A stretch of 64,000 nt of DNA from Billgrantia sulfidoxydans (GTDB lineage: Bacteria > Pseudomonadota > Gammaproteobacteria > Pseudomonadales > Halomonadaceae), in contig NZ_CP053381.1 in NCBI RefSeq assembly GCF_017868775.1, forward strand, positions 310,001-374,000, written 5' to 3'. Position 1 is the first letter of the stretch; every line of letters begins with the position of its first letter. Below the pieces are notes generated by a model, which had not been told where the DNA came from, ran no database searches, and was given only the letters and a program-made list of their open reading frames with translations. Shown piece after piece: positions 1-64,000 of this stretch. The position numbers and the translations under genes were made by a program.

Positions 1-30
1 AGGGCAGGTTGCCATGAGGCGCCCGGCCTG

Positions 31-792
31 ATGCTGGAGCTGCTCTCGCCGCTGTCGGCCGGGGTCAACCTGGCCCTGGTGCTGCTCTCGGTGGTGACCT
101 CGGCGCTCTCCGCGGCGGCGGGCATCGGCGGCGGCACGCTGCTGATCATCGCCATGGCCCAGGTGATGCCGGCCACGGCGCTGATTCCGGTGCACGGCAT
201 GGTCCAGCTCGGCTCCAACGGCGGCCGCGCGGCGATGACCTGGCGTCACGTGCGCCGCGACATCGTCGCGGCCTTCCTGCCGGGTGTGATCGTCGGCGCC
301 CTGGTCGCGGCCTGGTTGCTGATCCGCCTGCCCTACGGCGTGCTGGAACTGTGTATCGCCGCCTTCGTGCTCTACTCCTGCTGGGGTCCAGGTCTGCCCC
401 AGCGGGCGGTGGGGCGCACCGGCACCGTGGTTGCCGGTGCCGTCACTACGCTGCTCTCCAGCCTGGTGGGCGCCAGCGGGCCGATGGTGGCCTCGTTCAT
501 CAAGCTCGGCATGAGCGAGCGGCTGCCGCGGGTGGCCACCTTCGCCACCTGCATGACGCTGCAGCACATGACCAAGGCGTTCATCTTCGGCTTCGCCGGG
601 TTTGTCTTCCGCGACTGGCTATGGCTGATGCTGGCGATGGTGGCGGCGGGCTTCGCCGGCACCTGGCTGGGCTTGCGCCTGCTGCACCGGGTGACCGACC
701 ACCGCTTCGACTTTTTCTTCAAGTGGGCCCTGACCCTGCTGGCGCTGCGCCTGATCTGGCTGGGCGCGGAGCGGCTGTTGGGGTTAGGCTGA
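31..792 (+). CDS. TauE/SafE-family (TSUP) membrane permease
   Basis: Predicted inner-membrane transporter of the TauE/SafE sulfite/organosulfonate exporter family, 253 aa. The protein is almost entirely hydrophobic, with several predicted membrane helices. Near residues 28-38 it has the small-residue and glycine-rich stretch (AAAGIGGGTLL) typical of the first repeat of this family. A second, related hydrophobic half starts near residue 130. The length is normal for the family. The substrate cannot be read from the sequence; family members move sulfite, sulfoacetate or other small anions. The next gene, a lipoprotein, lies 37 bases downstream on the same strand but has no obvious functional link. 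Confidence 0.85.
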   Translation: MLELLSPLSAGVNLALVLLSVVTSALSAAAGIGGGTLLIIAMAQVMPATALIPVHGMVQLGSNGGRAAMTWRHVRRDIVAAFLPGVIVGALVAAWLLIRLPYGVLELCIAAFVLYSCWGPGLPQRAVGRTGTVVAGAVTTLLSSLVGASGPMVASFIKLGMSERLPRVATFATCMTLQHMTKAFIFGFAGFVFRDWLWLMLAMVAAGFAGTWLGLRLLHRVTDHRFDFFFKWALTLLALRLIWLGAERLLGLG

Positions 793-829
793 ACGTAAAC
801 GGCCTGGCCTGACCGGAAAGGAGTCTGTC

Positions 830-1258
830 ATGAAGCGCTTGATAACCTCTCTGCCATTGATTCTGTTGCTGCTATTGGCCGGCTGCGCCGGCATGGGCGA
901 TCCACGGGATAGCGCCACCGAACTGGAGCCCGGTCGCTTCTACGAGGTCATGACGCCGGGGCATCGCTACTACACCTTTACCCTGGATGCCCCCGCCCGC
1001 GTGGTGCTGGAAAGCCACACCTTCCCCGGCGACACGGGGATCGTGGCACCCGCGGGACAGCTGCTCGATGCCGACGGGCAAGTGGTGGAGCGCGACTGGA
1101 ACAGCGGGCGCAACAGCAACTTCAGAATCGAGCGCCGACTCGAGGCGGGCACCTGGTACCTGCGGGTGACCACGCCGCATGCGAGCCCTGGTTCCTTCGG
1201 CATGATGGAGCGCGACTATCGTTATTCGGTGACGCTGAAGGTCGACCGGACGCGCTGA
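830..1258 (+). CDS. Small lipoprotein, possible PPC-like beta domain
   Basis: Predicted lipoprotein of 142 aa. A short basic N-terminus and a long leucine-rich core lead to a lipobox (LLAGC) with the acylated cysteine at residue 19. The mature part is beta-rich. It has a pattern (aromatic-rich YYTFTL, later GTWYLRV and YRYSVTL) resembling bacterial pre-peptidase C-terminal domains, which is a weak resemblance rather than an assignment. A good ribosome site (AAAGGAG) precedes the ATG. It ends facing the convergent hcp gene. Function unknown. Confidence 0.75.
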   Translation: MKRLITSLPLILLLLLAGCAGMGDPRDSATELEPGRFYEVMTPGHRYYTFTLDAPARVVLESHTFPGDTGIVAPAGQLLDADGQVVERDWNSGRNSNFRIERRLEAGTWYLRVTTPHASPGSFGMMERDYRYSVTLKVDRTR

Positions 1259-1301
1259 AGGGATAAAGGTCTTGGCGTGCCGGTCGCTTGCGAGGTAGCG
1301 A

Positions 1302-1332
1302 AACCCCCGCCCGACGAACAGGCAGGGGCGAG
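1302..1332 (-). terminator. Probable terminator of hcp
   Basis: On the minus strand just after the hcp stop, an imperfect GC-rich stem (CCCCTGCC pairing with GGCGGGGG around a 9-base loop) is followed by a short T run (TTTCG). It sits between two convergent genes and could serve hcp. Confidence 0.45.
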
Positions 1333-1342
1333 GGCGAGCCGA

Positions 1343-1861
1343 TCAGGACTCGATCGGGGCGCGCCAGTCGTCGGAACCGGAGGTGCCGGCGACGGTGTGT
1401 TCCCAGTCGATCTTGCGGTAGGCCAGGGAGACGTCCATCAGCTGAGTGAACTCGGCTTTGGTCATGTCCTGGGCATGCGGCATGCGCAGGTTGATGTCGA
1501 CGATGGTGGCGTCGGTCAGGGTGGTGGTGAAGAAGTGCTCCTGCTTGCCCTCGACGGAGGTGCGGTACCACTTCAGCTCGACGTTCGGCAGCATCTCGCC
1601 GGAGGCCAGGGCGTTGTACATCAGCGGCACGGCCTTGTTCAGGGCCACGGTGAAGACGAACGGCTTGTGGGCGCGCTGGCCGGAGGGCTGGCCGGACTGC
1701 GGGTCGGTGGGCACGGTCACGACGTGCTTGAACTCCTGGACCAGCATCTCGTCCTCGTGGCCTTCCACGTAGATGTTGCCCACGGAATCCGGGGTGAAGG
1801 CACCGGCAGTGATGTTGCCCTGGGTCTGGCCTTCGATGCTGATATAGCAGGGAGTCGGCAT
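1343..1861 (-). CDS. hcp: Hcp family type VI secretion tube protein (orphan)
   Basis: Hcp forms the hexameric inner tube of the type VI secretion system and is itself secreted. The 172-aa length and the N-terminal pattern (MPTPCYISIEGQTQG) match the Hcp1 family. So do the internal HKPFVFTVALNKAVP-type segment and the C-terminal VSLAYRKIDWEH segment. No other T6SS component (VipA/B, VgrG, ClpV, Tss proteins) is encoded nearby, so this is an orphan hcp copy, possibly feeding an apparatus encoded elsewhere. The upstream 260 bases are AT-rich compared with the surroundings, as is common for T6SS effector genes. Identification is firm; its role in this strain is inferred. Confidence 0.9.
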   Translation of the reverse strand: MPTPCYISIEGQTQGNITAGAFTPDSVGNIYVEGHEDEMLVQEFKHVVTVPTDPQSGQPSGQRAHKPFVFTVALNKAVPLMYNALASGEMLPNVELKWYRTSVEGKQEHFFTTTLTDATIVDINLRMPHAQDMTKAEFTQLMDVSLAYRKIDWEHTVAGTSGSDDWRAPIES

Positions 1862-2003
1862 GGTCTGCTCCTTGACGATGTGAATGAAATGTCCGATGGA
1901 CGGTTCACTAAGGGCAGGAAGCGTGCCGTTGTTAATAAAGTGCTTTTAAAACAATTTGTTTCGCTGTTTTCTATGCTCAAGGCTCAGTTTAATTAGGCAA
2001 TGG

Positions 2004-2041
2004 GTTGCCCAGCTCAGGCAAGATCTTGCCCGGCGGGCAAC
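2004..2041. repeat. Nested inverted repeats upstream of hcp and dksA2
   Basis: A perfect 14-base palindrome (GGCAAGATCTTGCC, 2017-2030) is flanked by outer arms GTTGCCC (2004-2010) and GGGCAAC (2035-2041). It lies in the divergent hcp/dksA2 intergenic region. It could be a regulator-binding site or an RNA hairpin; no known consensus was recognised. Confidence 0.5.
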
Positions 2042-2088
2042 AACTTGCTCGACTGGAAAGGCCCTGACGAGAGGGTGTGTGCGATTTA

Positions 2089-2107
2089 GATGTTATGTTA
2101 TAACATC
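2089..2107. promoter_or_regulatory. Zur box upstream of dksA2
   Basis: GATGTTATGTTATAACATC is a near-palindromic AT-rich site matching the gammaproteobacterial Zur consensus (GTTATAATATAAC core). It lies 21 bases before the dksA2 ATG, so zinc-loaded Zur would block the promoter. Three very similar sites occur elsewhere in the window (9328, 26478, 27519), always ahead of zinc-related genes. Confidence 0.85.
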
Positions 2108-2127
2108 AGTTTTTTCAGGAGAAACCC

Positions 2128-2559
2128 ATGCAGCCGATCGACCCCGGGGTACAGCAACTGCTGGAAATGCCGGAGGAGGCGTACATGAATGCCGCCCAGC
2201 TCGACTACTTCCGGCACCGGCTCCTGGCCGAACAGGCCGAGGTGGAAGGACATCTGGCGGAGGTGCGCCAGGCCATTGGCGACAGCGAGCGTAGCGGTGA
2301 CGACCTTGACCGCGCTGCGGTGGAGGAGGAGCTGCGCCTGCTGTTGCGCCAGGCGGATCGGGAGACGCGGCTGCTGCGCAAGATCCGCCAGGCGCTACGG
2401 CGTATCGAGGAGGGCGACTACGGCTACTGCGCCGAGACCGGTCAGCCCATCGGCCTGCCGCGCCTGCTGCTGCGACCCACGGCCGAGCTGTGCCTGGAGG
2501 CCAAGGAGCGCCAGGAGCAGCGCGAGCATCACTACAGCAAATCGCGAGGAGACCAATGA
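2128..2559 (+). CDS. dksA2: DksA2-type zinc-independent DksA paralogue
   Basis: DksA proteins bind the RNA polymerase secondary channel and work with ppGpp. This 143-aa protein has the coiled-coil tip motif DxxDxA (residues 58-63). In place of the four-cysteine zinc finger it carries Cys101-Thr104 and Cys122-Ala125. This two-cysteine pattern is that of Pseudomonas aeruginosa DksA2, which replaces DksA when zinc is scarce. The upstream Zur box and ribosome site (CAGGAGAAA) support zinc-starvation expression. Its stop overlaps the start of a decayed COG0523 gene, the usual partner in this locus. Confident in family and regulation. Confidence 0.92.
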   Translation: MQPIDPGVQQLLEMPEEAYMNAAQLDYFRHRLLAEQAEVEGHLAEVRQAIGDSERSGDDLDRAAVEEELRLLLRQADRETRLLRKIRQALRRIEEGDYGYCAETGQPIGLPRLLLRPTAELCLEAKERQEQREHHYSKSRGDQ

Positions 2560-2963
2560 TGACCAATGACCGCTTGCATGGCGACTGGTTCGTCGGCAAG
2601 CTGCTGCGGTCAAAGGGGTTCTTCTGGCTTGCCACGCGGCCGCAGTTCGCCGGGCAGTGGAGCCAGGCGGGCGGGATCGCCCACTACGGTTTCGCCGGCA
2701 TGTTCTGGAAGGCGGTGCCCGAGTCGTCGCGCTGGCCACAGGATGCGGAGAGCCGGGCCTATATCATGGAGCAGTGGGCGGAGCCTTTCGGCGATATGCG
2801 CTAGGAGCTGGTCTTCATCGGGCAGAACCTCGACGAGGCCAGGATACGCCAGGCGCTGGATGCCGGCCTGCTCGGTTCTGCCGAGCTGGCGGATGGTTCC
2901 GCGGGCTGGGCCTCCTTGCCCGATCCCTTTCCTGCCTGGGAGCACCCTGGCAGGGCCGGCTGA
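2556..2963 (+). pseudogene. Remnant of a COG0523 (CobW/YciC/ZigA-like) zinc GTPase
   Basis: Only the C-terminal CobW_C part of a COG0523 metal-chaperone GTPase remains. The reading frame beginning at the ATG overlapping the dksA2 stop encodes the conserved block RSKGFFWLATRP, then GQWSQAGG. It runs to an in-frame TAG at 2802-2804. Beyond the stop the same frame continues the family sequence (ELVFIGQNLDEARIR) to TGA at 2961. The GTPase domain with its P-loop and CxCC motif is missing. The TAG replaces what is normally a glutamine codon (CAG). A ribosome site (GAGGAG) and start are intact, so an 82-aa peptide may still be made. In P. aeruginosa the intact homologue sits beside dksA2. Confidence 0.82.
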
Positions 2964-3012
2964 AGGCAGACGTTATTCCAGTTGATTAATAAACGGATCT
3001 TTAATGGAAGCC

Positions 3013-3096
3013 GCCGGAATATATGCAAAAAAACTTGCTATTCCGGCTGTAAAGCGCTCCGTTAATCGCCATACTGAAGCGAGGTCCGCTTCAGAA
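3013..3096 (+). other. Two stem-loops in the leader of the carboxypeptidase gene
   Basis: GCCGGAATA (3013-3021) pairs with TATTCCGGC (3039-3047), and the stem is extended inside by GCAA/TTGC. A second stem, CTGAAGCG/CGCTTCAG, lies just downstream (about 3076-3096). They could shape the 5' leader or end upstream transcription; neither is followed by a T run. Confidence 0.4.
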
Positions 3097-3138
3097 ACGG
3101 GCTACAGGGGAATCACAAGGGAACCAGAGGTCTTCGTC

Positions 3139-4440
3139 ATGCGCTCCTACAACCGACACTACCTCGGTGTGGCCATTTTTTTTCTTCTTTGTTTGCAACT
3201 GTTGACGGTCAGTACGGCGCAGGCCAACCCCCGCTATGCGGCTATCGTGATCGATGTCGAAAGCGGCGACGTTCTGCATGCTGACAACGCGGATGCCACC
3301 CGCTATCCGGCCTCGTTGACCAAGATGATGACGCTCTACATGCTGTTCGAGGCGCTCGAGAACGGCAGCATGCATCTCAGCCAGCCGCTTCCGGTTTCGT
3401 CCCATGCCGCTTCGATGCCCGCTTCCAAGCTGTGGCTTTCGGCGGGCAGCACCATCGCGGTCGAGGATGCCATCAAGGCGCTGGTGGTGCGTTCCGCCAA
3501 TGATGTCGCCGTGGTGGTGGCCGAGGCGCTGGGCGGCACGGAGTCCGGCTTCGCGCGCATGATGACCCAGCGGGCTAACGAGCTGGGCATGCCCAACACC
3601 GTGTTCCGCAACGCCTCGGGCCTGCCGGACAACGCCCAGGTGACGACGGCGCGGGACATGGCCACGCTGTCGATCCGCGTGATGCAGGACTTCCCGCAGT
3701 ACTACCACTACTTCTCGACCCAGAGCTTCAGCTACCGCGGGACCACGCATACCAGCCACAACCGGCTAGTGCGCAACTATCCCGGCGCCGACGGTCTCAA
3801 GACCGGCTTCATCCGCGCTTCGGGCTTCAACGTGGCGACCTCGGCGATCCGCAACGACCGCCGCATCGTCTCGGTGGTGATGGGCGGTTTCACTGCCGCC
3901 TCGCGTGATACCCACATGGCCGACCTGCTCGACCGTGGCTTCGCCCGCCTTTCCATGCTGCAACGCGGCGACTGGATCGCCCGGGCCGACGTGCTGGGCG
4001 ATCGCATGGAATTGTCGGAGAGCCCGCCCGCGTCGGCCCAGCAGCTGGCGGCAGCGCCCGAGGCGGGCGGCCAGGTGGCCAGCGCCGAGCTGGAGCGCCG
4101 TCTCTCCTTCCAGTCGGAGATGGAGATCGAGATGGGCTCCGCCGACGACCCGATTCGCGCCCTGATCGCCCAGGCCGATTCGCCGCGCGCAGCCAGCGGC
4201 AACTGGGCCGTGCAGGTTGGCGCCTTCAACGACGCCGACCAGGCACGCAACCTGGCGACCCGCGCGGCCGATCAGTTGGCCAGTCTGTTGAACGACGTAC
4301 GCGTATCGGTGGCGGAATCCGGCGGCGATCGTCGCGTCTTCCGGGCCCGCCTGGTCGACCTGCAGGAGAGCGATGCCCACTCCGCCTGCGACAGCCTGCG
4401 GGCCCAGGGCATGGATTGCATGGTGGTGGCGCACAACTGA
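3139..4440 (+). CDS. D-alanyl-D-alanine carboxypeptidase (PBP5/6 family) with SPOR domain
   Basis: Periplasmic serine peptidase that trims the terminal D-Ala from peptidoglycan stem peptides. The 433-aa product has a signal sequence ending near residue 29 (TAQAN). The three penicillin-binding motifs are in order: SLTK at 59-62, SAN at 119-121 and KTG at 221-223. The C-terminal 75-80 residues (WAVQVGAFNDADQAR onward) form a SPOR domain, which binds denuded glycan strands at the septum. The amphipathic C-terminal anchor of classical DacA is replaced by this domain, suggesting septal targeting. I chose the ATG at 3139 because it begins the signal peptide; an in-frame ATG upstream at 3004 would add a non-signal extension. 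Confidence 0.9.
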   Translation: MRSYNRHYLGVAIFFLLCLQLLTVSTAQANPRYAAIVIDVESGDVLHADNADATRYPASLTKMMTLYMLFEALENGSMHLSQPLPVSSHAASMPASKLWLSAGSTIAVEDAIKALVVRSANDVAVVVAEALGGTESGFARMMTQRANELGMPNTVFRNASGLPDNAQVTTARDMATLSIRVMQDFPQYYHYFSTQSFSYRGTTHTSHNRLVRNYPGADGLKTGFIRASGFNVATSAIRNDRRIVSVVMGGFTAASRDTHMADLLDRGFARLSMLQRGDWIARADVLGDRMELSESPPASAQQLAAAPEAGGQVASAELERRLSFQSEMEIEMGSADDPIRALIAQADSPRAASGNWAVQVGAFNDADQARNLATRAADQLASLLNDVRVSVAESGGDRRVFRARLVDLQESDAHSACDSLRAQGMDCMVVAHN

Positions 4441-4461
4441 CGTCGCGCTTCAGCGCCCTTG

Positions 4462-4498
4462 CGACATCGCCCCGCTCATGCGGGGCGATGTCGTTTCG
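4462..4498. terminator. Bidirectional terminator between convergent genes
   Basis: A perfect 14-bp stem (CGACATCGCCCCGC / GCGGGGCGATGTCG) with a TCAT loop is followed by TTTCGTC. It lies between the carboxypeptidase stop and the convergent ABC transporter stop. Confidence 0.75.
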
Positions 4499-4511
4499 TC
4501 TCGTGAGTCGC

Positions 4512-5951
4512 TCAGGCCAGGGCCGGGTCGAGCTCCGGCTCCGCTTCGCGCAGGCTCCCGTCACTGAGCGCGATCCGCCGGTCGCAGGTGCGCTCGATCA
4601 ATGCCGGATCGTGGCTCACCAGCATTACCCCGCAGCGCCGTTCGCGGGCCAGCTCCACCAGCAGCGCCAGTGTCTGGCGTTGGGTGATGGGGTCGAGGCG
4701 TGAGGTCGGCTCGTCGGCGAACAGGAAGCACGGTTCGAGCAGCAGTACGCGCAGGATGGCGAAGCGCTGCAGCTCGCCGCCCGAGATCTCGCCGGGACGC
4801 CGGGACAGCAGCCGTTCGTCGAGTCCCAGGCGTGCCATCAGCGGGGCGATGGCGCTGCGATCCAGGCGGTGGCGCCGCACCAGGTCGTCGAGCAGACGCG
4901 AGAGCCGCCAGTGGGGTGAGAAGGCCGCCGGCGGATCCTGATAGAGCTTCTGGAAGCCCAGCGGATACCCCGGCGCCCGATAGATCTCGCCATCGTCGGC
5001 ATGCGTCACGCCCAGCAGCATGTCGCCCAGCGTGCTTTTGCCGCAGCCGGAAGGGCCGACCACACCGACGATCTCGCCGGGGCTGACCGTGAGCGAGAGG
5101 TCGTGGAACAGTTCGCGTCCGCCGCGTGCCTTGACCAAACCGCGGGCGCTCACGACCGCCGCCTGTCGCTCGCTCAGCGGTGCCGGGCGCGGCCAGCGGC
5201 CGGGCTCGGCGTCCAGCAGGCGCTGCCCGTACTCGCTTTGTGGGTGAGTGAGCACTTGCTGGGCCGGGCCGCGCTCGACCACCTGGCCCTGGCGCAGGAT
5301 GAGCACTTCGCCGCCGAGGCGGCGGGCCACGTCGATGTCGTGGGTAATGGTGACCAGGGCGCCGCCGCGCTCGGACGTACGCGCCAGCAGTTCGACCACC
5401 GCATCGCGCCTGGGCGCATCGAGCCCCTTGGTCGGCTCGTCGGCGATCACGATGGGGGCGCCGCCGGCACTGGCGGCGGCGAAGGCCACGCGCTGGGCCA
5501 TGCCGCCGGAGAGCTCGCCGGGCAGCTTGGCGCCGGCGTCCACCAGGCCCAGCTCGGTGAGATCGGTCCAGGCGGCCTGGAGCGACGCACGTCGGTCACG
5601 CCCGGCCACGTGGCGGTGGCTCTCGGCGACCTGCGAGATGGCCCGCATGGTCGGGTCCAGCGCGTGCCACGGCTCCTGGGGCAGCAGCGCCAGGCGTCGG
5701 CCCCACAGGGCGCGGCGCGACGTTGGGTCGGCGGCCTCGAACGTCTCGCCGTCGATGACGAGACGCCCCTGGGCGGCAAGTCCACGGGGCAGCGTGCCCA
5801 TGATCGCCTGGGCGATCAGGCTCTTGCCCGAGCCGGTCTCGCCGAGCAGGGTCAGGCGCCCGCCGGGGCCGAGCGAACAGGAGAACGGCGCGATGTTGAC
5901 GCCCTCACCCCGGATCGTCAGGCCTGCGGCCTGAAGTAAGTACGCACTCAT
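4512..5951 (-). CDS. Fused two-domain ABC ATPase of a Zur-linked Nik/Dpp-type importer
   Basis: One 479-aa protein carries two complete ABC ATPase domains, equivalent to a NikD-NikE or DppD-DppF fusion (YejF-like layout). Domain 1 has Walker A GETGSGKS (37-44) and signature LSGGMAQR. Domain 2 has Walker A GPSGCGKST (about 281) and signature ISGGELQR. It is the last gene of a four-gene minus-strand operon with ATGA overlaps at each junction. The ATG at 5951 overlaps the stop of the upstream permease. The operon lies behind a Zur box at 9328, so the likely cargo is zinc, a zinc complex or a related metal complex rather than peptides. Confidence 0.88.
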   Translation of the reverse strand: MSAYLLQAAGLTIRGEGVNIAPFSCSLGPGGRLTLLGETGSGKSLIAQAIMGTLPRGLAAQGRLVIDGETFEAADPTSRRALWGRRLALLPQEPWHALDPTMRAISQVAESHRHVAGRDRRASLQAAWTDLTELGLVDAGAKLPGELSGGMAQRVAFAAASAGGAPIVIADEPTKGLDAPRRDAVVELLARTSERGGALVTITHDIDVARRLGGEVLILRQGQVVERGPAQQVLTHPQSEYGQRLLDAEPGRWPRPAPLSERQAAVVSARGLVKARGGRELFHDLSLTVSPGEIVGVVGPSGCGKSTLGDMLLGVTHADDGEIYRAPGYPLGFQKLYQDPPAAFSPHWRLSRLLDDLVRRHRLDRSAIAPLMARLGLDERLLSRRPGEISGGELQRFAILRVLLLEPCFLFADEPTSRLDPITQRQTLALLVELARERRCGVMLVSHDPALIERTCDRRIALSDGSLREAEPELDPALA

Positions 5952-6775
5952 CGTGGATCCCTCCCCGCCAGCAGATTGAGGCTCAGCACCAGCACGAACA
6001 GCACAAGGATCGGCTGGGCCATGGCCCAGGGCGCCTCGTGGTAGTAGGGCAGCAGCTCGATCATCATCAGCCCCAGTTCGGCGGTGGGCGGTCGCAGGCC
6101 GACGCTGACGAAGCCCAGCGCGGCCATGGCGAGGATCGCGCTGGCGGCGCCGAAGGCGGCCAGGGTCAGCACCTGCGGGGCGAGCTCCGGCCACAGGTGG
6201 CGGCGGAACAGGTAGAACGGACCGAAGCCGAGCAGGCGGCTCGCCTCGAGCTGCGGCGAGGCGATCAGGATGCGGGTGCGGGCCCGTACCACGCGGAAGT
6301 ACTCGATCCACAGTACCAGCGAGATGCCGACGTAGAGCGCCCAGAAGTTGCCCGGGGCGATGGCGACCAGCAGCAGTACCAGCAGCAGGCCGGGCAGCGC
6401 CAGGCAGGCATCGGCCAGGCTGCCCAGCACGCGGTCGAACCAGCCGCCGCGCCAGCCGGCGATGACGCCGAGGATCACGCCCGGCACGGCGGCACTGGCC
6501 ACGCTGAGCAGCGCCATGCCGAACGAGAGCTGTACGGCGGATGCCAGCCGAGCCAGCAGGCTGCGCCCCAGGTGGTCGGTGCCGAGCGGTTCGGCCAGCG
6601 ACGGCAATTGCAGGATGCGCGTCAGCTGCTGGCGCGCCGGGTCGGCATCGAACAGCCAGGGCACCAGCCAGGCGAAGGCGAGCAGCAGCGCCAGCAGCGC
6701 GGCGCCAAGCCGCTGGCGGCCGTTCAGGGCCGGCAAGGCCCAGCGGCGGGAGGGAGTCAGGGCAAGCGTTTTCAT
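5948..6775 (-). CDS. ABC importer permease (NikC/DppC type)
   Basis: Inner-membrane permease of 275 aa, with an N-terminal basic segment followed by a first membrane helix (about 20-40). The binding-protein-dependent transport domain follows, including the LGTDHLGRSLLARL region typical of the DppC/NikC family and an EASRLLGFGPFYLFRRHLWPE coupling (EAA) region. It overlaps its upstream partner by 4 bases (ATGA) and the downstream ATPase by 4 bases, so the proteins are probably translated in fixed ratio. Confidence 0.88.
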   Translation of the reverse strand: MKTLALTPSRRWALPALNGRQRLGAALLALLLAFAWLVPWLFDADPARQQLTRILQLPSLAEPLGTDHLGRSLLARLASAVQLSFGMALLSVASAAVPGVILGVIAGWRGGWFDRVLGSLADACLALPGLLLVLLLVAIAPGNFWALYVGISLVLWIEYFRVVRARTRILIASPQLEASRLLGFGPFYLFRRHLWPELAPQVLTLAAFGAASAILAMAALGFVSVGLRPPTAELGLMMIELLPYYHEAPWAMAQPILVLFVLVLSLNLLAGRDPR

Positions 6776-7767
6776 GCGCTGCGCCTCCTGGGATCGAGCC
6801 AGTGGCAGAGCAGATCTACCACGGTGTTGAGCGCGACGAACATCAGCCCCATTACCAGCGCGGTGCCCTGGATCATCGGCACGTCGCGGGCGACGATGGC
6901 ATGCACCAGGGCGTGGCCGATGCCGGGCCAGGCGAACAGGGTCTCGACCACCACCACGCCCTCGATCAGGTAGACGAACTGCACGCCGAGGTAGGCGATC
7001 ACCGGCACCGCGGCGTTGCGCAGGCCGTGGCGCAGGAAGCTCAGGCGTTCGCCCAGGCCCTTGGTGCGCGAGAAGGCGTAGTAGGCCGACTGCGACACGT
7101 CGGCCATGGCATTGCGCGCCACCCGGCTGGAGATGGCGGCCAGGGCCAGCGCCAGGGTCAGCGCCGGCAGTATCCCATGCGCGAAGCGGCCATGGCCGGC
7201 GGCCGGCAGCCAGCCCAGGGTGACCGAGAAGATCAGGATCAGCACCAGGCCGACGGCGAAGGGGGGCAGGGCGCGCAGCACGCTGGCGGCCACTTCGCTT
7301 ACGCGGTCCAGCGTCCCGTTGGGCTTGAGCCCGGCGAGCAGGCCAAGCGGCGGGCCCAGCAGCAGCGAGAGCAGCACGGCCATCGCCGCCAGGCCCAGGG
7401 AGTGGCCGAGCTGATGCCACAGCTCGGCCACTACCGGCTCGCCGCTGACCAGCGAGCGGCCCAGGTCGAACTGCACCAGGTCCCACAGCCAGCCGAAGTA
7501 GGCGCCGAGCGCCGGCTGGTCCAGCGCCAGTTCGGCGCGTACCGCCTCGGCGGCACTGGTGTTGACCATGTCGTGACCGTAGCGGCCGGCGGCGATGCGG
7601 TAGGCCATGTCGCCGGGCAGCGAACGGGTCAGCACGAAGGTCAGGGTACCGACCATCCAGGCCACCAGCCCGGCCTGGAACAGACGCTGCAGCAGCAGGC
7701 CACCCAGGCCTGCCGTCCTATGAGAAGCCCGGCGCGGTGTCGTTCGTGATGCCAGGGTCACGCTCAT
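6772..7767 (-). CDS. ABC importer permease (NikB/DppB type)
   Basis: Inner-membrane permease of 331 aa. The N-terminal helix with LTRSLPGDMAYRI is typical of the DppB/NikB family, which carries the (L/S)PGDP-like motif after helix 1. The transport domain follows, with an AFSRTKGLGERLSFLRHGLRNA coupling loop. It is the partner of the NikC-type permease that follows and of the binding protein that precedes, each with 4-base overlaps. Substrate specificity cannot be read from the permease alone. Confidence 0.88.
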   Translation of the reverse strand: MSVTLASRTTPRRASHRTAGLGGLLLQRLFQAGLVAWMVGTLTFVLTRSLPGDMAYRIAAGRYGHDMVNTSAAEAVRAELALDQPALGAYFGWLWDLVQFDLGRSLVSGEPVVAELWHQLGHSLGLAAMAVLLSLLLGPPLGLLAGLKPNGTLDRVSEVAASVLRALPPFAVGLVLILIFSVTLGWLPAAGHGRFAHGILPALTLALALAAISSRVARNAMADVSQSAYYAFSRTKGLGERLSFLRHGLRNAAVPVIAYLGVQFVYLIEGVVVVETLFAWPGIGHALVHAIVARDVPMIQGTALVMGLMFVALNTVVDLLCHWLDPRRRSA

Positions 7768-9290
7768 TCACTCCACCTCAGTTCGTCGATGCGATAGCTG
7801 CGCTCCAGTGGGTCGATGGAAAAACCCTCCAGCTCGGCGTCGACCGCGGCGGTCTGCTGGTACCAGGCCACGGGCACGACCGGCATGGCCTCGTTCAGGC
7901 GGCGTGCCACCTGCCCCGCCAGCTCGCTGCGGGCCTCGCTGTCGGCTTCCTGGCGCAGGGTATCGAGCCAGCCGGGCAGGTCGTCGTCGCGCCAGCCCAT
8001 GGCGCCCCAGTCGCCGCCCATCGCTTCGGGATCGGTGCCGAAGTCGTCGAGCAGGGTGCCGAGCGGGTCGGGTACCAGGCCGTAGTTACGCGCCATCAGG
8101 CCCAGCTCCAGGCTGCCGTCGCGATGGCCGAAGGGAATCTCGCTGGCGTTGCCCACGGCGACTTCCAGCGCCACGCCGATCTCACGCCACTGGTCCTGCA
8201 GGGCTGTCGCCACCAGCGGCAGTTCGGGGCGGTCGGAGAAGGTGCGCAGGGTCAGTTGGAACGGTTCGCCGTCGCGCTCGAGCATACCGCTGCCGTTGGC
8301 CTGCCAGCCCAGCTCGGCGAGCATCTCGCGGGCCCGCTCTAGGTCCTGGGCATCGCCGGCGTCGAGGCCGAGGTGCCAGGGGCCCAGGCTTGCCGGGAAC
8401 AGCTCGGCGGCGGCGGCTTCGGGGTCGCGTAGCAGGCCGGCGGCGATGCCCTCGCGGTCGATGGCCAGGCTCAGCGCCTGGCGGGCGCGCTCGTCCTCGA
8501 GGAAGGGATGTTCGGCATTGACCTTGAAGACGATGGTGCGCGGCAGCGGCTCGGCGTGCAGCGCCAGGCGGTCGTTGCGCGCCAGCCGCGCGCGGCTGGC
8601 CGGGTCGAGGGTGAATACCACGTCGGCATCGCCGCTCTCGGCCATCACGGCACGCGTCTCGCCGCGGCCCACCGCCAGGTAGCTGGCGGTGCCGATGGCG
8701 GGTGCCTCGCCCCAGTAGCCGTCGAAACGCTCCACCTCGAGCCGCTGCGGAGGAGCCACGCTCTTTACCCGGTAGGGCCCGGTACCGATCACCTCGGTGA
8801 CACGCTCCTCGTCGTCGAAGGCGCCCGGGGCGAGAATCAGGGTGGTGGAGTGGGCCAGCAGTGCCGGCAGCGGCGCGAAGGGGCTGTCGAGCCGGATCAC
8901 CACCTCGTTGCCCTCGGCCTCGATGGCGGCGATGGGCGCCGAATCGAGGATGCCCGGTTTGGCCAGGGCGTGCTCGAGGCTGGCTGCCGCCGCTTCTGCC
9001 GTCAGCGGGCTGCCATCATGGAAGGTGACGTCTTCGCGCAGCGCGAAGCGCCAGGCCAGTCCATCGTCGCTGGGCTGCCAGGAAGCCGCCAGCCCGGGGG
9101 CGGGCCGGCCATCGGCATCGGTGTCGACCAGGGTCTCGGCGACGCGCATCCGGGCGTAGACATAGCCGGCCGTCGAGGGATCGGCGCCGGTGATCTCCCA
9201 GGGGGCGACCACCGCCAGCGGCCGGTCGGCGGCGGCTGACAGGGGCAGCAGGGCCAGGGCAAGGAGAAGGGAACGAGGGGGTCGCACCAT
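7764..9290 (-). CDS. Periplasmic binding protein of a Zur-linked Nik/Dpp-type importer
   Basis: Solute-binding protein of family 5 (NikA/DppA/OppA), 508 aa, with a signal peptide cleaved near AAADRP (residue about 22). Conserved family blocks are visible: LAASWQPSDDGLAWRFALRED, TFHDGSPLTAEA, GTGPYRV and ALSLAIDREGI. It is the first gene of the operon, 37 bases downstream of a Zur-type operator. Regulation by zinc argues against a peptide role. Zur-controlled family-5 systems such as CntA import opine metallophore-metal complexes in other bacteria, which makes that a reasonable but unproven guess. Nickel uptake is the main alternative. Confidence 0.85.
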   Translation of the reverse strand: MVRPPRSLLLALALLPLSAAADRPLAVVAPWEITGADPSTAGYVYARMRVAETLVDTDADGRPAPGLAASWQPSDDGLAWRFALREDVTFHDGSPLTAEAAAASLEHALAKPGILDSAPIAAIEAEGNEVVIRLDSPFAPLPALLAHSTTLILAPGAFDDEERVTEVIGTGPYRVKSVAPPQRLEVERFDGYWGEAPAIGTASYLAVGRGETRAVMAESGDADVVFTLDPASRARLARNDRLALHAEPLPRTIVFKVNAEHPFLEDERARQALSLAIDREGIAAGLLRDPEAAAAELFPASLGPWHLGLDAGDAQDLERAREMLAELGWQANGSGMLERDGEPFQLTLRTFSDRPELPLVATALQDQWREIGVALEVAVGNASEIPFGHRDGSLELGLMARNYGLVPDPLGTLLDDFGTDPEAMGGDWGAMGWRDDDLPGWLDTLRQEADSEARSELAGQVARRLNEAMPVVPVAWYQQTAAVDAELEGFSIDPLERSYRIDELRWSE

Positions 9291-9327
9291 TGCAGGATCT
9301 TCCTAGCGTAGTCGAAAAATAGGCATG

Positions 9328-9343
9328 TACGTTATAACATAAC
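9328..9343. promoter_or_regulatory. Zur box between the Nik-type operon and the EamA gene
   Basis: The core GTTATAACATAAC (9331-9343) is identical to the core of the dksA2 Zur box read on the other strand. It sits 37 bases before the binding-protein ATG and 177 bases before the divergent EamA ATG. Repression of the leftward operon is the natural reading; an effect on the rightward gene is possible. Confidence 0.82.
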
Positions 9344-9466
9344 TTTTTTGAGTGGAAGCTGCACCTGCCTATATCCCGACCTCGACCTGCCCATGGTTGG
9401 ATGCGTCATTTTGGGGCGACGTACTTGCCGCAGCCTGCACCAGCCATTAGGTTGTTAATCATCAAG

Positions 9467-9501
9467 CCCCGCCGCCCTCTCGGTCGGCGGGGTGGTTTTT
9501 T
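9467..9501 (+). terminator. Intrinsic terminator in the leader of the EamA gene
   Basis: CCCCGCCG (9467-9474) pairs with CGGCGGGG (9485-9492) around a 10-base loop, followed by TGGTTTTTT. It faces rightward and ends 20 bases before the EamA start codon. There is no gene on the plus strand upstream that needs terminating, so it may be a leader attenuator or an insulator. Confidence 0.65.
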
Positions 9502-9520
9502 GGCAGCCGGGAGGGGTGTC

Positions 9521-10396
9521 ATGTCACCGTCGTTGAAGGGGATTCTGTTCATGTGCGCCGGGGTGCTGTGCCTGGCCATCGGCGATGCCATCGCCAAGTG
9601 GCTGGGCGAGGTGCACTCGCCGCTGCAGATCATCTTCTTTCGCACCCTGGTGTCGCTGCCGTTGATCGCGTTGCTGGCCCACTACGGTGGCGGCCTGCGC
9701 AAGCTGCGGACCCGGCGCCCGTTCGTGCATCTGGTGCGCGGCCTGATCTATGCCGGCACCATGGTCTGTTTCGTCTTCGGCTTGACTCTGCTGCCGCTGG
9801 CGGAGGCCACGGCAATTGCCTTCGTCGCCCCGCTGTTCGTCACGCTGCTCTCTGTGCCGCTACTGGGCGAGCGGATCGACCCGCCGGTGCTGGCCGCGTC
9901 GCTGTTCGGCTTCGCGGGGGTGCTGATCGTGGTGCGCCCGGGGGGCGATGCCTTCCAACTGGGTTCGCTGGTGCTCATCGGCGCGGCGCTGTTCTATGCG
10001 CTGATGATGATCACGGCCAGGCGCTACGGCACCACCGAATCCCTCTGGGCCATGGTGTTCTACATGACGCTGGTGCCGATGGTGTTGGCCGCCGTGGCGC
10101 TGCCATGGGTCTGGCAGATGCCCCAGCCCTGGCACTGGCTGGGTTTCTTCGGGGCCGGCGTGGTCGGGGTGGGGGCCACGGCCTGCATCACCATGGCCTT
10201 TCGTTTCGCTCCGGCGGCCATCGCCGCACCGTTCGACTACACCGCCATGCTGTGGGCGGTACTGCTGGGGTGGTGGTTCTGGGGCGAGATGCCCGACGTC
10301 TGGGTGTTCGTCGGCAGCGCCCTGATCATCGGCAGCGGCCTGGCGATCGCCTATCACGACCGCCGGACGACCCTGAAACGCCGCCCGACGTCCTAG
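9521..10396 (+). CDS. EamA/DMT-family membrane transporter
   Basis: Inner-membrane exporter-type protein of the drug/metabolite transporter superfamily, 291 aa. It has about ten predicted helices in two EamA repeats (roughly residues 5-135 and 148-282). The ATG at 9521 was chosen because it follows a strong ribosome site (GGGAGGGG) and begins the first helix (SLKGILFMCAGVLCLAIGDA); a longer in-frame start at 9401 would translate through the terminator hairpin. It faces the Zur-regulated Nik-type operon. In opine-metallophore loci an EamA protein (CntI/PA4834) exports the metallophore, so the pairing is suggestive. Family assignment is firm, substrate unknown. Confidence 0.85.
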   Translation: MSPSLKGILFMCAGVLCLAIGDAIAKWLGEVHSPLQIIFFRTLVSLPLIALLAHYGGGLRKLRTRRPFVHLVRGLIYAGTMVCFVFGLTLLPLAEATAIAFVAPLFVTLLSVPLLGERIDPPVLAASLFGFAGVLIVVRPGGDAFQLGSLVLIGAALFYALMMITARRYGTTESLWAMVFYMTLVPMVLAAVALPWVWQMPQPWHWLGFFGAGVVGVGATACITMAFRFAPAAIAAPFDYTAMLWAVLLGWWFWGEMPDVWVFVGSALIIGSGLAIAYHDRRTTLKRRPTS

Positions 10397-10443
10397 CCTT
10401 CGTGCGACCACTGTCTGCGCTCGGCCATGTGGCGCCAGCCTGG

Positions 10444-11385
10444 TCAGGCCTGAGCGCGATTGAGCCGCCAGCGCCGCCAGTGGCGCGCCACCAAGCCGTG
10501 CCTGGGTGCCGCCAGCAGGGCAAGGAGGAACAGGCCCGAGGCCACCAGCACGATGGCGCCCCCCGAGGCGACGTCCAGCGATACCGACACCACCAGCCCC
10601 ACCACGGCGGAGGTCACGCCGACCGCGACCGAGATCGCCAGCATCGTGGTGAAGCGGTCGGTGAGCAGGTGGGCCGTGGCGCCGGGGGTGATCAGCATCG
10701 CCACCACCAGGATGATGCCCACGGTTTCCAGGCTGGCGACGATGGTCAGCGTCAGCAGCAGGATCAGGCCATAGTGGATCACGCTGGTGCGGAAGCCCAG
10801 CGCCTGGGCCTGCTGCGGGTCGAAGGTATAGAGCAGCAGCGGGCGATAGGCCAGCCAGATCGCCAGCAGCGTCACCGCGCTGGCCAGCAGCGTCAGTAGC
10901 AACGCCGAGGTCTTCACCCCCAGCACGTTGCCGAACAGGATATGCAGCAGGTGGGTGCTGGTGGCGATCTTGCTGATGATCACGATGCCCAGCGCGAAGG
11001 CGGCGGTGAACATCAGCCCCATCGCCGCATCCGACTTGATGCGGGTGTGGCGTTCGATGGCGCCGATGCCCAGCGAGGTCAGCGCGCCGGTGACGAAGGC
11101 GCCGATGAAGAACGGCCAGCCCAGCAGGTAGGCAATCGCCACGCCGGGCAGCACCGCATGGGAAATGGCATCCCCCAGCAGCGACCAGCGCTTGAGCACC
11201 ACGTAGCAGGAGAGCAGCCCGCAGATCGCCCCCACCAGCACCGACGTGAGCAGGGCGCGCTGCATGAAGCGGTACTCGAAGGGCGCGGCCAGGCTCTCGG
11301 GCAGGAGATTGACGAACGCCATCAGCAGTGCCGTCAGCGCATCGACCACCTCCAGGGCGAAGGGCTCAAGCAGCGACACGCGCAC
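10444..11385 (-). CDS. mntB: Manganese/metal ABC transporter permease
   Basis: ABC-3 family metal permease (SitC/MntB/ZnuB type), 313 aa with about eight predicted helices. Family signatures include the early LSCYVVLKRWSLLGDAISHAVLPGVAIAYLLG region. It is the last gene of a three-gene minus-strand operon (binding protein, ATPase, permease) and overlaps the ATPase gene by 20 bases. The operon is divergent from mntR and its binding protein has manganese-type ligands, so manganese is the likely cargo. The C-terminal tail (about 30 residues, basic) extends beyond the last helix. Confidence 0.88.
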   Translation of the reverse strand: MRVSLLEPFALEVVDALTALLMAFVNLLPESLAAPFEYRFMQRALLTSVLVGAICGLLSCYVVLKRWSLLGDAISHAVLPGVAIAYLLGWPFFIGAFVTGALTSLGIGAIERHTRIKSDAAMGLMFTAAFALGIVIISKIATSTHLLHILFGNVLGVKTSALLLTLLASAVTLLAIWLAYRPLLLYTFDPQQAQALGFRTSVIHYGLILLLTLTIVASLETVGIILVVAMLITPGATAHLLTDRFTTMLAISVAVGVTSAVVGLVVSVSLDVASGGAIVLVASGLFLLALLAAPRHGLVARHWRRWRLNRAQA

Positions 11386-12154
11386 CTCCCCGCATGGCGT
11401 CTGGGGTACCTACCGCCAGGCGCGCCAGCATGGTGTCGTTGAGCATCTCGTCCGGGGTGCCCAGGCCGACGAGCGTGCGATTGATCAGCAGCACGTTGTC
11501 GGCATGGACGCGTGCGCTCGGCATGTCGTGGGTCACCATGATGATGGTCCGCCCGGCGCTGCGCTCGCGCTCGAGGGTGGCGAGAATCAGCTTCTCGCTG
11601 GGGGGATCGACCCCTGCCAGGGGCTCGTCGAGCAGCAGGATCCTGGCCTGCTGTGCCAGGGCGCGCGCCAGCATGACGCGCTTCTTCTGCCCCCCGGATA
11701 GCTCACCGATGGGGCGGGCGGCATAGTCGGCCATGTCGACGGCGTCGAGGGCGGCTTCCACCGCCTGGCGATGGTCGGGGTTGGCCCAATGGCGGGGCAG
11801 CAGGCGCTGCCACAGCGGGTCATGGCGCATCAGGCCGTAGCGGCCGGTCAGCACCGTGTCGTGTACCGAGATGGGAAAGTCCCACTCCATGTTCTCCTGC
11901 TGGGCCATGTAGGCGATGTTGCCGGCCCGGCGCTGTGCCGCAGGGCTCCCGCCGAGGATCCGAAGCTCGCCGCGCAGCGGCACGAGGCTGCCGATCACCA
12001 GGTTGAGCAGGCTCGACTTGCCGGCGCCGTTGGGGCCGACGATGGCCGTCCACTGCCCCTGCGGCAGCGCCAGGGTGATGTCCTCGAGCACAGGCTGCTG
12101 GTGATAGGCCGCACAGAGCCGGTGTGCCTGAAGTGCCGGAACGGGGTGGGTCAT
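11366..12154 (-). CDS. mntC: Manganese/metal ABC transporter ATPase
   Basis: ABC ATPase of 262 aa with Walker A GPNGAGKSS (about residue 40), Q-loop AYMAQQENMEWDFPI, signature LSGGQKKR, Walker B ILLLDEP and the switch histidine in MVTHD. The MEWDFPISV sequence after the Q-loop is typical of Mn/Fe/Zn chelate ABC-3 ATPases. The ATG at 12154 overlaps the binding-protein stop (ATGA), which fixes the start; upstream in-frame sequence belongs to the binding-protein gene. It powers the permease encoded immediately downstream. Confidence 0.9.
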   Translation of the reverse strand: MTHPVPALQAHRLCAAYHQQPVLEDITLALPQGQWTAIVGPNGAGKSSLLNLVIGSLVPLRGELRILGGSPAAQRRAGNIAYMAQQENMEWDFPISVHDTVLTGRYGLMRHDPLWQRLLPRHWANPDHRQAVEAALDAVDMADYAARPIGELSGGQKKRVMLARALAQQARILLLDEPLAGVDPPSEKLILATLERERSAGRTIIMVTHDMPSARVHADNVLLINRTLVGLGTPDEMLNDTMLARLAVGTPDAMRGGARVAA

Positions 12155-13059
12155 CGTTCGCCTCCCAGGGTATCGAGCAGTAGCTGGACGTTGTGGCGCA
12201 GCATCCCGGGATAGTCCGGCGCCTCGCCCTCCGGCTCGCTGAGGGAATCGACGTAGAGCGGGCCGGCGATCTTCACTTCGGTCTCGCTGGCCACGCTGCG
12301 CACGTGGCGATCGGAAATCGTGCTCTCCCAGAAGATGGCGGCCGGCTGGCGCTCCTCGATCTTGTCGACGATGCGCATGACCTGATGCGGCGAGCCCTCC
12401 TGCTCGGCATTGTTGCCCCAGATGCCGTCGTGCTCGAAGCCGAAGGCGTCGGCAAAATAGAGGAAGGCCGCTTCGCTGGTGATGAGCAGGCGCCGCTCCT
12501 CGGGAATGGTGGCGAGGGATTCCGTGAGTTCGTCGTGCAGGGCGTGAAGCGATTCTCCCAGCGCCTCGGCACGCGAGCGGAAGGCATCGGCGGCGTCCGG
12601 CCGGGCCTCGGCGAGGACTTCGGCGGCCACCCGGGCGTACTCGGCGGCGGCACGCGGATCCATCCACATGTGCGGGTCGGCCTCGCCGGCGAAGTCGCCG
12701 GTGGCGATCGGCTGGGTCGCATAGCCGCTCTCCTCGGCCAGCGCGACCAGCGGCACGTCGTCACCTATCGTGGCCTCGACCTGGCCGATCCACTGCTCCA
12801 GGCCATAGCCGTTGTAGAGCACGACGTCGGCCTTCTCGAGGGCCACGAAGTTGCTCGGCACCAGTTCCCATTCGTGCACTTCCGCGCCCACCGGGGTCAG
12901 CACCTCGACCTCGGCGTCGTCGCCTGCCACCTCACGCACCAAGTCCCCCAGCACCGAGAAGGTGGTCGCCACCCGGAGCGGCGACTCCTCGGCATGGGCC
13001 GTGTTCGACAAGGCCAGCGCAAGGGCGCTGAGCAGCATCCATCCCCTGGGAAGCGGCAT
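12151..13059 (-). CDS. mntA: Periplasmic manganese-binding protein (TroA/PsaA family)
   Basis: Cluster A-I metal-binding lipoprotein/periplasmic protein, 302 aa, with a cleavable signal ending near HAEES (residue about 23). Ligand positions are readable: His62 (VHEWE), His130 (DPHMWMD), Glu196 (TSEAAF) and Asp271 (YVDSLS). The His-His-Glu-Asp set is that of manganese-type binders such as PsaA, whereas zinc types have a third histidine. There is no histidine-rich loop, unlike the ZnuA encoded at 23567. It is the first gene of the operon, behind a palindrome that is a candidate MntR operator, and has an AGGAG ribosome site. Confidence 0.9.
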   Translation of the reverse strand: MPLPRGWMLLSALALALSNTAHAEESPLRVATTFSVLGDLVREVAGDDAEVEVLTPVGAEVHEWELVPSNFVALEKADVVLYNGYGLEQWIGQVEATIGDDVPLVALAEESGYATQPIATGDFAGEADPHMWMDPRAAAEYARVAAEVLAEARPDAADAFRSRAEALGESLHALHDELTESLATIPEERRLLITSEAAFLYFADAFGFEHDGIWGNNAEQEGSPHQVMRIVDKIEERQPAAIFWESTISDRHVRSVASETEVKIAGPLYVDSLSEPEGEAPDYPGMLRHNVQLLLDTLGGER

Positions 13060-13129
13060 CGGGTCACTCTCCTATGACGTCAGGGCCGTTGAATGTGGGT
13101 TGTTTCGTTACAGTGAGTTTCTGAGTGCA

Positions 13130-13147
13130 TGGCTAATATTTTAGCCA
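13130..13147. promoter_or_regulatory. Candidate MntR operator
   Basis: TGGCTAATATTTTAGCCA is a perfect 7-4-7 inverted repeat in the mntA/mntR divergent intergenic region. Its location, 71 bases upstream of mntA, makes it the obvious candidate for binding by the adjacent regulator. A related half (TTGGCTATATTGGC) overlaps the mntR -10 region at about 13210-13223. Confidence 0.6.
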
Positions 13148-13190
13148 AGGTTAACTTGTAGGGTAGTAGGAAATCTCTATCGGTGCACTG

Positions 13191-13220
13191 TTGCTGCCCT
13201 ATCAGGACATTGGCTATATT
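13191..13220 (+). promoter_or_regulatory. Predicted mntR promoter (possibly leaderless transcript)
   Basis: TTGCTG (13191-13196), an 18-base spacer and TATATT (13215-13220) resemble a sigma70 promoter. The expected start of transcription, about 7 bases after the -10, coincides with the mntR ATG at 13227. No ribosome site lies at the normal distance, so the mRNA may be leaderless. Confidence 0.5.
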
Positions 13221-13226
13221 GGCGCG

Positions 13227-13709
13227 ATGACCGACACCCCAGATGACGTGACGCCGGATCGCCTTTGCAAGGCGGATGCCCTGCCGCCCAGCGACCAGCA
13301 TGCGCAGCAGTATGCTGCCGTGCGCAATGCCCATGAAACCGAGCTGCTCGAGGATTACGTCGAGTTGATCGCCCACTTGCTGAAGCATCAGGGCGAGGCG
13401 CGTTCGACCGATATCGCCGCGCGGATGGGGGTCAGCCAGGCCACGGTGTCGAAGACCGTGACCCGGCTCAAGGCGCTGGGGCTGGTCTCCAGCAAGCCCT
13501 ATCGTTCGCTGTTCCTGACGGAAAAGGGAGAAGCCATGGCGGCCATGTCGCATCAGCGTCATGCCATCGTGCTGCAGTTCCTGCGTGCCCTCGGCGTCAG
13601 CGATCGCATTGCGCGCATCGATGCCGAGGGCATGGAGCATCACGTCAGCCAGGAGACCCTGGACATCATGCAGCGCTATACCCGCGAGCAGGAGCGTCGC
13701 GGTTCCTGA
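13227..13709 (+). CDS. mntR: Manganese-responsive regulator MntR
   Basis: DtxR-family metalloregulator, 160 aa. A winged helix occupies roughly residues 45-105 (RSTDIAARMGVSQATVSKTV, then LFLTEKGE). A dimerisation/metal domain follows. The metal ligands known from Bacillus MntR can be traced: a histidine in QRHAIV and the E..EH set in DAEGMEHH. Divergent transcription from mntACB indicates it represses Mn import when Mn is plentiful. The start at 13227 is the first ATG; the alternative TTG at 13191 lies in the predicted -35 element. The N-terminal ~35 residues are longer than in Bacillus, as in other proteobacterial MntR. Confidence 0.92.
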   Translation: MTDTPDDVTPDRLCKADALPPSDQHAQQYAAVRNAHETELLEDYVELIAHLLKHQGEARSTDIAARMGVSQATVSKTVTRLKALGLVSSKPYRSLFLTEKGEAMAAMSHQRHAIVLQFLRALGVSDRIARIDAEGMEHHVSQETLDIMQRYTREQERRGS

Positions 13710-13754
13710 GGCGATGCCGCCACGGTCTCGCCACGTCTTGCCTTTCCTCTCTGA

Positions 13755-14369
13755 TCAATCGGCGAAGAACGCCCGGGCAGCGGCTTCCGGATCCGGCTGG
13801 CCGCAGATCGCCGATACCACCGCCGGCCCCCTGGCGCCGGCCTCCCGCACGGCCCTGGCGTGCTTCGCCTTGAGCCCGCCGATGGCCACCGCCGGCAGCG
13901 GGCTTGCCGCCACCAGCGCGGCCAGGCCGTCGAAGCCCAGCGGCCTGGCGTGGTCGCGCTTGGTCGAAGTGGCGAATACCGGGCCGAGGCCGAGATAGTC
14001 CAACCGGGCCGGGTCGAGGCGGGCGAGCTGGTCGTGGTTCTGCACCGAGAGGCCGAGAATGGCGTTTTCGCCCAGCGCGGCACGGGCCGCGGCCACGTCG
14101 CCGTCGTCCTGGCCGATATGCAGGCCGTCGGCGCCGCTCTCCACTGCCACCGCCAGGCGATCGTTGATGATCAGCGGTACGCCGCTGCCGGCCAGGGCGG
14201 CCTTGAGACGGCGCGCCTGGTCGATCATCTCGCCGTCGGAAGCCTGCTTGTCGCGAAGTTGCACGACGCTGACCCCGCCGCGCACCGCGGCGACGACGGT
14301 CTCCACCAGGCCATGGCGGGCGCAGAGCTCGGGGTCGGTTACCAGATAGAGGGAAAGGTCGAGTGGCAT
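13755..14369 (-). CDS. thiE: Thiamine-phosphate synthase
   Basis: ThiE joins hydroxymethylpyrimidine diphosphate and the thiazole phosphate to give thiamine phosphate. The 204-aa TIM-barrel protein shows the family motifs in order: QLRDK (residues about 38-42), INDR (67-70), GLHIGQDD (81-88), GLGPVFATSTK and AIGG near the C-terminus for phosphate binding. It stands alone here, without other thi genes. The length is normal. Confidence 0.93.
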   Translation of the reverse strand: MPLDLSLYLVTDPELCARHGLVETVVAAVRGGVSVVQLRDKQASDGEMIDQARRLKAALAGSGVPLIINDRLAVAVESGADGLHIGQDDGDVAAARAALGENAILGLSVQNHDQLARLDPARLDYLGLGPVFATSTKRDHARPLGFDGLAALVAASPLPAVAIGGLKAKHARAVREAGARGPAVVSAICGQPDPEAAARAFFAD

Positions 14370-14424
14370 GGCATCACCGCTGTGATTTGAAGGCCCTTCA
14401 TCTTACCCATGCTGACGAAAGAGT

Positions 14425-14949
14425 TCAGGGCGCGGGGCCGGCGGCACCTAGAAACCGATCCTGCCAGTAGTCGATGTGCAGCGGCACGCTGCTGACCCTG
14501 CGGCCGCTGCCGGGGGCGTGGATCATCTGGCCGTCGCCGCGGTAGATGCCGACATGGGTGGCCTTGCGACCGTCGCCGAAGAACAGCAGGTCGCCGGGCT
14601 GGGCACGTTCGACGGCCGGCAGGTTGCGGTACTGCTCGTCGGCGGTGCGCGGCACCCGGATGCCTGCCGCCCGGTAGGCCATCTCCACCAGCCCCGAGCA
14701 GTCGAGTCCTTTCGGCGTATTGCCGCCCAGCCGATAGGGCGTGCCCAGGGCTTCCCTGGCGGTAGCCAGGATCAGGGCGCGTTCGATGGATAGCGCGTCG
14801 CTGCGCGGGTCGTGGGTGGCCAGATCGCGGCTGGCACAGCCGGCCAGCAGGGCCAGCGCCAGCAGGTAGGCCAAGTGGCGGAAAAGGCGCTCGGCGAGGT
14901 GACGGAGCGGCCTTGGCGCCACCGGGGTTGGCAGGGACGAGGTCGGCAT
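14425..14949 (-). CDS. NlpC/P60 family lipoprotein peptidase
   Basis: Predicted lipoprotein of 174 aa with a lipobox (LLAGC) after an unusually long N-terminal region of about 35 residues. The NlpC/P60 domain (about residues 58-165) has the catalytic cysteine in LDCSGLV, the histidine in THVGIY and a second histidine in MIHAPGSG. Members are cell-wall endopeptidases cleaving D-Glu-gamma-mDAP or related bonds, as MepS does in Escherichia coli. No alternative in-frame ATG trims the N-terminus, so the annotated start stands, though a GTG/TTG start is possible. Confidence 0.88.
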   Translation of the reverse strand: MPTSSLPTPVAPRPLRHLAERLFRHLAYLLALALLAGCASRDLATHDPRSDALSIERALILATAREALGTPYRLGGNTPKGLDCSGLVEMAYRAAGIRVPRTADEQYRNLPAVERAQPGDLLFFGDGRKATHVGIYRGDGQMIHAPGSGRRVSSVPLHIDYWQDRFLGAAGPAP

Positions 14950-15084
14950 CGGCGGTCGCTCTACGCAGCGGTACTTCGCCTACTTTAGCGTGAACCGGGG
15001 ATTCATGGCAGCGGGCGACGGCTGGAAAAACGTCGAAGCGACCCGCATCATCGTGAGCCCATGCCACAGCCTGAGGAGAGACAC

Positions 15085-15618
15085 ATGAGCTTCAAGGGAG
15101 AGCAGCATCCCGGTGTGCAGGCGCCGACGGCCGATTCGCAGGGCTTTCGTCTCAACCACACCATGTTGCGGGTCAAGGATCCGCAGAAGGCGCTGGCCTT
15201 CTACACCCGCGTGTTCGGCATGCAGGTCCTGCGCCGCCTCGATTTCGAGGAGATGGGCTTCTCGCTCTACTTCCTGGCCAAGCTGGATGAAAACGAGCAG
15301 GTGCCCGAGGACCGGGGCGAGCGCACGGTGTGGACCTTCGGCCAGAAAGGCCTGCTCGAGCTGACCCACAACTGGGGCACCGAGAGCCAGGACGACTTCG
15401 CCTACCACGACGGCAACGCCGAGCCCCAGGGCTTCGGCCACATCTGCTTCTCGGTGCCGGACCTCGAGGCCGCCGAGGCGTGGTTCGACGCCAACGAGGT
15501 GGAATTCGTGAAGCGCTCGGACCAGGGCAAGATGAAGGACGTAATTTTCGTCAAGGACGTGGACGGCTACTGGATCGAGGTGGTCCAGGCCGACCGCCTG
15601 TCTGCTCTGGGGGATTGA
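15085..15618 (+). CDS. gloA: Lactoylglutathione lyase (glyoxalase I), long zinc-type
   Basis: Converts the hemithioacetal of methylglyoxal and glutathione to S-lactoylglutathione. The 177-aa length and internal insertions match the eukaryotic-like, zinc-type class (as P. aeruginosa GloA3) rather than the 135-aa nickel-type enzyme of E. coli. The four metal ligands are in place: His25 (NHTML), Glu92 (LELTHNWGTE), His119 (GFGHI) and Glu165 (YWIEVV). The ATG at 15085 is preceded by GAGGAGAG; a second in-frame ATG at 15061 lacks such a site. Confidence 0.93.
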   Translation: MSFKGEQHPGVQAPTADSQGFRLNHTMLRVKDPQKALAFYTRVFGMQVLRRLDFEEMGFSLYFLAKLDENEQVPEDRGERTVWTFGQKGLLELTHNWGTESQDDFAYHDGNAEPQGFGHICFSVPDLEAAEAWFDANEVEFVKRSDQGKMKDVIFVKDVDGYWIEVVQADRLSALGD

Positions 15619-15666
15619 GCCAGGAGCCTCGGGGTGTCCGCTGCCGCTTTTTCGTTCGGGTAGCGC

Positions 15667-15711
15667 CCCGCTGCCTGGCGTCGCCGGGCGGCGCCAGGCA
15701 GCGGGTTCATT
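15667..15711. terminator. Bidirectional terminator between gloA and doxX
   Basis: CCCGCTGCCTGGCG (15667-15680) pairs perfectly with CGCCAGGCAGCGGG (15692-15705), followed by TTCATTC. It separates two convergent genes. Confidence 0.7.
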
Positions 15712-16154
15712 CAGGCGAAGCGACGGCTGACGACCAGGCTACCGCTGCCGAGGCCGGCCTGTACCAGCAGTGCCACGGCCCAGAACACCGGGTACTCCCA
15801 GCCGCCGCCCGGGTTGGAGAAGACCCAGCCGTTGCCGGCATGCACCCAGGCGGCGCCGATCAGGACCGGGATCAGGGCCAGGCTGACCCAGCGTGAGTAA
15901 ATACCGAGGATCAGGGCCAGACCGCCGCCGACCTCGGCGAGGATGGTCAGGTAGGCGATCAAGGCGGGCAGGCCGATCGATTCGAAGTAGCCCACCGTAC
16001 CGGGCACGGTAAACACGAATACCTTGAGCAGGCCGTGGGCCAGGGCCATGACGCCGAGCGACACGCGCAGCAGGGCGGTGGCATGAGCCTGAAGGGATTG
16101 GTTTTGCGAAGCGCTGGCGAGCGCGGGGCTTGCTTGAGTAGCTTGCGTTTGCAT
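15711..16154 (-). CDS. DoxX family membrane protein
   Basis: Predicted inner-membrane protein of 147 aa with four helices. The DoxX signature is visible: ALLRVSLGVMALAHGLLKVF, then YLTILAEVGGGLALILG and a final WVFSNPGGGWEYPVFWAVALL. Such proteins are linked to redox or sulfur stress systems in some bacteria, but this copy's role is unknown. The ATG at 16154 was chosen for position before the first helix with a GAAGGA-like site upstream. A LysR regulator gene lies 79 bases upstream on the same strand and may control it. Confidence 0.85.
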   Translation of the reverse strand: MQTQATQASPALASASQNQSLQAHATALLRVSLGVMALAHGLLKVFVFTVPGTVGYFESIGLPALIAYLTILAEVGGGLALILGIYSRWVSLALIPVLIGAAWVHAGNGWVFSNPGGGWEYPVFWAVALLVQAGLGSGSLVVSRRFA

Positions 16155-16233
16155 GGGAAGGACTCCGTTGTTCGTCAGGGTTGCCCTCACTCTACGCTGC
16201 CCTTCATGCGGGATAATCGTCGATTCGCGAACA

Positions 16234-17151
16234 TCATTGTTGCGCAAGAGGCGGCAATCCGAGCTCCCTTTCCCACGCCGGCGGATCCCCCCACGCCTCG
16301 GCGAGGAAATCGAGCAGTCGCTCGACCTTGGCCGGCAGGTGGCGTCGTGCCGGATAGACACCGTAGATCCCCAGGGTGACCGTCGCCTCCTCCAGCAGCA
16401 GTGGCACCAGTCGGCCCTGGCGGATGCTCTCGGTCACCAGAAAGCTCGGCTGATGGGCGATGCCAAGCCCGGCCTCGGCGGCCTGGGTCAAGACCTCGCC
16501 GTTGTTGCTCTCCAGCGGGCCGTGAACGGCAATGCGGCGATCGCCGAGCTGCCAGTCGGCACCGCTGGCGGTGCGATAGCGCAGGCAGCGATGCTCGGCC
16601 AGCTCCGCCAGCGTGCGCGGCTCGCCGAAGCGGGCCAGGTACCCGGGCGAGGCGCACGGCACCAGGCGGCAGCGGGCCAGGCGCCGCGCCACCAGGCTGG
16701 AGTCGGGCAGGCTGCCGATGCGGATCGCCAGGTCGTAGCCCTCCTCGAGCAGGTCGACGCGGCGGTCGCTGAGATCGAGGCGTACCTCTAGCGCGGGGTG
16801 TGCGAGCATGAAGCGCGTGATCAACGGCGAGAGGAAACGCGTGCCGAAGGACATCGGGCCGTTGACGCGTAGGCGGCCGCACACCTCGGTGCTGCCGGCG
16901 CCCAGCTCCGCTTCGGCCTCCTCCAGCGCCTGCAGGATCGCCTGGGCGCGGGCGAGGTAGCTCTCTCCGGCCTCGGTGAGATGCAGGCGGCGGGTCGTCC
17001 GCTGCAGCAGGCGCACGCCCAGGTGGCTTTCGAGCTCCATGATCAGGCGCGAGATGCGCGTGCGCGACAGATCCAGCGTCTCGGCGGCGCGGGTGTAGCT
17101 GCCGAGTTCGGCGACCCGCACGTAGGCGGTCATGGCATCCAGCAGGTTCAT
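16234..17151 (-). CDS. LysR-family transcriptional regulator
   Basis: 305-aa LysR regulator: N-terminal winged helix-turn-helix (about 1-60, TAYVRVAELGSYTRAAETLDLSR then LIMELESHLGVRLLQRTTRR) followed by a periplasmic-binding-protein-like effector domain. It belongs by style to the CrgA/DsdC-like group that often controls adjacent redox or quinone genes. Possible targets are the downstream doxX gene or the AttH-type operon ending 20 bases upstream of it. The effector is unknown. Confidence 0.88.
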   Translation of the reverse strand: MNLLDAMTAYVRVAELGSYTRAAETLDLSRTRISRLIMELESHLGVRLLQRTTRRLHLTEAGESYLARAQAILQALEEAEAELGAGSTEVCGRLRVNGPMSFGTRFLSPLITRFMLAHPALEVRLDLSDRRVDLLEEGYDLAIRIGSLPDSSLVARRLARCRLVPCASPGYLARFGEPRTLAELAEHRCLRYRTASGADWQLGDRRIAVHGPLESNNGEVLTQAAEAGLGIAHQPSFLVTESIRQGRLVPLLLEEATVTLGIYGVYPARRHLPAKVERLLDFLAEAWGDPPAWERELGLPPLAQQ

Positions 17152-17170
17152 GGCGCTCTCCTCGCAGGCG

Positions 17171-18322
17171 TCAGTACCCGGTCATCTCCAGGTATCCTAC
17201 CCCGTGGCGCTCGCCGTCGTCGGCGCCGCGGGCGACCACTTCGCCTTCCCAGTAGGGCACGCTGGTATCCATCCAGCGTTCGGCGTGGGGTGCCTCGACG
17301 ATCAGGTCGATCCCGGCACGGGGTATCTCCAGGCGCCAGCGGGTCGGCAGCTCGCGGCCCGCCACGCGCCGGGTATCGAGCGGGGTCATGTCGATCTCAT
17401 TCGGGGCCAGTGCGGTGGGTTCGCCATCGGGACCGATCCAGGTGCCCGAGCGGTAGTCGCCGCCGTCTTCGCCGCCGCCGCGCAGTTGGAAGGCCATCAG
17501 CCGATGGCCATCATCGAAGTGCAGCGAGAACCAGTCCCAGCCCTGCTGGCGCTCGTCGAGCAGCTGGCTGCTCCACTCGCGGTCGAGCCAGCCGCGTCCG
17601 CTTACCTCTCTGGTCTCTCCGTCCAGGGTGACCTCGCCCTCGATGCGCCAGAACGGCTGGCTATAGTAGAGCGAACCTTCACCGTTGGCGGCCTTCTGGC
17701 TGAAGCCGGCTTCGCCGTGCAATACCAGCGGCCCCTCGGCGGTCAGCGTCAGGTCATAGCCGAAGCCGCCGTGCTCGTCGTCCTGATGTGCCGTCAGTGC
17801 CAGTTCGGCGAAGGTGTCGCCCCCGCTCGTCGCATCCGCTTCGAGTCGGCTGGCCAGCTGCCACTGGTCGATCCAGGCGCGGAAGGGCTCGGCCCTCGTT
17901 CCCGCCTGGCCGTCGTCCTGCCGCGTATGGCCGCGGGCGAAGCGCTCCGCCACGCGGTGGGTGTCCCCTCGGGAGACCGCCATATGGGCCATCCACAGCT
18001 GGTCGGCGGCCCAGGGACCGGGCGCAGGGCGCTCGTGGGGTGGCGTCAGTGCCTGGCGGAACAGGGTCCACTGCAGGCCCAGCGGCTCGCCGCCCGCGTC
18101 CGTGAGGTTGGCGGTGAGATACCACCACTCGATGCGGTAGTCCGGGTGGGCGCCGTGGTCCTCGGGGAAGCGCAGGGGGATACCCCGCCGGGCCTGGGCG
18201 AAGTCACCGGCCTCTTGGCCCAGCCCGGCGAAACCTGCCGACTCGCTGGGCGGTGGCTCGCCTTCGCAGCCGGCAAGCCAGGCGGTCGCCAGCAGGGTCG
18301 CCAGCATGCCGACGCGCTTCAT
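17171..18322 (-). CDS. AttH/CrtC-type lipocalin-like lipoprotein
   Basis: Predicted lipoprotein (lipobox WLAGC, cysteine near residue 19), 383 aa, with the AttH/carotenoid 1,2-hydratase-like fold. Tell-tale segments are EWWYLTANL near residue 68, the SGRGWLDREWSSQ block and WFSLHFDDGHRLMAFQLR. In known clusters it is encoded with an FtsX-type permease and a LolD-like ATPase, exactly as here. The ATG overlaps the permease stop (ATGA). Function of the set is not established; lipid or envelope-related transport is a reasonable guess. Confidence 0.85.
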   Translation of the reverse strand: MKRVGMLATLLATAWLAGCEGEPPPSESAGFAGLGQEAGDFAQARRGIPLRFPEDHGAHPDYRIEWWYLTANLTDAGGEPLGLQWTLFRQALTPPHERPAPGPWAADQLWMAHMAVSRGDTHRVAERFARGHTRQDDGQAGTRAEPFRAWIDQWQLASRLEADATSGGDTFAELALTAHQDDEHGGFGYDLTLTAEGPLVLHGEAGFSQKAANGEGSLYYSQPFWRIEGEVTLDGETREVSGRGWLDREWSSQLLDERQQGWDWFSLHFDDGHRLMAFQLRGGGEDGGDYRSGTWIGPDGEPTALAPNEIDMTPLDTRRVAGRELPTRWRLEIPRAGIDLIVEAPHAERWMDTSVPYWEGEVVARGADDGERHGVGYLEMTGY

Positions 18323-20817
18323 GGCGCCTCCTCCGCCAGCAGGGCGCGGGGCGGCGCATGCCACAGGCGAGCCGCCGGCAACGCCGCGGCGAGCAGTGCC
18401 ACCGCGGCGGCCGTCGCCAGGGTCAGGGCGATATCCTCGGGGAAGATGTGCAACGGCAGGCGCCAGCCGAAGGCGGCCACGTTGATCACCGCCACCAGGC
18501 CCAGCGCCAGCACGCTGCCCAGCGGCACGGCGAGGGCGCCGACGGCCAGTGCCATGCCGCCGAGCTGGGCCAGCTGCACCGTGACCAGCCGGGCGCGCGG
18601 CACGCCCAGCGCCCACAGTGGGGCGAGCTGGCGGCGACGCTCCCGCGCCTGGGCCAGCAGGCTCGCCAGCAGGGCCAGCGCGGCCACGGCCAGGGTCAAT
18701 ACGCTCAGCGCTCGGGTGATGGTGAAGGTGCGCTCGAAGATCTCGACGGAGACCCGCTTCACCTCGCGCTGGTCCACCAGCGCATCGCCGCCGAGTTCGA
18801 AGCGCTGGCGCAGCGCGTCACGCAGCGCCGCCTCATCGGCGCTCGCGGTGAGCACGATGCCGATCGAACTGGGCGCAGCGGCGAAGCGCTCGGCCAGGTG
18901 AGGCGTGGCCAGCAGCACTTCGCCGCGGGTGTTGCCGTAGTCGGGATAGACCGCGGCCACCGGCAGTGTCTCGCGTACGCCCGGGCCCGTCAGCGTCAGA
19001 CGGTCGCCCGGGGCCAGTTCCTGATCGATGGCGAGTTGCTCGTTGACGAAGGCGGCCTTGCCCGCGGCGAACGCCTGCCAGGCGGCGTCGCGCCCGGCCT
19101 GGGTGTCGAGCAGCGGCCAGCTCGGGATCAGCGTCTCGCCCGGGGTGATGCCGTAGAGGCCGACCGGCAGCTGCGGCGAGCGTGATCCGCCGCTGCCGTC
19201 GATCTCCACCAGCGTGGCCTCGGCGTGACGGGTCGGCAGCAGTTCGTCGACCTCGGGGCGCTCGGCCAGCCACGCCTGCACCGTGTCGAACTGCTCGGGC
19301 GGCGGGCGCAGGTAGTAGTCTGCCATCAGGCGCTGGTCGAGCCAGTCGAGGAACGTCAGGCGGAAGCCGCCGACCATGCTGCTCACGCCCAGGTTGGCGG
19401 AGAGCGCGATCAGCAGCGCCATCATGGCGAGCGCCAGCCTGGGCAACTGCAGCTGCAGGTCGGCCAGCGCCCAGTGGGCCAGCGGCCGGCGGGCAACGAG
19501 GCGGCCGAGGCCGGCCAGCACCAGGGCCAGCAGCGAGGGCAGCAGCAGGGCGCTGGCCAGCAGCAGTGCGGCGATCAGGGCGAAGCCGGCCAGCAGCCCC
19601 TCGCCGGCGGGCTGGCGCGCGAGCCATGCCCACAGCCCCAGACCGACCGCTGCGACTGCGGCCCCTGCCAGTGCCATGCCGCGCAGCTGGCGCAGGAAGC
19701 CGGCGCGCCAGGCCTGGGCCTGGCCCAGCCCCAGCACGCTGAGGCGCGCCGCCCGCCACAGCACGCCGCTGCCCGCCAGCAGCAGGCCGCCCAGGGTGAC
19801 GCCGAGCCCGCCGAGCCAGTAGTGCCAAGGGAGGTTGAGCGTGACCGCCACCTCGGCGCCGTAGAGGCTGCCCAGGGTGGCGGCCACGTCGGGCAACAGC
19901 ACGCGCGCCAGCCATACGCCGCTGACGATACCGGCCACGGCGCCGACGACACCCAGCAGCGCCAGCTCCAGGGCGAGCAGCCCGACCAGGCCGCGCCCCG
20001 TCACGCCCAAGGCACGCAGCGTACGCAGCATGCCCAGGCGTTGCTCCAGCGCCAGGCCCAGCGCCGCCTGGACGATGAACAGCCCCACCACCAGTGCCAG
20101 CAGCGCCATGGCGGTGAGGTTGAGATGGAAGCTCTCGGTGAGCTGACCGGGCGAGACCAGTGTGGCCGCTCGGGTCAGTACCAGCCCCTCGGGGGCGCGT
20201 TCGAGTGCGCCCGGGGCGGTGACCAGGCGTGACAGCCGTTCGCCGCTGTCGAGCAGGCGCGCCGCCGCGGCGATATCCATGACCAGGGTGCCGGGTGGCA
20301 GCGTGGGCGTGAGCACCAGCGGCGGCATTCGGCGATTGGCCAGGCGCGGCTCGGCGCCGGCGGCTTCGCGGTGGCTCAGGTCCAGTGCGGGCAGGGTGTC
20401 CGGGGCGATGCGGGTCTGCCACGGCGGGGTGAGGAAGTCGGCCAGCTCTCCCTGGCTGGAGGCAGCAGCGAAGGCACTGTCGCCGGGCAGGGTCAGGGGA
20501 TCGATGCCGATCACGCGCAGCTCGGTACCGTCCGGGGCCTCGAGCCGGCCTTCCAGCAGGGGCGATACGAGCCAGCCGGCACGGCGCAGGCGCAGGTAGT
20601 CGTCGCGCGTCAGCGGCTCGCCGTCGCGGCGCTCCAGGCGGTCGAGCCCGGTGGTGAACAGCGCCTCGGCGCGGGCGTAGCTGTCGCGTGCCGAGGCGTT
20701 GATCGCCTGTACGCCGCTCCATAGCGCACCGGCCACCCACAGCCCCAGCAGCAGCATGGCGAGCTGGCCGGGGTGGCGCTTGTAGTGTGAAAGCAGTGTC
20801 GCCAGGGCGGTCAGCAT
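18319..20817 (-). CDS. FtsX-family ABC transporter permease
   Basis: 832-aa inner-membrane protein with two FtsX/MacB-type permease modules. It has an N-terminal helix (about 17-37), a large extracytoplasmic domain (40-230), a three-helix FtsX block (235-360), further helices (375-480), a second periplasmic domain and a C-terminal FtsX block. It looks like two permeases fused, as in the AttF/AttG or LolC/E-like arrangement. Its start shares one base with the stop of the ATPase gene and its stop overlaps the AttH-like gene, so this is a tightly coupled three-gene operon. Confidence 0.88.
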   Translation of the reverse strand: MLTALATLLSHYKRHPGQLAMLLLGLWVAGALWSGVQAINASARDSYARAEALFTTGLDRLERRDGEPLTRDDYLRLRRAGWLVSPLLEGRLEAPDGTELRVIGIDPLTLPGDSAFAAASSQGELADFLTPPWQTRIAPDTLPALDLSHREAAGAEPRLANRRMPPLVLTPTLPPGTLVMDIAAAARLLDSGERLSRLVTAPGALERAPEGLVLTRAATLVSPGQLTESFHLNLTAMALLALVVGLFIVQAALGLALEQRLGMLRTLRALGVTGRGLVGLLALELALLGVVGAVAGIVSGVWLARVLLPDVAATLGSLYGAEVAVTLNLPWHYWLGGLGVTLGGLLLAGSGVLWRAARLSVLGLGQAQAWRAGFLRQLRGMALAGAAVAAVGLGLWAWLARQPAGEGLLAGFALIAALLLASALLLPSLLALVLAGLGRLVARRPLAHWALADLQLQLPRLALAMMALLIALSANLGVSSMVGGFRLTFLDWLDQRLMADYYLRPPPEQFDTVQAWLAERPEVDELLPTRHAEATLVEIDGSGGSRSPQLPVGLYGITPGETLIPSWPLLDTQAGRDAAWQAFAAGKAAFVNEQLAIDQELAPGDRLTLTGPGVRETLPVAAVYPDYGNTRGEVLLATPHLAERFAAAPSSIGIVLTASADEAALRDALRQRFELGGDALVDQREVKRVSVEIFERTFTITRALSVLTLAVAALALLASLLAQARERRRQLAPLWALGVPRARLVTVQLAQLGGMALAVGALAVPLGSVLALGLVAVINVAAFGWRLPLHIFPEDIALTLATAAAVALLAAALPAARLWHAPPRALLAEEAP

Positions 20818-21500
20818 CAGCGGTGGCTCGCCTCTTGGCCGGAAGGCGGCTCGAGCCGGCCGTGGGTCAGGCGCAGGCAGCGGTCCAGCGGGGCGGCGAC
20901 CTGCGGGCTGTGGGTCACCATCAGCAGCGCACTGCCGGCCTCGCGCACCAGGTCGAGCAGCAGCTCGAGCACCTCAGCGGCGGTGGTCTCGTCAAGGTTG
21001 CCGGTGGGCTCGTCGGCGAGCAGCAGGGCGGGGCGGGACGCCAGGGCACGGCCGATGGCCAGGCGCTGCTGCTGGCCGCCCGAGAGCTGTTCCGGGTAGC
21101 GCCGCTCGAGGCCCGCCAGGCCCAGGCGCTCGATCAGGTGCGCCGACCACTTCGGCGTTTCGCGCTTGGCCAGCCGCGCCTGCAGGCGCAGGTTGTCGCT
21201 CACGTTCAGGCTCGGCACGAGGTGAAACTGCTGGAACACCAACCCCAGGGTCTCGCGGCGCAGCCGGGCGCGGTCCGGCTCGTCCAGCGCAGCGACCGAA
21301 CGGCCGGCGACGATCACTTCGCCGCTATCCGGCAGGTCGAGCCCCGCCGCCAGGTGCAGCAGGGTCGACTTGCCGCTGCCCGACTCGCCCATCAGCGCCA
21401 GGCTCTCGCCGGGGCGCAGCTCGAGGTCGACGGCGGTGAGCACCGCGAGCGGGCCTTGGGGTGTGGCGTAGGCCTTGTGAACCTGGCGAAATTCGAGCAT
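20817..21500 (-). CDS. LolD-type ABC transporter ATPase
   Basis: 227-aa ABC ATPase of the LolD/MacB class: Walker A GESGSGKST (about 36-44), Q-loop LGLVFQQFHLVPSLN, signature LSGGQQQRLAIGRAL, Walker B LLLADEPTGNLD and switch histidine in MVTHS. The PTGNLD sequence after Walker B is characteristic of this class, which works mechanically on periplasmic substrates rather than as a channel pump. First gene of the operon with the FtsX-type permease and AttH-like lipoprotein. Confidence 0.92.
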   Translation of the reverse strand: MLEFRQVHKAYATPQGPLAVLTAVDLELRPGESLALMGESGSGKSTLLHLAAGLDLPDSGEVIVAGRSVAALDEPDRARLRRETLGLVFQQFHLVPSLNVSDNLRLQARLAKRETPKWSAHLIERLGLAGLERRYPEQLSGGQQQRLAIGRALASRPALLLADEPTGNLDETTAAEVLELLLDLVREAGSALLMVTHSPQVAAPLDRCLRLTHGRLEPPSGQEASHR

Positions 21501-21546
21501 GTCGGCCTTTCCTGGGGAAAGGCGTATCGTCCCACAAGCGGACGGC

Positions 21547-21754
21547 TCAGGCGAAGATGCGCACGGCGGGAATCGGCCCCAGGCCCATCACGCCGGGTTC
21601 GACCCCGGTGGTGCTGGCGGCGATCAGTCGGGCGCGGGGCGCAAGCCCGCGGCGTTCGGCCTCGTCGGCGAGGGCCAGCAGCAGGCTGGCGGCGCCGCCG
21701 AAGCTGCCGATGGCGGTGCGGACTGCCGAGAATGACGACGGAATCGAGCCGCAT
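21547..21754 (-). pseudogene. Thiolase (acetyl-CoA acetyltransferase) remnant
   Basis: A ribosome site (AGGAGAG) and ATG begin a thiolase N-terminus (MRLDSVVIL), which then continues in another frame as SAVRTAIGSFGGA, consistent with a 2-base deletion. It jumps straight to an internal thiolase segment (ALADEAERRGLAPRARLIA, then TGVEPGVMGLGPIPAVRIFA) and ends at TGA. About 220 internal residues, including the nucleophilic cysteine, and the C-terminal 100 residues with the catalytic His and Cys are gone. This is a clear gene wreck of about 208 bases. Confidence 0.82.
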
Positions 21755-22244
21755 CTTGTCTCTCCTGTCTGTCGTCGGCGTCAGGTCATCTTGCGTAACG
21801 ATCGGCATCTCGTATGACTCATGTTCGTTCTTGTGGCGTTTGGCGTTTATCACCAGCTGTGGATAACACTGTGCACTGTTTGGTGAACTTTTGTGCAAAG
21901 GGTGTGAGCTGTCCACAAGTGCAGCGTTCTCACCCCCTACTTGCTCGTTCATGGTAGGGAGAAAGCGGTTCGGCCGGTTTACGCATCGCGCCACATTCGT
22001 TGCATTTCGTGTCATTTTTTCTTGGCCAGAAGCCGATGCCTCAGACCTGGAAAGAGACGGTGACAGATCGTGCCAAGCCGGTGATGCGATGGTTAGCGCA
22101 AGGCAACCGGCGGCTGCCAAGCCATCATTGATCGACGGGCCATGAAGGGGTTATGTGTGCGTGGTGCAAGGCAGCAAGAGAAAGCGCTCAAGCAGCGGAG
22201 GGGGCTCCCTCCGCTGGTGGCGCTGCTGCGATGGCAGGGCTGGG
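21755..22244. other. 490-base stretch without a supported gene
   Basis: No convincing ORF. It holds the upstream region of the thiolase remnant, an isolated perfect DnaA-box sequence (TTATCCACAG on the minus strand, 21857-21866), AT-richer sequence near 21990-22020, and a hairpin after the SMP-30 stop (AGCGGAGG / CCTCCGCT, 22194-22215) that may be a weak terminator for that gene. Confidence 0.6.
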
Positions 22245-23360
<1,116 letters not shown>

Positions 23361-23514
23361 GCTTCATACTCCCTCTGTGTTGTTCTGTCAGGGGGCGAGC
23401 CCGCCCGGGGCGAAGGCCGGGGCGGGGCGCGGGAGATGGATTGCGATGAGCGGCTATCCAGCATAGTCGCGCTGCGTGGTGTTTGCGCATCCAGGCCGTC
23501 GCCGAGCGGACAAC

Positions 23515-23546
23515 GAAAAAGGCGCCCCCTTGCGGGTAGCGCCTTC
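23515..23546 (-). terminator. Terminator after znuA
   Basis: On the minus strand, AAGGCGC and GCGCCTT form a stem around a loop, running into TTTTTC, 21 bases after the znuA stop. It ends the znuCBA operon. Confidence 0.7.
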
Positions 23547-23566
23547 TGGCTGCTTGCGGAACGCCG

Positions 23567-24646
23567 TTAGTGGTCGTGGCCGTGGTCGTCGTGGCCATGG
23601 TCGTCGTCGCCTTCCCGGTCGTCATGACCCGCCTTGGCCAGGGCATCGTGCAGCACCTGGGCGTTGTGGCGCATCATGCCAAGATAGGTGCTGGCCTCGC
23701 CTTCGCTGGCCAGGGCATCGGCGTAGAGCGTACCGGCGATGGGCAGGCCAGTCTCCTCGGCGAGCTGGTTGATCACCGCCGGGCTGGTCATGTTCTCGTG
23801 GAACAGGGCGCGCACGTTCTGCTCGCGAATCACGTCGATCAGCCGGGCCATGTCGGCGGCGCTGGGCTCGGCTTCGGTGGAGAGCCCCACCGGCGAGAGG
23901 AAGCGTATGCCGTAGGCGCTGGCGAAGTAGCCGAAGGAGTCGTGGCCGGTGATCACGCTGGTGGAGCCCGGTACTTCTCCGAGAAGCTCGCGGATCTCGG
24001 CGTCGGTGGCTTCCAGCTCGTTGATGTAGCGCTCGGCGTTCTCGCGATAGGCGGCTTCGTTGTCCGGATCGGCCTCGATCAGGCCATCGCGGATGTTGCC
24101 GACATAGACCTTGCCCATGGCCAGGTCTTGCCAGCCGTGCGGGTCGTCGTCGCCGTGGTCGTCGTGGCCAGCCGCCGTTTCCTGGCCGTGCGCGTCGTGG
24201 TCGTCATGCCCATGCTCGTCGTGGTCACCATGCCCGTGATCGTCGTGGTCATCCTCATGGTCGTCGTGCCCGTGGGCGTGGGCATGGTCGTGGCCCTGGT
24301 AGTCGAGTTTGACGATGCCGTCGCTGGCCGTGACCAGCGCTCCCGCGTAGTCGCTGGAGTCGATCAACCGCTCCATCCAGCCTTCGAACCGCAGGCCATT
24401 GAAGACCACCAGCCCGGCCTCGGCCAGCGAGCGCGCATCGCGGGGGCTGGGCGAGAACACGTGGGTGTCGCTGTCGGGGCCGACCAGCGAGGTGACCTCC
24501 ACGTGTTCGCCGCCTACGTTCTGCACCATGTCGGCCAGAATGCTGAAGCTGGTGACGACCTGAACGCGCTCGGCGGCCATGGCGGCGGGCAGTGCCAGCA
24601 TGGCCGAAGCGCCCAGCATCAGGGCGGCGGATGTCGGGTATCGCAT
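23567..24646 (-). CDS. znuA: Periplasmic zinc-binding protein ZnuA
   Basis: Cluster A-I binding protein, 359 aa, signal peptide cleaved near MAAERV (residue about 25). Zinc ligands are His62 (DTHVFSP), His170 (DDPHGWQD), His235 (TGHDSFGYF) and Asp310 (LYADAL): the His-His-His-Asp zinc set, in contrast to the manganese-type protein at 12151. A very long His/Asp-rich loop (about residues 119-164) and a second His/Asp-rich tail (about 345-359) can hold additional zinc. It is the third gene after znuC and znuB, which is a less common order than znuA alone opposite znuCB. Zur control is inferred from the operator at 26478. Confidence 0.93.
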   Translation of the reverse strand: MRYPTSAALMLGASAMLALPAAMAAERVQVVTSFSILADMVQNVGGEHVEVTSLVGPDSDTHVFSPSPRDARSLAEAGLVVFNGLRFEGWMERLIDSSDYAGALVTASDGIVKLDYQGHDHAHAHGHDDHEDDHDDHGHGDHDEHGHDDHDAHGQETAAGHDDHGDDDPHGWQDLAMGKVYVGNIRDGLIEADPDNEAAYRENAERYINELEATDAEIRELLGEVPGSTSVITGHDSFGYFASAYGIRFLSPVGLSTEAEPSAADMARLIDVIREQNVRALFHENMTSPAVINQLAEETGLPIAGTLYADALASEGEASTYLGMMRHNAQVLHDALAKAGHDDREGDDDHGHDDHGHDH

Positions 24647-24681
24647 GGAAAGTCTCCTCGGGGTAGGTGTTTCATGTCGCT

Positions 24682-25572
24682 TCAGTGCGGTTCTGGCGAG
24701 CCGAGCGGTACGGCATGACGCTGGAGCTTCGCCCTCAGGCTGTGATGGCGGCCGAGCAGGGCGGAGAGCACGTAGCCCACGCCCGCCAGCAGGATGATGG
24801 CCGGACCCGATGGAACGCTGAGGTGGTAGGAGAGCAGCAGGCCGCCGAGGCTGGCGAAAACGGCCAGCAGGATGGCGATGGTGATCAGCCCCTCCAGGCG
24901 CTTGCTCCAGAAGCGCGCCGTGGTGGCCGGCAGCATCATCAGGCCCACGGCCATCAGGGTGCCCAGGGTCTGGAAGCCGGCGGTGAGGTTGAGCACCACC
25001 AGGCCGAGGAAGACGCCGTGCACCAGGCTTCCCTGCATACCCTGGCCGCGCAGGAACAGTGGATCGAGGCACTCCACCACCAGGGCGCGAAAGATCAGCG
25101 CCAGGGTAATCACAATGACGCTGCTGATCGCCGCGATCAGCACCAGCGCGGTGGTATTCACCGCCAGGATCGAGCCGAACAGCACATGCGTCAGGTCAAC
25201 GCTACTGCCGCCCAATGAGACGAGCATCACGCCCGCCGCCAGCGAGATCAGGAAGAAGCTGGCCATGGCCGAGTCCTCGCGATGGCCGGTCATCTGCGAC
25301 ACGCTGCCGGCCAGCACCGCGATCAGCAGCCCCGACAGCACGCCGCCCAGGCTCATGACCGGCAGCGAGAAGCCTGCCAGCAGGAAGCCCAGCGCCACGC
25401 CGGGCAGGATGGCATGGGCCATGGCATCGCCGATCAGGCTCATGCCACGTAGCATCAGGAACACGCCCATGGGCGGTGCGGCCAGCGACAGGGCCAGGCC
25501 GGCCACTGCGGCGCGGCGCATGAAGCCGTAGTCGAAGGGGGCGATCAACCACTCGTGAAGCAGCGCTAGCAT
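24682..25572 (-). CDS. znuB: Zinc ABC transporter permease ZnuB
   Basis: ABC-3 family permease, 296 aa, about eight helices, with the conserved LMLRGMSLIGDAMAHAILPGVALGFLL segment. It overlaps znuC by 7 bases and precedes znuA by 35 bases. It is closely related in sequence to the lone permease at 26594, so the two are paralogues that probably arose by duplication. Confidence 0.92.
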   Translation of the reverse strand: MLALLHEWLIAPFDYGFMRRAAVAGLALSLAAPPMGVFLMLRGMSLIGDAMAHAILPGVALGFLLAGFSLPVMSLGGVLSGLLIAVLAGSVSQMTGHREDSAMASFFLISLAAGVMLVSLGGSSVDLTHVLFGSILAVNTTALVLIAAISSVIVITLALIFRALVVECLDPLFLRGQGMQGSLVHGVFLGLVVLNLTAGFQTLGTLMAVGLMMLPATTARFWSKRLEGLITIAILLAVFASLGGLLLSYHLSVPSGPAIILLAGVGYVLSALLGRHHSLRAKLQRHAVPLGSPEPH

Positions 25573-26303
25573 GCCCCCACCCCTGGCGTTCCCAAGGCAA
25601 GCCGTGCCGAAGCGAGGTGGGCAGGCTGGCTGTGCAGCACCTCCTGGGCCGTGGTCCAGCGCGCATGGCCGTGGTGAAGCACCACCACCTCCTCGGCCAG
25701 GCGGGCCAACTGCTCCATGTCGTGCAGCACTACGATGATGGTGACGCCTTCAGCCGCCATGTCGCGCAGCACCGTCATGAGCACCTCGACGGTTTCCGCA
25801 TCGACGTTGGCGAAGGGCTCGTCGAGCAGCAGCAGCTCGGCTTCCTGCATCAGGGTGCGACCGATCAGCGCGCGCTGGCGCTGGCCGCCGGAAAGCTCGC
25901 CCAGCGGGCGGTGGGCCAGGTGCGAGATGCCCAGGCGCGCCATCACTTCACGGCCGCGGCGATAGTGACGGGCACAGTAGCCGGTGAGCGCGCCGTGGCT
26001 CGGCCAGCTGCCGGTCATCACCAGCTCTTCCACGCTCATAGGGAAGGTGAGGTCGAGCGCCAACTGCTGGGGCAGCCAGGCGCGCCGCTCCCTGGGCACC
26101 GAGCAGACCACCTTGCCCGCCACGGGGCGCAGCATGCCCATGATGCCCTGGATCAGGGTGCTCTTGCCGGCGCCGTTGGCACCGACCAGGGCGGTGATCG
26201 CGCCGTCGCGGAAGCGGCCGCTCACGTGCTCGAGGACGGTGCGGTTGGCCTGGGCCAGCTGCAGGTCATGCAGCTCCAGGCGTGACGGGGACGTCTCGGC
26301 CAT
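25566..26303 (-). CDS. znuC: Zinc ABC transporter ATPase ZnuC
   Basis: 245-aa ABC ATPase with Walker A GANGAGKST (about 40-48), a QQLALDLTFPMSVEELV stretch after the Q-loop, signature LSGGQRQRALIGR, Walker B LLLLDEP and switch histidine in VLHD. Two starts are possible (26303 or 26315). I prefer 26303 because its ATG overlaps the stop of the preceding small ORF as TGATG, indicating coupled translation, with GGTGGGG just upstream. Powers ZnuB. Confidence 0.92.
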   Translation of the reverse strand: MAETSPSRLELHDLQLAQANRTVLEHVSGRFRDGAITALVGANGAGKSTLIQGIMGMLRPVAGKVVCSVPRERRAWLPQQLALDLTFPMSVEELVMTGSWPSHGALTGYCARHYRRGREVMARLGISHLAHRPLGELSGGQRQRALIGRTLMQEAELLLLDEPFANVDAETVEVLMTVLRDMAAEGVTIIVVLHDMEQLARLAEEVVVLHHGHARWTTAQEVLHSQPAHLASARLALGTPGVGAC

Positions 26304-26452
26304 CAGCCCCACCATCCTGCCGCCCAGGAGACGGCGAGCCAGAGCACGCCCAGCGGCGCGGCGGCCAGCAGCAGGCGGCGCGTGGCGGAAAGCGACATCA
26401 ACGAAAAATGGCACGGCCCCTCGGGGCGATGCCGATGCGTGCGGTGTGCCAT
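26303..26452 (-). CDS. Small His-rich single-helix membrane protein coupled to znuC
   Basis: A 49-aa ORF starts 26 bases downstream of a Zur box, has a ribosome site (GAGGG, about 8 bases before ATG) and ends at a TGA overlapping the znuC ATG. The first 15 residues are rich in potential metal ligands (MAHRTHRHRPEGPCH: four His, one Cys). The last 25 form a single hydrophobic helix with several tryptophans (LLLAAAPLGVLWLAVSWAAGWW). It is not a family I recognise. It may be a real accessory subunit or only a leader ORF that sets znuC translation. Confidence 0.55.
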   Translation of the reverse strand: MAHRTHRHRPEGPCHFSLMSLSATRRLLLAAAPLGVLWLAVSWAAGWWG

Positions 26453-26477
26453 GCGTGGCCCTCGCAAAAACCAAGTA

Positions 26478-26494
26478 AGATATAACATAACAAG
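26478..26494. promoter_or_regulatory. Zur box upstream of the znuCBA operon
   Basis: AGATATAACATAACAAG matches the other three sites at the TATAACATAAC core. It lies 26 bases before the small ORF and about 175 before znuC, in the 141-base gap after the lone permease gene. Confidence 0.78.
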
Positions 26495-26593
26495 ACGGCC
26501 GGCAAAGTGGCAGTCTTCATTACGACAGGTGGCGCCGGAAATCGGCCATTCCAAGGGAGGCAGTATCCAGAATTTGGCGCGGAAGGGAACCGC

Positions 26594-27493
26594 TCAGCGC
26601 AGCTGACCGGCATGCCGGGACCCTATGCCGCGCTTCGGTCTGCTGGCGTTCGCCCTCAGCCCCCGGTAGGGGCCCAGCACGAGCGACATGCCATACCCCA
26701 GCCCCGCCAACAGGATAATCGATGGGCCGGAAGGCAGGCCAGCGTGATAGGACACCAGCAGTCCCGCCATGCTGGAAGCCAGGGCGATGCCGATCGCGAT
26801 GGCGATCATGCCCTCGAGGCGCTGGCTCCAGTAGCGTGCCGCCGCGGCAGGTAGCAGCATGAGCCCGGCTGCCATCAGGGTTCCCAGCGTCTGAAATCCC
26901 ATTACCAGACCGATCACGACCAGCACCATGAACAGCGCGTGCGTCCAGCCGGCGTGGCGACCCTGAAGTGTCAGGAACAGCGGATCGAGGCACTCGACCA
27001 CCAGCGCGCGAAAGGAGATGGCCAGGCCGACCAGGAGCGTGCTGCTGCCAAGCGCCACCAGCCCCAGCGTGCGGTCATCCACCGCCAATATGCTGCCGAA
27101 CAGCACGTGGCCGAGATCCAGGGCGCTGCCCGAATGGCTGACGATGGTCACTCCGCCGGCCATGGCGATCAAGAACAGGCTGGCCATGGCGGCATCCTCC
27201 CTGAGGCCGCTGAACTGCGTTACGCCACCGGCAAGCGCCACGGTGACCAGGCCCGCCAGTACGCCGCCGAACATCATCAGTGGGAGGGAAAAGCCGGCCA
27301 GCATGAAGGCGATGGCCACGCCCGGCATGATGGCATGCGAGAGCGCCTCGCCCATCAGGCCCATGCCGCGCAGCGTCAGCAGCACGCCGAGAATCGGTGC
27401 CGTAAGGGAAAGCGCAAGGCAGGCCACCAGGGCGCGGCGCATGAAGACGTAGTCGAAAGGTGACGTGAGCCACCAGTGCAGAGTATCGAGCAT
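26594..27493 (-). CDS. Second ZnuB-type permease, no ATPase or binding protein of its own
   Basis: ABC-3 metal permease of 299 aa, clearly paralogous to the ZnuB at 24682: both share FDYVFMRRA/FDYGFMRRA, LRGM.L.G.A..HAI.PGVA, LFGSILAV and CLDPLFL segments. It has its own Zur box 26 bases upstream and is transcribed toward znuC. No ATPase or binding protein accompanies it, so it may pair with ZnuC/ZnuA as an alternative permease, form heterodimers with ZnuB, or be a duplicate on the way out. The frame is intact. Confidence 0.88.
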   Translation of the reverse strand: MLDTLHWWLTSPFDYVFMRRALVACLALSLTAPILGVLLTLRGMGLMGEALSHAIMPGVAIAFMLAGFSLPLMMFGGVLAGLVTVALAGGVTQFSGLREDAAMASLFLIAMAGGVTIVSHSGSALDLGHVLFGSILAVDDRTLGLVALGSSTLLVGLAISFRALVVECLDPLFLTLQGRHAGWTHALFMVLVVIGLVMGFQTLGTLMAAGLMLLPAAAARYWSQRLEGMIAIAIGIALASSMAGLLVSYHAGLPSGPSIILLAGLGYGMSLVLGPYRGLRANASRPKRGIGSRHAGQLR

Positions 27494-27518
27494 GGGAAGC
27501 TTTGGGTCGATGTTTACT

Positions 27519-27535
27519 ATGTTATATCATAACAT
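27519..27535. promoter_or_regulatory. Zur box upstream of the lone ZnuB-type permease
   Basis: ATGTTATATCATAACAT is the most symmetrical of the four sites (ATGTTAT / ATAACAT). It lies 26 bases before the permease ATG. Confidence 0.83.
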
Positions 27536-27590
27536 TTAGGCGAGGCAAAATGACCACCCTGCGAGTGGCCAGAAGGGTTCTCCGCTCGTT

Positions 27591-28256
27591 TCAGTAGCGC
27601 AGCGCGACTCCCAGCTGATTGGGCGTCACCAGCAGCGCGTACTCGCCCTCCAGGTGCACGTCGCCCAGCGAGGCCCGAACCGGCTTGAAGCGATTGATGG
27701 CCACCGAGGCCTGACGTGGCTGGGTCTGCAGCTGCAGCTCGCTGACCAGCATGCCGGTGGCGAAGTTGATCGCCCCGTCGCGGCCGCGGCCGTCGCCCAC
27801 GCCGATCAACAGCCCCGACGCGGCGTTTATCGCCAGCGACCCCAGCCGTGCCTCCAGGCTGCGGCGTTGGCGCTCCTCCTCGGCCACCGCCTGCAGCAGC
27901 CGGCGGGCGCTCTCGATGTCGCCGTCGCCCTCGCGCAGCTCGCGGTAGGCGGCCGGGTGCGGCTGGCGATCCATCAGCGTGCCGGCCAGCGCCAGGGCCG
28001 ACTTCACCACGCCCACTCGCGCATCGTAGCGATCGTCGCGGTCGTCCGCCTCGCTGGCCTGGTAGCCGTTGAACGCCAGCGACGAGGCATAGACCCCGGC
28101 CCAGCCGTACTGCCATACGTTGGCCTGGCGTTCGCCGCGCGCCAGGGCGTCCTCGTAGGCCTGGTATTCGCGCTCGGCGGATTGCGCCAGGGTCAACGGC
28201 GAGACGAGGAGCATCAGGACAGCGCATGCGAACGGCAGGAGGGGAGGACGGGGCAT
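27591..28256 (-). CDS. Secreted hypothetical protein
   Basis: 221-aa protein with an N-terminal signal (cleavage near TLAQSAE, residue about 24). The ATG at 28256 was chosen to begin the signal sequence; a longer frame continues upstream. The mature part is rich in charged residues (a REYQAYEDALARGERQ helix), with a middle helical region (EERQRRSLEARLGSLAIN) and a beta-like C-terminus. I do not recognise a family. Its stop is 56 bases from the Zur box of the neighbouring permease gene, and it is transcribed in the same direction. Confidence 0.6.
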   Translation of the reverse strand: MPRPPLLPFACAVLMLLVSPLTLAQSAEREYQAYEDALARGERQANVWQYGWAGVYASSLAFNGYQASEADDRDDRYDARVGVVKSALALAGTLMDRQPHPAAYRELREGDGDIESARRLLQAVAEEERQRRSLEARLGSLAINAASGLLIGVGDGRGRDGAINFATGMLVSELQLQTQPRQASVAINRFKPVRASLGDVHLEGEYALLVTPNQLGVALRY

Positions 28257-28314
28257 AAGGGCGTTCCTTGTCGGGTCATGGGCGTGGTCGCTGTCATTAC
28301 AGCACAAGACGAAC

Positions 28315-28343
28315 GCCGGGAGCGCCAAAATGGCGCTCCCGGC
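28315..28343 (-). terminator. Hairpin after the methyltransferase gene
   Basis: GCCGGGAGCGCCA and TGGCGCTCCCGGC form a perfect 13-bp stem with a 3-base loop, 20 bases after the methyltransferase stop; the following minus-strand sequence (GTTCGTCTTG) has only a weak T tract. Confidence 0.6.
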
Positions 28344-28362
28344 AAGGGGGAGGTACGCCCGA

Positions 28363-29199
28363 CTAGCGCGTGATGACGATCTCCAGGTACTCCGAGGGCA
28401 CCACCATGGTGCCGTCGGTGGCGCGGTTGTGGGCTTCGATCAGCGTAAGGATCTCGCCCCGCAGCGCCTGGCCGGCCTCGTCATCCAGCGCTTCGAACGC
28501 CTTCAGCGTCGGCCCGTAGTAGGTGCTGAACACGTCCAGCCAGTGCTGGGGCGACTGGTAGCGGAAGGTGAAGTGCTGCGGCTGGGCCTCGATCGCCTGG
28601 ACATGCGGACCGAAATGCGTGTCGAGGAATTCCCGCGTGCCCCACACCGCCGGAGAGCTGACGCCCGCGGGCGGCGCCACGTAGCGACCGACGGTCTTGA
28701 ACAGCTGGCCGATGAAGCCCGCCGGGGTCCAGTTGGCCAGCCCGATCTTGCCGCCGGGCCGGCATACGCGGCACAGCTCGGCGGCGGCTTGGGCCTGGTT
28801 GGGCGTGAACATCACCCCGTAGGTGGAGATCACGTTGTCGAAGGTGGCGTCGCCGAACGGCAGGTTTTCGGCGTCCGCCGTCTGGTAGTCGATCGCCAGC
28901 CCCTCCGCTTCGGCACGCCTGGCGGACTTGGCCAGCAGCGCCTCGACGTAGTCGGTGGAGACGACCTTGCAGAATCGCCGGGCCGCGGCCAGCGAGGCGT
29001 TGCCGTTGCCGCCGGCCACATCGAGCACGGACTGGCCGGCATGCAGGTCCATGGCTTCGCAGAGCCGTTCGCCGACGATCTGCAGGGTGACGCCGATGCG
29101 GGCATAGTCACCGGCGCCCCAAACCGCTTGTTGCTTGGTCTTGATCGCCGCGTAGTCGGGGCCGGCCACTTGCGGCTCGAGCGAGGGAGAGAGTGTCAT
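28363..29199 (-). CDS. SAM-dependent methyltransferase (class I)
   Basis: 278-aa soluble methyltransferase. The SAM-binding motifs are motif I VLDVAGGNGNASLAAAR (about residues 58-74), an acidic residue at the end of strand 2 (VVSTDYV), and post-motif DAENLPFGDATFDNVIST. This is the UbiE/Methyltransf_11 pattern. The ATG at 29199 follows GAGGGAGAGAG. The substrate is unknown. It lies downstream of the CadC-like regulator gene with 166 bases between, transcribed in the same direction. Confidence 0.85.
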   Translation of the reverse strand: MTLSPSLEPQVAGPDYAAIKTKQQAVWGAGDYARIGVTLQIVGERLCEAMDLHAGQSVLDVAGGNGNASLAAARRFCKVVSTDYVEALLAKSARRAEAEGLAIDYQTADAENLPFGDATFDNVISTYGVMFTPNQAQAAAELCRVCRPGGKIGLANWTPAGFIGQLFKTVGRYVAPPAGVSSPAVWGTREFLDTHFGPHVQAIEAQPQHFTFRYQSPQHWLDVFSTYYGPTLKAFEALDDEAGQALRGEILTLIEAHNRATDGTMVVPSEYLEIVITR

Positions 29200-29364
29200 G
29201 GTTGAACTCCTTGGGTGGGTTGTGGTGGTTCTGCCGTCGATCGCTTCCTGAGGGCCACCAAACGGCAAGCTCAGCCTATGCGGTACCGCTTGGGCCGGCT
29301 TGCGGGCCGCATGGGGATTGGCGGGGGATTGCGTGATGAAACGGGGGGCAAGAGCGTGGCGGGG

Positions 29365-30897
29365 CTACAGTGCCAGCAAGCGCGTGCCATGTTTCTGCCC
29401 GACCAGGGCCGCCACCTGCTCGGCGGTCAGGTCGGGCTTGATGCGGTAGGCATCGTCCAGCGCCCGGCGCGCCAGGTCCTGCCGACCGTCGAGTCGGTGA
29501 ATGGCGGCCAGCACGATGCGGGGCATGTAGCTGCGGTCGTCCCGTTGGCAGGCCAGTTCCGCCTGCTCGCGGGCAGCGCTGCGATCGCCAAGCAGCAGGT
29601 AGGCCAAGGCGAGGACCGCGCCCCAGATCGACAAGCGGCTGTCGAGCGGGCTGATGCGAATGCCATGGCGCAGGTGAACCACCGCGTCGTCCGGGCGATT
29701 GCCGGCCAGATACGCCGAGCCCAGCGCCGCCCACGCCTGGGCGTTGGCCGGGTTGAGCTCCAGCGCCTTGCGCAGGATCGGCACGCCGCGCTCGGGATAG
29801 CCGATATCGGCCAGCGCGCAGCCGGCATAACCGAGTACGGTCGAGTCCATGCTGTCGAGCTGCAGCGCGCACTCGGCGGCTTCGAGCGCTTCCGCCCAGG
29901 CCTGCTCGTGATCGCTCATCAGGTCGAAGCGATGCCCCAGGCCTCGTACCAGCGAGAGATGGGCCGCCGCCAGGGCGAACTCCGGTTCCAGCCGCCAGCT
30001 GCGCCGTAGCAGATCCGCCGCTGCCGCGAAGGACTCATGGTGCCAGCCCTGCAGCGCCAGGATGCCGCTGGCCTCGAGATAGAGCTGGCGGGCGCTGCGC
30101 TCGCCGTCGAGGCTGCGCACCGTGCGGTAGATGGCACGGTGCAGCTGCGGTTCCAGCTTGGCGATGATCCGGGGCACGCCGGCTTCGAGGGCCTCGCTCA
30201 CCGGGCCGTCCAGCGTGAAGGTCTCGGCCCACAGCCGAAAGCCGGCCCGTGCATCGGCCAGGTGCACGGTGACGCGCAAGCGCGCCGCGCCCGCGTCGGG
30301 CCACGCCTGCACGCTGCCCTCCAGCACGTAATCGACTCCCAGCGCCTCGTGGATCTCGCGTGCCGCCGGCGTCAGCGTCCGCTCGCTATAGTGCCCGCCG
30401 CGGGCGCTCAGGCGCAGCAGCGGTATTCGCGTGAGAACGGAGCTCAGCTCGCCGGTCAGCGCCTCGGTGAAGCGCACAAGCTCCGGCGTATCCGTCAGCG
30501 CGCGCAGCGGCAGGATGAGCAGCGAGGGATCGTCGTCGCTGGGGGCCGGTGTCACCGCAGTCGCGAGTGGCTCCGGTGCGGCCGCGTCGGTTTCGGTGAC
30601 CTTCGCGGTGAAGCGAAAACCGCGGCCGCGTACCGTCCGGATATAGGCCTGGGTATCCCCGCTATCGTCCAGGGCACGGCGCGCCTGCTTGATGCAGGAA
30701 GCGACCGTGGCATCCGAGACGATTCGCCCCGCCCAGACGGCCTCGATCAGCTCGTCGCGACTGAAGACCCGATCCGGATGGTGGGCGAAATGCACGAGCA
30801 GGTCGAACACCATCGGTTCCACGCGACGCAGCTCACCGTGTCGGCGCAGTTCGTAGTGCGCGGTATCGAGATCGAAATCGTCAAACCGGAGAGTCAT
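29365..30897 (-). CDS. CadC-like winged-helix regulator with TPR repeats
   Basis: 510-aa protein. Residues 1-100 form an OmpR/PhoB-type winged helix (FDDFDLDTAHYELRRHGE, then YIRTVRGRGFRF). No receiver domain or transmembrane helix is present. Residues about 125-235 resemble the TolB-like/FlgO segment often found in CadC-style and adenylate-cyclase-associated proteins (LLILPLRALTDTPE). The C-terminal half consists of tetratricopeptide repeats (ALELNPANAQAWAALGSAYL and similar). Such proteins sense an unknown signal through the TPR region. It is divergent from tspO and upstream of a methyltransferase, either of which could be a target. Confidence 0.82.
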   Translation of the reverse strand: MTLRFDDFDLDTAHYELRRHGELRRVEPMVFDLLVHFAHHPDRVFSRDELIEAVWAGRIVSDATVASCIKQARRALDDSGDTQAYIRTVRGRGFRFTAKVTETDAAAPEPLATAVTPAPSDDDPSLLILPLRALTDTPELVRFTEALTGELSSVLTRIPLLRLSARGGHYSERTLTPAAREIHEALGVDYVLEGSVQAWPDAGAARLRVTVHLADARAGFRLWAETFTLDGPVSEALEAGVPRIIAKLEPQLHRAIYRTVRSLDGERSARQLYLEASGILALQGWHHESFAAAADLLRRSWRLEPEFALAAAHLSLVRGLGHRFDLMSDHEQAWAEALEAAECALQLDSMDSTVLGYAGCALADIGYPERGVPILRKALELNPANAQAWAALGSAYLAGNRPDDAVVHLRHGIRISPLDSRLSIWGAVLALAYLLLGDRSAAREQAELACQRDDRSYMPRIVLAAIHRLDGRQDLARRALDDAYRIKPDLTAEQVAALVGQKHGTRLLAL

Positions 30898-31013
30898 GGC
30901 GTTACGCCGTCCCGAGCGTTCCCTGGGTATCGTTACTCTGGTTTAGAGTATGGTGCAGGGGGGGCGCAATCGCCTCGCTCCCGAGCGATACCCAGCCGCA
31001 AAGGAGACGCAAC

Positions 31014-31490
31014 ATGACCGTCGCTCCCCGTCGCTCGCTGGCGATCCTGTTCGGCTGGCTACTGCTGGTGGCCCTTGCCGCATCGACAGGTGTCTTGACG
31101 CCGCCCGGCGCCTGGTACGCCGAGCTACAAAAGCCCCCTCTCACGCCGCCCGACTGGCTGTTCCCGGTGGCCTGGACGGTGCTCTACCTGATGATGGCCG
31201 TGGCCGCCTGGCGGGTCACGCTGCGGGTGCCGGCCGGTGAGCGCCTTGCGGTACTGTGGCCGTTCGTCACCCAGCTCGCCGCCAACGGGCTCTGGTCAAT
31301 CCTGTTCTTCGGCCTGCACTGGATCGTCGTCGCCCTGGCCGACCTGCTGTTGCTGTGGTGCCTCATCCTGCTCTCGATCATCCGCTTTGCCCGCGTTTCG
31401 CCACTCGCCGCCTGGCTGCTTACGCCCTACCTGGTCTGGGTAAGCTTTGCGGGTTACCTCAATGCGGGCATCGGTTGGCTGAACGGATAA
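31014..31490 (+). CDS. tspO: TspO/MBR family tryptophan-rich sensory protein
   Basis: 158-aa membrane protein with five predicted helices. The TspO signature is intact: WYAELQKPPLTPPDWLFPVAW after helix 1, then LYLMMAVAAW, and NGLWSILFFGLHW in helix 3 region. TspO binds porphyrins and other small molecules and modulates stress or pigment responses. The neighbouring divergent regulator gives no direct clue. Confidence 0.93.
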   Translation: MTVAPRRSLAILFGWLLLVALAASTGVLTPPGAWYAELQKPPLTPPDWLFPVAWTVLYLMMAVAAWRVTLRVPAGERLAVLWPFVTQLAANGLWSILFFGLHWIVVALADLLLLWCLILLSIIRFARVSPLAAWLLTPYLVWVSFAGYLNAGIGWLNG

Positions 31491-31570
31491 CGCGCGATAA
31501 CAAGCCGGCAGTGACCGGCCGGTAACGAACGCGTAAAGTAAAATGAGCCTACCGCGATTTGGAGAGCTTC

Positions 31571-32167
31571 ATGCCTCGTCAGCCGCTCGACGACACCGCA
31601 CTCGACACCGTCTTCCGCGAAGCGCACACCCACTACGGCTTCAAGCCGGCGCCTATCGACGAGGCCACCCTGCGCGAACTCTACGACCTGCTCAAGTGGG
31701 GCCCCACCTCCATGAACTGCCAGCCGGCGCGCTATGTCTTCGTGATGAGCGAAGAGGGCAAGTCGCGCCTGCTGCCGGCGCTCTCCGAAGGCAACCGCGA
31801 CAAGGCCCACGAAGCCCCGGCCACCGTGATCGTTGCCGTCGACACCCGCTTCTACGAATTCATGCCGCGCGTATTCCCCAGCTCACCCAACGCCCGCGAG
31901 CGCTTCGCCGAAAACCCCGACAAGGCCAGCGACACTGCCTGGCGCAACGGCACCCTGCAGGGCGCCTACCTTATCGTGGCCGCCCGCATGCTGGGGCTCG
32001 ACGTCGGCCCCATGAGCGGCTTCGACAAAGCCATGGTCGACGAGGAGTTCTTCCCCGACGGCCGCTACAAGAGCAACTTTCTGGTCAACCTCGGCGTGGG
32101 CGACCCGGAAAGCCTGCGGCCGCGGGGGGAGAGGCTGGCGTTCGAGGAAGTCGCGGAGGTGGTTTGA
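31571..32167 (+). CDS. rutE: RutE-type malonic semialdehyde reductase / nitroreductase
   Basis: 198-aa flavin-dependent nitroreductase-fold protein. The RutE/HadB group signature is visible: TVFREAHTHYGFKP (residues 11-24), LYDLLKWGPTSMNCQPARYVFV with the conserved FMN-binding Arg/Ser/Asn pattern, and GPMSGFDKAMVD. RutE reduces malonic semialdehyde to 3-hydroxypropionate in pyrimidine breakdown, but no other rut gene is nearby, so the physiological substrate may differ. The ATG at 31571 follows GGAGAG. Confidence 0.85.
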   Translation: MPRQPLDDTALDTVFREAHTHYGFKPAPIDEATLRELYDLLKWGPTSMNCQPARYVFVMSEEGKSRLLPALSEGNRDKAHEAPATVIVAVDTRFYEFMPRVFPSSPNARERFAENPDKASDTAWRNGTLQGAYLIVAARMLGLDVGPMSGFDKAMVDEEFFPDGRYKSNFLVNLGVGDPESLRPRGERLAFEEVAEVV

Positions 32168-32194
32168 GCTATGCCGTTTCTGGTCAGGCTCAAT

Positions 32195-33199
32195 TCACTT
32201 TTGCCCAAACTCCTCCGTATCGATCTCTTTCTGCAGCGCTTCGCTGTAGCGGGCGCCGGCCACCTGGTCCGGTGTCAGCAGTGCGTTCAACCGCGCGATG
32301 GTGTCGGCATCCAGGCGCAGGTCTTCCGCGGCGAGGTTTTCGCGCATATGCGCGATGGAGCGGGTGCCGGGGATGGGGAGCACGTCGTTGCCCTGGGCCT
32401 TGAGCCAGGCGAGGGCGAGTTGGCCGGTGGCAACTCCCCGCTCGCGGGCGATGGCCTGGAGCTTTTCCAGCTGACGCAGGTTTTGCGGCAGGTTCTCGGC
32501 GCTGAAGCGCGGCATGCCGCGGCGCACGTCGTTCTCGGTGAGCTGGGTGGCGTCGGTCACGGCGCCGGCCAGGAAGCCGCGCCCCAGCGGGCTAAAGGCG
32601 ACCAGCGCGGTGTCGGCTTCGCGGCAGGCGTCGAGCAGGGCGATCTCGGGGTTGCGGGTCCACAGCGAGTATTCGGACTGCACCGCGGCGATGGGGTGTT
32701 CGGTTCTGGCGCGGCGCAGGGTCGCGGCGGAGATCTCGGAGAGCCCGATGGCGCCTATCTTGCCTTCTTCCACCAGCCGCCCCAGGGCGCCGACGCTCTC
32801 CTCGATGGGTACGTTGCGGTCCAGGCGGTGCAGGTAGTAGAGGTCGAGGTGGTCGGTTTGCAGCCGTGTGAGGCTCGCCTCGCACTGGCGGCGGATCGTC
32901 TCGGGTCGCCCGTCGATGACCTTCCTGCCGAGTTCGGGGTCCATGGCCATGCCGCACTTGCTGGCCAGCAGGATCCGATCGCGCTTGCCGGCAAGCGCCT
33001 TGCCCACTACCCGCTCGTTGGCCGTGGCGCCGTAGAGGGTGGCGGTGTCGAAATGGCGGTAGCCCATCTCGAAGGCTTCCTCGAGGGCGCGCAGGGCTTC
33101 GGGCTCGGGCACTGGGTTGCCGTAGCCGTGTGAGAGGTTCATGCAGCCCAGGCCGATGGTGGGCGAGGCCACTTCCTTGAGGCGTGAGAAGAGGGACAT
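32195..33199 (-). CDS. Aldo/keto reductase
   Basis: 334-aa NADPH-dependent TIM-barrel reductase. The catalytic tetrad is readable: Asp and Tyr in FDTATLYG (about 50-57), Lys in LASKCGM and His in YYLHRLD. The C-terminal coenzyme-binding segment LPIPGTRSIAHMRENLAA is also present. It resembles the pyridoxal/perakine-type AKR13 group of general carbonyl reductases. Convergent with rutE, with 27 bases between stops. The substrate is unknown. Confidence 0.9.
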   Translation of the reverse strand: MSLFSRLKEVASPTIGLGCMNLSHGYGNPVPEPEALRALEEAFEMGYRHFDTATLYGATANERVVGKALAGKRDRILLASKCGMAMDPELGRKVIDGRPETIRRQCEASLTRLQTDHLDLYYLHRLDRNVPIEESVGALGRLVEEGKIGAIGLSEISAATLRRARTEHPIAAVQSEYSLWTRNPEIALLDACREADTALVAFSPLGRGFLAGAVTDATQLTENDVRRGMPRFSAENLPQNLRQLEKLQAIARERGVATGQLALAWLKAQGNDVLPIPGTRSIAHMRENLAAEDLRLDADTIARLNALLTPDQVAGARYSEALQKEIDTEEFGQK

Positions 33200-33232
33200 G
33201 CAGGCTCCGCGTCAGGGGGTTGGGTGTTTATT

Positions 33233-33655
33233 TTACTGCATTAGCGTCCTGACCCGATCCAGGTACTCCCTGCCGCTTTCGCGGATGCCCTCCTGGCCCT
33301 GGCTGTCGGCGCTTGCGCGAACTTCCCGTACCCGCTCACGCATGGTGCCGACCTCTTCTTCGACCTTCGCCAGGGCGTTCTCGATGTCTTCGGTGAGCTG
33401 CTGGAGGATGGCGAGGTCGCCGTCGGTCAGCGTTTCCTTGGCCATCAGTACGTCGAGCAGGTCGTTGCGCAGCTCAAGGGCGTCCACGGCCTGCTTGAGG
33501 GTCTCGATGGGCTGGCCCTGGGTCTGTTCGAGCTCTTGCCGGAGTTCCGCTTCGACCCGATCGTCGGCGGGGTCGACGCCGGTGTCTTGCGCTCCGGCAT
33601 GGGGAATGCCGAGCGTGAGCAGGGCGAAAACGGGCAGCAGAACGCTACGTGGCAT
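33233..33655 (-). CDS. Small secreted helical protein (DUF6746-like)
   Basis: 140-aa predicted periplasmic protein with a signal peptide ending near HAGAQD (residue about 22). The mature protein is almost all helical and acidic, with a heptad-like run (DLAILQQLTEDIENALAKVEEEVGTMRERV). It shares this core with the protein encoded at 34453 (DLGTIHQLTYTLENALEKINEEVETLAVNL), so the two are paralogues. I believe the family is DUF6746, known mostly from halophilic gammaproteobacteria, but cannot verify it. Function unknown. Confidence 0.7.
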   Translation of the reverse strand: MPRSVLLPVFALLTLGIPHAGAQDTGVDPADDRVEAELRQELEQTQGQPIETLKQAVDALELRNDLLDVLMAKETLTDGDLAILQQLTEDIENALAKVEEEVGTMRERVREVRASADSQGQEGIRESGREYLDRVRTLMQ

Positions 33656-33813
33656 GGCGACATCTCTCCGCGCGGTCGATAGGTGTTCTCTTAAGTTAGT
33701 TGGAATTCAGTTAGTTACAAGTTGTCTGCCTGGGCTTGGCAAAAGAGTTTAATTGTCGGCGCCATGCCCGGATGCGGTATGCTGTGGCGATAATGACTTG
33801 CACGGACTTTCCT

Positions 33814-34404
33814 ATGCCAGATCAAACGCCGTTTCAGCGCGCCATCGCCGAACTCGATGCTCTGCATGCCGAAGACCCCCGTCGGGTGGAAGTCGAGGGC
33901 CAGTCCCTGCCCCTGGAGCTATGGCACGCGGGGCGAATGAGCGCCTGGCTGGCGCAGGTGGTGGAGGCCCCGAGCGAGCTGGTGCAGCTTGCGGTGCGCT
34001 CGCAGCATCTGCAGCGCTGGGAGGTGCCGCGCAGCGAATACCCGGAGGGGCGCGTGGGCTATCTCACCTGGCGCCGCGACCAGGGCAAGCGGGCCGGCGA
34101 GACCACGGCGCGGGTGATGGAGGCGGCCGGCTACTCGGCGCAGGACGCCGCCGAGGTCTCGCGCATGATTCGCAAGCAGGGCCTGGGCCGCGACCCGGGC
34201 ACCCAGGCGGTAGAGGACTGTGCCTGCCTGGTGTTCCTCGAAAACTACTTCGCCGACTTCTCCAAGCAGGTGGAGCACGAGCACCTGGTGCGCATCGTGC
34301 AGATGACCTGGAAGAAGATGTCGCCGCGCGCCCGGGAACTGGCACTGGCCCTGCCGATGAGCGCCGAGGCGCGGGCCGTGGTGGAGGAGGCGCTGGCGGG
34401 CTAG
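33814..34404 (+). CDS. DUF4202 family protein
   Basis: 196-aa soluble protein. The arrangement FQRAIAELDALHAEDP at the N-terminus, ELWHAGRMSAWL, and the C-terminal block VEDCACLVFLENYFADF followed by ARELAL is that of DUF4202. The His/Asp/Glu pattern recalls HD-like metal hydrolases, but catalytic function is unproven. The ATG at 33814 begins the conserved N-terminus. DUF4202 genes sit beside glutamate or sulfur assimilation genes in other genomes; here it is flanked by two paralogous secreted proteins transcribed the other way. Confidence 0.8.
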   Translation: MPDQTPFQRAIAELDALHAEDPRRVEVEGQSLPLELWHAGRMSAWLAQVVEAPSELVQLAVRSQHLQRWEVPRSEYPEGRVGYLTWRRDQGKRAGETTARVMEAAGYSAQDAAEVSRMIRKQGLGRDPGTQAVEDCACLVFLENYFADFSKQVEHEHLVRIVQMTWKKMSPRARELALALPMSAEARAVVEEALAG

Positions 34405-34452
34405 GGAGTGCTCCGGCCGGCGCCTGCCCACCGGAGCCGATGAGGCGAAGGC

Positions 34453-34824
34453 TCAGGGCGCCAGCGTCTGCGCCGCTTCCAGGTAGTCCGCGCCGTGGCT
34501 CTGCACGCGCTCGAAGTCACCGGTCTCGGAGCCTTGGTGAACCTCCTCCAGGTTGACCGCCAGGGTCTCCACCTCCTCGTTGATCTTCTCCAGGGCATTC
34601 TCCAGGGTGTAGGTGAGCTGGTGGATGGTGCCGAGGTCCGCGAGGCTCGGCTCCTCCTGGGCGAGCAGTTCGGCCAATTGCTGATTGTACTCGGAGAAGT
34701 TCGCCATGGCCTGGCTCAGGGTGTCGGCCGGCTCACCCTTGAAGTGCTCGGTGGGTGAGCTGGCCTGGGCGGTGGCGGCAAGCATCAGGCCGGAAAGCAG
34801 GGCGGGCAGCATCAGTCGCTTCAT
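34453..34824 (-). CDS. Small secreted helical protein (DUF6746-like), second copy
   Basis: 123-aa paralogue of the protein at 33233, with a signal peptide ending near ATAQASS (residue about 20) and a mature, acidic helical body. The ATG at 34824 has GAGGGG 8 bases upstream; a TTG 18 bases earlier is less likely. The two copies flank the DUF4202 gene. Confidence 0.7.
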   Translation of the reverse strand: MKRLMLPALLSGLMLAATAQASSPTEHFKGEPADTLSQAMANFSEYNQQLAELLAQEEPSLADLGTIHQLTYTLENALEKINEEVETLAVNLEEVHQGSETGDFERVQSHGADYLEAAQTLAP

Positions 34825-34931
34825 GATTCGTCCCCTCTTCAAATGAGAATGGTATGCGTTAGCTTATGTACCACTCCCGTGCGGCCTCGGCAAGCGGGGA
34901 AGAGAACGAGAATGATTTTTCTTTGTGTCAT

Positions 34932-34989
34932 TTGACAGAGGTCAGGCGGGCGGCTAGATTCTTCATGGTTAATGATAATTGTTATCATT
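34932..34989 (+). promoter_or_regulatory. Sigma70 promoter with overlapping Fur box
   Basis: A consensus -35 TTGACA (34932-34937), 17-base spacer and -10 TAGATT (34955-34960) are followed by AATGATAATTGTTATCATT (34971-34989). The latter is an 8-3-8 inverted repeat that matches the Fur consensus well. A repressor here would cover the start of transcription. The promoter serves the small ORF at 35012. Confidence 0.83.
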
Positions 34990-35011
34990 AATAGCGCGAA
35001 CGGAGGTCGCC

Positions 35012-35260
35012 ATGTCGCATAGCGCCAATACCGCCATCCGCGGCGTCAAGCCCAGGTGGCAGATCCGCGATGCCACCCCGGGGTCGGTACGCCTGGCCCG
35101 AGAGTATCCGCGCCAGGACACCAGCCTCTCCGAAGAGGAGTGGGAGCTGCTTCAACTGTACCGGGAGGAGGCTCGGCACGAGCTGTTCCGGCGCTCGTTC
35201 CTGCTCATCTCCGAGCGCTATCTGAAAGGCGAACTGCCCGCGGCCGGCCCGCTTCCCTGA
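35012..35260 (+). CDS. Small Fur-regulated protein of unknown function
   Basis: 82-aa soluble protein with an AGG ribosome site (CGGAGGT) before the ATG and a clear iron-responsive promoter. The sequence (TAIRGVKPRWQIRDATPGSV, then SLSEEEWELLQLYREEARHELF) has no cysteine, no signal peptide and no membrane helix. It is not HemP, Bfd or a ferredoxin. It is a candidate for a small iron-starvation protein of a family I cannot name. Confidence 0.65.
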   Translation: MSHSANTAIRGVKPRWQIRDATPGSVRLAREYPRQDTSLSEEEWELLQLYREEARHELFRRSFLLISERYLKGELPAAGPLP

Positions 35261-35274
35261 GCGGTCGGTACGCG

Positions 35275-36345
35275 TCAGCCCAGGGCGATGCTCAGGCTGT
35301 CGGCGCTCTCGCAGGGCTTGCCGTGACGCACGGTGAGGCGCCGCTCGCTCAGGTTCATCACCACCGAGAACAGGGTCTCCATGCGTTCCTCGGCGGGCTG
35401 GTCCGGGTTGAAGTGTCGGCAGATCGACAGCGGAGCGCCCTGATGATCGCTGAGGATGTCGAACAGACTGGCCTCGTCGAGGTCGGCATCCGCGGCCAGC
35501 TCATCGTGCAGCAGCGCGTCGAGGCGACACAGGCGCGGCCAGGAGTCGACGCGGGGGAAGTCCCGCACCGGGCAGGGGGTGTTGTCCGCATAGAGATGGT
35601 TGGTATGGGTGACGATGCCGCCGCGCGGCAGGATACGCCCCGGCTCGCCGGGTTGTACCTCGAGACCCACGGCCTGGCCGTCGCCGTCGGCGAGCAGGAA
35701 GTGAGCCGGTGAGCAGACTCGTTGGTGGGTGGCCACGGCGAGCGCGCTCGGCATGTCCTCGCTTTCGAGGATCTTGCGCAGGGCGATATGGATCGGCAGC
35801 CCGGCACCGCAGGTCTGCGAGCGAATGGCGTTGAGGCAGACACCGATGCCGCGAGCGTTCAGGCCGACCTTGCCGACCATGCCGGCCTCGCCGATGCTCA
35901 CCAGCGCGGGGCGTCCGTCACCCTGGATGTGCAGGGCGACCACGTTGTCGAGCTGATCGTGGCGCCAGTCCCAGTTCTGCGCCAGCCACTGCTGCCCGTG
36001 TCGCAGAAGGGAAAAGGCCGAGCAGCCACCGTCGGCCTGGGTCAGGGCGATCTCGCTGCGACAGTTCAGCGTCAGGATGTCGATGAAGTCGACATCCGCG
36101 CCCCAGGCGATGCCGTTCATCTCCTCGAGTATCTCGGGAAAGCCCTGCGCGATCTGGGCCTCGAAGTGGCAGGCCCGGTCGCGGGCCTCTGCCCAGCGGA
36201 GGCCGACGAAGTCATGGAACAGCTGGGCGTAGACCTGAAGGCTGCGCTCGATCAGGTGCCGGTGGATGCGGCCGTGCTCCGCACCGATCTCATGGTGGCT
36301 TCCCGTCAGTTCGGTGATGGCCAGGGGGCGTGTCTGTCGGCTCAT
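35275..36345 (-). CDS. C45-family acyltransferase/peptidase
   Basis: 356-aa Ntn-hydrolase-like protein of the acyl-CoA:6-aminopenicillanate acyltransferase (AAT) family. The predicted nucleophile is Cys108 in GGCSAFS, which would become the N-terminus after self-cleavage. Supporting segments are LTLNCRSEIA before the cleavage site, AQNWDWRHDQ after it, IGEAGMVGKVGLNARGIGVCLNAI and THTNHL. Related enzymes cleave or form amide bonds in small molecules and peptides. The ATG overlaps the stop of the upstream dienelactone-hydrolase-like gene (ATGA), so the two are coexpressed; the pair suggests a scavenging or detoxifying role. Confidence 0.85.
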   Translation of the reverse strand: MSRQTRPLAITELTGSHHEIGAEHGRIHRHLIERSLQVYAQLFHDFVGLRWAEARDRACHFEAQIAQGFPEILEEMNGIAWGADVDFIDILTLNCRSEIALTQADGGCSAFSLLRHGQQWLAQNWDWRHDQLDNVVALHIQGDGRPALVSIGEAGMVGKVGLNARGIGVCLNAIRSQTCGAGLPIHIALRKILESEDMPSALAVATHQRVCSPAHFLLADGDGQAVGLEVQPGEPGRILPRGGIVTHTNHLYADNTPCPVRDFPRVDSWPRLCRLDALLHDELAADADLDEASLFDILSDHQGAPLSICRHFNPDQPAEERMETLFSVVMNLSERRLTVRHGKPCESADSLSIALG

Positions 36346-37100
36346 AGCACCTCCTCGAGAAAGGCCAGGAAGGCACTCCACGACGCCTGGTCGGCGCGCT
36401 CCTGGTAGCGCTCGCTGTCGAACTCCGTGAAGCCGTGCGGAGCACCGGAGTAGATCTCCATGGTGTAGGTCGCCTCGATGGCTTCGAGTTCTTCCACCAG
36501 GCCGCTGAGGTCCTCCATGGTCACGCTGGTGTCGGCACCGCCGTGGGCGATCAGCAGTGGCGGCACCGCCTCGGGCCACGTCTGGCCCTCCGGCGTGGCC
36601 AGGCCGCCGTGGAAGCTGGTGTAGCCCGCCACGTTGTCGGCTTCGCCGGAGCGGGCGAGCTCCAACGCCACGGCCCCGCCGAAGCAGTAGCCCATGATCA
36701 CCACGCCCTCGGCGACCTCCTGCTCGTGGGCCTCGTCCAGGCCGGCCAGGGTCAGCTCGCGCATGCGCTCACGGTCGGAATAGAGCGCCCGGGTGGCTGC
36801 CTGGCGGGCCTCGGTGCTCTCGGGGCGGTTGCCCTGGCCGAACAGGTCGACGGCGAAGGCATCGAAGCCCTGCTCGGCCAGCATGTCGGCGCGCTGGCGC
36901 TCGTAGTCGCCCAGGCCGTCCCAGTCGTGCACGATCAGCACCGTGCCGCGGGCGTCGCCCTGGGCGGGGCTGTAGTAGCCTTCGAAGCTGTCGTCGCCGA
37001 CCTCGTAGACGATGTCGCTGCCGGCGGGCGTGAAGCCGTGGGCGCCGGTGGCAAGGCCGAGCGATGCCAGCAACGCGAAGGAGAGGGATGCAGGGCGCAT
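36342..37100 (-). CDS. Secreted dienelactone hydrolase family protein
   Basis: 252-aa alpha/beta hydrolase with a signal peptide ending near ATGAHG (residue about 21). The nucleophile is Cys139 in GYCFGG, as in dienelactone hydrolases, with the aspartate in GGADTS and the histidine in APHGF. Periplasmic export is unusual for the classical cytosolic catabolic enzyme but common in this secreted subfamily. Coupled by a 4-base overlap to the downstream C45-family gene. Confidence 0.88.
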   Translation of the reverse strand: MRPASLSFALLASLGLATGAHGFTPAGSDIVYEVGDDSFEGYYSPAQGDARGTVLIVHDWDGLGDYERQRADMLAEQGFDAFAVDLFGQGNRPESTEARQAATRALYSDRERMRELTLAGLDEAHEQEVAEGVVIMGYCFGGAVALELARSGEADNVAGYTSFHGGLATPEGQTWPEAVPPLLIAHGGADTSVTMEDLSGLVEELEAIEATYTMEIYSGAPHGFTEFDSERYQERADQASWSAFLAFLEEVL

Positions 37101-37389
37101 GGGAGGCTCCTGTTGTCGTAGGCGTGAGGTGGCGGACTGCGGACTTGAGTATAGGCGAAGGCCGGCGGGCCAGGGTCGCGAGCGTTGAACGCGCGCGGCA
37201 GTACCGTGTTGGGTTTTCCATCACTGATAAGGGCTTGGCGCTGTGCAGCAAGGCTCAAACGTTGGCATGGGGGGCTTGTGTTTTGCCTCGGGGCCTTCCA
37301 GATTAAGGGGGTGACGTTCATTCGTAACCAGACGTAAATCACCACACCTCAATCACCCCACACTTCAATCACCAGAGTGAGAAGAACAA

Positions 37390-38595
37390 ATGAAGAAGAG
37401 CGTTTTGGCGATGGCAATCGCTGCCTCCAGCGTGGCATTCGCTGGCGCGGCGCAGGCGGAAGTGAAGATCGGTTTCATCGGCGGCTTCACCGGCCCGATC
37501 GAGAGCCTGACCCCGCCGATCTTCGACGGCGCGCGGCTGGCGGTGAAGCAGATCAACGAGCAGGGCGGCATCCTTGACGGGCAGGAGCTGGCCATGCCCA
37601 ATGCCGATACCACCTGTAGCGATGCCTCGGCGGCATCCAACGCGGCGGACCGTATGGTCAACACCGAGAACGTCACGGCGATCGTCGGGGCGCTGTGTAC
37701 CGGCGCGACCGTGGCGGCGGCCAACAGTGCGGCGATTCCCGGCGGCGTGGTGATGGTGTCGCCGGCCTCCACCGCGCCGGCGGTGACCGAGCTGGACGAC
37801 AACGACCTGGTGTTCCGCACCGTGCCGTCTGACGCCTACCAGGGCGAGATCCTGGCCAAGCTGATGCTCGAGAAGGGCTTCGACGAGGTGGCGGTGACCT
37901 TCGTCAACAACGATTACGGCCAGGGCCTGGCCGATGCCTTTACCACGGCCTTCGAGGCCGGCGGCGGCACGGTGGCGGAGAACCTGGCGCATGAGGACGG
38001 CCGCGCCGATTACCGCTCCGAGCTGGGCTCGCTCTCTTCCAGCGGCGCCGAGACCCTGGTGGTGCTCGCCTATGCCGACGGCTCGGGCCAGACCATCCTG
38101 CGCCAGGCCTATGAGAGCGGTGCGTTCACCCAGTACGCCGGTGCCGACGGCATGGTCGGGGATTCGCTGGTCGGCGCGGTGGGCGCGGATGCCCTCGAGG
38201 GCATGATCGCGACCCGCCCGGGCAGCCCCGAACTGCCGGGCACCGAGATCTTCAACCAGGCGGCCCAGGAGGCCGGCTTCGACCCCAGCGCGGTGTTCGC
38301 CGCCCAGGCCTACGACGCCGCCTTCCTGCTGGCGCTGGCCATCGAGCAGAACGGCAGCGCCGAGCGCGAAGGCCTCTCCGAGGCGCTGCGTAGCGTCTCC
38401 TCCGCCCCCGGCGAAACGATCCTGCCCGGCGAGTGGGAGAAGGCCCTGGAGCTGATCGCCGCCGGCGAGGAGATCAACTACGAGGGCGCCTCCGGCAGGC
38501 ACGAGTTCGACGACAACGGCGACGTGCCGGGCGTGGTGCTGGAAATGGCGGTGGAAGGCGGTGCCTTCGTCGGCAAGGGCCTGATCCAGGATTAA
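37390..38595 (+). CDS. livK: Branched-chain amino-acid-type ABC binding protein
   Basis: Periplasmic binding protein of family 6 (LivJ/LivK-like), 401 aa, with signal cleavage near AAQAEV (residue about 22). The opening KIGFIGGFTGPIESL and VKQINEQGGILDGQ segments are typical of the Peripla_BP_6 fold. It converges with the minus-strand permease/ATPase genes livMHFG, from which it is separated by a strong terminator. The real ligand could be an amide, urea or aromatic acid rather than leucine; the liv symbols are used for family only. Confidence 0.85.
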   Translation: MKKSVLAMAIAASSVAFAGAAQAEVKIGFIGGFTGPIESLTPPIFDGARLAVKQINEQGGILDGQELAMPNADTTCSDASAASNAADRMVNTENVTAIVGALCTGATVAAANSAAIPGGVVMVSPASTAPAVTELDDNDLVFRTVPSDAYQGEILAKLMLEKGFDEVAVTFVNNDYGQGLADAFTTAFEAGGGTVAENLAHEDGRADYRSELGSLSSSGAETLVVLAYADGSGQTILRQAYESGAFTQYAGADGMVGDSLVGAVGADALEGMIATRPGSPELPGTEIFNQAAQEAGFDPSAVFAAQAYDAAFLLALAIEQNGSAEREGLSEALRSVSSAPGETILPGEWEKALELIAAGEEINYEGASGRHEFDDNGDVPGVVLEMAVEGGAFVGKGLIQD

Positions 38596-38626
38596 TCCAG
38601 GCCTGAACTGAAGCAGCAAGTGCAAT

Positions 38627-38660
38627 GGCCCCGGCGGGAATTCCCGCCGGGGCCTTTCTT
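38627..38660. terminator. Strong bidirectional terminator after livK
   Basis: GGCCCCGGCGGGAA and TTCCCGCCGGGGCC form a perfect 14-bp palindromic stem, followed on the plus strand by TTTCTT. It separates livK from the convergent livM. Confidence 0.85.
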
Positions 38661-38713
38661 ATTGAATGTAGGTTTTAGAGAGGAGCGGATACATGTCGCA
38701 TAAATCACCCTCT

Positions 38714-40027
38714 CTACCCGTGGTGTTTGACTTTTTCGGGCAGCAGTCCCTGCGGTGCGAAGCGCAGCACCAGGGTGATCAACAGGCCGATCACGAACAC
38801 CCGGGCCTGCAGCGCGCGGCTGTCGAGGTTGCCCGGCGGCTCCCAGCCGAACCAGCCCTCGCCGATGGCCGCGGCCCCGTGCATCAGGAACAGCGCCAGC
38901 GGTTCGGACATCAGCCAGATGATGTAGACCGCCACGGCGCCGAAGATGGTGCCCAGGTTGTTGCCGGGCCCGCCGAGGATCACCATCACCAGCACCAGGA
39001 AGGTGTGGTTCAGCGGCAGGAAGCCGTTGGGATCGAAGATGCTGTTGAACGAGGCCAGCGCGCCGCCGCCGATGCCCATCAGGATACAGCCCAGCACGAA
39101 GATCTCCAGGCGGCGTCGGTTGATGTCCTTGCCCATCGCCGCGGCGGAGATCTCGTTGTCGCGAATGGCGCGGATCATGCGCCCCCAGGGCGCATGGTAG
39201 GCGCGGTGGAGCAGGAAGAAGATCACTGCGATCATCACTGCCGTGACCGACAGATAGAGTGCGCGGGCCAGGGTGAACCCCAGCGTGCTGGGACCCGGCG
39301 TGGGCCAGGGCAGGGGCGAGACGGTGGCGGTGCCGCGGGTCAGCCAGTCGGAGTTCTTGAGGAAGGCCTTGATGATCTCGGCGATGCCGAGGGTGGCGAT
39401 GGCCAGGTAATCGCTGCGCAGCCCCAGGCAGATGTGGCCGATGAAGTAGCCGATGGCGCCCGCCAGCGCACCGCCGACGATCCAGCCGCTCCAGGCCGGC
39501 AGGCCCAGGCCGCCGATGAAGCCGGCGCGGGATTCGATCTCGCCGGTGACGCTGCGCAGCACGCTGATCACCACCAGGTAGAGCACTACGGCCAGCACGA
39601 TGGCGATCAGGGTGCGCAGTTTCCTGGGCACGCCGAGGCGGTCGAGCTTGGTGGCGCCATACACGAGCAGGATCGAGGCGGCCACGTAGAGCAGCGCCCT
39701 GCCCAGTTCGCCGGGCAGCTCGGTGCCCCAGAAGGCCTCGTTGGCCGGCACGCTGAAGAACATGGTGGCGAAGGCACCCAGGGCGACGAAGCCCATCACC
39801 CCGGCATTGAACTGGCCGGCGTAGCCCCACTGGATGGTCAGCCCCAGGGCCAGGATGGCATAGCAGGCGGCCTCCACCAGCATGCGCGTGCTGTAGGCGC
39901 TGCCCATCACGGCGTAAACGCCGAGGATCACGACCAGCAGGGCGCCAAAAAGGATGACTTCGCGAAGCGGGAAGCGTGACGGCGCGGCGACGATGTCTTC
40001 GCGGCGTTCGGTCTGTTGCGTGCTCAT
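38714..40027 (-). CDS. livM: Branched-chain-type ABC transporter permease (LivM)
   Basis: 437-aa inner-membrane permease with about ten helices. Characteristic LivM segments include AILALGLTIQWGYAGQFNAGVMGFVALGA, RSDYLAIATLGIAEI and the coupling loop RAIRDNEISAAAMGKDI. It is larger than E. coli LivM because of an extended loop near residues 130-180. The ATG overlaps the livH stop (TGATG). Confidence 0.88.
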   Translation of the reverse strand: MSTQQTERREDIVAAPSRFPLREVILFGALLVVILGVYAVMGSAYSTRMLVEAACYAILALGLTIQWGYAGQFNAGVMGFVALGAFATMFFSVPANEAFWGTELPGELGRALLYVAASILLVYGATKLDRLGVPRKLRTLIAIVLAVVLYLVVISVLRSVTGEIESRAGFIGGLGLPAWSGWIVGGALAGAIGYFIGHICLGLRSDYLAIATLGIAEIIKAFLKNSDWLTRGTATVSPLPWPTPGPSTLGFTLARALYLSVTAVMIAVIFFLLHRAYHAPWGRMIRAIRDNEISAAAMGKDINRRRLEIFVLGCILMGIGGGALASFNSIFDPNGFLPLNHTFLVLVMVILGGPGNNLGTIFGAVAVYIIWLMSEPLALFLMHGAAAIGEGWFGWEPPGNLDSRALQARVFVIGLLITLVLRFAPQGLLPEKVKHHG

Positions 40028-41034
40028 CAGATCACCTTCCCCTTGAAGATGCCGGTGGGGCGCCATACCAGGATCGCCACCAGGATGAAGAAGGGCACCA
40101 CGATCTTGTACTCGGTGCCGACGAAGGCGAGGTTGCCGGCCTGGGCCAGCCACTCGGGCAGGCTGTCGCGGAAGGGGCGCAGCAGAACCGCCCAGTTGAA
40201 CACCGCCAGGGTTTCGGCGAAGCCCACCACGAAGCCGCCGGCGATGGCCCCGTAGGGATGGCCCACGCCGCCGACGATGGCCGCGGCGAAGATCGGCAGC
40301 AGCAGGAAGAAGCTCAGGTCGGGCTTGAAGGTGACGTCGAGCGCCAGCAGGGTGCCGGCGATGGCGGCGAGCCCGCCGGCGATCACCCAGGTCACCGCCA
40401 CGATGTGGTTGGTGTTGATGCCCGAGGCCCGCGCCAGGTCGGGGTTGTCGGACATGGCGCGCATCGCCTTGCCCAGCCGCGTGCGGTTGAGGAACAGGTG
40501 CAGCCCCACCACGCAGACGATGGTCAGGAGGAACAGGATGATCTGCGGCTCGGTGACGATGATCGGCCGGCTCGCCAGCTCGAACGGCATCTCGAGGCGG
40601 TAGATCTCCTTGCGCTCACCGGCCAGGTACAGGTTCTGGGCACCGGTACCGGCGAACAGGCGAATCAGCCCCTGCAGCATCAGGGTCACGCCCAGCGAGG
40701 CGATCACCATGACGATGGGCTTGACGCCGTGGGCGCGCAGCGGCTTGTAGAAGGTCTTGTCGACGCCCACCGCGAGCAGGGCGGTGAGCACCATGGCCAG
40801 CGGCAGCATGACGATGGGGGTGGGCAGGCCCACCGCGCCGCCTACGCCGGGAAAGGCCAGCGTCAACAGCAGCACCATGAAGGTACCGAAGGTCATCATG
40901 TCGGCATGGGCGAAGTGGGCGAAGCGCATGATGCTGAAGATCAGCGTCACGCCGATGGCGCCGATGGCATAGATCGAGCCGGTCACGCTGCCGGCGACGA
41001 TCACGTTGTTGATGAAGAAAACCAGTTCGTTCAC
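40027..41034 (-). CDS. livH: Branched-chain-type ABC transporter permease (LivH)
   Basis: 335-aa permease with about eight helices, carrying the LivH pattern SIYAIGAIGVTLIFSIMRFAHFAHADMM at the N-terminus and a coupling loop AMRAMSDNPDLARASGINTN. It overlaps livM by one base and follows livF by 27 bases. Confidence 0.88.
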   Translation of the reverse strand: MNELVFFINNVIVAGSVTGSIYAIGAIGVTLIFSIMRFAHFAHADMMTFGTFMVLLLTLAFPGVGGAVGLPTPIVMLPLAMVLTALLAVGVDKTFYKPLRAHGVKPIVMVIASLGVTLMLQGLIRLFAGTGAQNLYLAGERKEIYRLEMPFELASRPIIVTEPQIILFLLTIVCVVGLHLFLNRTRLGKAMRAMSDNPDLARASGINTNHIVAVTWVIAGGLAAIAGTLLALDVTFKPDLSFFLLLPIFAAAIVGGVGHPYGAIAGGFVVGFAETLAVFNWAVLLRPFRDSLPEWLAQAGNLAFVGTEYKIVVPFFILVAILVWRPTGIFKGKVI

Positions 41035-41061
41035 GACTCACTCTCCAGTACGGCTCCGGGC

Positions 41062-41766
41062 TCAACCGCCCAGGAAGCTCTTGGCCACTTCCGGGTCGGC
41101 GAGCAGGGCGGCGCCGGTATCGGTGAAGCGGTTCTTGCCGGCAGCCAGCACGAAGCCCTTGTCGGCGATGGCGAGCGCCTGCTTGGCGTTCTGTTCGACC
41201 ATCAGGATGCCCACGCCGGCGGCGTTGATCTCCTTCACCCGCTCGAAGATCTCATTCATGTAGAGCGGGGAGAGGCCGGCGGTCGGTTCGTCGAGCAGCA
41301 GCACCTCGGGTTCGGCCATCAGCGCGCGGCCCATGGCGACCATCTGCCGCTGGCCGCCGGAGAGCTCGCCGGCGGGCTGGTGGCGCTTGTCGTAGAGCGG
41401 CGGAAAGAAGTCGTAGACCTGCCTCAGCATGCGCTTGACGTTGCCCGGCTTGAGGAAGGCGCCCATCTCCAGGTTCTCTTTCACCGTGAGGCTGGGGAAG
41501 ACGTTCTTCTCCTGGGGCACGAAGCCCATGCCCCTCTGCACCAGCTTGTTGGGCGGCAGGTTGTGGATCGGCTCGCCGCGCAGCAGGATCTCGCCCTGGC
41601 TGACGGTGAGCAGGCCGAAGATGGCCTTGAGCATGGTGGACTTGCCGGCGCCGTTGGGGCCGACGATCACACCGACCTCGTCGGCCTCGATCGACATGTT
41701 CACCCCGTTGAGGATGTTCATGCCGCCGTAGCCGCCGTGCACGTCGCGTGCTTCGAGTAATGGCAT
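41062..41766 (-). CDS. livF: Branched-chain-type ABC transporter ATPase (LivF)
   Basis: 234-aa ABC ATPase: Walker A GPNGAGKST, Q-loop MGFVPQEKNVFPSLTV, signature LSGGQRQMVAMGRAL and Walker B VLLLDEPTAGLSP. The EKNVFPSLTVKENLEMG stretch is typical of LivF. Confidence 0.92.
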   Translation of the reverse strand: MPLLEARDVHGGYGGMNILNGVNMSIEADEVGVIVGPNGAGKSTMLKAIFGLLTVSQGEILLRGEPIHNLPPNKLVQRGMGFVPQEKNVFPSLTVKENLEMGAFLKPGNVKRMLRQVYDFFPPLYDKRHQPAGELSGGQRQMVAMGRALMAEPEVLLLDEPTAGLSPLYMNEIFERVKEINAAGVGILMVEQNAKQALAIADKGFVLAAGKNRFTDTGAALLADPEVAKSFLGG

Positions 41767-41822
41767 CGTGGATTCTCTGCGCTATCGTGGCTGTTCTTCT
41801 TGTCGGGTCTGTGCGCCTGGCT

Positions 41823-42593
<771 letters not shown>

Positions 42594-42701
42594 GTTGGTT
42601 CCTGCACGTTTATATCTTTGTTATGCACCCGGCCACTGTTTGGTGTGAGGTCGGGTGGCGTATATCGAGCCGCCGCCCGAAGGCGGCGGCAAGGTGTCGT
42701 A

Positions 42702-44147
42702 CTACTGCGCCTGGCGCTTGCCGACCAGGAAGGTGCGCCCGGCGGCGAAGGCGCCGACGATGATCAGCGCACCGGCGGCCGGGATCAGGTAGCCCTCGAC
42801 CTGCGGGATGGTGCGCAGGAATACGAAGGCCACCGCCGCCGGTGCGACGAAGCGTACCAGGAAGCGCCAGGACTGGAACCAGGCCTCGCTGGTGCGCATC
42901 TCCTTCATCACCTCGGAGTGGGTCAGCGCCCAGCCGGCGAACAGCGCGATGAGCAGGCCGCCCAGCGGCATGAAGATGTTGGTCAGAAGCTCGATGAAGT
43001 CGAAGGCGCTGCGGCCGAACAGGGTATGGAAGAGGCTGGCCTCGGCCCACAGGTTGAAGCTGACCACCGTGAGCAGGCCCAGCGCCCAGCTGGCCACCAC
43101 CATGGCGAACACCGCCTGGGGGCGGGTGAGGTCGAAGCGTTCGACCAAGAAGGCGGCCACCGGCTCGATCAGCGAGATCGAGGAGCTGATCGCCGCGCCC
43201 AGCACGAGGATGAAGAATACCCCGCCGATCAGCCCGCCGAGAGGCATCTCGGCGAACGCCAGCGGCAGGGTGACGAACATCAGGCCAGGCCCGGCGCTGG
43301 CGTCCAGGCCGGCGCCGAACACCAGCGAGAAGATCGCCAGCCCCGCCACCATGGCCACGGCGGTGTCGACGAAGGCCACGGCAAAGGCGGTGCGGCTCAG
43401 CGAGGCGTCGCTGGCCATGTAGGCGCCGTAGGCCATGATCGCGCCCATGCCGAGGCTCAGGGTGAAGAACGATTGGCCCATCGCCTGCAACCAGCCTTCA
43501 AGGCTCAGGTCGGCCAGGTTGAAGGTGAACAGAAAGCTAGCCGCAGCGGCGAAATCGCCGTTGGTGATGCCGTAGGCGAGCACGACCAGCAGGATCACGA
43601 ACAGCGCCGGCATCATGATGCGCAGCCCGCTCTCGATGCCCTTGTGGATGCCCATGCCCACGATCACCCCCGATGCGATGATGAACAGCGTGTGGTAGAG
43701 CGTGAGCAGGCCCGGCGAGGCCAGCAGCGCATCGAAGCCGGCGGCGATGGTCGCCGCATCGGCGCCGACCAGCGAGCCGGTCAGCATCAGCCAGGTGTAG
43801 TGGATCGCCCAGCCGGCGATCACCGAATAGAAGCTCAGGATCAGGAAGGCCGAAGCGCCCCCCAGCCAGCCGATCGATACCCAGCCGCGGGAGGTCTTGT
43901 GGGTGCGGGTCAGGAACTGCATGCCCATGATCGGACTGCGGCGGCTGGCGCGGCCGAGCATGGTCTCGGCGATCAGGATCGGGATGCCGACGGCGAAGAT
44001 GGTCAGGGCGTAGATCAGGATGAAGGCCCCGCCGCCGTTCTCGCCGGTCAGGTACGGAAAGCGCCACAGGTTGCCGAGCCCCACCGCCGAGCCGACCGCG
44101 GCCAGCAGGAAGGTGCCCTTGTGTGTCCAGACGTTGTGCGTGCTCAT
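42702..44147 (-). CDS. Neurotransmitter:sodium symporter family transporter
   Basis: 481-aa inner-membrane transporter with about eleven to twelve helices. The NSS/SNF signature lies at the N-terminus: GTFLLAAVGSAVGLGNLWRFPYLTGENGGGAF, with the sodium-1 and substrate site glycines and asparagine. Bacterial members move amino acids with sodium, fitting a halophile. Its position upstream of livGFHM suggests a shared amino-acid uptake role, but they need not be one transcript. The ATG at 44147 begins the conserved N-terminus. Confidence 0.92.
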   Translation of the reverse strand: MSTHNVWTHKGTFLLAAVGSAVGLGNLWRFPYLTGENGGGAFILIYALTIFAVGIPILIAETMLGRASRRSPIMGMQFLTRTHKTSRGWVSIGWLGGASAFLILSFYSVIAGWAIHYTWLMLTGSLVGADAATIAAGFDALLASPGLLTLYHTLFIIASGVIVGMGIHKGIESGLRIMMPALFVILLVVLAYGITNGDFAAAASFLFTFNLADLSLEGWLQAMGQSFFTLSLGMGAIMAYGAYMASDASLSRTAFAVAFVDTAVAMVAGLAIFSLVFGAGLDASAGPGLMFVTLPLAFAEMPLGGLIGGVFFILVLGAAISSSISLIEPVAAFLVERFDLTRPQAVFAMVVASWALGLLTVVSFNLWAEASLFHTLFGRSAFDFIELLTNIFMPLGGLLIALFAGWALTHSEVMKEMRTSEAWFQSWRFLVRFVAPAAVAFVFLRTIPQVEGYLIPAAGALIIVGAFAAGRTFLVGKRQAQ

Positions 44148-44327
44148 GTGGTTTCCGAAGCGTCGTCCCGTGGCCTTGTGAGCCGAGTGTGGCGCCCACG
44201 AGCACCGGTCGGATAGGGGCGGTCGTTGGGCGCGTACACTGTGCGACACAACCCGCGTCATGGCCAGTAGACGATCGTTAAGGATACGTTGGGAACGACA
44301 GATGACCGGGGCACGGGTTCATGGAAG

Positions 44328-44654
44328 TCACTGCGGCTCTTCGTCCTGCGCGGCGTTGTCGCTCGGGCGCGGCTCGAAGGCGCGGTCGGCATCCGCCAGG
44401 CGCACCGTGTCGCCGACCACCAGCTTGCCGCGGGTCTGCAGGCGCTTGCCGCTGCGCGGCTCGATCAGCGCCACCACCTGGCCGATGCTGGTGCCGTCGA
44501 CGTAGGCCTCGACCCGGATGCGCGCCACCAACCCCTGAAAGCGGGCCGAGAGGATGTCGCCGGGCCCCGGCTCCGAATAACCCTGGGGGCTGCGTTCGTA
44601 GTGGCGCATCACGCTGTCGGCGCCGGGGTCGTCCCATTCCACGTGCTTGTGCAT
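44328..44654 (-). CDS. Small hypothetical protein, beta-rich
   Basis: 108-aa soluble protein. A short N-terminal helix/loop (HKHVEWDDPGADSV) is followed by beta strands (RFQGLVARIRVEAYVDGTSIGQVVALIEP, then GKLVVGDTVRLADADRAFEP) suggestive of an OB-like or SH3-like barrel, and a low-complexity acidic tail. I do not recognise the family. It lies between the NSS symporter and bipA, all on the minus strand. Confidence 0.6.
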   Translation of the reverse strand: MHKHVEWDDPGADSVMRHYERSPQGYSEPGPGDILSARFQGLVARIRVEAYVDGTSIGQVVALIEPRSGKRLQTRGKLVVGDTVRLADADRAFEPRPSDNAAQDEEPQ

Positions 44655-44720
44655 GATGTCTCCTGGTCTTGTGGGGGTTGCCTACAGCGTAGCCGCTCGT
44701 TTCGAGATGGCGTGAAGCGA

Positions 44721-44747
44721 AGCGCCCGCCTCAAAGAGGCGGGCGCT
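44721..44747. terminator. Terminator after bipA
   Basis: AGCGCCCGCCTC and GAGGCGGGCGCT form a perfect 12-bp stem with a 3-base loop, 19 bases after the bipA stop; only a weak T tract follows. Confidence 0.7.
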
Positions 44748-44765
44748 ATCGTCGGATGGCGAAAA

Positions 44766-46613
<1,848 letters not shown>

Positions 46614-46947
46614 AAGGTGTGACTCATCAACAGGGGCGCACCTATGTACACATCGGAAGAACGTACCCTAGGCGCGGGGTAGGGAGTGGAGGCGCATTGT
46701 ACAGGTAAGCGGGGAAAGGGAATAGCACAACCTCGTCATCATGGCTTTCTCAGCCCGAGGCGTGGCGGTTGCCATGCGCCTCGGGCTGCCCGGGCAATGC
46801 TCCCGTCACGGCATTGGGGGTCTGGAGGCGATGATCGAGTGGGACAAAATTCAGCAAGGGAACTTTATCGACATCTTTCTACACTTATCTACACAGAATG
46901 TAACGTAATTGTCGGTCGGCCCTTCCCGCTTCGGTGGAGCCTGAGAC
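46614..46947. other. 334-base stretch without a supported gene
   Basis: Upstream region of bipA and of the gene at 46948. It contains an isolated 12-bp hairpin (CAGCCCGAGGCG 46751-46762 with CGCCTCGGGCTG 46777-46788) without a T run, and an AT-richer segment (46850-46910) that probably holds the promoter of the rightward gene. Confidence 0.5.
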
Positions 46948-47493
46948 ATGCCTCTTGCCAGTGTCATTTTCGATGCGCGTGCCGCGGGAGCGAAGCTGCC
47001 CCGCAGCATGGTCCTCTTCGAGCAGGCCGCCCGGCGCTGGCAGGGGGGGTACGAGCTGCTGCTGGTGGACGACACCGGCGATCGCCGGCTACCTGACCTG
47101 GCGCAGCGCTACCAGGTAATGCTGGTGTCGTGCAGTGCCGCCAACCTGGGCAGCCGATTCAACGCCGCGGTGCGGGTCAGCCGTGGTGACGTCCTGCTCT
47201 TTCCCGGATTGGGCGATCGGCGTGCCGTCGACTGGCTCAGCCTTCGGCTGATCGACCTCGATCTCGAACCCGAGAGCGGCTGGGACGCGGCCGTCCTGCC
47301 GGTGCGTCGCCACAGCTGGTTGCGCTGGTGGTGGTTGCTCCAGCGCCCCTCGCCGCTGGATACCTTCTGGGTGGCGCGTGACTGGTTCGAGCGCATCGGC
47401 GGCTTCGACCCGCAGCTGGGCAGCGATGCGCTGCCCGATCTGCTCGAGCGCCTGCGGGCCTGCCAGGCTCGCGTGTCGATCGAGACTGCGTAA
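46948..47493 (+). CDS. Small glycosyltransferase-like protein
   Basis: 181-aa protein with the outline of a GT-A (family 2) nucleotide-sugar domain: MPLASVIFDARAAG (strand 1), ELLLVDDTGDRRLPDLAQRY, LGSRFNAAVRVSRGDVLLFPGLGDR, then FWVARDWFERIGGFDPQLGSDALPDLLERLRA. The family-2 hallmark GGFD... is present near residue 149. The usual DxD metal motif is not clear, so catalytic activity is uncertain. It is close to the minimum length of the fold. It precedes the glnA promoter region. Confidence 0.65.
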   Translation: MPLASVIFDARAAGAKLPRSMVLFEQAARRWQGGYELLLVDDTGDRRLPDLAQRYQVMLVSCSAANLGSRFNAAVRVSRGDVLLFPGLGDRRAVDWLSLRLIDLDLEPESGWDAAVLPVRRHSWLRWWWLLQRPSPLDTFWVARDWFERIGGFDPQLGSDALPDLLERLRACQARVSIETA

Positions 47494-47509
47494 CCCCTCC
47501 TGCCTGATT

Positions 47510-47557
47510 TGCACTGATTTGGTGCGTCTGGCGTTATGCTGCACCACAATGGCGCCA
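47510..47557. promoter_or_regulatory. NtrC-like binding sites upstream of glnA
   Basis: TGCACTGATTTGGTGCG (47510-47526) and TGCACCACAATGGCGCCA (47540-47557) are two dyads of the TGCACCA...TGGTGCA type, about 130-180 bases upstream of the sigma54 promoter, the usual enhancer spacing. Confidence 0.65.
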
Positions 47558-47686
47558 TTTTTAGGCGCTGAGGGGCCATGGCGAGACCGGTCGAGCCTGC
47601 TTGGTGCAGTCCGATACAGCGCGGTGCAAAATATTTCCCCTGGAAAACAGCGAATTATTATTTCGATGGGCTTGGTTGGTGCATGA

Positions 47687-47706
47687 TTGGCACGCCTCCT
47701 GCATTT
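47687..47706 (+). promoter_or_regulatory. Sigma54 promoter of glnA
   Basis: TTGGCACGCCTCCTGCATTT has GG and GC elements separated by exactly 10 bases (-24/-12), matching the RpoN consensus. It is about 150 bases upstream of the glnA ATG. Confidence 0.8.
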
Positions 47707-47842
47707 GTCGTGGCAGCTCGTCATGCTCGTGCATGGCGAACGTGGGCAGCCGGCCCACAGCGTGTTACAACAGGCGCTGCATGAACCAGCGCCAGTGGAC
47801 TTCAGCCAAACGAATCGAGCCATCGCTCAACGGAGGACACAA

Positions 47843-49249
47843 ATGTCAGCCAAGACTCTCGCCCTGATCGAAGAACATGACGTGAAGTGGGTCGACCTGC
47901 GCTTCACCGACACGCGGGGCAAGGAACAGCACGTCACCATTCCGGCCCGCGCAGTCGACGAGGAGTTCTTCGAGAACGGCCAGATGTTCGATGGTTCCTC
48001 CATCTCCGGCTGGAAGGGCATCAACGAATCCGACATGATCCTGCGTCCGGAAGACGGTACCGCCTTCCTCGACCCGTTCACCGAGGACGCCACCCTGGTG
48101 CTGCGCTGCGATATCATCGAGCCGGCCACCATGCAGGGCTACGAGCGCGATCCGCGTTCCATCGCCAAGCGCGCCGAGGCCTACCTGCAGTCCACCGGCC
48201 TGGGCGACACCGCCTTCTTCGGCCCCGAGCCCGAGTTCTTCATCTTCGATGAGGTGCACTGGAAGGCCGACATCGAAGGCGCCATGTACAAGATCACCTC
48301 CGAGGAGGGGGCCTGGGCCACCGACCGCCAGCTCGAGGGCGGCAACCTGGCGCACCGTCCGCGCGTCAAGGGCGGCTACTTCCCGGTGCCCCCGGTCGAC
48401 AGCTTCCACGACATCCGCGGTGCCATGTGCAACACCCTGGAAGCCATCGGCCAGAGCGTCGAAGTGCACCACCACGAGGTCGCCAACGCCGGCCAGAACG
48501 AGATCGGCGTCAAGTTCAACACCCTGGTGAAGAAGGCCGACGAGGTCCAGGAACTGAAGTACGTGATCCACAACGTGGCCCACGCCTACGGCAAGACCGC
48601 CACCTTCATGCCCAAGCCGCTGGTCGGCGACAACGGCAGCGGCATGCACGTGCACCAGTCATTCTGGAAGGAAGGCCAGAACCAGTTCGCGGGTGACCAG
48701 TACGCCGGGCTGTCGGAAATGGCGCTGTACTACATCGGCGGCATCATCAAGCATGCGCGTGCCCTGAACGCCTTCGCCAACGCCTCGACCAACTCCTACA
48801 AGCGCCTGGTGCCGGGCTTCGAGGCGCCGGTCATGCTGGCCTACAGCGCCCGCAACCGCTCCGCCTCCATCCGCATTCCGTACACCGCGAGCCCCAAGGG
48901 CAAGCGCGTCGAGCTTCGCTTCCCCGACCCGACCGCCAACCCCTACCTGTGCTTCGCGGCGATGCTGATGGCCGGTATCGATGGCATCAAGAACAAGATC
49001 CACCCCGGCGACGCCATGGACAAGAACCTCTATGACCTGCCGCCGGAAGAGGGCAAGAAGGTGCCGACCGTGGCCCACAGCCTGGATCAGGCCCTGGAAG
49101 CCCTGGACAAGGATCGTGCCTTCCTCACCGAAGGCGGCGTGTTCACCGACGACATGATCGATGCCTACATCGAGCTGAAGATGGAAGACGTCGAGCGTAT
49201 CCGCATGACCACGCACCCGATCGAGTTCGACATGTACTACAGCTGCTGA
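47843..49249 (+). CDS. glnA: Glutamine synthetase type I
   Basis: 468-aa GlnA, the standard length for GSI. Conserved blocks include [55 protein letters not shown] and the adenylylation tyrosine in [10 protein letters not shown] (about residue 397). Start codon 47843 follows GGAGGACAC. Expression is likely nitrogen-controlled through the upstream sigma54 promoter and NtrC sites. Confidence 0.97.
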
Positions 49250-49287
49250 GCAGCCGCGACCGGCGCTACGCCGCCGGCTCGTCACGA

Positions 49288-49316
49288 GGGGCTCCGCATC
49301 GCGGGGCCCCTTTTTT
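49288..49316 (+). terminator. Terminator after glnA
   Basis: GGGGCTCCGC pairs with GCGGGGCCCC around ATC and is followed by six T residues. Confidence 0.88.
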
Positions 49317-49417
49317 GTCGTACACTGAGTTGCGAAGCGTTGCGGCAAAATACGTTCATAGACAGATCGGCCGACCGCATGGTGCCGCGCGGGCCGCCGT
49401 CGACGGGAGAGTTCCCC

Positions 49418-49960
49418 ATGGCCAAGGCGTTCGTGCTGTGTCTGCTGGGCTTGGCGCTGGTGTCGGAGGCGCTGGCCACGACGATCTATCGCACCACCGA
49501 TGCGCAGGGCAAGGTGATCTTCACCGACGACCCCGAGCGCGGCGGCGAGCCGGTCGAGCTGGCGCCGCTGACCGTGATCCCTTCGCAGGTCGAAGGGGCC
49601 CGGGCCGAGCCGCCACGCGTCGAGGGCGTTGCGCCGCGCATGGGCGAGGCGCCGGGCCAGCCCTTCATGCCCTACGACACCTTTCGCATCCGCTCGCCGC
49701 AGCACGGGGCGGACCTTCCCGCCAGCTACGCCGGCAACCTGCAGGTGGAGCTGGCGATCGAGCCGGAGCTGCGCCCCGACCACAGCGTGCGCCTGCTGGT
49801 CGACGGCCGGGTGAGCCAGACCCCGATGCATACCCGCGCCTTCATGCTCAACGACCTCGGTCGCGGCGAATACGTGCTACAGGCGGAGCTGCTCGATGCC
49901 CAGGGCCAGGTGCGTCACCGCAGCTCGCCGGTCTCGCTCTACGTACAGCGCGTCGACTGA
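49418..49960 (+). CDS. DUF4124 domain secreted protein
   Basis: 180-aa protein with a signal peptide (AKAFVLCLLGLALVSEALATT, cleavage near residue 22) and an N-terminal DUF4124 domain (IYRTTDAQGKVIFTDDPERGGE). A beta-rich C-terminal half follows, near FRIRSPQHGADLPASYAGNL. Genes of this kind regularly lie between glnA and ntrB in gammaproteobacteria; the role is unknown. The ATG at 49418 begins the signal peptide; the track-length frame upstream lacks one. Confidence 0.82.
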   Translation: MAKAFVLCLLGLALVSEALATTIYRTTDAQGKVIFTDDPERGGEPVELAPLTVIPSQVEGARAEPPRVEGVAPRMGEAPGQPFMPYDTFRIRSPQHGADLPASYAGNLQVELAIEPELRPDHSVRLLVDGRVSQTPMHTRAFMLNDLGRGEYVLQAELLDAQGQVRHRSSPVSLYVQRVD

Positions 49961-50051
49961 CGCGGCCGCTCCCTTTCGGGGACGCCCCCTTGAGCCGATG
50001 CACCACGATAGGGGAGGCCTCGGCTCCCCGGCTTGGCAGTTTCTTCATCAG

Positions 50052-50068
50052 TGCACCATCATAGTGCA
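50052..50068. promoter_or_regulatory. NtrC-like site upstream of glnL
   Basis: TGCACCATCATAGTGCA is a 7-3-7 dyad of the NtrC consensus. A half-site (TGCACCA) lies at 49999-50005. It is about 70 bases upstream of the sigma54 promoter. Confidence 0.75.
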
Positions 50069-50120
50069 TGACGGAGCGCGGCATTCGCCCTGAAACGGCG
50101 CCATGCCGCGCCGGGAAGGG

Positions 50121-50139
50121 TTGGCGCATTTCTTGCTTG
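50121..50139 (+). promoter_or_regulatory. Sigma54 promoter of glnLG
   Basis: TTGGCGCATTTCTTGCTTG has GG (50123-50124) and GC (50135-50136) separated by 10 bases. With the upstream dyad, it suggests that glnLG can be autoregulated by NtrC independently of the glnA transcript. Confidence 0.72.
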
Positions 50140-50259
50140 GAATGATCGATGCCGAGCCTTGCCTGGCTTCGGGCCGGTGCGACGGCCTCCCGCCGATGCG
50201 CCATCACGAGGCACGGGCTGCCCCATGCGCTCCTGCGTTCACCGAGGAAAAGGTCGTAA

Positions 50260-51298
50260 ATGTATCGACGCCTGATGGAACACCTCACCACCGCGGTGCT
50301 GCTGCTCGACGATGAACTGCGGCTGAGCTGGATGAACCCGGCCGCCGAGGCCTTGCTGGCGGTCAGCCTGGGCCGGGTGAAGGGGCTCGGCCTGGCGACG
50401 CTGCTCGCCGAGGACGACGGCATGGGCGAGGTGCTGGCCAAGGCCCGCGACGACCAGCACCCCTTCACCCAGCGCGAGGTCAGACTGGCACTGGTCGGCG
50501 GGGGCGTGGTCACGATCGACTATACGGTGACGCCGCTGTCGGCGATGGAGCTGCTGGTGGAGATGGAGCCGCGTGACCGCCTGCTGCGCATCTCCCGCGA
50601 GGAGGCCCTGCTCAATCGCCAGGAGGCGATCAAGGTGCTGTCGCGCGGCCTGGCCCACGAGGTCAAGAACCCCCTGGGCGGGATTCGCGGCGCCGCGCAG
50701 CTGCTCGAGCGCGATCTCGACGACCCCGGCCTCAAGGAGTTCACCCGCATCATCGTCGAGGAGGTTGATCGCCTGCGCGACCTGGTCGACAGCATGCTGG
50801 GGCCGAACAAGCTGGTGCGCCATGAGCCGCTCAACGTGCACAAGGTGCTGGAGCGGGTGCGTACGCTGCTGATGGCGGAAAGGCCGAGCGTGACGATCGA
50901 GCGTGACTACGATCCCAGCCTGCCGGACTTTCCTGGCGACGAGGCGCAGATGATCCAGGCGGTGCTCAACGTCGCGCGCAACGCCGTGGAAGCGATGACC
51001 GAGGCCGGCACCGAGGCGCCGAGCCTGCTGCTGCGTACCCGGGCGCGGCGCCAGTTCACCCTGGGCGCGGAGCGCCATCGCCTGGTCTGCGAGGTGGCGT
51101 TGATCGACAACGGCCCCGGCATTCCCGAGGGCCTTCAGGAAACCCTGTTCTATCCCATGGTCTCGGGGCGTGCCGACGGCAGCGGGCTGGGGCTGTCCAT
51201 TGCCCAGGGCATCCTGCACCAGCACCAGGGGCTGATCGAGTGCGAGTCCCGCCCCGGCCATACCGAATTCCGTCTGCTTATTCCATTGGAGAGGCGCC

Positions 51299-51306
<8 letters not shown>
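50260..51306 (+). CDS. glnL: Nitrogen regulation sensor kinase NtrB
   Basis: 348-aa cytosolic kinase: N-terminal PAS-like domain (about 1-105), HisKA with phosphorylated His133 in GLAHEVKNPLGG, then an HATPase domain with LNVARNAVEAM (N box), VALIDNGPGIPEGLQ (G1) and SGLGLSIAQGI (G2). NtrB phosphorylates or dephosphorylates NtrC under PII control. GAGGAAAAGG precedes the ATG; it overlaps glnG by 8 bases. Confidence 0.95.
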
Positions 51307-52711
<1,405 letters not shown>

Positions 52712-52873
52712 GAACTGCGCGCGCAAACCGAAATGGCCGGCGGATGGCGAACGAAGCCTTTCAGCCAGGCCGATGGCAGGCCCTATAGAAGGCAGGCATA
52801 CAACGAAAGGCGCATGGCTGTTAAGTGAGCCGGCTACGTACAGTCGAGGAAATCCCTTGCCTGGCTAACCATC

Positions 52874-53824
52874 ATGCTCGACGGGATCAGGGCGCCCAAG
52901 CGGGTGCACGTCACCGAGGTGGGCCCGCGCGATGGCCTGCAGAACGAGAAGGTGCTGCTCTCCACGGCGCAAAAGGCCGAGCTGGTGCGCGCCCTGGTCG
53001 CGGCCGGGGTGCGCGAATTCGAGCTGACCTCCTTCGTCAGTCCCCGCGCGGTGCCGGCCCTGGCCGATGCCGCGGAGCTGGTGGCCGAACTCCGCGATAT
53101 CCGGGACGTGCACTTCTCGGCGCTGGTGCCCAACCTGCGCGGGGCCGAGCGGGCCTTGGAGGCCGGCATCGACTCGGTGGTGCTGTTCGTCTCGGCTTCG
53201 GAAACCCACAACGCCAAGAACGTCAATGCCAGCGTCGATGAGTCGCTGGCGAGCTTCGAGCAGGTGGCGCGGCGCCTCGAGGGCAGCGGCATCGAGCTGC
53301 GCGGCGCCATCGCCACCTGCTTCGGCTGCCCCTTCGAGGGCGACGTCGAGGTCGCCGCGGTGGGGCGCATCGCCCGTCACTTCGCCGACCTCGGCGCGCG
53401 CTGCGTGTCGCTGGGCGACACCACCGGCATGGCCACGCCGCCGCTGGTGGCGGAGCGGATCGCCCACCTGCGCGAGGTGGCACCCGGGGTGGCGCCCACC
53501 CTGCACTTCCACAATACCCGCGGCATCGGGCTGGCCAACGTCATGCAGGGGCTGGCGCTGGGCGTCGATCGCTACGAGAGCTCGATCGGCGGGCTGGGCG
53601 GTTGCCCCTTCGCGCCGAAGGCGACGGGCAACATCGCCAGCGAGGACCTGGTCTACCTGCTCGGCGAGATGGGCATCGAGACCGGCATCGACCTGGAGCG
53701 GATGATCGCGGCGGCGCAACTCGCCACCCGCCTGATGGGGCGCCCCCTGCCGGCGCAGGTCTCCAAGGCGGGCCCGCGGCTGGCGCTGAGCGACTGCTCG
53801 GCGGTGCCCACGGCAAGAGGATGA
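52874..53824 (+). CDS. mvaB: Hydroxymethylglutaryl-CoA lyase
   Basis: Cleaves HMG-CoA to acetyl-CoA and acetoacetate. 316 aa, DRE-TIM metallolyase fold: GPRDGLQNEKV (residues about 18-28), the LHFHNTRG metal histidines, and the signature loop GGLGGCPFAPKATGN with the catalytic cysteine. It is first in an apparent operon with a CaiB-family CoA-transferase (stop/start overlap) and tctCBA. Leucine breakdown would normally place it beside isovaleryl-CoA and methylcrotonyl-CoA genes, which are absent here. Confidence 0.92.
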   Translation: MLDGIRAPKRVHVTEVGPRDGLQNEKVLLSTAQKAELVRALVAAGVREFELTSFVSPRAVPALADAAELVAELRDIRDVHFSALVPNLRGAERALEAGIDSVVLFVSASETHNAKNVNASVDESLASFEQVARRLEGSGIELRGAIATCFGCPFEGDVEVAAVGRIARHFADLGARCVSLGDTTGMATPPLVAERIAHLREVAPGVAPTLHFHNTRGIGLANVMQGLALGVDRYESSIGGLGGCPFAPKATGNIASEDLVYLLGEMGIETGIDLERMIAAAQLATRLMGRPLPAQVSKAGPRLALSDCSAVPTARG

Positions 53825-53826
53825 AC

Positions 53827-55032
53827 ATGACGAATTCACCAGCCCAGGCGGCGGGAAGCCTGGAGGGCATCCGCGTGATCGACCTCACGCGGGTCATCTC
53901 GGGGCCGTTCTGCACCCAGATACTGGGCGACCACGGCGCCGAGGTGATCAAGGTCGAGCCGCCGGGGCGCGGCGATATCGTGCGCTCCCAGGGCAACATC
54001 ATGGACGGCTTCAGCTGGTACTTCGCTCAGTTCAACCGCAACAAGCGCTCGCTGACGCTCGATCTGCGCAGCGAAGCGGGCAAGGCGATCCTGCATCGCC
54101 TGCTGGAGGGGGCCGACGTGCTGGTGGAGAATTTTCGCCCCGGCGTGCTGGAGAAGATGGGGCTCGCCGACGCCACGCTGCGCGAGCGCTACCCCCGCCT
54201 GGTCGTCGGGCGCATCAACGGCTTCGGCTCCACCGGGCCCTACCGCGACCGGCCCGCCTACGACTTCATCGCCCAGGCCATGAGCGGCTTCATGGGCGTC
54301 AATGGCCCCGCCGACGGCGAACCCATGCGCGCGGCGCCGCCGATCAGCGACATGGTGGCCAGCCAGAACCTGGCCTTCGGTATCTGCGCGGCGCTGGTGC
54401 GGCGCGAGCGCAGCGGGCAGGGCGATATCGTCGAGACTGCGCTGACCAACGGGCTGATCGGCATGATGGGCTACCTGGCGGCGGAGTACTTCGCCACCGG
54501 CCAGGTCCCGGCGCGCACCGGCAACGACCACCCCATGCTCTATCCCTACGGTCTGTTCCGCGCCAGCGACGGCGAGGTGGCCATCGCCCCCAGCAACGAC
54601 ATCATGGTCGAGCGCTTCCTGCGGGCGCTGGACATGCTGCACCTGCTCGACGACGAGCGCTTCGCCGACAACGCCCGGCGCATGGTGCACCGCGAAGCCC
54701 TGCGCGAGATCCTGACGCGGGTCATCGAGCGGCGCAGCGTCGACGCGTGGATCGCGCATCTCAACCGGGCCGGGGTGCCGTGCGGCCGCGTCCACGACCT
54801 GCGCGAGACCTTCGACGATCCTCAGGTCCAGGCCCAGCAGATGAAGATCGAACTGGACCAGGGCCCCCTCGGTCGGATACCCGCGACCGGCTTCCCGGTC
54901 AAGATGAGCGAGGCCCCCGCGGCGGTACACCGCCCCGTCCCCGACCTCGGCGAGCATAGCGACGAGGTCCTGCGCGAACTGGGCGTTGATGAGGATGGAA
55001 TAGCGGAACTTCGGGCGCGGGGCATTATATGA
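53827..55032 (+). CDS. CaiB/BaiF family CoA-transferase
   Basis: 401-aa class III CoA-transferase. The N-terminal LEGIRVIDLTRVISGPFCTQILGDHGAEVIKVEPPGRGD block is the family signature. The catalytic aspartate is in AYDFIAQAMSG near residue 150. The start at 53827 was chosen over the ATG at 53821 because AAGAGG is well spaced only for the former; the latter overlaps the mvaB stop. Human SUGCT, which activates glutarate or HMG using succinyl-CoA, is in the same family, and the neighbouring HMG-CoA lyase makes an HMG-like acid a plausible substrate. This is inference from context. Confidence 0.85.
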   Translation: MTNSPAQAAGSLEGIRVIDLTRVISGPFCTQILGDHGAEVIKVEPPGRGDIVRSQGNIMDGFSWYFAQFNRNKRSLTLDLRSEAGKAILHRLLEGADVLVENFRPGVLEKMGLADATLRERYPRLVVGRINGFGSTGPYRDRPAYDFIAQAMSGFMGVNGPADGEPMRAAPPISDMVASQNLAFGICAALVRRERSGQGDIVETALTNGLIGMMGYLAAEYFATGQVPARTGNDHPMLYPYGLFRASDGEVAIAPSNDIMVERFLRALDMLHLLDDERFADNARRMVHREALREILTRVIERRSVDAWIAHLNRAGVPCGRVHDLRETFDDPQVQAQQMKIELDQGPLGRIPATGFPVKMSEAPAAVHRPVPDLGEHSDEVLRELGVDEDGIAELRARGII

Positions 55033-55117
55033 GCTAACCTGCAAGGAGCGCGGCGCCTCGTGCAGCGCCGCGCGGCAGTGCCCGCCACAAACACAATGAA
55101 CAGCGAGGGACACGACA

Positions 55118-56113
55118 ATGCGTACCATCAAGCATGCCCGCCACGGTCTCGCCGCCTCCGCCCTGCTGGGGCTGGGCCTGGCCATCAGCTCACCGAGCCA
55201 GGCGCTGCCCATCAGCGAGTGCATCGCCCCGGCCGACCCCGGCGGCGGCTGGGACTTCACCTGCCGCTCGGTGGCCAAGCTGCTGCGCGAGCTGGAATTG
55301 ACCGACGGCGCCGTGCAGGTCACCAACATGCCGGGCGGCGTGGGGGCCGTGGCGTTCTCCAACGTCGCCAGCAGCCGCGCCGACGACAGCGACCTGATCG
55401 TGGCGACCAGCACCGTGGGCATGACGCAGATCGCCCAGGGCCAATACCCCGGCGACGCCGATACCATGCGCTGGCTGGCCATGCTGGGCACCGACGTGGG
55501 CGTGATCCTGGTCGATGACGAGAGTTCTTACGAGACCCTCGAGCAGCTGCTCGACGCCATGGTCGAGGATCCCGCTGCCGTTGCCATGGCCGGCTCGAGC
55601 GGCGCCGGTGGCTGGGATCACATCCGCGCGCTGCTGCTGGCCAAGGAGGCGGGCATGCCGGCCGATCAGATGGCCAGCGTGCGCTGGGTGCAGTTCGACG
55701 GCGGCGGCCCGGCCGTGACCCAGATGATGGGAGGACACGTCGACATGGTCTCCACCGACCTCGGCGAGATCGCCGGCTTCATCGAGTCCGGCGACGTGCG
55801 GGTGCTGGCGGTCCTGTCCGACGAGCCGCTGCCCGAGCCCTTCGCCGACCTGCCCACCGCGGTGTCCCAGGGGTATGACGTGACCGGCTACAACTGGCGT
55901 GGCTTCTATACCGGTGGTGAAGTCTCCGACGAGGACTACGCAAGCATGGTCGAGACCCTCGAGACGCTCTACCAGAGCGACGAGTGGAAGGAGACCGCCC
56001 AGCAGAACGGCCTGGTGCCGCTGTGGCGTGGCGGTGAAGAGTTCACCGACTACGTTTACGAGACCATCGACGAGGTCGAGTCCGTGTCGCGCGAGATCGG
56101 TGTCATCGAGTGA
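55118..56113 (+). CDS. tctC: Tripartite tricarboxylate transporter binding protein TctC
   Basis: 331-aa periplasmic binding protein of the Bug/TctC family with signal cleavage near PSQALP (residue about 29). The family start ISECIAPADPGGGWDFTCRSV and the NMPGGVGAVAF segment are typical. It binds a carboxylic acid for TctAB; the neighbours suggest a branched dicarboxylate such as 3-hydroxy-3-methylglutarate. Confidence 0.9.
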   Translation: MRTIKHARHGLAASALLGLGLAISSPSQALPISECIAPADPGGGWDFTCRSVAKLLRELELTDGAVQVTNMPGGVGAVAFSNVASSRADDSDLIVATSTVGMTQIAQGQYPGDADTMRWLAMLGTDVGVILVDDESSYETLEQLLDAMVEDPAAVAMAGSSGAGGWDHIRALLLAKEAGMPADQMASVRWVQFDGGGPAVTQMMGGHVDMVSTDLGEIAGFIESGDVRVLAVLSDEPLPEPFADLPTAVSQGYDVTGYNWRGFYTGGEVSDEDYASMVETLETLYQSDEWKETAQQNGLVPLWRGGEEFTDYVYETIDEVESVSREIGVIE

Positions 56114-56583
56114 GTGAACCCGGACTGAATACGGATCAGGTCTCGGGCGCCGTCGCCGATCGTATCGCCGGCGTCGTGCTGCTGCTGATGGCAGTGGGGG
56201 CGTGGTGGTATTCGCACACCTTCCCCGCCGGCTTCGGCCAGGTCGTAGGGCCCGGCGCCTTTCCACGTCTCGTCAGCGTGCCGATGGGCCTGTTCGCGGC
56301 CTATCTGGTGATACGCCCCGGCGTCAATCAGCGCTGGCCGCAGCGCGCCGCCCTGCTCAGGCAGGGGGCGGCGCTGCTGCTGCTCGGTATCTACGCCGGC
56401 GTTCTCAAGTTGCTGGGCTTCCTGCCCGCCAGTCTGGTCTGCGTGGTGCTGCTGATTCGTCTGTTCGGGGCAACCTGGAGGGCCTCGCTGGTCTGCGGCG
56501 CGCTGCTGACGGTCTCGCTCTATCTGCTGTTCGAATTCGCCCTCGGCATGCCGCTGCCCAACATGCCGGGCCTCGACTGGTAA
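56110..56583 (+). CDS. tctB: Tripartite tricarboxylate transporter small subunit TctB
   Basis: 157-aa membrane protein with four predicted helices of the TctB family. It begins with GTG, overlapping the tctC stop (GTGA), and is followed by tctA after 9 bases. Confidence 0.85.
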   Translation: MSEPGLNTDQVSGAVADRIAGVVLLLMAVGAWWYSHTFPAGFGQVVGPGAFPRLVSVPMGLFAAYLVIRPGVNQRWPQRAALLRQGAALLLLGIYAGVLKLLGFLPASLVCVVLLIRLFGATWRASLVCGALLTVSLYLLFEFALGMPLPNMPGLDW

Positions 56584-56592
56584 GGCGTCTCG

Positions 56593-58086
56593 ATGGATAT
56601 ATTGGCTTTTCTCGCCCAAGGCTTCGCCGTGGCGCTCGAGCCCCAACACCTCTTTCTGGCGCTGGTCGGCTGTGCCGTGGGCACGCTGATCGGGGCGCTG
56701 CCGGGGCTCGGCCCGGTCAACGGGGTGGCACTGATGATCCCGCTGACCTTCAATTTCGGCCTGGCGCCGACCGCGGCGCTGATCCTGCTGGTCAGCATCT
56801 ACTACGGCTGCATGTACGGCGGGCGCATCAGCTCGATCCTGCTCAACATTCCCGGCGACGAGCCCGCGGTCATGACCACCCTCGACGGCTACCCCATGGC
56901 GCTCAAGGGGCGTGGCGGCGAGGCCCTGGGGCTTTCCGGCGTGGCCTCGTTCGTCGGTGCCACCGTGGCCACCATCGGGCTCACCCTGTTCGCCCCGCTG
57001 CTGGTGGGGTTCGCCATCCGCTTCGGCCCGGCCGAATACTTCGCCCTGTTCGTGCTGGCCTTCGCCACCATCGGCGGGGTGACCAGCGGCAGCCTGGTGA
57101 AGAGCTTCCTCGCCGCCTGCCTGGGCCTGCTGCTGGGGACGGTGGGCATCGACTCGGTGAGCAGCGTGCCGCGCTATACCTTCGGCTGGTACGAGCTCTA
57201 CGACGGCATCGACTTCATCGTGGCCCTGGTGGGCCTGTTCGCCATCTCGGAGTGCCTGGTGTTCCTCGAGGACATCCGCGGCAGCAACAAGCCGACCCTC
57301 AGGGTCGGCTCGGCGATTCCCGGCATCCGCAGCGCCTGGAAATGCGCGCCGACCATCGGGCGCAGTTCGTTCATCGGCTTCGTCGCCGGCGTGCTGCCGG
57401 GCGCCGGCGCCGCACTCGGCAGTTTTCTCTCCTACACCCTGGAGCGCCGCTGGCTGGGGCGGCGCGGCAGCTTCGGCCAGGGCGACCCGCGCGGCGTGGC
57501 GGCGCCGGAGGCGGGCAACAACGCCGCCGCCGGCGGCTCGCTGATTCCCATGCTCTCGCTGGGCATTCCCGGCAGTGGCACCACGGCAATCCTGCTGGCG
57601 CTGCTGCTGTCGATGAACATCACTCCGGGGCCGCTGCTGTTCACGCAGCAGCCCGACATGGTGTGGGGCCTGGTGGCGGCGTTGTTCATCGGCAACGTGA
57701 TGCTGCTCGTCCTCAACATCCCGCTGGTGGGGCTGTTCGCCAAGGTGCTGCAGGCCCCCGGCTGGTTCCTGATGCCGATGGTGGTGATGGTCGCCTTCGT
57801 CGGTGTCTACTCATTGAGCAACAGCGCCTTCGACCTCTACATGATGCTCGCCTTCGGCGTGCTCGGCTACGTGCTGCGCAAGCTCGAAATGCCCGCCGTG
57901 CCGGTAGTGCTCGGGCTGCTGCTGGGCGGCCAGATGGAGTACAACCTGCGCCGCGCCATGTCACTCTCGGGCGGCGACTGGAGCATCCTGTGGAACAGCG
58001 GCATCACCGTCGGCATCTACGCTTTCGCCGTCACCCTGATCGTGGCCGGGATGGTCTATGGCTGGATGATTCGCCAGCGGCGTTGA
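56593..58086 (+). CDS. tctA: Tripartite tricarboxylate transporter large subunit TctA
   Basis: 497-aa membrane protein with about twelve helices. TctA blocks include GTLIGALPGLGPVNGVALMIPLTF, YYGCMYGGRISSILLNIPGDEPAVMTTLDGYPMA and GNNAAAGGSLIPMLSLGIPGSGTTAILL. It is the cation-coupled transport channel for the ligand delivered by TctC. Confidence 0.93.
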   Translation: MDILAFLAQGFAVALEPQHLFLALVGCAVGTLIGALPGLGPVNGVALMIPLTFNFGLAPTAALILLVSIYYGCMYGGRISSILLNIPGDEPAVMTTLDGYPMALKGRGGEALGLSGVASFVGATVATIGLTLFAPLLVGFAIRFGPAEYFALFVLAFATIGGVTSGSLVKSFLAACLGLLLGTVGIDSVSSVPRYTFGWYELYDGIDFIVALVGLFAISECLVFLEDIRGSNKPTLRVGSAIPGIRSAWKCAPTIGRSSFIGFVAGVLPGAGAALGSFLSYTLERRWLGRRGSFGQGDPRGVAAPEAGNNAAAGGSLIPMLSLGIPGSGTTAILLALLLSMNITPGPLLFTQQPDMVWGLVAALFIGNVMLLVLNIPLVGLFAKVLQAPGWFLMPMVVMVAFVGVYSLSNSAFDLYMMLAFGVLGYVLRKLEMPAVPVVLGLLLGGQMEYNLRRAMSLSGGDWSILWNSGITVGIYAFAVTLIVAGMVYGWMIRQRR

Positions 58087-58092
58087 CGGCGA

Positions 58093-58106
58093 TTGTCGCA
58101 GGTCAA
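58093..58106. promoter_or_regulatory. FNR/Dnr-like site 1 upstream of nirK
   Basis: TTGTCGCAGGTCAA has the TTGNC-N4-GTCAA half-site layout of Crp/Fnr-family operators (Dnr, NnrR, Fnr). It lies just after the tctA stop. Confidence 0.5.
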
Positions 58107-58153
58107 CTTTTCGCTCATGTCTCATTCGAAAGCCGTAGGCTGGAGGTCGCTTC

Positions 58154-58167
58154 CTGACATGGGTCAA
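58154..58167. promoter_or_regulatory. FNR/Dnr-like site 2 upstream of nirK
   Basis: CTGACATGGGTCAA repeats the 5-4-5 layout, 70 bases before the nirK ATG, a usual activator distance. Two such sites support control by oxygen or nitric oxide. Confidence 0.55.
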
Positions 58168-58236
58168 CTTAAACAAGTATTCAGAATGCTACTTTCAAAT
58201 CGTCTCCCAAGGTAATTCCTCCGTGAGGAAAAGACG

Positions 58237-59640
58237 ATGAAATTCACCCGTAGCGTTCTCGCCCGCTCCGTCGCCCTGCTCGCTACCAGCGCGGCGCTCG
58301 CCAATCCCGCTTTCGCCGCTCACGGCGAAGTCTTGAGTCCCGCCGACGTCACGCCCGACGTGACCTACACGCTGCGGACCGCCGTAGCCGACGGCAAGCT
58401 GGTCTTCGTCGGCGACAAGGGGGACATCAAGGATGTCATCAATCCCGACCTGCACGCTCCCGTCGGGGCGGTGGTGCAGATCAACCTGATCAACGGCGAC
58501 GGCGCCATGCACGACATCGCGCTGCCCGAGTTTGGCGTCGACTCCGACGACATCAGCGGCCAGGGCGCAGCCACCGCCGTGGCCTTCCGCGTCGATGAGG
58601 AAGGCAACTTCGAGTACCTGTGCAGCATTCCGGGGCACAAGGCGGCCGGCATGGTCGGCAACCTCATCGTCGGCGATCCGGTGCCGGGCGAAGCGCGGGA
58701 GGCGGCCCCGGACCTGTCGATGGACCCCCACGCCGTCGGTGAACCGGTGGGCGACCGCGGCCCGCAGGAGGTCACCCTCAACCTCGAGACCACCGAGCGC
58801 GAAGGCCACCTGGCCGACGGCTCGAGCTACCGCTACTGGACCTTCAACGACACCGTGCCGGGCCCCTTCGTACGGGTGCGTGTGGGCGACACCGTCCACG
58901 TCAACATGAGCAATGCCGAGGACAGCGCCCACATCCACTCGGTCGACTTCCACGCTGTGACCGGCCCCGGCGGCGGGGCAGCGGTGACCCAGGCGGCCCC
59001 TGGCCAGACCAAGAGCTTCAGCTTCCAGGCGCTCAATCCCGGCCTCTACGTCTATCATTGCGCCACGCCGATGGTCGCCCAGCACATCTCCAACGGCATG
59101 TACGGCATGATCCTGGTCGAGCCGGAAGGCGGCCTGTCGCCGGTGGATCGCGAGTTCTACATCATGCAGGGCGAGCTCTACACCGCCCAGCGCCACGGTA
59201 GCCAGGGGCTGCAGGAGTTCTCTCTCGACAAGCTGCTCGACGAGCGCCCCGAGCACCTGATGTTCAACGGCAACATGGATGCGCTGACCCAGACGCACAA
59301 GATGGAGGCCGACGTGGGAGATAACGTGCGCATCTTCTTCGGCGTCGGCGGCCCCAATGCCACCTCCAGCTTCCACGTCATCGGCGAGATCTTCGACAAG
59401 GTCTACGACCAGGCCTCGCTGACCAGCCCGCCGCTGACCGACGTGCAGACCACGCTGGTGCCCCCGGGCGGCGCCACCATGGTCGAGTTCGAGGTCGAGT
59501 ACCCCGGCAAGTACATCCTCGTCGACCATGCGCTCTCCCGCCTGGAGAAGGGGCTGGCCGGTTTCCTCCACGTCAACGGCGAGGAGAGTCCCGAGGTCTT
59601 CCAGACCGAGGAGGCCCACGACCCCAACTCCGGCCACTGA
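58237..59640 (+). CDS. nirK: Copper nitrite reductase with extra N-terminal cupredoxin domain
   Basis: 467-aa periplasmic enzyme that reduces nitrite to nitric oxide; signal cleavage near AFAAHG (residue about 28). The core has type-1 copper ligands His234, Cys275, His283 and Met288 and type-2 ligands His239, His274 and His380. Catalytic Asp237 and His340 are also present. In addition, residues about 30-147 form another cupredoxin with its own type-1 set: His92, Cys129, His134 and Met139 (YLCSIPGHKAAGM). This three-domain plan is like Hyphomicrobium denitrificans NirK, where the extra copper may relay electrons. No other denitrification gene is nearby. GAGGAAAAG precedes the ATG. Confidence 0.94.
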   Translation: MKFTRSVLARSVALLATSAALANPAFAAHGEVLSPADVTPDVTYTLRTAVADGKLVFVGDKGDIKDVINPDLHAPVGAVVQINLINGDGAMHDIALPEFGVDSDDISGQGAATAVAFRVDEEGNFEYLCSIPGHKAAGMVGNLIVGDPVPGEAREAAPDLSMDPHAVGEPVGDRGPQEVTLNLETTEREGHLADGSSYRYWTFNDTVPGPFVRVRVGDTVHVNMSNAEDSAHIHSVDFHAVTGPGGGAAVTQAAPGQTKSFSFQALNPGLYVYHCATPMVAQHISNGMYGMILVEPEGGLSPVDREFYIMQGELYTAQRHGSQGLQEFSLDKLLDERPEHLMFNGNMDALTQTHKMEADVGDNVRIFFGVGGPNATSSFHVIGEIFDKVYDQASLTSPPLTDVQTTLVPPGGATMVEFEVEYPGKYILVDHALSRLEKGLAGFLHVNGEESPEVFQTEEAHDPNSGH

Positions 59641-59949
59641 GCCGCGTCACTCCCCTCCATCGCGCCCCGCCCAGCCGGCGGGGCGCCTGCCGTTGACGTG
59701 ACGCTTCGATGGCAGTGCCGTGACAGCCCTCCCTCGCCTCGTACCAAGTCGCTCGCCTGGCGCCGCGTCAGGTCTCCGTGGCGGGTCGCCACGCCCACGA
59801 GGGACGGATAGCGGGGCTGTAGTCACGCCCTTCGGCAGAGGGTCGGGATAAGGTCCGTTACCCAGCCGCTCAATTCCCTTACCTGCTGCCTCGGGCGGCT
59901 GAACTATGGTGGTGGGAGAGCCTTCGTTCGGACAACAGGGAGAGAGTCC
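59641..59949. other. 309-base stretch without a supported gene
   Basis: Contains a GC-rich hairpin just after nirK (CGCCCCGCC 59663-59671 with GGCGGGGCG 59677-59685, no T run), which may end nirK transcription, and the upstream region of the alcohol dehydrogenase with its GAGAGAG ribosome site. Confidence 0.55.
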
Positions 59950-61119
59950 ATGAAAGCGCTGTGTTGGCACGGAAAGAACGACATCCGCTATGAAACGGTT
60001 CCCGACCCGCACCTCGAACACCCCCGCGATGCCATCGTCAACGTGAGCAGCTGCGCCATCTGCGGCTCCGACCTGCACCTCTATCACCACTTCATTCCCG
60101 GCATGGAGTCCGGCGACGTGGTGGGGCACGAATTCATGGGCGAGGTCATGGAGGTCGGCGCCGAGGCCGGTGACCTCAAGGTCGGCGACCGGGTCGTGGT
60201 GCCCTTCACCATCACCTGCGGCGAATGCGATCAGTGCCGGCGCGGCAATTTTTCCGTGTGCGAGCGCTCCAACCGCAACAAGGCATTGGCCGACAAGGTC
60301 TTCGGCCACGGCGGGGCGGGGCTGTTCGGCTACTCCCATCTCACCGGCGGCTATGCCGGCGGCCAGGCGGAGTACGTGCGTGTGCCGTTCGCCGACCAGA
60401 CGCACATCAAGGTGCCCGACAGCCTGAGCGACGAGCAGGTGCTGTTCCTCGGCGACATCTTCCCCACCGGCTGGCAGGCGGCGGTGGCCTGCGAGATCGA
60501 GCCCACCGATACCGTGGCCATTTGGGGCGCCGGGCCGGTCGGCCAGTTCTGCGTGCGCAGCGCCGTGCTGCTCGGCGCCGAGCAGGTCGTAGTGATCGAC
60601 AACGTGCCCGAGCGGCTGGCCATGGCCGAGGCCGGCGGGGCGATCACCATCAATTTCGACGAGGAGAGCGTGCTCGCCCGGCTGCAGGAGCTCACCCACG
60701 GCAAGGGGCCCGAGAAGTGCATCGATGCGGTGGGGCTGGAGTCCCACGTGCCACGTTCGATCGACTCCGTCTACGACCGCGTCAAGCAGGCGATGATGCT
60801 GGAGAGCGACCGCGCCCACGTGCTGCGCGAGATGATCTACGTCTGCCGTCCGGCCGGCATCCTGTCGATCCCGGGCGTCTACGGCGGCCTGGTCGACAAG
60901 ATTCCCATGGGGCCGTTGATGAACAAGGGGCTGACGGTGCGCACCGGCCAGACCCACGTCAAGCGCTGGACCGACGGCCTGCTGCGGTTGATCGGCGAGG
61001 GCCAGATCGATCCCTCCTTCGTGGTGACCCACACCGCGGGACTCGAACAGGGGCCGGACATGTACAACACCTTCCGCGACAAGCAGGACGGCTGCGTGAA
61101 GGTCGTGCTCAAGCCTTGA
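59950..61119 (+). CDS. Zinc-dependent alcohol dehydrogenase (MDR family)
   Basis: 389-aa medium-chain dehydrogenase. Catalytic zinc ligands are in CAICGSDLH (about residue 35) and GHEFMGEV (residue about 60). The structural zinc site is [15 protein letters not shown]. The NAD(P)-binding motif is WGAGPVGQF (about 195). Family style resembles the glutathione-independent formaldehyde/threonine-dehydrogenase-like class. The substrate is unknown; it lies beside nirK without obvious link. Confidence 0.9.
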
Positions 61120-61163
61120 GGGGCGCTGACGGAACACGTGCGTGACAGGACAAGGAGGTGAAC

Positions 61164-61760
61164 ATGAATCTCGATCGTAGCCGTTCATTGCAGCCCAGCG
61201 ACCGGATGGCGCGAGGGCTGGGCTGGCTGGGTATCGGCCTGGGACTCTACCAGCTCCTGGCGCCGCGCAGCGTGACCCGCGCGCTGGGCGTCGAGGGGGC
61301 GGAAGCCATCGTGCGGACCTGCGGCGCGCGCGGGGTGGCCACCGGCGTCGGCGCGCTGACCGTCAACCCCGGCCCCGCGCTGTGGGCGCGCAGCGCCGGC
61401 GACGCGCTGGACCTGGCGGCACTGTTGGCGCTACTGGCCGACCGCGACCACCCCAAGCGGGGCAGCGTGAAGTTGGCCCTGCTGTTCGTGGGGGCGGGTA
61501 CCGCAGCGAGTCTCTATTGCGCCCAGGCCCAGACCCGTGAGCGCGCTTATCGGGGTGGACGCACGCCAGACTACAGCGGCCGCAGCGGCTTCCCCCTGGG
61601 CGTGGAGCGTGCCCGCGGCGCCGCGGCGAGCAGCGGGCTGCCCTCGCGTCCCGCGGCGCTGCCGTCGCCGGCGCGTTCACCGGGGCCGCGGTTGCAGGCA
61701 ACGTCATCGCGGCAGCGCGATACCAGCGGCTATGCCAAGGGCAGTGACTACGACTACTGA
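61164..61760 (+). CDS. Small membrane protein of unknown function
   Basis: 198-aa protein. The N-terminal half has three or four hydrophobic segments (LGWLGIGLGLYQLLAP; ALDLAALLALLA; LALLFVGAGTAASLY). The C-terminal 80 residues are hydrophilic, Ser/Arg/Pro-rich and probably disordered. It resembles DUF4267-like small membrane proteins found beside dehydrogenases, but I cannot name it firmly. AGGAGG sits 6 bases before the ATG. Confidence 0.65.
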   Translation: MNLDRSRSLQPSDRMARGLGWLGIGLGLYQLLAPRSVTRALGVEGAEAIVRTCGARGVATGVGALTVNPGPALWARSAGDALDLAALLALLADRDHPKRGSVKLALLFVGAGTAASLYCAQAQTRERAYRGGRTPDYSGRSGFPLGVERARGAAASSGLPSRPAALPSPARSPGPRLQATSSRQRDTSGYAKGSDYDY

Positions 61761-61782
61761 CCCCGAGCCGCCACGAGCCACA

Positions 61783-61819
61783 CGCCAGAGGCCGAACCGC
61801 AGCGGTTCGGCCTCTGGCG
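61783..61819. terminator. Long hairpin between convergent genes
   Basis: CGCCAGAGGCCGAACCGC and GCGGTTCGGCCTCTGGCG are perfectly complementary 18-base arms around a single base, between the gene at 61164 and the small convergent gene at 61841. There is no T run, but its place fits a bidirectional terminator. Confidence 0.65.
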
Positions 61820-61840
61820 TGAACGGGTCGGGAATAGCGC

Positions 61841-62020
61841 TCAGCCGCCGCCTATGCCCTCGATGACATAGCCGGAGCCGCCGCAGTCGGGGCAGGTGCG
61901 GTTCTCGATCCTGCCGTCGCCCTTGCACGTCGGGCAGACGTTCTGGCCGGTCCCGGGTGTACCGGGAGGGGCCTCGTCGCCCGGCTGCTCGGGCCGGGTC
62001 GCATCAGGTTTGCGTGTCAT
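61841..62020 (-). CDS. Small CxxCxGxG zinc-ribbon protein
   Basis: 59-aa protein with two DnaJ-type motifs, CPTCKGDG and CPDCGGSG, forming one potential zinc-binding ribbon after a 28-residue Pro/Gly/Glu-rich N-terminus. It has no J domain or other DnaJ region. The ATG at 62020 follows GGAGG-type sequence (AAGGAGGCACC). Possibly a stand-alone zinc ribbon that binds a partner chaperone or RNA; function unknown. Confidence 0.7.
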   Translation of the reverse strand: MTRKPDATRPEQPGDEAPPGTPGTGQNVCPTCKGDGRIENRTCPDCGGSGYVIEGIGGG

Positions 62021-62203
62021 GGGGTGCCTCCTTGCCAGTGGGTGGGCGCTCCGCGCAGAGCGACGCCTGGCGACATGCGTCCTCTCGCAGGGCGCGCACT
62101 GACAAGTTAGGCGAGCCCTGCGGCAGGCGACAAGCGAGACGGTGGCGGCGGTGATGGTCATGCAACCGGGGCAGTGCCAGAATGGGGCTTCAGGAGGAAG
62201 CCC

Positions 62204-63541
62204 ATGACGCAGATGCACTGGCAGCAGTTGCTCGACCCTTCGCGGCTGCACGGAAAGCCCACCAGCGGCCGTGACGAGATCGGCCGTAGCCCGTTCCACA
62301 AGGATCACGACCGCATCGTCTTCTCCGGTTCGTTCCGGCGCCTGGGGCGCAAGACCCAGGTGCACCCCTTGACCGACAACGACCATATCCACACCCGCCT
62401 GACTCACTCCCTGGAGGTCGGCTGCGTGGGGCGCAGCCTGGGCATGATCGTCGGCGAGCTGCTGCGCGAACGCCTGCCGAGCTGGATCACCCCGGCCGAC
62501 CTCGGCGTGATCGTGCAGGCCGCCTGCCTCGGGCACGACATCGGCAATCCTCCCTTCGGCCATGCCGGCGAGTACGCCATTCGCGACTGGTTCAAGCGCG
62601 CCGAGGCCGATGGCAGCGGCCTGCTCGAGGGGCTCACCGAGCGTGAGCGGGCCGACCTGCTGACCTACGAGGGCAATGCCCAGGGGTTTCGCATCGTCAC
62701 CCAGATCGAATACAACCAGTTCCGCGGCGGCATGCGGCTGACGGCGGCGACCCTCGGCACCCTGCTCAAGTACCCCTGGACCGTGGAGCACGGCGGCGGT
62801 GCCGGCAAGTTCGGTTGCTATCAATCGGAGCGGCCGCTGCTCGATGACGTGACCCGCTGCCTGGGCCTGCTGCCGCGCGGCGAGGGGCGTTGGTGCCGCC
62901 ATCCACTGGCGTGGCTGGTCGAAGCCGCCGACGACATCTGCTATGCGCTGCTGGATCTCGAGGATGGCCTGGAGATGGGCATCCTGCGTTTCGAAGAGGT
63001 AGCCGACGTGCTGCTGCAGATCGCCGGCGACGCGCCGCCCGACTATCCGCGCATGGCTCGCGACGGCGTCTCGCAGCGGCGCCGCATCGCGGCGCTGCGG
63101 GGGGCGGCCATGGAGCGTGCGGTCAATGACGTCGGCGCCGTGTTCGTCGAGCACGAGAGCGCGCTGCTGGGCGGCACCCTGACGTCCGACCTGCTCGAGC
63201 TCTGCCACCCCGACCTGGGCTGGGGCGTGGCGGCGGCCAAGCAGCTCGCTCGCGAGCGCATCTTCCAGAACGAACGCAAAGCCAAGCTGGAAATCGGCGC
63301 CTACACCACCCTCGGCATCCTGCTCGAAGCCTTCATCGGCGCTGCCCACGAACTGCACTACACCGGCCACGCGAGCTTCAAGCACCAGCGGGTGCTGGCG
63401 CTGATCGGCGAGAACACCCCACGCCCCTCCTGGCCGCTCTACGACAGTTACCGGCGCATGCTCGACTTCATTGGCGGCATGACCGACCACTACGCGGTGG
63501 ACCTGGCCCAGGAGATGGGCGGGCGCCTCAGGGGGGACTGA
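62204..63541 (+). CDS. dgt: dGTP triphosphohydrolase-like HD protein
   Basis: 445-aa HD-superfamily hydrolase that removes triphosphate from deoxynucleotides. The metal ligands are in RLTHSLEV (His) and the [14 protein letters not shown] block (His-Asp and following His). [17 protein letters not shown] supplies the later aspartate. The N-terminal [26 protein letters not shown] is typical of dGTPases. The ATG at 62204 follows AGGAGG. Length is slightly shorter than E. coli Dgt (505 aa), as in the type-2 subfamily. Confidence 0.92.
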
Positions 63542-63664
63542 GCGGAAGTACGCATCGCGATCGCCTGGCCGATTTCCCCGCTCGCGACAGCCTGGTTCCC
63601 CAGGATCGCGGGCGCTGCGCCAGGCGTTTGCGTATCGCCACCCACGAGGCCGAATGAGCCGGCG

Positions 63665-64000
63665 TCAGATCGAGGGCTCGCACAGCGTCGGGTTGTGATC
63701 CAGCTCCGCGGAACGCTCGATCAACGCCGCGATCACCTTGTCGTGCAGGGCGTCATCCAGTGGCTCGAGCCGATGTTCGCTGAGCTGACTGGCCAAGCCT
63801 TCGCCGCTGACCACCATCAGGCCCTCGGGCGTGCCGGCACAGGTAATGTCCCAGCCGGGCAGGGCGAGCACGCCCATCACCGGTACCGGCTGGCCGCAGC
63901 GCTGCTCGAGCCATGCGCCGAGCCAGCGCGAGGCGCCAAGCACCTTGGCCAGGGGGCGATGCTCGCTCCAGCCGGGGAAGCGCAGCCGCTGCGGTTCGAC
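63665..64000 (-). CDS. Partial gene at right edge, unknown product
   Basis: The C-terminal 111 residues of a minus-strand gene that starts beyond the window. The visible sequence contains ASRWLGAWLEQRCGQPVPVM, GVLALPGWDITCAG, and a C-terminal helix (HDKVIAALIERSAELDHNPT). The pattern (a beta strand VLALPGW after a helix) faintly recalls nuclease-related (NERD) domain proteins, but this is not safe. The frame stays open to base 64000. Confidence 0.55.
   Translation of the reverse strand, partial: VEPQRLRFPGWSEHRPLAKVLGASRWLGAWLEQRCGQPVPVMGVLALPGWDITCAGTPEGLMVVSGEGLASQLSEHRLEPLDDALHDKVIAALIERSAELDHNPTLCEPSI

Follow-up and report, generated by a model that had tools for sequence, protein, structure and literature searches.

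A NikA/Dpp-family ABC importer operon with a Zur box in Billgrantia sulfidoxydans: a probable accessory importer of zinc or a zinc chelate

Organisation of the importer locus

In the window, which was the whole 64,000-nucleotide stretch of B. sulfidoxydans DNA that was analysed, four genes running from 9290 to 4512 on the minus strand constitute an ABC importer operon that is probably one of zinc starvation. The operon and the elements beside it are the following:

7764..9290, minus strand: substrate-binding protein, family 5 (SBP_bac_5), NikA-like; 508 aa, signal-peptide-like start
6772..7767, minus strand: ABC permease 1 (NikB/DppB type); PF00528 (BPD_transp_1); NCBIfam Opp2B 291 bits, cut-off 350
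5948..6778, minus strand: ABC permease 2 (NikC/DppC type); PF00528 (BPD_transp_1); NCBIfam Opp2C 172 bits, cut-off 300
4512..5951, minus strand: fused double ATPase, like NikD in its first half and like NikE in its second; 479 aa, two PF00005 (ABC_tran) stretches
9331..9343, no strand: Zur box core GTTATAACATAAC; exact palindrome, 40 bases upstream of the binding-protein ATG
9467..9501, plus strand: rho-independent terminator between the Zur box and EamA, outside the importer; stem CCCCGCCG/CGGCGGGG followed by T6
9521..10396, plus strand: EamA-family transporter, judged to be outside the importer system; PF00892, 291 aa

The open reading frames and the Pfam families bore out the initial annotation of an operon in which a binding protein of family 5 is joined by a pair of permeases and a single ATPase of two fused halves. 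Adjacent importer genes overlap by 4, 7 and 4 bases from their coordinates, the pattern of a coupled operon. Each half of the translated ATPase contained a Walker A motif and an LSGG/ISGG signature, and among the best 25 of 187 NCBIfam models listed for this protein, NikD was one of the best for the first half and NikE for the second. The Pfam scan listed no oligo_HPY domain in it. Naming of the importer by NCBIfam was dropped, because none of its proteins passed a cut-off among the models listed; the Nik scores and cut-offs, in bits, were 165/393 (NikA), 234/447 (NikB), 163/358 (NikC), 233/319 (NikD) and 205/333 (NikE). Outwardly the importer is like a nickel or peptide pump, yet it bears an apparent zinc-starvation switch.

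Zur boxes in the window and in the genome

Exact copies of the Zur box core were found three times in the 4.49-Mb genome, every one of them inside the window, and with up to one mismatch the window held four matches against 0.09 expected. Besides the box of the importer, these were:

2092..2104, no strand: exact Zur box belonging to the dksA2-like gene 2128-2559 (plus strand), a second predicted target
27521..27533, no strand: exact Zur box before the AztB/ZnuB-type permease gene 26594-27493 (minus strand)
26479..26491, no strand: Zur box with one mismatch, lying upstream of AztABC/ZnuABC-like genes, 26306 to 23567 (minus strand)

When one mismatch was allowed genome-wide, the Zur box matched at 11 sites and its reversed control at 16, so that weak matches alone are uninformative. 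The genome encodes two Fur-family proteins, and we judge one of them, L002, to be Zur from its sequence. No known riboswitch or leader was found by the Rfam search of 9100-9700 at E values up to 1, and no sigma-70 promoter was found by the promoter scan of 9250-9600.

Conservation of the box, the gene order and the zinc neighbours

The importer seems to be dispensable, because only 29 of the 151 genomes of the family carry it. Of 27 family relatives, 24 had a box with up to one mismatch in the 1.9 kb that precede the binding protein gene (a raw count without shuffle control). These relatives were 27 of the 28 other genomes, G032 being left out as its binding protein is cut by a contig end, and one further comparison of family relatives took in 24 of those 27. 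The order binding protein-permease-permease-ATPase was kept in 75 of the 80 named loci, four of the five misses being contig-end cuts, and at two loci, L058 and L089, the binding protein gene had no permeases beside it.

At the 58 of these 80 loci with less than 65% identity, a box with one mismatch at most was present in the 300 bases upstream in 27 cases, versus 2 for the reversed pattern; at the same 58 loci, 19 same-letter palindromes averaged 0.8 and reached 3 at most, and the rate in random windows was 0.5%. The corresponding counts for all 80 loci were 32 and 3. Outside the window's own clade (63 loci, that is, the 80 minus the 17 of the clade, L070-L082, L086, L088, L090 and L092), 40 loci had a box of this quality or, as neighbour, a gene of the zur, Zn/Mn-ABC, CobW or DUF1826 kind. 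With two-mismatch boxes counted too, this figure was 54 of 63, the zinc-neighbour part of both figures being a raw count without background rate; boxes with two mismatches occurred in 4% of random windows, and same-letter palindromes at this threshold matched on average 8 and at most 18 of the 58 loci. Nine of the 63 loci had neither a box with up to two mismatches nor a zinc neighbour, and two of the seven plasmid operons examined (L182 and L188) had no box.

The box was kept across Gamma- and Alphaproteobacteria, far outside the Halomonadaceae, and several Betaproteobacteria had zinc-type ABC or CobW neighbours instead of it. The neighbour genes at the relatives' loci included zur, zinc-type ABC, CobW/zigA and DUF1826 genes: in Paracoccus aestuarii the importer operon adjoins a zinc ABC transporter as well as a Fur-family gene, in Pantoea it adjoins zigA, and in another member of the Rhodobacterales a GTP-binding protein gene, a small gene and the importer lie in one row. 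The box of Agrobacterium vitis, GTAACGATATAACAT, has the same sequence as the site given for zur of P. denitrificans in a passage of PMC5387054. Clustering of the neighbourhood ORFs took in 64 of the 80 loci, and the protein comparison retained 72 of 120 listed proteins. The importer family comprised at least 1413 proteins at E ≤1e-60, and among the matches listed the only names in the public record beyond 'ABC transporter' were peptide/nickel.

The Zur box proposed earlier at the importer can be taken as real, since its core at 9331-9343 is exact and it is conserved upstream of orthologues beyond the controls. These sequence comparisons support the importer as belonging to the zinc response, and import of zinc is probable because the apparent zinc-starvation switch stands here and in many distant bacteria.

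The binding-protein pocket and the possible cargo

The position of DppA Asp436, which we take to be the anchor of the peptide amino group, was occupied by Leu in 71 and by Val in 2 of the 73 aligned binding proteins, and the position of NikA His416 by Gly in 72 and by Ala in 1 (sequence alignment only, with gaps nearby). At the position of DppA Arg383, presumably the anchor of the peptide carboxylate, Arg354 was kept in 73 of 73. The alignment thus predicts a pocket with neither the DppA amino anchor nor the NikA metal histidine, and the kept Arg354 would suit a peptide or amino-acid ligand too. The title of PDB entry 8z1z names a D436R change, and that of 3qim states that His416 is essential for nickel uptake. 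The fold of the binding protein is common to nickel, peptide, heme-type and opine binders, and it gives no substrate because many family-5 folds match.

Tentatively, and with rather less than even confidence, we propose that these proteins may form a widespread subfamily of their own, whose members capture zinc on a small organic ligand, either scavenged or self-made. Such a subfamily would have kept the carboxylate-binding arginine, replaced the NikA histidine loop by GGDWGAM-x-W and added an invariant His389, and it would represent a zincophore-type inner-membrane importer across Proteobacteria without known opine biosynthesis genes; the ligand would therefore be a zinc chelator that is either new or of environmental origin.

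It is unlikely, though worth weighing, that zinc starvation induces an importer whose cargo is a zinc-free nutrient, such as a peptide, an amino acid or a zinc-sparing metabolite. Many peptide importers belong to family 5, the carboxylate-anchor arginine of DppA is invariant, and Zur regulons also include non-transport genes, the dksA2-like gene being an example here; however, the amino-group anchor is replaced by Leu or Val in all 73 proteins, oligo_HPY is absent from the Pfam scan of the ATPase, and zur and zinc-type ABC genes repeatedly adjoin the importer. Import of nickel or cobalt under Zur, whether in place of zinc or by an ordinary Nik system, seems more doubtful still: although nickel binders figured among the closest models in NCBIfam and the closest folds in the PDB, the scores lay far under the NikA/B/C/D/E cut-offs, NikA His416 aligned with Gly in all but one of the proteins (with gaps nearby), and the box is Zur-like.

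The EamA gene and the search for a metallophore system

An EamA-family gene does lie opposite the importer on the plus strand, as first annotated, and it matches PF00892. Its start is most likely 9521 and not 9401, because the terminator at 9467-9501 falls inside the longer ORF; the 9521 start also aligns with the orthologues. Of the 17 loci aligned, 13 had a box in the 260 bases upstream of EamA, and 10 had a terminator, read by eye, between box and EamA. The mntB gene was within 1.5 kb of EamA in 9 of 16 named loci. At three loci (L070, L079 and L088), EamA was about 5.2 kb from the importer and had no box in the 260 bases upstream. Outside the clade, none of the 63 loci had EamA within 9 kb of the importer, at least 2.5 kb of upstream sequence being present in 54 of them, and an EamA orthologue was found in 21 of the 29 genomes with the importer versus 72 of the 122 without it (p = 0.21). 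EamA and the importer occur independently, and the EamA gene appears to be a separate unit, unrelated to the importer system.

The initial annotation had seen in these genes an opine-like zincophore import/export pair, with the importer and an EamA exporter sharing a single Zur box. In Pseudomonas aeruginosa, pseudopaline is exported via the EamA protein CntI (as described in part of PMC5719457), and the box close upstream of EamA in most aligned loci would favour such a pair here. Against it, EamA was rejected as partner exporter on account of the terminator, the lack of linkage outside the clade and the co-occurrence test, and in the three loci just named it lies apart from the importer with no box of its own. 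The search for synthesis genes points the same way, though weakly. Nicotianamine synthase (PF03059) was not found in the whole genome, in a search whose control matched in Methanosarcina and which assumes that CntL matches PF03059, and opine dehydrogenase CntM (PF10100) gave no match in this genome, in the 151 family genomes or in 274 class genomes, in a weakly controlled search where no positive control matched. As for the Zur-linked TonB receptor envisaged with the pair, none of the five receptor matches in the genome had a box with up to two mismatches within 25 kb. The pairing with EamA is thus very improbable; what stands of the zincophore proposal is the importer with its Zur box in the zinc response. 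It is equally improbable that the box is a chance match before an ordinary Nik/Dpp importer, as the genome-wide counts might suggest, because the box is exact and kept upstream of orthologues well above controls.

Probable role of the importer

Our preferred reading, which we consider probable, is that the operon encodes an accessory ABC importer for zinc or a zinc chelate, one that belongs to the NikA/Dpp family (cluster C) and is repressed by Zur. When zinc is scarce, Zur would leave the box at 9331-9343, and transcription would then run leftward through all four importer genes as a coupled unit. In the periplasm, the binding protein would most likely capture zinc complexed with a small ligand, rather than the bare ion, and the two permeases, powered by the fused ATPase, would move the zinc complex into the cell. 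In this way the importer may work beside the AztABC/ZnuABC-type importer, whose genes lie 14 kb away, and serve as its backup. With the importer assigned to the zinc response, a large family of proteins gains a function that can be tested.

Relation to known systems

E. coli NikABCDE was among the closest NCBIfam models and folds, but its NikD and NikE are separate genes and its nickel-site His416 is lost in the importer described here; NikABCDE is under NikR control. The ZnuABC/AztABCD systems (cluster A-I) share the predicted regulator and lie near the importer here and in several other genomes, but their binding proteins are of another family, the cluster A-I protein examined in the window (12151-13059) being PF01297 and not PF00496.

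The staphylopine importer CntABCDF of Staphylococcus aureus has a family-5 binding protein and Nik-type permeases as well, and imports a metal-metallophore complex according to passages of PMC5719457 and PMC6711530; unlike the operon here, it relies on a pair of ATPases, CntD and CntF, each with a model of its own, and the CntA model scored 128 bits on our binding protein versus a cut-off of 800. In Corynebacterium diphtheriae, dip2162-2165 also encode a NikA/OppA-like binding protein, two permeases and an ATPase, and both dip2162-2165 and dip2125-2128 are zinc- and Zur-regulated (same part of PMC6711530). These loci differ in being actinobacterial, and dip2162-2165 run divergently from sidAB (NRPS/PKS) and respond to iron and DtxR as well (PMC6711530); no sidAB-type NRPS/PKS genes flank the operon here.

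ZniCBA of Rhizobium (PMC12183173) and the zinc machinery of Sinorhizobium (PMC7029138), as described in parts of these papers, were set aside as counterparts, belonging to other transporter classes. No passage on such an importer was found in the portions covered of a Zur review (PMC6103462) or, by term search, of a paper on COG0523 (PMC2770081).

Among the closest counterparts was pden1338-1344 of Paracoccus denitrificans (COG0523 plus cluster C ABC), which has a binding protein, two permeases and a single ATPase gene in the same arrangement, with a Zur motif a short way upstream of the gene for the binding protein (passages of PMC5387054); here the motif is identified by sequence only. In P. 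denitrificans, however, three genes stand ahead of the importer, one of COG0523 and two hypothetical, whereas here the box stands directly before the binding protein. There, pden1341-1344 were 12.6- to 16-fold up in zinc-depleted medium and Zur binds the pden1341 promoter, so that Zur binding and induction by zinc limitation are on record for an operon of the same layout (PMC5387054). By gene order and Zur motif, the B. sulfidoxydans operon may be likened to the pden1341-1344 type, and would be a further member of a kind already known from Paracoccus. Its place in the zinc response bears on the specificity of the Zur-bound cluster C importer, which the P. denitrificans authors left open in the sections consulted (PMC5387054), and on the inner-membrane importer of pseudopaline-metal, described as still unknown in 2017 (part of PMC5719457). 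No protein was named Pden1341 among the matches listed, including the 120 from the query with an alphaproteobacterial relative; the nearest named Paracoccus relatives among those matches were the P. aestuarii copies, 52% identical to the binding protein here.

The importer operon and its relatives

The window (C1:310001-374000, C1 being the single contig of the 4.49 Mb genome) carries an importer operon, which faces the EamA gene:

9290 to 4512, minus strand: importer operon (a family-5 binding protein of 508 aa, a pair of permeases, and two ATPase stretches in a single protein of 479 aa)

The four genes almost surely form one coupled operon, because each gene overlaps the next, by 4, 7 and 4 bases. 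Of the listed NCBIfam models, those nearest to the importer proteins were of the Nik/Opp type, and no importer protein reached a cut-off; the binding protein's closest named relatives, among the matches listed, belonged to Billgrantia and Halomonas species. The binding protein was present in 29 of the 151 family genomes (E <= 1e-60), and the operon and its flanks were examined in 27 of the 28 others, the remaining one being cut by a contig end. The four-gene order was kept in 75 of the 80 named loci, which were mostly from Gamma-, Alpha- and Betaproteobacteria; the five exceptions were four contig ends and one locus (L089) where the binding protein lacked adjoining permeases.

Zur box in the window and the genome

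The candidate Zur box of the importer, GTTATAACATAAC (9331-9343), is a GTTAT-N3-ATAAC palindrome, and a published Zur box of P. aeruginosa reads GTTATagtATAtC. With up to one mismatch, four matches were found in the window versus 0.09 expected. Only three exact matches occurred genome-wide, every one inside the window, and they were localised upstream of a DksA-type gene (whose zinc-finger motif has two of the four cysteines left), the importer operon and an AztB/ZnuB-type permease gene. At one mismatch there were 11 places in the genome versus 16 for the reversed control, so that a site with a single mismatch is informative only in context; one such site lies directly upstream of a CobW gene (C1:2185902) and another, at 26479, upstream of AztABC/ZnuABC-like genes. 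The genome encodes two Fur-family proteins, and we take the one at C1:2288771 to be Zur, judging from its sequence and from known features of the family.

Downstream of the dksA2-like gene, a ZigA/CobW-type GTPase gene survives as a remnant at 2566-2985, which by eye comprises the C-terminal part only, with a stop inside; a full-length counterpart is found in the relatives' loci L043-L047, and near the same place in L049 and L051. A lone hcp gene (type VI secretion tube, 1343-1861) also lies near the dksA2-like gene, with 96-100% identity among relatives where found. Two nearby AztB/ZnuB-type permease genes (26594-27493 and 24682-25572) belong to units that each have a Zur box upstream, and in L049, L051 and L054 a relative of the former sits between the box and the binding protein.

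Conservation of the box and zinc-related neighbours

A box with up to one mismatch was found within 1.9 kb upstream in 24 of the 27 family relatives (a hand count over an uncontrolled span), some of these boxes preceding a DUF1826 or permease gene that stands before the binding protein. In 58 loci with less than 65% identity, searched over 300 bases that extend 40 bases into the gene, the box was found at up to one mismatch in 27, versus two for the reversed pattern; 19 other palindromes made up of these letters matched 0.8 loci on average and 3 at most, and 0.5% of random windows of these loci had the box. Over all 80 loci the figures were 32 versus 3 for the reversed pattern. At two mismatches 41 of the 58 loci had the box, the controls being also higher (mean 8.3, maximum 18).

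A zur, Zn/Mn-type ABC, CobW or DUF1826 relative was localised within 9 kb of the importer in 15 of the 63 loci outside the window's own clade (raw count). Either such a neighbour or a box was found in 40 of these loci at up to one mismatch and in 54 at up to two, leaving nine with neither. A zinc ABC transporter adjoins the importer operon on two plasmids of Paracoccus aestuarii, on one of which a Fur-family gene is listed between them; zigA adjoins the operon in Pantoea ananatis, and a GTP-binding-protein gene precedes it in Pseudosulfitobacter. The Zur link proposed for this Nik-like importer in the initial annotation thus stands, and is broader than could be seen there. Judged from sequence, the importer is a conserved part of the zinc-starvation response.

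The two Paracoccus aestuarii plasmid loci (L180 and L181) have one zinc binding-protein accession in common. In L044, L049, L051, L054 and L101, but not in the window, the binding protein or its operon is immediately preceded by a DUF1826 gene; 15 of the 80 loci have one within 9 kb.

Related systems are on record. The P. denitrificans cluster pden1338-1344 (COG0523, two hypothetical genes, a Ni/dipeptide-type binding protein, two permeases and one ATPase) was up 8.6- to 16-fold in zinc-depleted medium; the motif GTAATATAATAACAT lies 26-40 bases upstream of pden1341, whose promoter was shifted by Zur (PMC5387054). Where they discuss this cluster C transporter, the authors call its Zur control somewhat unusual and assign no specificity (PMC5387054). 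The box that precedes the importer operon in Agrobacterium vitis is identical to the site that they list for P. denitrificans zur. Two NikA/OppA-type importer loci of C. diphtheriae are described as under zinc and Zur regulation (PMC6711530). Among the matches listed from open-licence papers, none dealt with the importer in Halomonas-type bacteria.

Probable cargo and zincophore genes

Zinc, in one form or another, is the most likely cargo. We would favour a complex over the bare ion, since those metal importers of family 5 whose structures are known bind their metal together with a small ligand (PDB titles) and since the genome already encodes AztC/ZnuA-type proteins for bare metal ions. Neither PF10100 nor PF03059 had a match anywhere in the genome; PF10100 was likewise found in 0 of 151 family and 0 of 274 class genomes, in a search where no control rang. 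The Zur-linked TonB receptor that had been suggested as a check did not emerge, all five receptor matches lying more than 25 kb from any box at up to two mismatches.

Seven plasmid operons were checked for the box, and it was absent from two of them (L182 and L188). In L182, on a Sulfitobacter plasmid, the importer follows genes for a 3-keto-5-aminohexanoate cleavage protein and an aminotransferase; since this locus combines a different gene context with the lack of a Zur box, some members of the family may have another cargo or control.

The EamA gene

The most likely start of EamA, which reads rightward, is 9521, and a strong terminator (9467-9501; CCCCGCCG...CGGCGGGG, then T6) separates it from the box, as is the case by eye in 10 of 17 aligned loci. 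EamA lay no more than 9 kb from the importer in 16 of the 80 loci, all of one clade, and in none of the 63 outside it, 54 of which extended 2.5 kb or more upstream. An EamA orthologue was present in 93 of the 151 family genomes, namely in 21 of 29 with the importer versus 72 of 122 without (Fisher p = 0.21, the four counts tallied by hand). In view of the terminator, the confinement to one clade and the Fisher test, the proposal that EamA is the exporter partner of the importer fails. The box may nevertheless have a divergent effect on EamA, since in 13 of the 17 aligned loci a box lies no farther than 260 bases upstream of this gene. No box was found within that distance in L070, L079 and L088, where EamA lies about 5.2 kb from the importer.

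The stretch ahead of EamA (9440-9501; TTAG, hairpin and T6) was kept in 10 of the 17 loci and had no Rfam match; it may act as an EamA attenuator. EamA is adjoined by a manganese-type ABC operon (10444-13709), which includes an MntR regulator (NCBIfam PRK11050, score over the cut-off), and mntB was localised within 1.5 kb of EamA in nine of 16 named loci, the other seven being without it.
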